Source: a virus. From it: 29,833 bases of DNA. A model generated the notes under the pieces. The model saw only the letters and a program-made list of their open reading frames with translations, searched no databases and was not told where the DNA came from. The DNA lies in the IMG/VR virus record IMGVR_UViG_3300043099_000569, positions 1 through 29,833 of that record; one strand, written 5' to 3'. A program made the position numbers and the translations under genes. Below are positions 1-29,833 of the stretch, piece by piece; position 1 is the stretch's first letter, and each line of letters starts with the position of its first letter.

Positions 1-1508
1 ACTTCATTAGCAAGTGATACAAAAGTGCCCGTTTGTTCTTCAATTTCTTTAAAAACAACCCTAATTCCGTCCATAGGGTCTATGTAATACTTGATACCGC
101 CTTCTTCTACGATTATCACTTTTTTTGCGGGGATTGAATTGTACTCAAAAGCCAATACCTTTCCGTGAACCAAAGGTCTTTGGTCGGAAACTTTGTAGGC
201 TATTGTATCGCCTTCGGTTGCTAAAAAAAATCTTGAAACATTTTCTTTTTTACCGCCTTTTTCAATCTCGTATATTTCGTTTATTTCGCCGTCTTCTACA
301 AGATATTTTTTAAATACTTCAACCAAGTCTTTTGGCATAGTTGAATAATTAATAACTTTTTTCTTGATAAATTTGACAACCTTAAAAGGCTCGTTACCCG
401 CTTCAACCCTTAACTGAACGGCTTTTTTTCCAACAATCCCCTCTTTTACAAGTAGGGTTATTTCAGTAATTAATTTTGTTATTGGGTTTTCTGTTTCGTC
501 GTTTTCTGCAATCAAAACGGCTTTGTGGTTTCCTTTTGAGTTAAAAAGTAGTTTATCTACTCTAAAATCAGTATCCATTCCTTCTACTTTAACAACGTCG
601 CCAACCATAGCAAAATCAGTCCTTGAAGTCGGTTGTGCTTCGGTTTCATAACCCTCAACAAAAACATTTACGGTGTTATGCAAAAATTCAATGTATTCAA
701 ACGTATTTATACCTAATGAACCTCTATAAATTGTATTAAAAATACCGCAGTTATACAAATGGTCTTCGTCGTCCAAACCGTCTAGTAGTACACGGATTAT
801 ATCTTTTGCTTTTGAGGGAATACCTTGTTCTTCAAATTCAGCATATACCTCAAAACTAGGCTTTGTAACGTGCCTAATTTTTGATATGGTTTGAATATAG
901 TTTCTTCCGTCTAGTTCGTTTTTATATTCAACTAAATCGCCAACTTTGGCAAAATAGTATCTTGGGTACGGCATTACAAAATCTTCAATAAAATCTTCAC
1001 CATTAGTGTCTAACTTTAAAACACTAACGATTGTGTGCCCGTGCTCATTTACTTCGCCCGTATCTTTTCCTATTCTAGCCTTGTCTTTACCCTCAACAAT
1101 TATTAAGTCATAAGGTTGCTCTCCGCCACCACCCTCGCCTTCTCCTTCACCCTCGCCTTCTCCTTCGCCCTCGCCTTCACCTTCGCCCTCGCCTTCTCCT
1201 TCACCTTCACCTTTACCCTCGCCTTCTCCTTCACCTTCTCCTTCGCCCTCGCCTTCACCTTCTCCTTCGCCCTCGCCTTCACCTTCGCCTTCACCTTCTC
1301 CTTCGCCCTCGCCTTCACCTTCGCCCTCGCCTTCACCTTCGCCCTCGCCTTCACCTTCGCCTTCTCCTTCTCCTTCTCCTTCTCCTTCACCGCCACGCCT
1401 TCTATTGGGTTGCGGGGTTGGTGTCTGTGTTGGGGTTTGAGGCGTGTCGCTTTGAGTAAATTCTTCTTCTTCGGGTAAATCGCTACCGCTTGTAATAATA
1501 TCTGCCAT
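1..1508 (-). CDS. Gly-Glu repeat protein, C-terminus cut by window edge
   Basis: I do not recognise a family. The reading frame starts at ATG 1508 and stays open to base 1, giving at least 502 residues. Residues 1-40 are a polar Pro/Thr/Gln-rich head. Residues 41-126 are an almost pure Glu-Gly dipeptide run with a single Lys. The rest is predicted beta-rich, with three similar segments, each with an aromatic/Ala stretch, then Gly-Asp and a Val/Ile-rich strand, at about residues 190, 303 and 433. These look like tandem small beta-barrels (SH3/KOW-like is a guess). The gene starts 5 bp after the metalloprotease gene and is the last visible member of the large-protein operon. It could be a packaged or scaffold-like accessory protein. 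The frame is certain; the function is unknown. Confidence 0.85.
   Translation of the reverse strand, partial: MADIITSGSDLPEEEEFTQSDTPQTPTQTPTPQPNRRRGGEGEGEGEGEGEGEGEGEGEGEGEGEGEGEGEGEGEGEGEGEGEGEGEGEGEGEGEGEGKGEGEGEGEGEGEGEGEGEGEGEGEGEGGGGEQPYDLIIVEGKDKARIGKDTGEVNEHGHTIVSVLKLDTNGEDFIEDFVMPYPRYYFAKVGDLVEYKNELDGRNYIQTISKIRHVTKPSFEVYAEFEEQGIPSKAKDIIRVLLDGLDDEDHLYNCGIFNTIYRGSLGINTFEYIEFLHNTVNVFVEGYETEAQPTSRTDFAMVGDVVKVEGMDTDFRVDKLLFNSKGNHKAVLIAENDETENPITKLITEITLLVKEGIVGKKAVQLRVEAGNEPFKVVKFIKKKVINYSTMPKDLVEVFKKYLVEDGEINEIYEIEKGGKKENVSRFFLATEGDTIAYKVSDQRPLVHGKVLAFEYNSIPAKKVIIVEEGGIKYYIDPMDGIRVVFKEIEEQTGTFVSLANE
1131..1388 (-). repeat. Coding repeat: 43 Glu-Gly-type dipeptides
   Basis: This is 258 bp of in-frame GAR-GGN hexamers on the minus strand, encoding residues 41-126 of the surrounding protein. 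One GAR is replaced by AAA (Lys) at 1212-1214. A higher-order 18-bp unit, GAAGGTGAAGGCGAGGGC, recurs with slight variants, which suggests growth by slippage or unequal recombination. Gly codons vary among GGA, GGC and GGT while the peptide is kept, so the protein sequence appears to be maintained. The tract is purine-rich on the mRNA strand. Confidence 0.95.
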
Positions 1509-1512
1509 ATCC

Positions 1513-4443
1513 TTATTTTAATTTATTATTGAATAATTCTATCATCTTGTTTTGTGTATCACGTTTGCCCATATAGTTACCGCCCAAAGAAGTGCCCAAA
1601 TTGTCTATTGACATAATTTGAACATCAACCTCTTTAACGCCCACAAAGAATTTAATCTTTACTGTATGCCCGTTCACAGTTTCATTAATGAAGTGCCATT
1701 GATTTCCTTGCTTAAATAAAGTCTTTATTTTTTCTATGAATTTTGAAACTTCTTCGTTTGTACTTTCTTCTTCGGTAGGTGTACTTGAACCTCCAACTTT
1801 TTCAACATACTCATATCCCAAAAACGGCATTAAATTTCCGTCCTTGTCTTTGTATAGTATCTCAAATCCGTTTGGCGTAAAATTAAAGTTTGAAGCCTTC
1901 GGAAATTCTAGCCAACTCAAACCCTTTATTGAAAAAGGCTTATCAGTACCTTCTGCCTCTTTTGGTATTTCAGTTCCACTTGCAAGATAAATACCGTTTG
2001 TTTGAACGTATGAAACCGTCTTAAATGTTCCAACCCAATCGGGCTTATTCTTATTGAAAGAAACTCTCAAAACAGTACCTAGTTTTAAGTGATTTTTTAA
2101 TTGGCTCAAATTGGTAATGTTCTTTGTAACAGACACAAAGCCTTGCTCGTCTTTTGTTTCCTCTTTCGGTGTTTCAACAATGTCGCTTTTTGGCACTTCA
2201 ACCACCTCAACGGTTTCTTTTACCTTTTCAACGGGCAATTCAATCGGTAATGAACCGTCAACTAAAGCCTCTAGTTTTTTAACAAAAAAAAGCATTTTTT
2301 GTAATTCGCTTTCATTTTCTATTGCTTTGGGATAGAAAATTTCGTCCAAATTTTTATCAAAATAGTTGATTTCTTGAAACTGTGCGGTTTCTTTTATTTC
2401 GTTTAAGGTTCTAGGCGACAAAGGTTGTTTTGATATGTAGTTTAAAAATATCTGAACAAACACTTCCGATAACCCACCCGCTTTATCAATCTTTTCTTTT
2501 TCAATCTTATCCGCAATAGTAAGTTCAACATTTTCTCTGCCTATAATATCGCAAACAATGTGTCCTATTTCGTGTAAAATAGGTACTGCCGAAACACTTT
2601 CGTTCAAATGAATAATGTATTCTCCTTCGATTGTTTCTACCGCACCCATAATCTTTTCGGGTAGTGTTTTTTCCTCAATTAAAGAGTTGTAAATTGCGGT
2701 TACTTTTTTTTGCTGAATACTCTCGCTTGATAGCGGTAGTGCGTAACCTAATATTTCTTCTTCAATCTGTGAAACGTGCTGAACATCACGGCTCTCAATT
2801 TCCCCCGCCAAGTGCTCGTATGTTTGAAAAAATATCTGTCTGATTTGATTTTCATTAAAGCCTTGCCCTAGAAGTTTTACCGAAGCCTTTTGACCTTCCT
2901 TAAAATACTTAATTAGTAATTCAACTTTTTCACAAAAAGAAGTGCCTAAAAACTCAACTAAAAATTTCTTTTTTAAATCGTTTGCATTAAGGTACGAGTT
3001 AATCATTTCAAAAACCATATCCTTAATGGAATTGTAGTAGTTTTCCTCTGATAGCATTTCGCCGTCAGAAAGTTTAATGTTTTTATAATATTTAGCGTAC
3101 CTAGTATATGAATAAAGCCCGTCGTGATTGGCTTCTTTAGAGTACATATCTTTAAGTTTATTTGAGATAAAAAAATACTGCTTAACACCCTCACCGCCTA
3201 ACGCTTGTATCATTTTAGCAAGTTTATTATCACCGCCCTGACCAAAGCCTTCAATGTGCTGAATAGCGTGTTGTACTTCGTGTAACAATACTGTTTTTAA
3301 ATCAAAATCATTTTCATTTCCATAAATAAAAAGATAACCACCGCTATCGTTATAAAAAAATGCGTAGTCATTATCGCTTCCTAATTTCTTTGAGTTATTA
3401 GCATAGAAAATAGGCATTTTATACAAACTAGGATAGTGCTTGTAAAGTTCTTTATGTTCCAATACTTGACCCAATGTAACGTCCCACCCTTTACGCAAAA
3501 AACCCTCTAACATAGGTAGTGTAGCCGTTATATTATTGGAGTTCATTAACTCATAAACCTCGCTTTTTCTTGAAATAAACGAACTTGTGGTGGGAATATA
3601 AACATCATTCAAACTTAAACTAGGAACTTGTGCTTCTTTATCCCCAACAATACGCTTTCTCCACATTTGGTCATTTTGATTAAAAAACCAATTTGTTTTT
3701 GCGTAAATTTCGGTTGGAGAAAAATTATTACGGAACATTGTTTTTGCTTCTTCAAGCGTTTTGTCGTTTTTTGCCATTTCTGACTTTTCGCCACAATACA
3801 TATACCTCATAACGCCCATTTTTTCGGGTATTAATTCTCCGCTTGAAGTACGAACCGCCATTACAACTTTTTTAATCATATCGCCGAACAAACTCTTGTT
3901 TGATACTGTCCGAGTATGCGTGTCTATGGTATCAGCTATCCTTACAACATCATCTTTAACTTGTTGTTTGGTCTGAACAAACCTATCAACTGAATTTATG
4001 AAATTGTCCCTAGAGAATATCTGAAACGAATTTTCATAAAAGGTGTTCTTTTGTCTTTCTTCTATGCTCTGTAAATCCATAGCCCTAGCGTTTGCTAGGA
4101 ACTGATATAACTTGGTTTGGTGGTCGCTTTTTTTATCGTCGGACACCTTATTTACAAAGTAATATTTTAAGAACTGATAAAACAGAATGTTTTGCGTGTC
4201 AAAAGGTTGTTGAAAGAAACCTATGTCGTAAGGAATAACTCCGTTGTAAGGTCTTTTTCTATTTAGGTTGAGTGTAATTTCCGAAATCAACTGTACGCCC
4301 TTAATGTCAACAATACTGCTAGTTTTGTCGTCATAACTGTAATAAAAAGCCAAAAACTGATTATCCGTCATATACTTCATTTCTTCTGACGGCAAGTATT
4401 GGTAAAACTCTGTATTTTTAAGGTCGTTTAATGTCAGTTTCAT
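1513..4443 (-). CDS. Large protein with two HExxH zincin-like domains
   Basis: A 976-residue protein with two separate metalloprotease-like sites. The first is LLHEVQHAIQ, with HEVQH at residues 388-392. It is preceded by a segment with the pattern EIYAKTNWF...MW and followed by AGEIESRD around residue 548, which could supply a third ligand. This layout resembles the large polyvalent-protein-associated zincin-like domains (LPD23 type) of phages and plasmids, here with about 150 residues inserted between HExxH and the Glu. The second is ILHEIGHIVCD, with HEIGH at 624-628 and a candidate downstream Glu at 660. A Pro/Glu/Val linker near 730-770 leads to a C-terminal beta-rich region. There is no signal peptide. 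It overlaps the upstream gene by 4 bp. Proteolysis of a host or phage target is inferred, not shown. Confidence 0.85.
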   Translation of the reverse strand: MKLTLNDLKNTEFYQYLPSEEMKYMTDNQFLAFYYSYDDKTSSIVDIKGVQLISEITLNLNRKRPYNGVIPYDIGFFQQPFDTQNILFYQFLKYYFVNKVSDDKKSDHQTKLYQFLANARAMDLQSIEERQKNTFYENSFQIFSRDNFINSVDRFVQTKQQVKDDVVRIADTIDTHTRTVSNKSLFGDMIKKVVMAVRTSSGELIPEKMGVMRYMYCGEKSEMAKNDKTLEEAKTMFRNNFSPTEIYAKTNWFFNQNDQMWRKRIVGDKEAQVPSLSLNDVYIPTTSSFISRKSEVYELMNSNNITATLPMLEGFLRKGWDVTLGQVLEHKELYKHYPSLYKMPIFYANNSKKLGSDNDYAFFYNDSGGYLFIYGNENDFDLKTVLLHEVQHAIQHIEGFGQGGDNKLAKMIQALGGEGVKQYFFISNKLKDMYSKEANHDGLYSYTRYAKYYKNIKLSDGEMLSEENYYNSIKDMVFEMINSYLNANDLKKKFLVEFLGTSFCEKVELLIKYFKEGQKASVKLLGQGFNENQIRQIFFQTYEHLAGEIESRDVQHVSQIEEEILGYALPLSSESIQQKKVTAIYNSLIEEKTLPEKIMGAVETIEGEYIIHLNESVSAVPILHEIGHIVCDIIGRENVELTIADKIEKEKIDKAGGLSEVFVQIFLNYISKQPLSPRTLNEIKETAQFQEINYFDKNLDEIFYPKAIENESELQKMLFFVKKLEALVDGSLPIELPVEKVKETVEVVEVPKSDIVETPKEETKDEQGFVSVTKNITNLSQLKNHLKLGTVLRVSFNKNKPDWVGTFKTVSYVQTNGIYLASGTEIPKEAEGTDKPFSIKGLSWLEFPKASNFNFTPNGFEILYKDKDGNLMPFLGYEYVEKVGGSSTPTEEESTNEEVSKFIEKIKTLFKQGNQWHFINETVNGHTVKIKFFVGVKEVDVQIMSIDNLGTSLGGNYMGKRDTQNKMIELFNNKLK

Positions 4444-4763
4444 ATTATTCTCTCAATAAAATCTAGTTCGTTAAAAAATCCGTAGTGGCAACCTTCTTTT
4501 TCTTCAAAATCGGGAACTAAATCTCCCGTTTCTTTGTCAAAAGCGTAAACTCCCCAACGCTTGTCTTGGATTGAGCCATTATAAAAAGTGTATTTTTCAG
4601 AAACCACAAACAGATATTTTGGTATGCTTGGGTTACTTGCTAATTCATATTTTATTTCAGTTATTACAACACCTTTATTTGGCATTGGCTCTGATATTTC
4701 ACCTATGTTCTTTTTGTGAACAAAGTTGTAAATTTTGTCTTTTACTTCTTGTTTAATTTCCAT
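4440..4763 (-). CDS. Hypothetical protein, 107 aa, acidic
   Basis: I do not recognise this protein. It has alternating charged and aromatic strands (VVSEKYTFYNGS, RWGVYAFDKETGDLVPDF), which suggest a small beta-sheet domain, and no membrane segment or signal peptide. It sits between the VWA-like gene and the two-zincin gene and overlaps the latter by 4 bp, so the two are probably translationally coupled. Its start is preceded by AAAACAAATAAGT, the same 13-nt initiator found before ATG 18537 and ATG 18877. Confidence 0.75.
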   Translation of the reverse strand: MEIKQEVKDKIYNFVHKKNIGEISEPMPNKGVVITEIKYELASNPSIPKYLFVVSEKYTFYNGSIQDKRWGVYAFDKETGDLVPDFEEKEGCHYGFFNELDFIERII

Positions 4764-4774
4764 ACTTATTTGTT

Positions 4775-6106
4775 TTAAGGGTTTGAACTTCCTTTTACTT
4801 GTCTTAAAATTTCATCACAATCTACATTTCCTAAGTTGATACTACTTTCGGAGGGCGGGGCAAACGAAACTCCCATTTGAGCCAATAACTCGGCATTTCT
4901 TTTTTCTGCGTCGCAAATAATGTATGCAAGATTTCTTTCTATACCTTCTTGCGAACATACATCATCACCGCCTATGAAATAATAAAGAGTGTCTTTTTCT
5001 TGCTCTATTTCACCCTTTTTAATTTGTTCTTCAATAACTTGTTGGGTGTCGTAAAACGGCGGAGAATAATATAGCCCCGTATTAAGAATATCAGAATTTT
5101 TCCATTGTTCAGCCATAAAGTAATCAAAACAACGAACACGGAAAAATGAACCGTCAGCTAAAGGATATAACAAGCCGAGTGTATCTAATTCTTCGTCGTA
5201 GTTTTTAACGTCAATTAAATGTGTTCTATATCCGTCAGCCTTAACGCCTTTAAAGTTAAAAGGTCTATCGTTTCCTATTGACATAGAGTTTCTTGAATAT
5301 GTACTTGCCGTTATTACTACCGCAGTAATTCTTACCGCATACCCCTTACTCATTAAAAACTGTGCAATCATTGTTGCACCGATACCCGCCCAATATATTT
5401 CTCTTTGATACCAATTACCGCCTACTTGCACAAAAATCCTAACGCTTCTTTTTGGTCTTGGGTGTTTTTCTTTATACAAAAAAGACTTTTTATTTAAACT
5501 TCCCCATTGTTTAGTTCCGTTATCACTTCTAGTTTGAGTAAGGAACGCTTCGCTTCCGTCTTCTTTAAGTTTAAATAAAACTAAATCTTGTTCTTCTCCG
5601 AATACTTTTACTTTTTTCCTAATCTCTTTGCCGTTTTTGTCATAAACTTGCTCACCTTCTCCTAAAAAGAAAAATCTATCGTGCTTGACACTCCAAAGAC
5701 TTAATTCTGCGTCGGGCGACATAAGTGCCCTTTCAAGACTAAATACACCCAACCCTCTGTCGTTTGGCTTTATTACCTCTTGCGGAATAATGCTTGTTGA
5801 AATTTTTTCAAGTAAAGAAAAAAACGGCTTTATATCTTCATACTTATTGTTGAACAAAGTCATATTTTTATACTCTTTCCTATCCATAGCGTCCTTCCAA
5901 CTTGAAGGGACGGGAGAAGTAAACCAATCTATGTTGTCTTTTGTTTCTCCATTTCTCGTATCACGGTCAACTTCCCCTCTGTATCTCAACAGTTCTCTAG
6001 TGTAGTCGGAATTAGAGGCAATACAATCTTGAACTATCTTGTCCCAAACGGCACAATAGTCCCAAATCCCCTTGTATTTCCTTATGCTTACTTTATATTC
6101 AGCCAT
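4775..6106 (-). CDS. VWA-like protein, partner of the adjacent AAA+ ATPase
   Basis: A 443-residue protein. Residues 221-264 (SVRIFVQVGG, then an amphipathic helix with AGIGATMIAQFLMSKGY and the strand VRITAVV) match the start of a von Willebrand A-like Rossmann fold of the type seen in phage proteins encoded next to MoxR ATPases (DUF7192-like, from memory). The DxSxS metal-binding motif expected after the first strand is missing: the sequence there is VGGNW. The N-terminal half is a separate domain with a Gly/Lys-rich central part. The gene lies 17 bp downstream of the AAA+ gene, the usual arrangement of MoxR-VWA pairs. In known systems the VWA protein recruits a substrate to the ATPase; here that is inferred from neighbourhood and fold pattern. 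Confidence 0.65.
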   Translation of the reverse strand: MAEYKVSIRKYKGIWDYCAVWDKIVQDCIASNSDYTRELLRYRGEVDRDTRNGETKDNIDWFTSPVPSSWKDAMDRKEYKNMTLFNNKYEDIKPFFSLLEKISTSIIPQEVIKPNDRGLGVFSLERALMSPDAELSLWSVKHDRFFFLGEGEQVYDKNGKEIRKKVKVFGEEQDLVLFKLKEDGSEAFLTQTRSDNGTKQWGSLNKKSFLYKEKHPRPKRSVRIFVQVGGNWYQREIYWAGIGATMIAQFLMSKGYAVRITAVVITASTYSRNSMSIGNDRPFNFKGVKADGYRTHLIDVKNYDEELDTLGLLYPLADGSFFRVRCFDYFMAEQWKNSDILNTGLYYSPPFYDTQQVIEEQIKKGEIEQEKDTLYYFIGGDDVCSQEGIERNLAYIICDAEKRNAELLAQMGVSFAPPSESSINLGNVDCDEILRQVKGSSNP

Positions 6107-6123
6107 TTTGCTTTTTATTTAGA

Positions 6124-7392
6124 TTACTCGTTCCAAAGTTTACCCTTGTTGTCTTTCCCCGTAATTGGGTCATATCCCGTCAATTTCTTATATTCTTCCT
6201 TGAATAAAGTTAAGGTTTGGTTTTTCGCTTGTTCAAGAATTTCGTCAAGTGTAATCTCAATACTAGGGTTAATAATTGACTTAAATCTAGCGTCTTTTTT
6301 CATATTTTGAGCACGACTTTCCCCCAAACTTTCAATGAAACTCATAATACTGTCTTTTAGCGTTTTACCGCCTTTCCAAGTACCGTCTTCAACTTCTTTT
6401 TCAGTTGTTCCTACGGGATAAAAAGCAATAGGGCTTTCAATCTCACGCAACATTTCAAGTTGATAAATTCGATTGAAATTTAACATAGAACGGAGTGTAA
6501 TTGCTTCGATACTGTCAACGGGTAGTTTATCACGAAGACCTTGCCCTAAATTAAATACTGCCGTGTGAACTAAACTCTTTTCAAGTACAGTATCAATATC
6601 AAGTTTATACATCGAACCACTAAAACGGTCAACCAAAGAGTAGTCTTGACGGTTGTTTCCCGAAAAATTAACCGACACCGACTTCATATCTGTATTACCC
6701 GTTCCGATAACCATAAAATCGGGGTGCTTCTTAATCTTATCACCTTTTCCGTTTACAATTATAGCACCTTCACGCCCCGCTTTTGCTAAAGCGTCGTTTA
6801 ATAATCCCGCAGTATTAGGGTCTAGTTTTGGTAACTCGTCCAAAATCAAAATTCCACCGTATCTCCAAGCCTTTTCTAATTGTCCTTCCTCATATCCCTT
6901 AATAGAGAAACCACCAATAATTTGAATAGGAGAAGTCCATTGTGAACAGTTAATTAGGTACGACCAATTATCACTAATGTCTTTTCCGTCTTTATCAACC
7001 ATTGAACCCTTTTTGTATTGTCCGTTTTTTGAGCAAAGAACTTCTGCTACTTGTTCAGCAAGATAAGTTTTTCCCGTACCCGCACGACCATACAAATACA
7101 CATTGTTTTGTACTAAAAGGTCGTCAACGATTTTTTGGAACATAGAGTTAATAATTATTTTACTCTCCTTTGTTTCTTTTGGCACTCCACCACTCGGTAC
7201 TTTCGGTATGGAAGAACTGCCACTTGTAGTTTCTACTTTTGCCATAATTAAATTTTTAAGATTTGCGTCTAGGTTTTCTTCTGTTATTTTTATTTTTGCC
7301 ACTTCTTCTTTAATGGCTCTTTGTATTGCGTCTGATTGAGCCGTCTGCTCGGCTTTCAATTCGTCTAACAACTCTTTTACTGTTCCTTTCAT
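6124..7392 (-). CDS. MoxR/dynein-type AAA+ ATPase
   Basis: A 422-residue protein with a helical, charged N-terminal region (about 1-90) and one AAA+ domain. Walker A is GRAGTGKT at 102-109, Walker B ILILDE at 181-186, sensor 1 is IGTGNT around 229-234, and SLVDRFS with Arg256 is a candidate arginine finger. The pattern fits the MoxR/CbbQ/AAA_5 group, which remodels or activates other proteins using ATP. It is followed 17 bp later by a VWA-like gene, the typical partner, and preceded by the Strawberry-notch-type helicase gene 12 bp away. All motifs look intact, so it is probably an active ATPase. Its target is unknown. Acting on phage DNA-bound complexes or on the neighbouring zincin protein is speculation. 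Confidence 0.88.
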   Translation of the reverse strand: MKGTVKELLDELKAEQTAQSDAIQRAIKEEVAKIKITEENLDANLKNLIMAKVETTSGSSSIPKVPSGGVPKETKESKIIINSMFQKIVDDLLVQNNVYLYGRAGTGKTYLAEQVAEVLCSKNGQYKKGSMVDKDGKDISDNWSYLINCSQWTSPIQIIGGFSIKGYEEGQLEKAWRYGGILILDELPKLDPNTAGLLNDALAKAGREGAIIVNGKGDKIKKHPDFMVIGTGNTDMKSVSVNFSGNNRQDYSLVDRFSGSMYKLDIDTVLEKSLVHTAVFNLGQGLRDKLPVDSIEAITLRSMLNFNRIYQLEMLREIESPIAFYPVGTTEKEVEDGTWKGGKTLKDSIMSFIESLGESRAQNMKKDARFKSIINPSIEITLDEILEQAKNQTLTLFKEEYKKLTGYDPITGKDNKGKLWNE

Positions 7393-7404
7393 TTTTTATC
7401 GTAT

Positions 7405-10400
7405 TTAGATTGATTTGAATTTAATCATAAAGTCTTGAACGCTATCCCAACTGATAGAAACTAATTCCGATTTCTCAAATTCAGATACAACTATGTCTGT
7501 TTTATCTTCTTCGGGTTTCGGCAACGGCTTATCAATATTTTCCGCAATCAATTTACCCGCAAATTTAGGCTTAACATTTCCAATAGCATAAATAGGGTGA
7601 ACGCCCGTTACTTGTTGCGTCAGTTCAACAATGCCCTGATAGTCGTTTCCATAGGCTTTAACTTTATCTATGTAATCCAACTTCTGTTTATCGTCTTGAA
7701 TAGCGTTTAGTATATTCCTCATAGCCCTCGCTTCGGTTATGTTTGCGGGAACAACCTTGTAAATACCGCATTGGAAAAGGTCTAGTGGAAATTTCAAAGA
7801 AATCATACCGTAATCTGCTTCGGGAACTTGTTTATAACTGTTTGCAATATAGTTTTCGGGAACTGCGTTCTCGTCAAAACTCGTCATTAAGTAATAATCG
7901 TACACACCTTCTTTCTCTCCGCTAGTATCCGCTTCTCCCTTTGATAAAGGGTCTTCTTGACCTTCCAAAACAAATCCTTTTGAAGCGTCTTTAAGGTCTT
8001 CAAGTATTTTGTAATCTCTGAACATAATATCCATTAATTCAAAAAATTTATCTTCTTTAAGGTCGAAATAAAAGAATTTCATTCCTCTAACCCATTCGTC
8101 TGCACCTTTTGAAAACATTTCTAAAGATATTCGTTCCTCTTTATAAGGAACTCCTATTGATTTTTCTAAAAGTTGTAATTTCTTCTCGTCTGAATAATCA
8201 GAAATGTACTCTTTTTGAGCCGTTTTCCTCTCTGAACCACCTTTGATAAGGTCTTTACCCGTACAAAAATAAATTCGGTATCTGCTTCCGTCTTTAACAA
8301 TAAACTCGTTATTGCTTGACCACCAAACACGCAAATTATCACGAAGACCTTTTAACATATCTTTGTATCCGTCAGAATTTATAGGAGTAAATGTAGGAGA
8401 GGCACTTTCGTTTAAAGGCTTCCATTGTTGCAACCACATTTTGATACCCGCTTCAACACCACCCGCAGAATTTGAATATTTAATTAATCTGCTTTTCCTT
8501 TGGTAGTTAATATCTTCTCCATAAAGTTTAGTAGCCATTTCTAACCCCCTAAATAACTCACCCGTAAGAACACGCATTTTATCTCTATCCGACTTCTTCT
8601 TAATAACCCAATTATTTACTTCGGCAACTTCAAGTGAAGATATTTCGTGTGCCTTAATATCCATTATCCAATTCAGTATTCCTCTGTACTGCTTGGTAAG
8701 GCTTATGCGAAGGTGTGGCTTAACATTAGAAGTTGTTGCAAACTCTAATTCAATGTTCATTGGCGACCATTTATTGTCAGACTTGTGATTTATTTTATAA
8801 CCCACAAATTTGCCGACTTTTGCCATAACACTAATTCTATCGCCTTTTTCATCAAAAGCACCACCACTTAAAGCGTCTGTGTCAACGGGAACATAAACAA
8901 TCTTGTTTGGTTTAAAATGTCTTAAAGGGTATTTAACCTCATTGAGTTTTTGTTCTAGTTTGTTTACCGCTTCATTAACCATAGTTTCGTGTTCCTCAAT
9001 GATTTGGTCTTTTTCTTCTTGTGTTTCTACACTAGAAGTATCGGGCTGACCATAACTTTCACGAAGTTCTTTAAGTTTAAGAGCCATATAGTCCTCAAAC
9101 TCGTCTGTTAATTCGTTATGAAATTCCGTGTAATCTTTCTTTTGTGCCAAAAACTCCATTCTGTCCATTAGTTCCTCTTTTGTATAAGGCTTACCTTTTG
9201 GCGTTACAAACTTATCTTCAATGAAAACAGATTTGGTGAACTCGTTTTTATCATTACCGCTATACAATACTTTCTTGTTTTGGGTACTTGCTCTTAGGTC
9301 TTCCATATTGGTTTCCAAGTCCCATTCGTCGTTTTCTAATAAACTCTTTTTAAGGGCAGAATAGAGTGCGTTCATTTCGTTGTAGAATTTTTCTTGTGCC
9401 TCACAAGGCAACTTTTCTATTTCCCTTAAATAAGCGTCAAACATATCTTCGGGACTAGCATTTTTATTGTACCACTCTTTTTCAACCAAATCCCTAAAAA
9501 TTTCTTTGTTAGGCATTTGAACGTACTCTTGAAGAACTTGCCAACCATACTTATTGGTCATATCTTCAATTTCGTTGCCTTCTTTATCCAAAATTTGAGA
9601 AGCCTTTGCTGACTGTTTTACGTTACCCGTAGTGTTAGCGTCTAGTGAACGTAATTTACGGCGAAGCATAAGAAGTTTTCTCACTTCCGAAGGAATACAA
9701 GAAACCACATAGGTATATGCGGGATTATTTACTTGCCCCGTTCTGTTGATACGACCTCTTTTTTGAACTTCTGTCGCAACGTCCAATTCTACTTGGTGAA
9801 TTAACATAATTCGTGGTCGAGTATCTACAAAATCAATTTTTGAGTGCAAAGAAAGTCCCGTGCTACCCGCAGTATTAATGATTATTACATCACTTTGTCC
9901 CGAATTAAACCTAGAAACTTTTTCAAAAACCGCTTCTTTTGAAGGTGTTACAACCTCAAAACTATCACCTTTCTGACGTACAGAAAGCGACCTTTTGGTA
10001 ATTTCTTCTACTTTATAAAATTCAGAACTACTGTACTTATTATCCCAACTTGGTCTTGGTGTGCTCTCAATCTTGTCAATCATATAGTCAATAGGCGAAA
10101 TAGGAAGACCCGAAACCGCTAGTGTCATTTTAGTAATCAAAGCATTGTACTCAACTCCATTGTCTTCAAAGTCGGCATTAATAACACTTGCTTCTTCAAT
10201 GATTATTTTCTTTTTAGCGGGATTAACGGGTTCTAATGTAAGTTTTGCAACCGATAAACTTTTGGCTATGTTAATCAAAGTTTTAGCGTAGTCATTGTCT
10301 TCTTTTTTAATCCTCTCCCCTACTTTATAACCCAAATCTTTTAATGAAGTTTCAGCCGTATTTCTAACCGCAATAATCGGTTTAAAATTTGTGTTTATCA

Positions 10401-11901
10401 TTTCAACCTTATCTCCCACTCTGTATTCGGTCATAATAGGCTTTCCAAATTCATCATTTAATTGAGTAAGTGAACGAATTACCTCACTAGCCACATAATC
10501 GGATTTAATACTGAATAATAAATTCTCAATCCATTGAAATCTGTTTTTCACACGATTTGCGGGTTCGTATGTCAACAAATATTTATTGAAGTTTCTTTTT
10601 TTCCACTCTTTTAAAGCGTCTTGTTCGCTTTCCAAAGGCTTCTTGTCGTTTTTAGGCACGGCTTCAACACCTTCTTCTTTTGCAAGTCTTTCTCTTGCGT
10701 TTTCAACCGCTTTTTTGTATTTGTTGCTTTTTGAAAAAATCTCAATTTCGTTGTAAAGTTGCATTACATAATCGTAAAGTTCATAGTATTTCTTTACGTT
10801 TGTTTTAATGTAATTGTACTCTATTTTGCATTTTTCAAATGTCCTTTCACGGCGTATCATTTGACCACTTTTAACCAACATTGAAGCGATATACTCTTGT
10901 ACCGCCTCACCGTTTTGTCTTACTGCGTCAATAATAGTTTTTGGTCTAATGTTACTGTCTTTAATATCTGTTTTGGGGATATACAACATCATTGATTTTG
11001 GCTCTTTTGAGTAAGTAGCCGAACTAAACAAAACGCCACCACAATTTGAGATTAAATTCGTTAAGTTTTCTCCCGAATTTCCGTCCCCCGCCCCGCTATG
11101 GCTTTCGTCCAAAACGAAAAACATTTTTTCTGACAGTCCTTGCAAGAACTTAAATTTTGCTATCGCATTTGCGTTTTTAGGGGTTTCTTTGGAAACGTCC
11201 ATACTTAATTGAGAGTATGTCATAAGAACAAGGTCTGCACCTTTTGGCATAACTCCTTTGTCCATAACTTTTTTCATTTCCTCACGGCTCATTGGCTTAA
11301 ATAAATCAATCAATTCGTCCGTTCCTTTTTTCTTTGATTTTATCGTAGCGTCCTTGTCGTTATTCATTATCAACGGCGTAGGAAGACTGCTATCTCCAAA
11401 TCCTTTAATGTCATTGAAATCACGGTAAATATCAGAGAATAAAGAAGATTTTATAGTAACGAAAACGGGTATTTTACCCGACTTCTTTGCATAACGAAGC
11501 ATACCCGCAACAACACGACCTTTTCCTATACCCGCCATATCACCTAGAACAAATCCCTTTTGACTTTCTGCTTGAACAATAGCGAGTGCCAAAGCGTCAA
11601 CTTGTTCCGAAGCAAAAGCGTCGCAAACTGCGATACGGCTTGTGTAACCTAGTTTTTCACGAACAAACTCTGTTGTGTCAATGCCGTTTAGAGTGAATTT
11701 ATTTAGTGCCTCAAATGTTTCGTATGATAGTTTTGTAGGAACAACCGCACCAATAGGAACACAAGTTGAAGCGGTAACATAAGGCATTGTGTTTCTACTC
11801 TCCCTTACGGCTTTCGCCATAGCGTCGCCTTGCTTTTCTTCTTTGTATTCTTTTGCAACCTCTGAATTAGCGGAGTGCGTTGTCAAATCTTTATCTTCCA
11901 T
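7405..11901 (-). CDS. Strawberry-notch-type SF2 helicase/ATPase, 1498 aa
   Basis: A giant superfamily 2 helicase-like ATPase of the Strawberry-notch type, often found in phage and plasmid polyvalent proteins. Motif I is GDMAGIGKGR at residues 120-129. LVLMTYSQLS precedes a DESH box (motif II) at 265-268, and FSSATY is motif III. The second RecA-like domain carries NTAGSTGLSLHS and motif VI QKRGRINRTGQ at 713-723. The last 750 or so residues are a long charged C-terminal extension without a motif I can name. No methylase or nuclease motif was seen. It starts 4 bp after the upstream multidomain gene. The family is thought to remodel nucleic acid or chromatin-like complexes; its role in phages, perhaps protecting or processing incoming DNA, is not established. 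Confidence 0.9.
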   Translation of the reverse strand: MEDKDLTTHSANSEVAKEYKEEKQGDAMAKAVRESRNTMPYVTASTCVPIGAVVPTKLSYETFEALNKFTLNGIDTTEFVREKLGYTSRIAVCDAFASEQVDALALAIVQAESQKGFVLGDMAGIGKGRVVAGMLRYAKKSGKIPVFVTIKSSLFSDIYRDFNDIKGFGDSSLPTPLIMNNDKDATIKSKKKGTDELIDLFKPMSREEMKKVMDKGVMPKGADLVLMTYSQLSMDVSKETPKNANAIAKFKFLQGLSEKMFFVLDESHSGAGDGNSGENLTNLISNCGGVLFSSATYSKEPKSMMLYIPKTDIKDSNIRPKTIIDAVRQNGEAVQEYIASMLVKSGQMIRRERTFEKCKIEYNYIKTNVKKYYELYDYVMQLYNEIEIFSKSNKYKKAVENARERLAKEEGVEAVPKNDKKPLESEQDALKEWKKRNFNKYLLTYEPANRVKNRFQWIENLLFSIKSDYVASEVIRSLTQLNDEFGKPIMTEYRVGDKVEMINTNFKPIIAVRNTAETSLKDLGYKVGERIKKEDNDYAKTLINIAKSLSVAKLTLEPVNPAKKKIIIEEASVINADFEDNGVEYNALITKMTLAVSGLPISPIDYMIDKIESTPRPSWDNKYSSSEFYKVEEITKRSLSVRQKGDSFEVVTPSKEAVFEKVSRFNSGQSDVIIINTAGSTGLSLHSKIDFVDTRPRIMLIHQVELDVATEVQKRGRINRTGQVNNPAYTYVVSCIPSEVRKLLMLRRKLRSLDANTTGNVKQSAKASQILDKEGNEIEDMTNKYGWQVLQEYVQMPNKEIFRDLVEKEWYNKNASPEDMFDAYLREIEKLPCEAQEKFYNEMNALYSALKKSLLENDEWDLETNMEDLRASTQNKKVLYSGNDKNEFTKSVFIEDKFVTPKGKPYTKEELMDRMEFLAQKKDYTEFHNELTDEFEDYMALKLKELRESYGQPDTSSVETQEEKDQIIEEHETMVNEAVNKLEQKLNEVKYPLRHFKPNKIVYVPVDTDALSGGAFDEKGDRISVMAKVGKFVGYKINHKSDNKWSPMNIELEFATTSNVKPHLRISLTKQYRGILNWIMDIKAHEISSLEVAEVNNWVIKKKSDRDKMRVLTGELFRGLEMATKLYGEDINYQRKSRLIKYSNSAGGVEAGIKMWLQQWKPLNESASPTFTPINSDGYKDMLKGLRDNLRVWWSSNNEFIVKDGSRYRIYFCTGKDLIKGGSERKTAQKEYISDYSDEKKLQLLEKSIGVPYKEERISLEMFSKGADEWVRGMKFFYFDLKEDKFFELMDIMFRDYKILEDLKDASKGFVLEGQEDPLSKGEADTSGEKEGVYDYYLMTSFDENAVPENYIANSYKQVPEADYGMISLKFPLDLFQCGIYKVVPANITEARAMRNILNAIQDDKQKLDYIDKVKAYGNDYQGIVELTQQVTGVHPIYAIGNVKPKFAGKLIAENIDKPLPKPEEDKTDIVVSEFEKSELVSISWDSVQDFMIKFKSI

Positions 11902-11905
11902 ATCG

Positions 11906-13951
11906 TTAAATAATATTTTGTTCGTTAATGTTACCTAATTGTTCAAGTATTGCTTCTAAACTAACATTTTCAGTAAGTTCTTCTGCGGTACTCACGGTTA
12001 CTCTACCTTGCTTTTCAGAAACAACGTCTTGTGGCTTCATCATATTCGTACTCATTACGGCTTTAGCCCTTTCATAAACTCTTTCAGACCAAGTTTGGAA
12101 CGAACTGTCTTCCGTAATTATTTTGATTAAGTTTTCGGTTGAGTAATCAAATGTTTTTAACTCTAAAATGGTTTCCAACCGTAGTCTTACGTCTGCATTA
12201 AATTCACGTTCAACTTGTTCTTGCGTTGTGTCGCTATCGCTTCTCATTAAATTAAGCATTACTTCTTCTTTGTATTTAGCGATAGCCATTTCTAATCTTT
12301 TTTTAAAGATATACTCTAGTTTCGCTTTGCTCAATATAGCGTTATCGCCCTTGATAACAATGTCATTTAAAGTCCCCGCATTGAAACCACCTAGAATAAA
12401 GTCGGCTTCTTCGGTAAATATTTCGGGATTGTAAAATACCTCTGATTTTTCCATTTTAGTTGCTTTATTTATTTCAACAAGCGATTTTGCTTCGGGCATT
12501 TTTACCGTGTTATCTGTACCGCATAAATGACAAACTTCAAGTTTTGTTGAGTGATTGTCTGCCTTGTGCCAAGAATGTCCGCAGTTGCGACAAGTTACGC
12601 TTCCGCCTAACTCCATTTTCGCTTCGTGTCGGCGTTGTTCCGAAAGACCGATAGCGATTGCTTGTTTAATATCTGTTACTTTATCTCCGCTTGAACTTTT
12701 TAGAGTACCCTCTTTAAATTCACGCATTACTTTTGCTATTTTTCCGCCCTTTTTCAACCCTTCCATTTTTGCTAGTCGGGTATAGTAGTCGTCCATTTCT
12801 TTTAAGTGGTCAATAGCGACGTGCTTCGGTGCTTCTTCGGGCGTAATTTCGTGGTCGTAAACTTTTTTGTAAGTTTCGTTATGCTCTTGCTCGGCTTTGA
12901 TACCCATAGCCAATTCTTTTGGGTCAATTCCACCGCCCTTTTTCATTAAATCCCCAACTCTTTTAAGGTTTCTTAATGCTATCCATTCTTGATAGTCGTT
13001 TGGTTCAAAAGAAACTTTTGCCATAGCACCCGATATTTGCACTATTTCTCCTTGTCCGCCTATCTGACTTTTAGGTTGATTAGGTGTTCTTTTTCTAAAC
13101 TCAACAACTTTATCTCCAACTTTAAGGTCAATAACATTTCCGTCGTCGTCATAATTTATACCGTCAAATCTACCGCCCGTAGCCATTTTCTTTCCATAAC
13201 GCTTCTCAACTTCTTCTTCAATAAGGTTCTTCATATATTTCCAACCCTTATCAACTACGTTGAGCCACTTTAAGTTAGCGATAACTCCCGCAATCAAAAA
13301 GTCCCCGCTATGTCTAGCGTTAAATGACTGCCACTTAACAAAAAACCATTCCTCGCTATCTTTCCAATACCCACGCTTTAAAACTGTTTCCAAGTTCTCA
13401 AAAGCCGTGTTTCCATATATGTTACCACCCAAGTCCCAAACTTTCGGGTAATTCTTTTTAATTTTTAAAGCGTAATCGTATAACCATTTTTGCGGTAACT
13501 TATTAGGATTAAACTTAATAACATTCCCGCCCTTTTTGTATTCGTCAGCGTCAGCCAAAACTTCGTCGGGCGGAAGAATAGGCACTCCATTACCCGCACT
13601 TTGATTGATACGGCTTAATTCTCTCCAATGTTTTTTACTAGCACATTTATTTAAAACAAATTCATTCCCTTCAACCTCAATAACTCTATCGTTATCAACA
13701 ATAGATTGTATTCCTCCTAATGGTTTTCCATTTTTATCATAATGAGGTTTGCCTTTTAACAAACCACCTTCCGTTGCGTCGTTAACAACTTTATTTTTAG
13801 GTTCATCTAAGCATTGATTGTTTATTTCAGTCAATCTTTCAAGATTTTCCTCTGTGGCTTCTTTGTTAATAACAACTTGACCCGACACAAACTTTGTCGG
13901 TTTTTTATTATTACCTATAATAATAGTGGTTTTATTTTTTTTAGTTGCCAT
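11906..13951 (-). CDS. Multidomain zinc-ribbon protein (DUF5661/DUF6496-like modules)
   Basis: A 681-residue mosaic. I chose ATG 13951 over an in-frame TTG 21 bp upstream because it fits the leader and promoter better. The N-terminal part carries GKPHYDKNGKPLGGIQ and VEGNEFVLNK, a segment common in Bacteroidota phage and plasmid proteins encoded beside large helicases. In the middle, LKVGDKVVEF...IALRNLKRVGD suggests a KOW/SH3-like barrel. Next is a helical region, GIKAEQEH...AIDHLKEMDDYY, resembling DUF5661, then VMREFKEGTLKSSSGDK resembling DUF6496. A zinc ribbon has Cys at 454, 457, 474 and 477. The gene is first in the large-protein operon, behind a canonical promoter. It may be a DNA-binding or packaged accessory protein. 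The DUF names are from memory. Confidence 0.85.
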   Translation of the reverse strand: MATKKNKTTIIIGNNKKPTKFVSGQVVINKEATEENLERLTEINNQCLDEPKNKVVNDATEGGLLKGKPHYDKNGKPLGGIQSIVDNDRVIEVEGNEFVLNKCASKKHWRELSRINQSAGNGVPILPPDEVLADADEYKKGGNVIKFNPNKLPQKWLYDYALKIKKNYPKVWDLGGNIYGNTAFENLETVLKRGYWKDSEEWFFVKWQSFNARHSGDFLIAGVIANLKWLNVVDKGWKYMKNLIEEEVEKRYGKKMATGGRFDGINYDDDGNVIDLKVGDKVVEFRKRTPNQPKSQIGGQGEIVQISGAMAKVSFEPNDYQEWIALRNLKRVGDLMKKGGGIDPKELAMGIKAEQEHNETYKKVYDHEITPEEAPKHVAIDHLKEMDDYYTRLAKMEGLKKGGKIAKVMREFKEGTLKSSSGDKVTDIKQAIAIGLSEQRRHEAKMELGGSVTCRNCGHSWHKADNHSTKLEVCHLCGTDNTVKMPEAKSLVEINKATKMEKSEVFYNPEIFTEEADFILGGFNAGTLNDIVIKGDNAILSKAKLEYIFKKRLEMAIAKYKEEVMLNLMRSDSDTTQEQVEREFNADVRLRLETILELKTFDYSTENLIKIITEDSSFQTWSERVYERAKAVMSTNMMKPQDVVSEKQGRVTVSTAEELTENVSLEAILEQLGNINEQNII

Positions 13952-13963
13952 AAATCTTTTTTT

Positions 13964-14017
13964 CGGTAACAACCCGATAAACTATGTTTTTTGACTTGTA
14001 ATATTTTATCGTTTCCG
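13964..14017 (-). promoter_or_regulatory. Stem-loop in the 5' leader of the large-protein operon
   Basis: The leader between the promoter and ATG 13951 contains the 7-bp stem CGATAAA (14011-14005 on the minus strand) with TTTATCG (13981-13975), and a 23-nt A/T-rich loop. An outer CGG/CCG pairing lies at 14017-14015 and 13966-13964. The structure ends about 12 nt before the start codon, so it could affect translation or mRNA stability. It is a pairing seen by eye, not computed. Confidence 0.4.
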
Positions 14018-14036
14018 TTTTTGAGCATATACCGTG

Positions 14037-14067
14037 CAAATATACACTAAAAAAAAACTAAACCAAA
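14037..14067 (-). promoter_or_regulatory. Bacteroidota-type promoter for the large-protein operon
   Basis: On the minus strand a -33 box TTTG (14067-14064) is followed after exactly 19 bp by the -7 box TATATTTG (14044-14037). This matches the Bacteroidota consensus TTTG-N19-TAnnTTTG. Transcription would begin just below 14037 and give a leader of about 80 nt before ATG 13951. Unlike the promoters at 14865, 27190 and 29824, it has no TTGTAC-type sequence touching the -7 box. Confidence 0.8.
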
Positions 14068-14114
14068 AATACTTTTAAGGGGGTTGTATTTTTTTACAAA
14101 TAAACCCGTTAAAA
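14064..14114 (-). terminator. Probable terminator after the KilA-N gene
   Basis: Reading the minus strand from the KilA-N stop, an imperfect hairpin forms between TTTTAACGGGTT plus GTA (14114-14095) and TACAACCCCCTTAAAA (14088-14073), with a C-C mismatch, a small bulge and an A-rich loop. It is followed by GTATTTTTGG. The T run overlaps the -33 box of the next promoter, so one unit would end where the next begins. The hairpin is A/T-rich and imperfect. Confidence 0.45.
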
Positions 14115-14126
14115 ATACTTGTCTTT

Positions 14127-14150
14127 TTGTACAAAATAGAGATTGTACAT
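14127..14150. promoter_or_regulatory. TTGTACAA-type palindromes between two operons
   Basis: A perfect TTGTACAA palindrome at 14127-14134 and a one-mismatch copy, TTGTACAT, at 14143-14150 lie 16 bp apart centre to centre, just after the KilA-N stop codon. The same palindrome occurs twice in the recombination-operon promoter at 27185-27215, so these are candidate binding sites for a common regulator. They are short and A/T-rich, so chance copies are possible. Confidence 0.35.
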
Positions 14151-14155
14151 TAATA

Positions 14156-14845
14156 CTAAGAGTATTCTTGTATAGCCCGTAGTATTTGGTCTTCACTTTT
14201 TAACCAACCCTGACTAATTCCATTAGTTACAAATTTTTCTATTTCAGTTATTTTTCGCAGTTCTTTTGAAGACGCTAGATTTCGCATACCGCTTTGGTGA
14301 AAACCAAAAGTCTTAATGTTTATAGCCCGTGCAAATTTTGTGTAATCGGGATTGTATATTGCTGATTTAATTGCACCGTTCATTGGCTTATATTCAGTAC
14401 CCGCTTCTATTCGGTCAAAGATAAGCGTATCCGTTATCCAAATAATAACTTTTGCATACAACATAGGGTTAAGTTCCATAGCAATAAGCACCCAAATATA
14501 AGGGTCTGCCATAACACTCTTGTTTGAACCACGCCCCGTAGTCTTATAAACGCCTAAACCCTTCAATACGCTTGTAAGACCTTCTTTTTCAATCATTTCC
14601 ATAAAATTGCTTAAAGACATTTTTATCAAACCCCTCTCTATCAATAGATAATAAACCCTATGTTTTGCGTCCTGATAGGTTAATATCTCATTTACTTTCT
14701 TTTCCGACCAACCATATTGCCACCTTGCTTTGTCGTATGCTTTTTGAAGGTCTGTTATTGAAAGAAACTGCTCTTTTGTGTTTTGACGAATGGTAACACC
14801 GAACAGTTCTCTGTCTGCACTAGCTAATACTACATTTGTTTTCAT
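14156..14845 (-). CDS. KilA-N domain protein, putative DNA-binding regulator
   Basis: A 229-residue protein. The central segment, around residues 105-145, has the KilA-N core pattern: TTGRGSNKSVMADPYIWVLI, then AMELNPMLYAKVIIWITD. KilA-N is a DNA-binding fold common in phage and large-virus regulators. The N-terminal part, VTIRQNTKEQFLSITDLQKA, fits the beta-hairpin start of the domain. The C-terminal 70 residues are a helical extension. It is the last gene of the accessory unit but also has its own -7 box 20 bp upstream and a likely terminator downstream, so it may be expressed separately. TTGTACAA palindromes lie directly downstream. The target is unknown. Confidence 0.8.
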   Translation of the reverse strand: MKTNVVLASADRELFGVTIRQNTKEQFLSITDLQKAYDKARWQYGWSEKKVNEILTYQDAKHRVYYLLIERGLIKMSLSNFMEMIEKEGLTSVLKGLGVYKTTGRGSNKSVMADPYIWVLIAMELNPMLYAKVIIWITDTLIFDRIEAGTEYKPMNGAIKSAIYNPDYTKFARAINIKTFGFHQSGMRNLASSKELRKITEIEKFVTNGISQGWLKSEDQILRAIQEYS

Positions 14846-14856
14846 ACCGATAAATT

Positions 14857-14872
14857 TAGTACAACAAATTTA
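14857..14872 (-). promoter_or_regulatory. Candidate promoter -7 box for the KilA-N gene
   Basis: On the minus strand the -7 box TAAATTTG lies at 14872-14865, directly followed by TTGTACTA (14864-14857), a near copy of the TTGTACAA palindrome. ATG 14845 follows 11 nt later. There is no clear TTTG at the expected -33 position, so the promoter may be weak or need an activator. Confidence 0.5.
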
Positions 14873-14909
14873 CCTATTAATTTTATTGAAACGCTAATTG
14901 TTGAAAACT

Positions 14910-15299
14910 TTAATGTTTACCCAACGCTTCCTTATTTATCTCCGATTTCCAAAAGTCTTTCTTCTTGAAACGCTTTTCTTTAGTTATACAAACGAAACCC
15001 AAATCGGTCTTATAGAAGCGTATGTACTTACACTCCCAACCGCAACATTTGTTACCCTCAAAAGCCAAGTATCTCCAAGTACCCTCTCCCCCGCTTCTTT
15101 CATATAGGTCTTCAACCAACTGTTTAATTTCTCCGCCCGAATAAAAGTATTCGGGGTTTTCAGAAACCTTTTCAAGAGGCACGTCTATATCGTGTTTTTC
15201 TTTAATAGGAAAACAATGGAAGTCCCTAGTATCAAAGTGAAACTGATTAATTTCGGTATCCTCATAGTTTACCTCTGTATGTTTAATCCAATTATCCAT
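14910..15299 (-). CDS. Hypothetical protein, 129 aa
   Basis: Unrecognised soluble protein. It is acidic and aromatic in the N-terminal half (YEDTEINQFHFDTRDFHCF). The second half holds RYLAFEGNKCCGWECKYIRF, with three closely spaced Cys that might bind metal, and ends in a basic, Lys-rich tail. It overlaps the upstream gene by 8 bp and is part of the same unit. It is separated from the KilA-N gene by 64 bp that hold the -7 box for that gene. Confidence 0.7.
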   Translation of the reverse strand: MDNWIKHTEVNYEDTEINQFHFDTRDFHCFPIKEKHDIDVPLEKVSENPEYFYSGGEIKQLVEDLYERSGGEGTWRYLAFEGNKCCGWECKYIRFYKTDLGFVCITKEKRFKKKDFWKSEINKEALGKH

Positions 15300-15720
15300 T
15301 CTGATTTTTTGTATGTATTTTTGATATAAGTTCTTTGTTGTCGTTACGAAGCCTTTTGTTAATCTTTTTTTGGTCAGAAAGTTGTCTTTTTAATTCTTGA
15401 ACAATAGCGTCTTTTCTTGCTTCAATACCTTCTTTTGTGGTGTTTGTTCTAGCCATAACACTCAACGCTTGTTCAAGTCCTTTAATTTTTAATTTAAGCA
15501 TAACAATCTCGTTTTTTAGCGTTTCCACTTTTTTAGCTTCTTCAAAAACATCAACTTTGCTTGTTAAGTGCCAAGCACCACACCTACACAAGTAGGCTCT
15601 CTGCGGTACAGTTTTTCTACTTGACCTTTTCTGTATTTTTTTAAGCGAGTGCAAAGCGTCTTTTTCGGTGGCAAACTTAGTCTTGTTGCATAAATGCGAC
15701 TTTTTTATTGCGTCATTCAT
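15292..15720 (-). CDS. Zinc-finger-like and coiled-coil protein, 142 aa
   Basis: I chose ATG 15720, which gives an ATGA overlap with the upstream stop codon; an in-frame start at 15747 would add 9 residues. The N-terminal part has a Cys/His set, HLCNKTKF ... AYLCRCGAWHLTSK, that could form a single zinc finger. This Cys-Arg-Cys-Gly-Xaa-Trp-His pattern is common in small phage proteins. The rest, from about residue 60, is a charged heptad-like helix (KNEIVMLKLKIKGLEQAL ... KELISKIHTK), probably a coiled coil. Function unknown; DNA or RNA binding is plausible. Confidence 0.72.
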   Translation of the reverse strand: MNDAIKKSHLCNKTKFATEKDALHSLKKIQKRSSRKTVPQRAYLCRCGAWHLTSKVDVFEEAKKVETLKNEIVMLKLKIKGLEQALSVMARTNTTKEGIEARKDAIVQELKRQLSDQKKINKRLRNDNKELISKIHTKNQNG

Positions 15721-16013
15721 AGTTTCGGTTTTTTTATAAATCGCCAATGCGTAATTTCCTTGTGGTTATATGCCCAACCCGTACCGTTCCAAGTTTCGTA
15801 TTTTTGTTTGTCATACTTTTCACTATAAACTTCATACTTTCCATATTGCGTCGGCAACCTCTCTTGCACGGATACCCAATCACTAGGTTTCGTTTCTCCT
15901 ATAACTAATTTTCCGTATTCTACAAACATTATTATAAGAGTTTCTTCGGAAAGGCTTTTGTCCGCTTTTATTACGTCAAGGCAACGGTATAGGTGTTCGG
16001 CACTTTTACTCAT
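15717..16013 (-). CDS. DUF551-like phage protein, 98 aa
   Basis: The C-terminal half has the pattern DWVSVQERLPTQYGKYEVY, then WNGTGWAY and THWRFI. This matches the small DUF551 domain frequent in phage accessory regions, whose function is unknown. The N-terminal 40 residues are a helical segment of low similarity to anything I know. The gene lies 3 bp after the ParB-like gene and overlaps the next by 4 bp, so it is translated as part of the same operon. Confidence 0.72.
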   Translation of the reverse strand: MSKSAEHLYRCLDVIKADKSLSEETLIIMFVEYGKLVIGETKPSDWVSVQERLPTQYGKYEVYSEKYDKQKYETWNGTGWAYNHKEITHWRFIKKPKL

Positions 16014-16016
16014 AAT

Positions 16017-16820
16017 TTACATAGGTTTTGGGAATGTTTCTATTTCAGCGTCAAACTTCAACGATTTTATTTCCCTATTTGTTCTATATGCGTTCCACGT
16101 TTTAATAATGATAGCGTGTTTAACGTCTTCGGGAACTCTTTGTTGTCTATTTGTTTTTGAGGCTATTAATCTTTTTCTTAGTGTAATAATGCTTGGGTTT
16201 GTTATGTTTTCTCCCTTGCATACTTGGTTCATAAATTCGGCAGATTGATTAGGCGAAACATCATAAAACAAAGCATACAGTCCACCAATAGAGGAAGTAG
16301 CTAAAATCTTACCCATATCACTATACCAAGCCTTTGTTTTTTTGGCTACACTATTCCAAAAAGCCTCTCTTTCTTTGAAATATTCAATCAATTTTGAGTT
16401 GGTGAAATCATTATCTCTACCATTAGCGGTTAGTTTTGCTTGTAAAAGAAGTTTATATTTCCTTATAATTGACGGCAACAATGTGTCGTTCTTTATACCC
16501 TCTATTTTGAAACAATCAACCGCACTCCTTAATTTACCCGTGTCTAAAACATCAAACACTTGGTCTTCTAGTCCTTCGGCTATATGGAAATACAAGGTCT
16601 TATTTGACTTAATTATAGCCAAAAGTCTGTGCTGACCGTCTAATATCACGTTGGTTTTTGATATTTTAATCAATTCTCCCGTATCCTCTTTCCATTTGCC
16701 TTCCGACATTTCTTTGGCATACTTGGTTACGTCTTTGTCATAAACCTTTCTGTTTCTTACATTCCTTTCTAGTAGTTCCTTCGCATACGAAGGTGTTACT
16801 AATACTTTTGTTACTTTCAT
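16017..16820 (-). CDS. ParB-like (ParB/sulfiredoxin fold) protein
   Basis: A 267-residue protein. Its N-terminal domain has the ParB/Srx-fold pattern: a KVTKVLVTPSYAKELLERN lead-in, then GELIKISKTNVILDGQHRLLA with D61-G-Q-H-R65 in the nucleotide-binding loop, followed by HIAEGLEDQVFDVLDTGK. Members of this fold bind CTP or ATP, and some are nucleases. The C-terminal 150 residues are helical and do not show the helix-turn-helix of chromosomal ParB, so partition is unlikely. The gene sits 12 bp after the QueC-like gene. A role in DNA modification or nucleotide chemistry is an inference from context. Confidence 0.75.
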   Translation of the reverse strand: MKVTKVLVTPSYAKELLERNVRNRKVYDKDVTKYAKEMSEGKWKEDTGELIKISKTNVILDGQHRLLAIIKSNKTLYFHIAEGLEDQVFDVLDTGKLRSAVDCFKIEGIKNDTLLPSIIRKYKLLLQAKLTANGRDNDFTNSKLIEYFKEREAFWNSVAKKTKAWYSDMGKILATSSIGGLYALFYDVSPNQSAEFMNQVCKGENITNPSIITLRKRLIASKTNRQQRVPEDVKHAIIIKTWNAYRTNREIKSLKFDAEIETFPKPM

Positions 16821-16832
16821 ACTTGTTTTTTT

Positions 16833-17423
16833 TTATTTGTTTATACTTATTTGTTTGCACGTTATACATTCGCCACAAGGCTTATCTCCACCGTATCTGC
16901 AATACCAACAAAGTTCTAGTAGTTCTTTTGGCATAGCGTCCATTGTGGCTTTTTTGGTTTGATTTAACAAGGGATATACAACTTCTACCCCTCTTTTTTC
17001 GGATAGCGTGGAGTTGTTTGAAACCAACTTTCTAATTTTATTAGCCCTAATTTGTCTTTTTACGTTTTCTGTTTTATAAATCGGCATATAGATACGATTT
17101 ATCGAAGACCACCTTTTTGCTCTCAAAATGATACCTATAAAAAAATTACAAACCTCAACGTCTTTAATAATTCCACCTATTCCACCATAGTCAAACTTGC
17201 TCTCTATGTACACGAAATTGGTTAATCCTCGTTTTTCTAGCCAAGAAAGTATGCTTTTTACTGCCAACGCTTCTTTTTTGCTTCTTTTTTCGTGATTTAC
17301 AAGGTGTATATGGTGTACTAAAATACAATCATTTGGATTGTTTAAAAGCCAATTATAAAGCACATAAGCACTATCTATTCCGCCCGAAAACTGAACTAGG
17401 GCTATCGGTTTTTCTTTATTCAT
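16833..17423 (-). CDS. QueC-like PP-loop ATPase
   Basis: A 196-residue protein with the PP-loop QFSGGIDSAYVLYNW (SGGxDS at 13-18) and a C-terminal zinc motif with Cys at 172, 175, 183, 186 and 189 (PCGECITC). Together these match QueC, 7-cyano-7-deazaguanine synthase, which makes preQ0 from a carboxy-deazaguanine with ATP and ammonia. Phages use such enzymes to make 7-deazaguanine DNA bases, normally with FolE, QueD, QueE and a DpdA-type transglycosylase. None of those is seen in this window, so the substrate could be supplied by the host, by genes outside the window, or be something else. It overlaps the AlkB-like gene by 8 bp. Confidence 0.78.
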   Translation of the reverse strand: MNKEKPIALVQFSGGIDSAYVLYNWLLNNPNDCILVHHIHLVNHEKRSKKEALAVKSILSWLEKRGLTNFVYIESKFDYGGIGGIIKDVEVCNFFIGIILRAKRWSSINRIYMPIYKTENVKRQIRANKIRKLVSNNSTLSEKRGVEVVYPLLNQTKKATMDAMPKELLELCWYCRYGGDKPCGECITCKQISINK

Positions 17424-17907
17424 TTATCTTAATGGTTTTTTTTGTTTCTCCCGTATATGTTCTAAACACTACTGAATAACGCAATTCTTTTGCCGTCGCT
17501 TTGTGTTGCCAATTCCAACGCAAATCGCCCTCCATAACATACAAGGAACGTGGCTCTATTTCGTATTTTAAACAGTCGCCTGATTGGTTTTTGAATATTA
17601 CTTCGGAGTGCCCTAATAAACTTAAAACAACTATTTGCTCTCCCGCAAGTTTATCGTCAATATGAAAATCAAGAAATTGTCCTTGTGCATACTCATTAAC
17701 CGTAACGCTATCAAAATTGCTTATACCGAGTTTTGTAAATATTTCGGGTATTTCTCTGCTTACAAAGTTGCTATTGTATGGCAAAATTAAGCCATAACGA
17801 TATACGTTGTTCCTACCTTCTTTCGTTCTTAAAACAAATTGCGGTATAGCCCTTAATATCTCTTGCTCTTGCTCTTTTGTAATATAGTTTGGGTGGTATC
17901 TCAACAT
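17416..17907 (-). CDS. AlkB-like 2-oxoglutarate/Fe(II) dioxygenase
   Basis: A 163-residue AlkB-type dioxygenase. N71 and Y73 of VNEYAQGQFLDFHIDD lie just before the Fe ligands H82 and D84. The third ligand is probably H135 in WNWQHKA, and RYSVVFR (R143 to R149) supplies the 2-oxoglutarate-binding arginines. Essentially the whole catalytic core is present, so it should be active. AlkB enzymes remove or oxidise alkyl groups on nucleic acid bases, but a few act on proteins. Its position between a SET-domain gene and a QueC-like gene suggests nucleic acid repair or modification. It overlaps both neighbours by a few bases. Confidence 0.88.
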   Translation of the reverse strand: MLRYHPNYITKEQEQEILRAIPQFVLRTKEGRNNVYRYGLILPYNSNFVSREIPEIFTKLGISNFDSVTVNEYAQGQFLDFHIDDKLAGEQIVVLSLLGHSEVIFKNQSGDCLKYEIEPRSLYVMEGDLRWNWQHKATAKELRYSVVFRTYTGETKKTIKINE

Positions 17908-18215
17908 TCTTTGTATCCTATTATGTCGCTTTTAAATGGGTATTCTAGTACCGAATAATCCGAAGTTAATTCCTCGTTTGGCTCTATGTCTTTTTTTGAA
18001 TATAGATAGTATTTTTCGCCTTCTTTTTTTAACACACAGTTTCCGTTTTTTTTATGATTAACAAACCGACCAAAAAATGTAATCCAATCTAAATTTTTTT
18101 TGTGTCTATTCAAATCAGCAACCAAAAAAATAGAAGTATCGCTTTCAATCTTGTTTGCAGTAAAAACTCCCTTGCCGTGTATTTGTGAATACGCTATGTA
18201 TATCTCAATATCCAA
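17901..18215 (-). CDS. SET-domain protein, putative lysine methyltransferase
   Basis: A small SET domain: SQIHGKGVFTA (GxG motif), GRFVNHKKNGNC (the RFxNHxxxxNC element) and EELTSDY near the C-terminus, the usual S-adenosylmethionine and pseudoknot motifs. The start is uncertain. ATGs at 18311, 18272 and 18266 would overlap the previous gene by 62-107 bp; the TTG at 18215 gives an 11-bp overlap and a complete 104-residue SET domain. I prefer the TTG, with low certainty. SET enzymes methylate lysines; the target here is unknown. It overlaps the AlkB-like gene by 7 bp. Confidence 0.78.
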   Translation of the reverse strand: MDIEIYIAYSQIHGKGVFTANKIESDTSIFLVADLNRHKKNLDWITFFGRFVNHKKNGNCVLKKEGEKYYLYSKKDIEPNEELTSDYSVLEYPFKSDIIGYKEC

Positions 18216-18537
18216 AGTGAAGTTTCTTTGACTTTTTTGAGCCGACAATTTTTCTTGATACAACATTTCCATTAGCGTCTTTTGTTTCTTCGATTTTAAC
18301 CTTTGGAACAAACGTAACTGCTTCCGCTACATTATCTCCTTGTTGAGTTGTAACTTGAATTACGCAACCCACTCCTTCAATTTCCATAGCCTTTGTTGAT
18401 TTAAGCCAACCCTCTGCTTTTGAGTGAGCCTTGCATATCAGTTTGAAGGTATCTCCGTCGCCCCAAAACTGAATGTCTTTTACGTTTTCTTTTGCTTTGC
18501 TAGAAGTCGTATTGCCTAGCGTTTTTTTTGTTTTCAT
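18205..18537 (-). CDS. Conserved phage protein, 110 aa
   Basis: I recall similar proteins in Bacteroides phages but know no function. The core, DIQFWGDGDTFKLICKA ... GWLKSTKAMEI ... GCVIQVTTQQGDNVAEA, looks like a small beta domain. The N-terminus is Lys/Ser/Thr-rich and the C-terminus basic. The gene is preceded by the longest copy of the repeated leader (18538-18565), which holds the 15-nt site complementary to the structured RNA at 23179-23306, so its translation may be specially controlled. Confidence 0.78.
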   Translation of the reverse strand: MKTKKTLGNTTSSKAKENVKDIQFWGDGDTFKLICKAHSKAEGWLKSTKAMEIEGVGCVIQVTTQQGDNVAEAVTFVPKVKIEETKDANGNVVSRKIVGSKKSKKLHFGY

Positions 18538-18565
18538 ACTTATTTGTTTTTATTGGTTAGTTTAA
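18538..18565 (-). promoter_or_regulatory. Repeated translation leader, copy A
   Basis: Read on the minus strand, TTAAACTAACCAATA (18565-18551) is followed by a 13-nt A-rich spacer, AAAACAAATAAGT, and ATG 18537. The motif contains the stop codon of the upstream 48-residue gene. Copies B and C keep the same 13-nt spacing. TTAAACTAACCAATA is exactly complementary to 23267-23253 of the minus-strand RNA candidate. Confidence 0.6.
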
Positions 18566-18703
18566 AATTATTGCTATTTCATACTTTAAAAAGGTAAAGT
18601 ACAATGTTTTTTGGCTTTTTCCATTACTGATTATTGTTTGCATAGAGATTGTAGGTAAAAAGTAAATGCTACTTTCACACTTTCGGCAATAGGTTTTTTT
18701 CAT
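18557..18703 (-). CDS. Small protein with a CxxC motif, 48 aa
   Basis: The frame runs from ATG 18703 to TAA 18557. It begins MKKTYCRKCESS, with Cys6 and Cys9 forming a CxxC knuckle; the remainder is hydrophobic and Lys-rich. No second Cys pair is present, so a full zinc ribbon would need dimerisation. It is accepted because it is preceded by leader copy B at the standard spacing and its stop lies within leader copy A, a coupled arrangement. Function unknown. Confidence 0.55.
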   Translation of the reverse strand: MKKTYCRKCESSIYFLPTISMQTIISNGKSQKTLYFTFLKYEIAIILN

Positions 18704-18729
18704 ATTTATTTATTTTTATTGGTTAGTTT
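18704..18729 (-). promoter_or_regulatory. Repeated translation leader, copy B
   Basis: Read on the minus strand, AAACTAACCAATA (18729-18717) is followed by AAAATAAATAAAT and ATG 18703. It shares 13 nt with the RNA-complementary part of copy A and has the same 13-nt spacer length. It overlaps the end of the upstream 53-residue gene. Confidence 0.55.
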
Positions 18730-18877
18730 TTTCAAATAGCCATTGTAGTAGTGGCTCTCTCGATGTTGCTTTAGTTCCACATACTATCCACATAGGTATA
18801 TGAATAATAAATAGTGCTATGCCGTCTAAAAGACAACAAGGGAAAAACAATAGTAATTGCATTATTCTTAATCTCAT
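18716..18877 (-). CDS. Small membrane protein, 53 aa
   Basis: The frame runs from ATG 18877 to TAA 18716. After a short basic start (MRLRIMQ), residues 7-32 are strongly hydrophobic (LLLFFPCCLLDGIALFIIHI), enough for one membrane segment, and the C-terminal 20 residues are polar. The gene has leader copy C before it and its stop lies in leader copy B. No family is recognised. Holin-like or superinfection roles are possible, but there is no evidence. Confidence 0.5.
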   Translation of the reverse strand: MRLRIMQLLLFFPCCLLDGIALFIIHIPMWIVCGTKATSREPLLQWLFEKTNQ

Positions 18878-18900
18878 ACTTATTTGTTTTTATTGGTTGG
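18878..18900 (-). promoter_or_regulatory. Repeated translation leader, copy C
   Basis: Read on the minus strand, CCAACCAATA (18900-18891) is followed by AAAACAAATAAGT and ATG 18877. The 13-nt spacer is identical to copy A, but only 8 nt (AACCAATA) continue into the motif. The end of the upstream 66-residue gene overlaps it. Confidence 0.5.
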
Positions 18901-19080
18901 CTTGTTGTCAATATATCCCTCTGCGTACATATAATTTACAAGTTGTTGCTCATTCATTACCATTTTGATATGGGCAAGTTTACTACGCTTGTTTGTGCCA
19001 AAATTTTCATATATCGAAACTTCAAAATTACAACCAATCTTTTCATAATCTAATTTTTTTGTCTTTGCCTTGTTAAGCAT
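18880..19080 (-). CDS. Hypothetical basic protein, 66 aa
   Basis: Unrecognised. It has a Lys-rich N-terminus (MLNKAKTKKLDYEK), a mixed alpha/beta-like centre and a Lys/Asn C-terminus. There are no Cys pairs and no membrane segment. It overlaps the end of the upstream 58-residue frame by 31 bp in another frame, and its stop lies in leader copy C. It is supported mainly by its place in a compact operon. Confidence 0.55.
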   Translation of the reverse strand: MLNKAKTKKLDYEKIGCNFEVSIYENFGTNKRSKLAHIKMVMNEQQLVNYMYAEGYIDNKPTNKNK

Positions 19081-19226
19081 AGTCCCCTTTTTTTTAATTC
19101 ATTAATTGGCTTCTTTTTATTAATTTTTTCAATCTCGCTGACAATGTTTTTTAACGGCTTTGAAATCTTGTGTTCAAGCCGACTATTTTCGTTGAATAAC
19201 ACGCCTTCGTTTGGTAGTTTTTCCAT
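19050..19226 (-). CDS. Hypothetical small protein, 58 aa
   Basis: The frame runs from ATG 19226 to TAG 19050 and starts MEKLPNEGVLFNENSRLEHK. The centre (LKNIVSEIEKINKKKPINEL) looks like a charged helix, and the tail is basic. It follows an A-rich leader (AAATAAAAAAAACAA) and fills what would otherwise be a 160-bp gap after the RusA-like gene. It is not a known family, and it is less certain because of the 31-bp overlap with the next gene. Confidence 0.45.
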   Translation of the reverse strand: MEKLPNEGVLFNENSRLEHKISKPLKNIVSEIEKINKKKPINELKKRGLCLTRQRQKN

Positions 19227-19244
19227 TTGTTTTTTTTATTTATT

Positions 19245-19739
19245 TTATTTGAATATGATTATGCTTCCTTTGAAAGCCCAACGCTTTTCTGCTTTCTCCC
19301 ACCAAACTGCACTATCGTTTTTTAGCAAAGCGTCTTTCAATCCTTTCGTGATATTGTCAGTATCGGGTTTACTCTCGCACGGAAGCCCATTCATTCTTTC
19401 TTTTTTCTTCTGCGACCAACTATTAGGCATAGGTATTAGATATACTGCTTCAAGGTGCTTTCCTAATTGATAGCCCATTTGCTCTGCTTGTTTTACTATT
19501 GTATTCTTAAAATCAAAGTATTTGGTTACGGCGGGACGCTGACGCTTCAATGGGTCTTTATGGTTTGGATTTGTAAATATCCTATCTCTTTTTGTCATTC
19601 TTACTGCACCAACGGGAATTACGTCAAAGATATAGAACTCTCTGCTTTTATCAATCAAATACTTTCCTTCTTCAAGCACAATGCAAGTGCCCTTATTGTG
19701 GTAGCATTGACCTAAACTATTTTGTAGCCGTTTCGCCAT
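19245..19739 (-). CDS. rusA: RusA-like Holliday junction resolvase
   Basis: A 164-residue protein. The RusA pattern begins at FDVIPVGAVRMTKRDR (residues 38-53) and continues to the catalytic segment KPDTDNITKGLKDALLKNDS (124-143). D126, D128 and D142 correspond to the metal-binding aspartates of RusA. RusA dimers cut Holliday junctions and help phage recombination and DNA maturation. About 35 extra N-terminal residues precede the fold. It overlaps the zinc-ribbon gene upstream by 23 bp and belongs with RecT, the RecE-like nuclease and the OB protein as the recombination set, though separated from them by several genes. Confidence 0.85.
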   Translation of the reverse strand: MAKRLQNSLGQCYHNKGTCIVLEEGKYLIDKSREFYIFDVIPVGAVRMTKRDRIFTNPNHKDPLKRQRPAVTKYFDFKNTIVKQAEQMGYQLGKHLEAVYLIPMPNSWSQKKKERMNGLPCESKPDTDNITKGLKDALLKNDSAVWWEKAEKRWAFKGSIIIFK

Positions 19740-19932
19740 TTAATAATTCTTTATCAAAACAACCTTTACATAAGAACCTAGTTTCTTTATTTATGTTAAG
19801 ACTTGCTATGTCGTAATAGCTAGACTTTCCACAACCCGCACACTTTTTCCTAACTATGTCGCCGTGCTTCATTTTATAATACATAATGTATATATTGAAT
19901 AGATAGTTTTTTATTTTATCAATCATTTTCAT
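19717..19932 (-). CDS. Zinc-ribbon small protein, 71 aa
   Basis: Cys at 31, 34, 55 and 58 (KCAGCGKSS ... RFLCKGCFD) give a typical two-knuckle zinc ribbon. The N-terminal 25 residues are hydrophobic and aromatic with Lys (MIDKIKNYLFNIYIMYYK). Zinc ribbons of this size usually bind nucleic acid or partner proteins; the partner is unknown. It overlaps both neighbours by 14-23 bp, as is usual in this operon. Confidence 0.75.
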   Translation of the reverse strand: MKMIDKIKNYLFNIYIMYYKMKHGDIVRKKCAGCGKSSYYDIASLNINKETRFLCKGCFDKELLNGETATK

Positions 19933-20113
19933 AGGTTTCTTTACCTAGTCCCTCGCTACAATACCTTGTTGTTTTTAATTCTTCACGAATATATTTCTTT
20001 TGTTTTGCCCGTCTTTTACCCGAAGTGTGTTTTTTCCACCAACCTCTGACGTGCCCCGCCCATTCGCCGTTTAGGATTGAGTTTTGCTTATTTCCTACTC
20101 TTATTTTTGACAT
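19919..20113 (-). CDS. Hypothetical highly basic protein, 64 aa
   Basis: Very rich in Lys and Arg, especially GWWKKHTSGKRRAKQKKYI, so it probably binds nucleic acid or another acidic partner. No known motif and no Cys pair. It overlaps the genes on both sides by 13-14 bp, which supports translation but not function. Confidence 0.65.
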   Translation of the reverse strand: MSKIRVGNKQNSILNGEWAGHVRGWWKKHTSGKRRAKQKKYIREELKTTRYCSEGLGKETYEND

Positions 20114-20427
20114 AAAAAATAAATTATTTTTTTAAAGGTTATTTTTTCTTTGAAGTATATATTTTGTTTGGTATTCCACTCTTTTATATTGAAAATAAAT
20201 GTTGAGTTGTTTGGTTGTTTTACAAAACGTATGTTAGTATCAATAATTCCTTTGGGCTTGTAAACAGTCCCTAGAGGGTGCTTGGTGTCAATATCTATTT
20301 CTACAAAATAAAAATTATGAATATTATAAATAATAGGGCTTCCTTCTTCGTTTAAAAGATAGTGCTTACAGTTGTTTATTTCAATATAAGACAACAATTT
20401 GTTTATTATTTGTGCTGAAAATAACAC
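20101..20427 (-). CDS. Hypothetical protein, 108 aa
   Basis: Unrecognised. It has alternating hydrophobic and polar strands (HYLLNEEGSPIIYNIHNFYFVEIDID, broken here by loops) that suggest a small beta-rich domain, and a Lys/Ile/Phe-rich C-terminus. The base composition is especially A/T-rich. It overlaps the glycosyltransferase-like gene by 22 bp, so it may be translated with it. A helper of that enzyme is conceivable, but no motif supports it. Confidence 0.65.
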   Translation of the reverse strand: MLFSAQIINKLLSYIEINNCKHYLLNEEGSPIIYNIHNFYFVEIDIDTKHPLGTVYKPKGIIDTNIRFVKQPNNSTFIFNIKEWNTKQNIYFKEKITFKKIIYFLCQK

Positions 20428-21137
20428 TCTTTATTATTAAAATCCCACTTCCAAAATTCAGTATTTAAAGGCTTTCCGTGAATTATCTTGTCTGAATAAC
20501 AAGAATATAACACTTCGTTTAATGCAATCATATCAACTGTGTCGCTTTGAACTCCATAACATTTTATTCTATTGGACATATCCTCTAAAACGGGCAGTAT
20601 TGTTTCTCTGTGCCCACCAAAGATACCGCAATTCAAAATTTGTTTATTTTTTATTCCTATGTAATTTATTTTACAAGACAGTTGTTCTATAATATCCACT
20701 CTGTTTTTTATCCACTCGTTTTCTCCTATAATACACGCCTCGTCGCCAACATATATTTTACCTTTTTCAATAAAATCAAAAGGGTTTTTCAATACAGTAA
20801 CGTCTGATATGTCTGTCATAAAAAAGTTTTCGATATGCCTATTCCACTTCAAAAACTCATAAGCAATTTCCCAACGAAAGTCTATTTGGTTTGTCCCGCT
20901 TATTCGGTAGTTTCTTCGTTTTGGGCTACTCATACCTATATTGTCTATCATAAACTTGCTTGAAACAAACGCTTCTAATTGCGGTTGTTCTTCATCAATA
21001 AAAACTATTGAAGCAAGTCCTAGTTTTTCTATTGATTTACGCCACGCTTCCGTGTATTCCAAAGCGTTTGGTTTTTCAGCGTAATTCCAAAAAGGATAGC
21101 GGTAATTTGTGAGTAAAAAAGAAGCGATTATATTCAT
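20406..21137 (-). CDS. GT-A-like glycosyltransferase
   Basis: A 243-residue protein with a GT-A-type pattern. FFMTDISDVTVLKNPF at about 105-120 has D109-x-x-D112 at the place of the metal- and nucleotide-sugar-binding DxD. ILNCGIFGGHRETILPVL at 167-184 matches the N(A/C)GxFGG loop of this fold, and a late HGKPLN segment may supply a further ligand. There is no membrane anchor or signal peptide, so it should act in the cytoplasm. It overlaps the HNH gene by 4 bp, inside the recombination operon. Phage glycosyltransferases often glycosylate modified DNA bases, but host surface or protein targets are equally possible. Confidence 0.7.
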   Translation of the reverse strand: MNIIASFLLTNYRYPFWNYAEKPNALEYTEAWRKSIEKLGLASIVFIDEEQPQLEAFVSSKFMIDNIGMSSPKRRNYRISGTNQIDFRWEIAYEFLKWNRHIENFFMTDISDVTVLKNPFDFIEKGKIYVGDEACIIGENEWIKNRVDIIEQLSCKINYIGIKNKQILNCGIFGGHRETILPVLEDMSNRIKCYGVQSDTVDMIALNEVLYSCYSDKIIHGKPLNTEFWKWDFNNKECYFQHK

Positions 21138-21427
21138 AACATATTAACTTTATTCCAAACGTCCATAAACTTTACTTTCATTTTTTTTGCGTGTTGCGTA
21201 ACCAAGTATGTAATCCAATTAGGCTTATCGCCGTATTTTATATGACAATTTCTGCATACCGCCATTAAGTTTTCAATAATATCTAGCCGATTATCTGATA
21301 CCCCACCCATACCCCTTGAAACAATATGGTGAATATCAACCGCCCGTGAGCCACAACATTCGCAAGGCACAAATTCTTGTTCCCCATAGTTAAAATGCTC
21401 TAAATATACCCTAGTGTGGTTTTGCAT
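21134..21427 (-). CDS. HNH endonuclease
   Basis: A 97-residue HNH nuclease. Cys at 22-25 (PCECCGSRA) and C58/C61/H62 (VCRNCHIKYG) form the zinc site, DIHHIVSRG (H33, H34) gives the first His, and IIENLMAVC holds N53. This is the complete beta-beta-alpha metal motif. It starts by a 1-bp stop/start overlap (TAATG) with recT, so it is translationally coupled. Small HNH proteins in phages serve in packaging, recombination or as homing nucleases. The tight coupling to recT argues against a recently inserted homing gene. Confidence 0.85.
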   Translation of the reverse strand: MQNHTRVYLEHFNYGEQEFVPCECCGSRAVDIHHIVSRGMGGVSDNRLDIIENLMAVCRNCHIKYGDKPNWITYLVTQHAKKMKVKFMDVWNKVNML

Positions 21428-22281
21428 TATTTTTTATTTTTTAATGCTTCTGTTTCTATTACTGTTATTTCGGGTACGTCCGCTTCTGCCAAAGCGTTTT
21501 GTTTCTGTGCTACTTCTATCAATTCATAGCCGTTTTCTGTTGCTCTGATACGGGCGTTCTTTTCATAATCGAACTTATTGTCCATTTCTAGTGCCCTAAT
21601 CAATGCGTCGTTATCGCCCTTTGGAAGCGTTTTAAACAGTAGTTTAATTGCAACTTTTGACTGCATAATGTTGAATATGTCCGTTCCATTATTGTATGGA
21701 GAATACTGACTTCCACCCGCTTTGCTCAACTTCTGTATCTTATCTAATTCAGCCTTATTAACCACAACGAACAATGGGTTTGTACCTTCAATTTGTGCGA
21801 TTGCGTAAACACAAACTAATGCCCCTCTAACACCGTCCTTACAAGGTTTGTGCTTGATATACTCGCTAGTACCGTACTCATAATCAAACTCGTCTTTTTC
21901 GTAAACGGCTTGAATACGGATTGATTTCATTTTAGGGTTTCTGTATGCAATTTCAATAAGACCTTTGTATCCCAAAATTGGCGTTGCTTCTAGCACCCCA
22001 TTTACTTTGTAGGGAAGGATATATCCAAAGCCTTCGGGGGTGTTGAAAGGAAGACCAACTTCTGCGAAGTAAAGGATACTTCCAAACAATGATTGTGGCG
22101 TACATTTAAGAAGTTCGGGTGTCTTTTTTACGGCGTTTAGCACTTTGACCATAAACTCTTTAGTGCTTATTCCGTACTTTGTGCCCAACAAGTCGGCTAC
22201 CGTTTGCTCATACTTTGAAAGATTATTTTGAAATAACACCATAGGTGCTTCTTTCTTTTCAGCCATTTGATTTGCTTCCAT
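21427..22281 (-). CDS. recT: RecT-family single-strand annealing protein
   Basis: A 284-residue RecT family protein. Characteristic parts are SLFGSILYFAEVGLPFNTP at about 64-82, GYILPYKVNGVLEATPILGYKGL, YRNPKMKSIRIQAVYEKDEF, and IMQSKVAIKLLFKTLP. RecT anneals complementary strands and works with a 5'-3' exonuclease, here the RecE-like nuclease encoded at 25269-26135. ATG 22281 was used; ATG at 22266 is also possible. It is an early recombination gene and lies directly before the HNH and glycosyltransferase genes. Confidence 0.92.
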   Translation of the reverse strand: MEANQMAEKKEAPMVLFQNNLSKYEQTVADLLGTKYGISTKEFMVKVLNAVKKTPELLKCTPQSLFGSILYFAEVGLPFNTPEGFGYILPYKVNGVLEATPILGYKGLIEIAYRNPKMKSIRIQAVYEKDEFDYEYGTSEYIKHKPCKDGVRGALVCVYAIAQIEGTNPLFVVVNKAELDKIQKLSKAGGSQYSPYNNGTDIFNIMQSKVAIKLLFKTLPKGDNDALIRALEMDNKFDYEKNARIRATENGYELIEVAQKQNALAEADVPEITVIETEALKNKK

Positions 22282-22316
22282 TTTTACCTTTTTTAGTGTT
22301 TTTTGAAAAAGTATTT

Positions 22317-22724
22317 TTAAACTTTGATTTTTTTATTCTCATTTTTATTCTTATTTACTTGTTTCACAACGCCTTTTTTTTGCTCTGTTCGGGATTGAAA
22401 TGCGAAGTCCATTAAAAGCACACTAACCTCTACGCTATCTTTTCCGTGTCGCTTAACCGCTTCTCCCAACTTATCTTTTTGTTCTTCTGTAAGTTCAACA
22501 TATCTTCCGCCAATAGTCAAATTAGGTAAATCAAAACTCTGCGGTTTGTATGTTTTCTCAACCAAACATTTTATATCTACTGCGTCTGATATAGCAAACT
22601 TTCCCTTTTTTTGTTGAATACCCTCAATGGTTCTCCAAACCACTTCCGCCGTCATACTATCTACGGCAACACCAACTAGACCTAATCCTATTCTAGTGTA
22701 ATTTGTTTTCTCTTTGTTTGTCAT
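22317..22724 (-). CDS. Hypothetical protein, 135 aa
   Basis: Unrecognised soluble protein. The N-terminal part (YTRIGLGLVGVAVDSMTAEVVW) has a hydrophobic strand-helix pattern but is too short and broken to be a clear membrane segment. LTEEQKDKLGEAVKRHG is helical, and the C-terminus is a Lys/Asn-rich tail. It lies directly upstream of recT in the same operon, 35 bp away, so it may have a recombination-related role. Confidence 0.7.
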   Translation of the reverse strand: MTNKEKTNYTRIGLGLVGVAVDSMTAEVVWRTIEGIQQKKGKFAISDAVDIKCLVEKTYKPQSFDLPNLTIGGRYVELTEEQKDKLGEAVKRHGKDSVEVSVLLMDFAFQSRTEQKKGVVKQVNKNKNENKKIKV

Positions 22725-22729
22725 AACTT

Positions 22730-22981
22730 TTAAACTTGTTCGTATGTTTTTTCAAATATATCGGGTTTGCAAGGGTAAAACTCGTTTGAAACACCTTTGA
22801 TAATATAATCTCCTTTTGAAGCAATCATTTTTCCTTCAAGTGTTTGGATATACATAGTTTCATCATTAGACGTGAAGCCGTGAGTGGTGTTGCCCAAAAA
22901 ATCATCAATTTCTTGTAGGTTACTTCCATTCCATACAACCGCTTGTATTACAACGGGTTTTTTTCTAAAATTTCTAATCAT
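22730..22981 (-). CDS. Conserved phage protein, 83 aa
   Basis: I recognise the pattern, not the function: [16 protein letters not shown] at the start and [20 protein letters not shown] near the end occur in a very widespread small phage protein family in many hosts. It is a compact soluble domain, probably beta-rich. It overlaps the upstream gene by 4 bp. It has been found near replication or recombination genes in other phages, as here. Confidence 0.82.
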
Positions 22982-23163
22982 AATTCTGTTTTTTTTATGT
23001 CGTTTAATTCGTATTTAGCAACCGCTTTCAAAACGTATGTTGTTTGTCTTTCTTTTTGAGCAAGTCTTATTGCTTCTCTTTCTGCGTCCGAAAAATTATC
23101 GTATAATCTAGTTGGCGTTTGTCTGCCTTCCACCATTACTGCAAAGTTTTGTTTTTCTTCCAT
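22978..23163 (-). CDS. Hypothetical protein, 61 aa
   Basis: Unrecognised. It begins [19 protein letters not shown] and continues with a helix ([18 protein letters not shown]) and a strand ([13 protein letters not shown]), an alpha/beta arrangement common in small phage proteins. It is the first gene after the structured RNA: its ATG lies only 16 nt past the closing stem, so the RNA could act as its 5' leader or riboswitch-like control. Confidence 0.7.
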
Positions 23164-23331
23164 TTTTATTTATTTTGTTTGATACAAGAGCCTTTCGGGA
23201 CTATTCACACGAAAGGGCGAAAAGCGTGATAGTGTTCCCTATTGCCCCCACTTAAACTAACCAATACCCTTCGTTTTTATAGTGTAAGCAAAGGCTTTGT
23301 ATCAAGTATTATATTCGTCTAATCCTTTATT
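23164..23331. other. 168-bp stretch without a gene
   Basis: No acceptable reading frame exists on either strand. The stretch holds the structured RNA candidate (23179-23306), a short A-rich leader for ATG 23163, and on the minus strand TATAATAC at 23314-23307, just before the stem. That could be a start-proximal promoter element, but no clear TTTG -33 box accompanies it. Confidence 0.6.
23179..23306 (-). ncRNA. Structured RNA candidate (leader RNA or trans-acting RNA)
   Basis: The two ends pair. On the minus strand, TTGATACAA then AGCCTTT (23306-23291) pairs with AAAGGCT then TTGTATCAA (23195-23179), 16 bp with one bulged G. Inside, GGGA..CTAT.CAC (about 23240-23226) pairs imperfectly with GTG.ATAG.TCCC (about 23210-23198), and CGAAGGG/CCCTTTCG offers an alternative stem. 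The segment TATTGGTTAGTTTAA (23267-23253) appears unpaired and is the exact complement of leader copy A (18565-18551). The strand is chosen because all genes and the following ATG are on minus. I do not recognise a known riboswitch, ribozyme or tRNA-like class. Pairings were found by eye. Confidence 0.5.
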
Positions 23332-23457
23332 TAACTTTTTAATTTTCTTTAATCTTTTAACGCTTTGTGGCGATTTTGCAATTACTTCAAGAAGCCCCTC
23401 GTAATGTCTAAGTTGCTTTTTTATTTCCTTTAATGTTTCTAGCGATATTTTAAACAT
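23332..23457 (-). CDS. Small Lys-rich helical protein, 41 aa
   Basis: The frame runs from ATG 23457 to TAA 23332, MFKISLETLKEIKKQLRHYE and onward, with a Lys-rich end. The whole chain looks like a charged amphipathic helix. It fills the space between the 32-residue membrane protein and the structured RNA. No family known; accepted on position and codon pattern only. Confidence 0.4.
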
Positions 23458-23461
23458 AATT

Positions 23462-23560
23462 CTAAATTTTAAATAAAAAAATTATAATAGAAATCATTGA
23501 CAAAATCAATGCTATGTAGCTAACAATCAATGCGTGTGTTGACCTTCTGCTATACTTCAT
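23462..23560 (-). CDS. Tiny single-pass membrane protein, 32 aa
   Basis: The frame runs from ATG 23560 to TAG 23462. A basic start (MKYSRRSTH) is followed by about 21 hydrophobic residues (ALIVSYIALILSMISIIIFL), a clear membrane segment with the N-terminus predicted inside. It overlaps the upstream gene by 11 bp. Function unknown; small phage membrane peptides can inhibit host membrane processes. Confidence 0.45.
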   Translation of the reverse strand: MKYSRRSTHALIVSYIALILSMISIIIFLFKI

Positions 23561-23855
23561 TAAACCAAAAATCATCGTCAATATAAATCGGAAATCGGTT
23601 GCCTTTAGTTCCTTTTATGTTGTAGTAAAAATGCTCTAACGCTATCTGTCGCTTGGCTTCCTCAACACCCCCCCATTCTTCAATGTCTTTTTCATCAACC
23701 TCTGTTTCGTTGTGTATTATGTCCAAAACCTTTTGGGTTGAATAAACAATAAGCATATTGTCGTCGTCAACTCCAATTATCGCTTCATCTAGTCCGTCTG
23801 CGAAAACAAAGTTGTCTTCGGGATATTTTTCTAGTATTTGCTCTCTTTTTGTCAT
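23550..23855 (-). CDS. Conserved phage protein, acidic, 101 aa
   Basis: The N-terminus (REQILEKYPEDNFVFADGLD, then EAIIGVDDDNMLIVYS) matches a small acidic protein I recall from many phages and prophages; no function is known. KVLDIIHNETEVDEKDIEEW is a helical, strongly acidic middle, and the end is aromatic (YIDDDFWFNEV). The overall charge is very negative, so a DNA-mimic idea is possible but unsupported. Confidence 0.75.
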   Translation of the reverse strand: MTKREQILEKYPEDNFVFADGLDEAIIGVDDDNMLIVYSTQKVLDIIHNETEVDEKDIEEWGGVEEAKRQIALEHFYYNIKGTKGNRFPIYIDDDFWFNEV

Positions 23856-23860
23856 AGGAT

Positions 23861-24268
23861 TTATTTACTTCTTTTAATTAATACATATTTATAAAACAAC
23901 GAAAATGTAGTATTCCAAATCACGCCATAAACGGCTAACAATATCAAAAAACTAAACTTGTTATACTGACAATTATAAACCACATTACATTTTTCAAATG
24001 TTATTATGCTTAAACAAACAAAAACTATCATTAACATTTTAAAGAAATGAAAAGCGTCTGTAAACTGAACCAATGTACCCGTTCTTCCTAGCGTGGGGTT
24101 TTTGTCTATATATTTGTTCTTCCAACTGATTTCACCGTTCCACCAATAAGCGTTTAAATTAGGGGTATTAAATATGCTTTTGTGGAAATGGTGGTTAGAA
24201 GTATCCATTATCGAGTTACATACTGACGCTAAAATTATAAACAGAAAACTAATCATTTTTAAAAGCAT
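23861..24268 (-). CDS. Three-pass membrane protein, 135 aa
   Basis: Hydrophobic segments lie at about residues 4-20, 74-91 and 104-128. Between the first two is a polar loop with several His and Trp (DTSNHHFHKSIF, AYWWNGEISWKNKYI, DAFHFF). I recall small three-segment Bacteroidota membrane proteins with a similar DxxxxH...WWN..SWKNKY...DxxH pattern, in phages and chromosomes, with no known function; the conserved His could bind metal. It overlaps the next upstream membrane protein gene by 20 bp, and the two may act together. Confidence 0.7.
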   Translation of the reverse strand: MLLKMISFLFIILASVCNSIMDTSNHHFHKSIFNTPNLNAYWWNGEISWKNKYIDKNPTLGRTGTLVQFTDAFHFFKMLMIVFVCLSIITFEKCNVVYNCQYNKFSFLILLAVYGVIWNTTFSLFYKYVLIKRSK

Positions 24269-24446
24269 TAATTATAAGATAAATCATTCCTTTAACGAGG
24301 AAAAACACGGGATAAATAATAGATATTAACATACCTATTGAAGCCCAATCGTAATAGTTGTCCAAAAAGGAAAACACAACTAACAGAAACAAAGAGGCGT
24401 ATAGCAAGATTAACTTGCTTTGTAATATTTCTTTTAAAAGTTTCAT
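24249..24446 (-). CDS. Two-pass membrane protein, 65 aa
   Basis: Two hydrophobic stretches, about residues 10-28 (SKLILLYASLFLLVVFSFL) and 36-58 (IGMLISIIYPVFFLVKGMIY), joined by a short acidic loop (DNYYDWA). A hairpin topology with both ends in the cytoplasm is likely. The size would fit a holin-like protein, but no lysis gene is nearby. It is followed by the three-pass protein with a 20-bp overlap. Confidence 0.65.
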   Translation of the reverse strand: MKLLKEILQSKLILLYASLFLLVVFSFLDNYYDWASIGMLISIIYPVFFLVKGMIYLIINAFKND

Positions 24447-24477
24447 TTTGTAAAATCAATTTTTTGTTTATAAATCG

Positions 24478-24780
24478 CTAGTCTGCATAAGCACCGTCGT
24501 CTTCAAATGGTTCGTGGTATCTTTTGTCATAATACTCTTTTTTTGTGTTTTTTTCGGCTTCATAACCCATACAGTTTTCGCCTTGTGCGACGTGAGGGTG
24601 CTTCGTCCAATTATCGTCAATTACTTTTTTATTTTCGGGCTTATCTCTCATACACTCAAATCCCGCCTCGCCCATAACTAGATATTTACAACAATTAGCA
24701 CCTTGACCAATCTTACAAACTTCTTCCCAATGCTTTTTGTCTTCTTTTAACGTCATTGTTGTTGTTGTGCTTTTTGCCAT
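24478..24780 (-). CDS. Cysteine-containing small phage protein, 100 aa
   Basis: Five Cys at 22, 30, 31, 43 and 70. CKIGQGANCCKYLVMGEAGF resembles a small Bacteroides phage family I know only as hypothetical. A second G-E-N-C element at 67-70 repeats part of the first (G-A-N-C). The Cys spacing could bind a metal or cluster, though the pairing is not a standard ribbon. The N-terminus is Thr-rich and the C-terminus acidic. It overlaps the upstream gene by 28 bp. Confidence 0.7.
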   Translation of the reverse strand: MAKSTTTTMTLKEDKKHWEEVCKIGQGANCCKYLVMGEAGFECMRDKPENKKVIDDNWTKHPHVAQGENCMGYEAEKNTKKEYYDKRYHEPFEDDGAYAD

Positions 24781-24971
24781 ATTAATTTACTGTATTTGGA
24801 AGGAAAAGGCTCACTTTCATATATTTCGCCTGACAATGTTGTATAGACAACCGTTACACTCTCGTCGTCGTATTTAATCAGTTCGGTTTTTGCGTTAGCC
24901 GAAGTGCTGACTTTAAAATTGTCAATTAAAATAGGTTCTTTTATTATGAGCCTTTTAAGTTTCCGTTTCAT
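24753..24971 (-). CDS. Hypothetical protein, 72 aa
   Basis: Unrecognised. It has a basic start (MKRKLKRLIIKEPILID), beta-like strands (ESVTVVYTTLSGEIYESEPF) and a Gln-rich tail. It lies 2 bp after the DUF3127-like gene, so it is probably co-translated and could be linked to single-strand DNA handling. Confidence 0.65.
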   Translation of the reverse strand: MKRKLKRLIIKEPILIDNFKVSTSANAKTELIKYDDESVTVVYTTLSGEIYESEPFPSKYSKLIWQKAQQQQ

Positions 24972-24973
24972 TT

Positions 24974-25252
24974 TTATTCCTTTTCAAATTTCCACGCTTG
25001 TATCGTGTTATACACTTTCTTTTTCCCGTCTTTTGTAGATACCTCACGACCACGAAGATTAAAGTGTACTGTTACTTTCTCGCCCACTAAATAAGGGTCT
25101 ATTAGGTCGCACTTATCGTTTACCAATTCCATTTGTATTAATTGAGGGTAATTGCTTTCGTAATCAACCTCTATTACAAATTCACGTTTGCAAAATTTTT
25201 CGCTAATTTTTTGCTCTTTTTCAATACTCTTGATTATTCCTTTGATATTCAT
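24974..25252 (-). CDS. DUF3127-like OB-fold, probable ssDNA-binding protein
   Basis: A 92-residue OB-fold type protein. The signature NLRGREVSTKDGKKKVYNTI, then QAWKF, matches DUF3127, a Bacteroidota phage and chromosomal family regarded as single-strand DNA-binding. REFVIEVDY and PQLIQMEL give the first beta strands. There is no acidic C-terminal tail of the bacterial SSB type. It is encoded between the RecE-like nuclease and recT, where a phage SSB is expected. Confidence 0.82.
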   Translation of the reverse strand: MNIKGIIKSIEKEQKISEKFCKREFVIEVDYESNYPQLIQMELVNDKCDLIDPYLVGEKVTVHFNLRGREVSTKDGKKKVYNTIQAWKFEKE

Positions 25253-25268
25253 TTTTGTTTTTTTTTGG

Positions 25269-26135
25269 TTATTTTAAAATTATGATTTTTTCGCTTGTTT
25301 TTTTGGTTTCAAAAAAGTCTTCTAGGCTTTGAAGTTCGTAACACTCTTTTAACATAGCAAACTCGGTGTAGTCGCACCAATAATTGTTTTCTCTACTCCA
25401 CTTTAAAAGGTCTAACGCCATTCTGTATTGGCTTCTGCCGTATTCAATTTTCTCGTCGTCCAAAACATATAGGGACGCTTGGTATGGGGCTTCTTTTTCA
25501 ATCGCACAAAACACATAGTTTTCTCGGTTAAGGAAGTCCATATAGTACGAAGCCGTTATTGAATACTCGTATGCGTAAACATCGTTCTTAAACTTTCGGT
25601 AACTGCTATCCAAACAACTTTTAATGTCCGTAATAGTGCTTTTTGACTTTGCTAAACTATCGGGGCGAAGCCTTACGGGAATACCCGTTTTTTCGTCCGT
25701 TGTATAGCAACTCACCTCACGGTAACTATCTTTTATCAGTTCAATGAAAGTGTCGTTTTTAAGCGTTTCTTCCGCCATTTTACAAACCATTTCCATTTCG
25801 TCGGGAAACAATATAGTTTTGCCTTGTGCTTCCGCCATAAATAACTCAAATTCTTCCTTACCCGCCTTTGTCCTTCTGTCAACTTTTGGTGCAACCAAAT
25901 AATTTGACTTAAACAAGTGTGGCTCTAAAATGATTTCGTGCAAGGCTGAACCAACTGAAAAGTGTCTGCCTTCGTTTACGTCTTTTGACCTCTGTTCTTC
26001 AAACGCCTTAAAGTAGTAGTATCTAGGCGAATGAAGGAAGTTTTTAATGTCCGAAGCGGAAATATGCGTTTTCTTACCTAAGTATTCCTCAAAGGTGTCT
26101 TTTACATATTCTATCGGTTGCTCGTTTGTCTTCAT
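25269..26135 (-). CDS. RecE-like PD-(D/E)XK exonuclease
   Basis: A 288-residue nuclease of the RecE/ExoVIII-like group (PDDEXK, DUF3799 type). GSALHEIILEP at 62-72 holds the first acidic site, RLRPDSLAK has D159, and TDIKSC gives D170-I-K172, the PD...DxK core. The following helix YSITASYYMDF takes the place of the usual QxxxY motif. Such enzymes resect 5' strands of duplex DNA for the annealing protein. Its partner recT is encoded downstream in the same operon, with the OB protein between them. The N-terminal SASDIKNFLHSPRYYYFKAF is typical of the family. Confidence 0.88.
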   Translation of the reverse strand: MKTNEQPIEYVKDTFEEYLGKKTHISASDIKNFLHSPRYYYFKAFEEQRSKDVNEGRHFSVGSALHEIILEPHLFKSNYLVAPKVDRRTKAGKEEFELFMAEAQGKTILFPDEMEMVCKMAEETLKNDTFIELIKDSYREVSCYTTDEKTGIPVRLRPDSLAKSKSTITDIKSCLDSSYRKFKNDVYAYEYSITASYYMDFLNRENYVFCAIEKEAPYQASLYVLDDEKIEYGRSQYRMALDLLKWSRENNYWCDYTEFAMLKECYELQSLEDFFETKKTSEKIIILK

Positions 26136-26153
26136 ATACTTATTTATTTTAAA

Positions 26154-26408
26154 TTAGTCCCACTCTGCTAGGTTTTGCTCTCTGTTTTCAATAGCACACA
26201 AAACACCTTTCAAAACGTCATTATGATACGTTATTGTTTGACCGTCAACAACCATAACAGTATTGACACCCAAAGCCTTGTTAAATCTTGTTTCGTTTAT
26301 ATTCAGTTTTTCCAAAAGTGCTGAAATTTCAGAATTTGTAAATCCCGCCGTGTACTTTGTAGGGTAGTCCATAACCTCTTTTTTTATATTTTGGTAGTCT
26401 GCTTTCAT
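26154..26408 (-). CDS. Hypothetical phage protein, 84 aa
   Basis: I do not know a function. It has the pattern FTNSEISALLEKLNINETRF, then NKALGVNTVMVVDGQTITYH, followed by a helix, as in short proteins of Bacteroides phages next to exonuclease genes. It is soluble, has a single Cys, and overlaps the DEDDh exonuclease gene by 4 bp, so it could assist that enzyme. Confidence 0.7.
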   Translation of the reverse strand: MKADYQNIKKEVMDYPTKYTAGFTNSEISALLEKLNINETRFNKALGVNTVMVVDGQTITYHNDVLKGVLCAIENREQNLAEWD

Positions 26409-27172
26409 TTTCTAACTTTTAGTTCTTTCAAAATGCTTCTTAATAGGTTTTTCAAACTTTCGGGAAAGTCCTTGTTCAAACACCACTCCGCAAATCCAAC
26501 ATTGTCCTTAACTTTCTGACCTCTTGAACCACCAAAGTTGTAAACATAGTCGCCGTCCTTGTCCTTAATTATACGACCTTGCCAATCTACCGTGTTTTGT
26601 GGGTTACAAAACGCTGAAAGTTCCTCAACCGTCTTTCCTTGAAGTTCGGGGTACTTTTCAAGTTGCCCAAAGAAAATCTTTACCGTAGCGTCCGTGTCCG
26701 CTTGACTGTTGTGTGCGTCCTCCATAGTTTCTCCACAGTAGTATTTAAGGGCGGAGGATAAATCACGTTTTTCAAAATGCTTGTATATGAAACAACAATC
26801 AATACTTTTGGTGTCTTGTGTAGGAAACTCTATTCCGCAACGCAAAAACTCCTCTTGAAGTAATGCGTTATCATAACCATTATTGTTGTACCCCGCAATA
26901 TCACAACCCTTAACAAAATCAAACATACTCTTGGCTAGTTGCTTGAAGTTTGGCTTATCCAAAACGTCTTCGTCTTTTATACCGTGTATATCACTTGCCT
27001 CTTTAGGTATGGGTATTGTCGGGTTTACCAAAGCATACTTATTTTCTCTGCTTCCGTCGGGCAATATTTTCGTTATCGCTATTGACACCACTCTATCTGT
27101 CGCAACATTTAATCCCGTTGTTTCTAAATCAAAGAAACACAAAGGCTTACGCATATCTACTAACATACTCAT
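26405..27172 (-). CDS. DnaQ-like DEDDh 3'-5' exonuclease
   Basis: A 255-residue exonuclease of the DnaQ/RNase T superfamily. FFDLETTG gives D15 and E17 (ExoI), YNNNGYDNALL gives D101 (ExoII), and EDAHNSQADTDA gives H154 and D159 (ExoIII, DEDDh type). All four acidic residues and the His are present. Residues 180-255 are an extension with NFGGSRGQKV. It is the first gene of the recombination operon, behind a promoter with TTGTACAA sites. It may trim DNA ends or recycle nucleotides. No polymerase gene is visible, so proofreading is not implied. Confidence 0.9.
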   Translation of the reverse strand: MSMLVDMRKPLCFFDLETTGLNVATDRVVSIAITKILPDGSRENKYALVNPTIPIPKEASDIHGIKDEDVLDKPNFKQLAKSMFDFVKGCDIAGYNNNGYDNALLQEEFLRCGIEFPTQDTKSIDCCFIYKHFEKRDLSSALKYYCGETMEDAHNSQADTDATVKIFFGQLEKYPELQGKTVEELSAFCNPQNTVDWQGRIIKDKDGDYVYNFGGSRGQKVKDNVGFAEWCLNKDFPESLKNLLRSILKELKVRK

Positions 27173-27184
27173 ACTGTTGTTTGT

Positions 27185-27215
27185 TTGTACAAATATATCA
27201 CATTATTTTGTACAA
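27185..27215 (-). promoter_or_regulatory. Promoter with two TTGTACAA operators, recombination operon
   Basis: On the minus strand the -7 box TATATTTG (27197-27190) overlaps by 3 bp a perfect palindrome TTGTACAA (27192-27185). A second copy lies at 27215-27208, 23 bp away centre to centre, in the -33 region. No clear TTTG -33 box is found at N19-20. Two dyads, one on each promoter element, are what a dimeric repressor would need; the XRE protein encoded directly upstream is the obvious candidate. Confidence 0.6.
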
Positions 27216-27246
27216 TAATACAATATATTTAAAAGTTATTAACAAT

Positions 27247-27522
27247 TTACTTTTTTTTCTTCTTTTCTTGCTCTAAAACAAACACTTCTTCTACGGGAGT
27301 ATTAAGAACTTGGGCTATTTTTATTGCCGTAGGTAGAGATAAGCATTGTTTTTTACCGTGAATTATTTTAGACAAGTGGGCACTATCTATTTTTACCCTA
27401 TCAGCTAATTCTTGTTGGCTCATACCTATTTTGTTCAAAATAGCCTTAATCCTATTTGAATACATTTTTCTTCTAGGCTTTTTTGCTTTCGCCTTTTTTT
27501 CAGTTTCAATCTTGGTTATCAT
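27247..27522 (-). CDS. XRE-family HTH regulator, 91 aa
   Basis: A Cro/CI-like helix-turn-helix at about 35-57 (SQQELADRVKIDSAHLSKII), followed by the usual LPTAIKIAQVLNTPVEEVF. Basic tails are at both ends (AKAKKPRRK and KKKKK). It overlaps the upstream 74-residue gene by 4 bp and lies 74 bp before the exonuclease gene, with the TTGTACAA promoter in between. It probably represses or activates that promoter, and perhaps its own operon. There is no ligand or cleavage domain, so it is a simple DNA-binding switch. Confidence 0.88.
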   Translation of the reverse strand: MITKIETEKKAKAKKPRRKMYSNRIKAILNKIGMSQQELADRVKIDSAHLSKIIHGKKQCLSLPTAIKIAQVLNTPVEEVFVLEQEKKKKK

Positions 27523-27743
27523 TTCATTGTTTTTATATTAATAATACTTGGGTCTGTGTAGTTTTCGTTTTTTATAACCGTTTCAACCCCTTCTTCTTTT
27601 ATTCTTATTTCAATCACCATAGCCGTATCCATTATTTCCTTACGAACATAGGCTTCGGCTTCTTCAATCGTATTTATCGCCTTTTTTGTACATATTACGA
27701 ACTCCGAGCAATATGCCCTAGTCATTATCTCTGTTTTCGCCAT
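27519..27743 (-). CDS. Hypothetical protein, 74 aa
   Basis: Unrecognised alpha/beta protein: FVICTKKAINTIEEAEAYV and VIEIRIKEEGVETVIK suggest a small two-layer fold. It overlaps the DnaA-like gene by 26 bp and the XRE gene by 4 bp, so all three are translated together. It may modulate one of these DNA-binding neighbours, but nothing in the sequence shows this. Confidence 0.65.
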   Translation of the reverse strand: MAKTEIMTRAYCSEFVICTKKAINTIEEAEAYVRKEIMDTAMVIEIRIKEEGVETVIKNENYTDPSIINIKTMK

Positions 27744-28287
27744 TTTCTTCTTTTTCTTTTTTCTTAATTAAAAACATATTGGTATTACAGAAATCTATTA
27801 TATTACCCTCAATATTATTAACGCCTAAAAATCTTTTTATTTCTTTATGTGTAAACCCCGTGAACGATATTGACTTTGTTTTATCTATTTTTACCGCCGA
27901 ACACTCATTAAGAGGTATGTAATAGTAGTCATTTTCTAGGTCTAGTTTGCCGTCAACAATCGTTAATTTGTGGTCAATGAGGGCTAACATTTGGTCTATT
28001 TCCTTTTTTAAATCTTGGTCAAATAATATATACCCCGATATTTGCTTCCTTGCGTGAATAACGGTGGCGTGGTCATAACCAAACATTTTTCCCAACTCAA
28101 CCAATGATATTTGTATTCGCTTTAATATCAGAAACATTGTAACGTATTTCAATTTTACGCTTTCCCGCTTCCTTGACTTATTATCATAGTCTTCAATAGG
28201 GTGCTTTAAATAGGCACTAACTATTTCTTTTATAAATTCTATTTTTTTGTTCCGCAAGGCGGTGTCAACTGTTTTTTCTTCTTTCAT
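27718..28287 (-). CDS. DnaA domain IV-like DNA-binding protein
   Basis: A 189-residue protein. SLVELGKMFGYDHATVIHARKQI (shown with D72, H73 and H78 in the core) is the DnaA box-recognition signature of domain IV. There is no AAA+ Walker motif, so it is only the DNA-binding half of DnaA plus a helical N-terminus and a 90-residue tail with TGFTHKEIKRFLGVN. ATG 28287 was chosen over a GTG at 28296. It lies 10 bp after the dnaB stop. It could mark the phage origin and bring DnaB there, or act as a regulator. Confidence 0.82.
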   Translation of the reverse strand: MKEEKTVDTALRNKKIEFIKEIVSAYLKHPIEDYDNKSRKRESVKLKYVTMFLILKRIQISLVELGKMFGYDHATVIHARKQISGYILFDQDLKKEIDQMLALIDHKLTIVDGKLDLENDYYYIPLNECSAVKIDKTKSISFTGFTHKEIKRFLGVNNIEGNIIDFCNTNMFLIKKKEKEENGENRDND

Positions 28288-28297
28288 AATTTTCACA

Positions 28298-29809
28298 TTA
28301 AAAAGGTAAAATATCGCCTTCTTCGTTGGTTTGTTGTATTGTGCTTTCTTCTAAAAATGAATTATTTGGTGCAATAGCCGACTTTGTGCTTGTTTCTTGA
28401 ACGGGTGGCTCAATGTCTTCCGATACCCAACGTGGGTGGTTTGTTACCTTTGTTAGTCTGTGAACGAATTTTAACGGCACTTCTCCAAGTTCACCGTTTC
28501 GGTGTTTTGCCACAATTAGCATAAATAAACCGTCAGTTGTTATGCTTTCATTTTCAATGTCGTAATTTTCTATATTGTAGTATTCGGGACGATAACAAAA
28601 CAACACCATATCTGCGTCTTGTTCAATCTGTCCACTTTCACGCAAATCCGACAACTGTGGTTTTTTGTCTGAACGCCCTTCCACTAGCCTAGACAACTGC
28701 GACAAGGCTATAATAGGTATATCAAGTTCTTTTGCCAATCCTTTTAAGCCCCTTGATATTTCAGCAATCTCTTGTTCACGACTTCCGATATTAAGTCCGC
28801 TACGCATTAATTGGAGGTAGTCAATAACGATTAACTCAACACCCTTTTCTTTAACCAATCGCCTTGCTTTGGCTTTTAGTTCTATAAGTGTGATATTTGG
28901 CGTATCATCTATGTATAACGGTGAGGTTAAAAGCCTTTCGCAACTTTTTTCAATCTGTTTTATTTCGTCTAAATCTAAGTGTTTTCTTACGATTTTTCCA
29001 ACATCAATATATGACAAACCCGACTGAATACGCCCAACCAACTGCTCTTTACTCATTTCAAGGCTAAATACGGCTATCGCTTTGTTCTTTTCAATGGCGG
29101 GATAAGTAATCATTGATATACAACACGCAGTCTTCCCCATACTTGGACGACCCGCAAGTATTATCAAATCTGACTTTTGCCACCCACTCGTTATGTTGTC
29201 AACCATTTTAAGACCGCTTACCACACCTGACACCCCCCCGCTTTCATAAACTTTTTTACTTTGCTCAACAATGTCAAGGTGAATGTCTTTTATGTTTGAT
29301 ACTTCGTGATTAATTACTTCTTTTAAGGCTTGGTCAAGTTCGGTTTGCACGGTAGCGAATATGTCAAACACATCGTTATTTTGGTCAAACCCGTAACCAA
29401 CACCTTTTCCGCAAACGCCTATTAATGAACGGCGTAGTGCAAATTGTTGGAGAAGTTTAATGTGCATTTCGATATTGGAGGCACTAGCCACCCTATTTGT
29501 TAGGGTTGAAACATAGTAAGCACCGCCTATTTCTTTTAATCTGCCGTCTGCATTAATTTTTTGCGTAAGAGTAAGTATATCAATTTTGTCGCCTTTTTGG
29601 TACATATCCAATATTGCTTTGGCTATTACCTTGTTTGCTTCAACATAAAATAGGTTTTCGGAGAAATCCTTTGCTATTGTATCCATTATGTCTTGCTCTA
29701 GGAGTATTCCCCCCAAAACCGCTTCTTCTAAGTCTTTGCCTTGTGGTTGTTCTTGACTGAAAGAAATTTCGTCAAATGGCTTTATGTTTTTATATTTTAT
29801 ACTTCCCAT
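28298..29809 (-). CDS. dnaB: Replicative DNA helicase DnaB
   Basis: A 503-residue DnaB family helicase. An N-terminal DnaB domain (LEEAVLGGILLEQD ... LKEIGGAYYVSTLTNRV) precedes the RecA-like motor with Walker A AGRPSMGKT near 219-227, Walker B LIVIDYLQLM and H3/H4-like QLSDLRESGQIEQDADMV. It unwinds DNA at the replication fork in the cytoplasm. I use ATG 29809: a GTG at 29824 would overlap the -7 box and leave no leader. No loader or primase gene is in the window. The C-terminus ends DILPF. Confidence 0.95.
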   Translation of the reverse strand: MGSIKYKNIKPFDEISFSQEQPQGKDLEEAVLGGILLEQDIMDTIAKDFSENLFYVEANKVIAKAILDMYQKGDKIDILTLTQKINADGRLKEIGGAYYVSTLTNRVASASNIEMHIKLLQQFALRRSLIGVCGKGVGYGFDQNNDVFDIFATVQTELDQALKEVINHEVSNIKDIHLDIVEQSKKVYESGGVSGVVSGLKMVDNITSGWQKSDLIILAGRPSMGKTACCISMITYPAIEKNKAIAVFSLEMSKEQLVGRIQSGLSYIDVGKIVRKHLDLDEIKQIEKSCERLLTSPLYIDDTPNITLIELKAKARRLVKEKGVELIVIDYLQLMRSGLNIGSREQEIAEISRGLKGLAKELDIPIIALSQLSRLVEGRSDKKPQLSDLRESGQIEQDADMVLFCYRPEYYNIENYDIENESITTDGLFMLIVAKHRNGELGEVPLKFVHRLTKVTNHPRWVSEDIEPPVQETSTKSAIAPNNSFLEESTIQQTNEEGDILPF

Positions 29810-29823
29810 ACTATTATTTGGCA

Positions 29824-29831
29824 CAAATGTA
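29824..29831 (-). promoter_or_regulatory. Promoter -7 box before dnaB
   Basis: On the minus strand TACATTTG (29831-29824) matches the Bacteroidota -7 box, and TGTACA overlaps it at 29833-29828, recalling the TTGTAC sites at the other promoters. Its -33 box would lie outside the window. Transcription would begin just before ATG 29809, leaving a very short leader. Confidence 0.55.
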
Positions 29832-29833
29832 CA

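Follow-up and report, generated by a model that had tools for sequence, protein, structure and literature searches.

A repeated 25-nt leader before small phage genes and its complementarity to a folded intergenic RNA

Three small genes in the window (the whole 29,833-nt stretch of the virus record IMGVR_UViG_3300043099_000569 that was analysed) are each preceded by a copy of the same 25-nt leader, which recurs as a start-associated sequence in a lineage of uncultured phages with a presumed Bacteroidota host. This leader is probably a module at which one gene stops and the next restarts, independent of the folded RNA with which it shares a 15-nt complement; the complement would then be incidental or recent and would not be the reason why the site is conserved. 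The A-rich gene starts and TAnnTTTG promoter-like sites suggest a Bacteroidota host for the phage, which encodes DnaB, exonuclease VIII, a RecT-like protein (annealase), RusA and HNH, and which has only distant relatives in the phage collection.

Anatomy and distribution of the leader

The consensus of the leader, CTAACCAATAAAAAYAAATAARTATG, is 25 nt long and contains no AGGAG. It carries TAA stops at -22, -15 and -5 relative to the ATG, one for each reading frame, and among 50 motif-led ORFs there are 27 in which the upstream ORF stops exactly at one of these positions. The three copies in the window each use a different TAA to end the ORF before them (Table 1). Between -14 and -3, all positions at which A is stimulatory for initiation in F. 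johnsoniae are occupied by A in the leader, and its distal core, TAACCAATAA, is separated from the ATG by 10-13 nt in most copies.

The reuse of the site before neighbouring starts, as described earlier for three genes, extends far beyond the window and identifies the leader as a lineage-wide start-associated sequence. In 35 contigs of the lineage (494 kb; labelled L with a number), collected by protein similarity alone with DnaB, RecT, exonuclease and other queries, 40 copies of the core with an ATG after it lie on the coding strand and a single one on the opposite strand; shuffled sequences gave a mean of 0.25 and a maximum of 1. Individual leader-bearing relatives have up to eight copies. 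The exact 25-mer consensus is present in 13 viral contigs among 2.9 million and, of the bacterial and archaeal sequences, in 1 contig (Mangrovivirga) among 84,980 species genomes. When the leader pattern was relaxed and run against the viral contigs, the matches listed were mostly background. Three other phage contigs (L108, L112 and L126) have a related but distinct repeated leader, TAACCAATAAAACCTAGAAATTATG, suggesting that the start sequence varies from lineage to lineage.

The leader is often retained with a gene while the genes around it change. In families 16, 55, 68, 94 and 97, motif-led homologues have differing neighbours, often on both sides. The gene at 18716-18877 has homologues (62-72%) in L021, L045 and L038, again with differing neighbours; the motif also stands before the L046 homologue of the gene at 18205-18537 and, in L041, before an ORF in which a PGDYG-like domain is fused to a domain of the 18205-18537 type. 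The gene at 18557-18703 has no homologue among the 35 lineage contigs. The motif is absent before many homologues of motif-led genes and is therefore not strictly tied to the gene. Elsewhere in the window, a QueC-like protein (16833-17423, minus) is encoded beside a 2OG-Fe(II) oxygenase-like protein (17416-17907, minus); the former suggests that the phage may use deazaguanine chemistry on DNA or RNA.

Table 1. Coordinates of the leaders, their genes and the RNA candidate in the window
Feature	Position	Strand	Remarks
Leader motif 1, TTAAACTAACCAATAAAAACAAATAAGT-ATG, of gene 18205-18537	18535..18565	minus	ORF 18557-18703 stops inside at -22
Leader motif 2, AAAAACTAACCAATAAAAATAAATAAAT-ATG, of gene 18557-18703	18701..18731	minus	ORF 18716-18877 stops inside at -15
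Leader motif 3, ACAAGCCAACCAATAAAAACAAATAAGT-ATG, of gene 18716-18877	18875..18905	minus	ORF 18880-19080 stops inside at -5
Motif-led gene, 110 aa	18205..18537	minus	homologues in L041, L046, L049
Motif-led small gene, 48 aa	18557..18703	minus	
Motif-led small gene, 53 aa, long hydrophobic stretch	18716..18877	minus	
Structured RNA candidate, intergenic	23179..23305	minus	folding prediction
15-nt stretch TATTGGTTAGTTTAA, complementary to leader 1	23252..23266	minus	
61-aa gene directly downstream of RNA	22978..23163	minus	homologues in L095, L040, L037, L003
51-aa gene, stop codon overlapping RNA 5' end	23302..23457	minus	

The folded intergenic RNA and its complement in the leaders

The RNA candidate, at 23305-23179, has a predicted fold of -40.6 kcal/mol (z -4.0), with a closing helix (23305-23290/23195-23179), a hairpin (23239-23224/23210-23197) and, by inspection, a possible pseudoknot (23271-23267/23217-23213, AAGGG/CCCUU). 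It occupies the gap between two genes, and the closing helix ends 16 nt upstream of ATG 23163, leaving the A-rich start region of that gene free. No U-run follows the closing helix, as an intrinsic terminator would have, and no TAnnTTTG, the -7 promoter element of the host type, was found near the RNA, which would probably be transcribed within a long polycistronic message. A reading of the RNA as a tRNA or tmRNA was rejected.

Searches for relatives of this RNA returned little beyond the phage itself. Against Rfam, at gathering and relaxed thresholds, nothing in the window reached the gathering score and the remaining matches were at chance level (E up to 5); blastn against phages and plasmids gave no credible match; and the pattern GTGGGGGCAATAGGGA found, in viral contigs, the one near-identical strain and otherwise only unrelated sequences. 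The sensible matches to a pseudoknot descriptor were confined to the window and the same strain (L002), which differs at 3 positions over 14.85 kb, none of them in the RNA or the leaders. A covariance model, whose reach is limited because it was built on one distinct sequence, detected no convincing homologue in about 170 loci, 25 whole viral records and 395 Bacteroidota genomes. Its best match, L038:9991-10129 (plus; 20 bits, E 0.44), is intergenic, has a z of -2.9 and a 10-bp closing helix, and lies directly after the homologue of the gene at 18716-18877, with the leader motif behind the element. It folds differently from the window RNA, and a covarying pseudoknot (AAGGG/CCCUU versus AAGUG/CACUU) was considered, but the CACUU strand is already paired in a stem in L038, so that we do not claim it as a homologue. 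Upstream of the homologues of the 61-aa gene in L095, L040, L037 and L003 there is no such RNA, so the RNA does not accompany that gene as a fixed leader.

Other folded elements were encountered in the lineage. Several related phages carry strongly folded elements between their genes, with ends of the type CTAACGG...GTTAG (L232:11452-11565; L234:14194-14336; L049:4750-4872; L051:10003-10121); these match no Rfam family and resemble small mobile elements or attC-like hairpins. A circularly permuted tmRNA with the tag GNVIEMFPKLRAVA is predicted at L046:16867-17210 (minus) by ARAGORN as well as by Rfam (RF04321; 61 bits against a cut-off of 47). The adjoining phage genes run on the other strand, and the tmRNA was found in 1 of 20 related records. 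It would be unexpected if the host is one of the Bacteroidota, in which tmRNA is not known other than as a one-piece molecule.

The preliminary description had reported a 15-nt perfect complement between the RNA and the leader of ATG 18537. The match is real, and both partners are unique in the window, although the RNA segment had been placed one base off, at 23267-23253: TATTGGTTAGTTTAA occurs once, at 23266-23252 (minus), and its exact complement, TTAAACTAACCAATA, once, at 18565-18551 (minus). The leader before ATG 18703 does match 13 of the 15 bases, all of them contiguous; for the leader before ATG 18877, the 8 bases given previously hold as a contiguous run, the total being 11 of 15. All three sites end, as had been noted, 13 nt upstream of their ATG, and the complement covers the conserved distal core of the leader, from -28 to -14. 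Duplex energies with the RNA are -16.4, -15.1 and -10.3 kcal/mol for leaders 1 to 3. Computed on the fixed 15-nt stretch, the 15-bp hybrid (-16.4 kcal/mol) compares with a cost of 2.9 kcal/mol to open the same stretch of RNA, which lies within a predicted weak arm and not in an open loop; by this calculation the pairing is accessible and energetically favourable, as it should be for a trans-acting phage small RNA.

How often such a match would arise by chance depends on what the RNA is compared with. A complement of at least 15 nt anywhere on the coding strand was obtained with 10 of 1000 dinucleotide-shuffled RNAs, making it an event of about 1%. Against all leaders, none of 1000 dinucleotide shuffles reached at least 15 nt, and one reached 14 nt. 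Against the three motif leaders, which were selected post hoc, 15 nt was reached in 0 of 20,000 shuffles and at least 13 nt in 5 of 20,000; and since the three are copies of one repeated motif, their matches count as one event and not as three. When real 143-nt coding-strand windows of the same stretch were matched to its leaders, 4 of 297 had at least 15 nt, those over the RNA included. The duplex energy summed over the three leaders was equalled by 2 of 300 shuffles, and the plain duplex energy of the best single leader was as good or better in 209 of 300. The 15-nt match is notable, but not conclusive.

A probable stop-restart module and rival readings

If the leader is a stop-restart module, as we believe with some confidence, it would act in the mRNA as a junction that ends any upstream ORF and offers an A-rich, unstructured initiation site of the Bacteroidota type, and it would permit small accessory genes to be inserted or exchanged within an operon while translation is kept. 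The annealase and exonuclease of the phage could recombine on the leader repeats. The different neighbours of motif-led homologues would be as expected of exchangeable cassettes, and the occurrence of the leader in phages with no recognisable RNA is suggestive of a leader that does not depend on it; the RNA would be a separate folded intergenic element, seen so far in this phage and the near-identical strain only. Several observations weigh against the module. It is the conserved distal core that the RNA matches, which would rarely happen by chance (0 of 20,000 shuffles); the contribution seen for -24 to -15 consists of the stops, and many phage genes start well on the A-rich 3' part alone (as in L095); and there are the many homologues of motif-led genes without the motif.

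It was proposed in the preliminary description that a phage small RNA controls the group of tiny genes by pairing next to their start codons. The reuse of the site and the feasibility of pairing stand, whereas the comparison with relatives gives RNA control no support, and we now think it unlikely that the RNA at 23305-23179, made or processed separately, pairs through 23266-23252 with the motif. It is just as doubtful that such pairing, immediately upstream of the A-run that contacts the ribosome, represses or frees the translation of the three motif-led genes. The perfect complements of 15 and 13 nt to two leaders at equal distance from the ATG, their rarity in shuffled RNAs, the favourable balance of hybrid and opening energies, the summed duplex energy and the lack of a link between the RNA and the gene after it all argue for regulation; they have to be set against a best-leader energy that most shuffles match or beat, a site in a predicted weak arm, and an RNA with neither a TAnnTTTG element near it nor a U-run. 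Moreover, leader-rich relatives have no homologue of the RNA and no comparable complement: among the 16 other contigs that carry the leader, no coding-strand complement to the distal core exceeds 11 nt, and the occurrences of TATTGGTTA in them lie inside genes. Because these contigs are mostly fragments, the absence of RNA and complement is suggestive and not proof. The wider proposal, that the phage RNA evolved an antisense stretch against a start sequence that precedes many genes in the lineage and controls a class of interchangeable accessory genes, perhaps also those of co-infecting relatives, seems to us a long shot.

A role for the RNA in its own transcript has a somewhat better claim, although we hold it to be possible rather than probable. 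The RNA might serve the gene at 23163-22978 as a structured leader, a site of processing or a regulator, the distant complement then being a coincidence; this would suit an RNA that fills the intergenic gap and stops short of the A-rich start, but not the four homologues of that gene without such an RNA or the lack of any Rfam riboswitch or ribozyme match. The absence of the RNA before the same gene in relatives speaks instead for a small inserted element, whose complement would be a functionless scar of an inverted leader copy gained by recombination. The phage has a RecT-like annealase and exonuclease VIII, and unrelated structured intergenic elements occur in other lineage phages; nevertheless, the match ends sharply at 15 nt and no second copy of the element was found in the window or in any collection searched, which leaves such an insertion very improbable. 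The leader, finally, could be a binding site, in RNA or DNA, for a phage protein that is a translational repressor or a transcription factor. The conservation of TAACCAATAA beyond the needs of an A-rich start, its directionality and its near-invariant spacing agree with this; however, the stops of upstream genes inside the motif place it within operons, no candidate regulator was identified, and we judge a protein-binding site improbable.

If the leader is indeed a stop-restart module, these phages own a standard part for adding genes, 25 nt that end the upstream frame and start the next in hosts whose translation does without Shine-Dalgarno pairing. Accessory genes of phages often encode anti-host functions, and the leader would be usable as a sequence tag for such genes in uncultured phages. 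It would also provide a direct test of what drives translation in Bacteroidota besides A-richness, and if the RNA acts on the leader as well, a whole class of such genes would be under one RNA.

Comparison with known systems

The closest precedent for the leader is the SAS (start-associated sequence) of the cluster K mycobacteriophages, GGGATAGGAGCCC, which contains an AGGAG core complementary to 16S rRNA (PMC3203893). Like it, the leader is short and asymmetric, is present in many copies in one phage lineage directly before starts, has a near-single orientation (here 40 versus 1) and is scarce in bacterial genomes (PMC3203893). The two sequences are unrelated, however, and the leader lacks a Shine-Dalgarno core, is A-rich and has stops in three frames; nor were the upstream 17-bp imperfect inverted repeats of the cluster K ESAS seen in the aligned leaders. 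Because the sequence and the Shine-Dalgarno core differ, the leader would work like SAS but is not a member.

On the side of the presumed host, A at -3, -6, -12 and -13 and an A-run from -14 to -10 are measured positive determinants of initiation in F. johnsoniae, and the leader resembles this Kozak-like region of Bacteroidota in having all of them (PMC6847099). In Flavobacterium and other Bacteroidota the signal amounts to a loose preference in composition, whereas the phage leader consists of 25 nearly invariant nucleotides and includes a distal element.

The RNA invites comparison with phage-derived trans-acting small RNAs, in that it is phage-coded and complementary to a leader beside a start codon. 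It differs from them in that no terminator follows it and no conserved pairing was found in the relatives, whose contigs are mostly fragments; as a separate transcript it is a candidate. It would differ, too, in its target: a single RNA would here address a repeated, lineage-wide leader.
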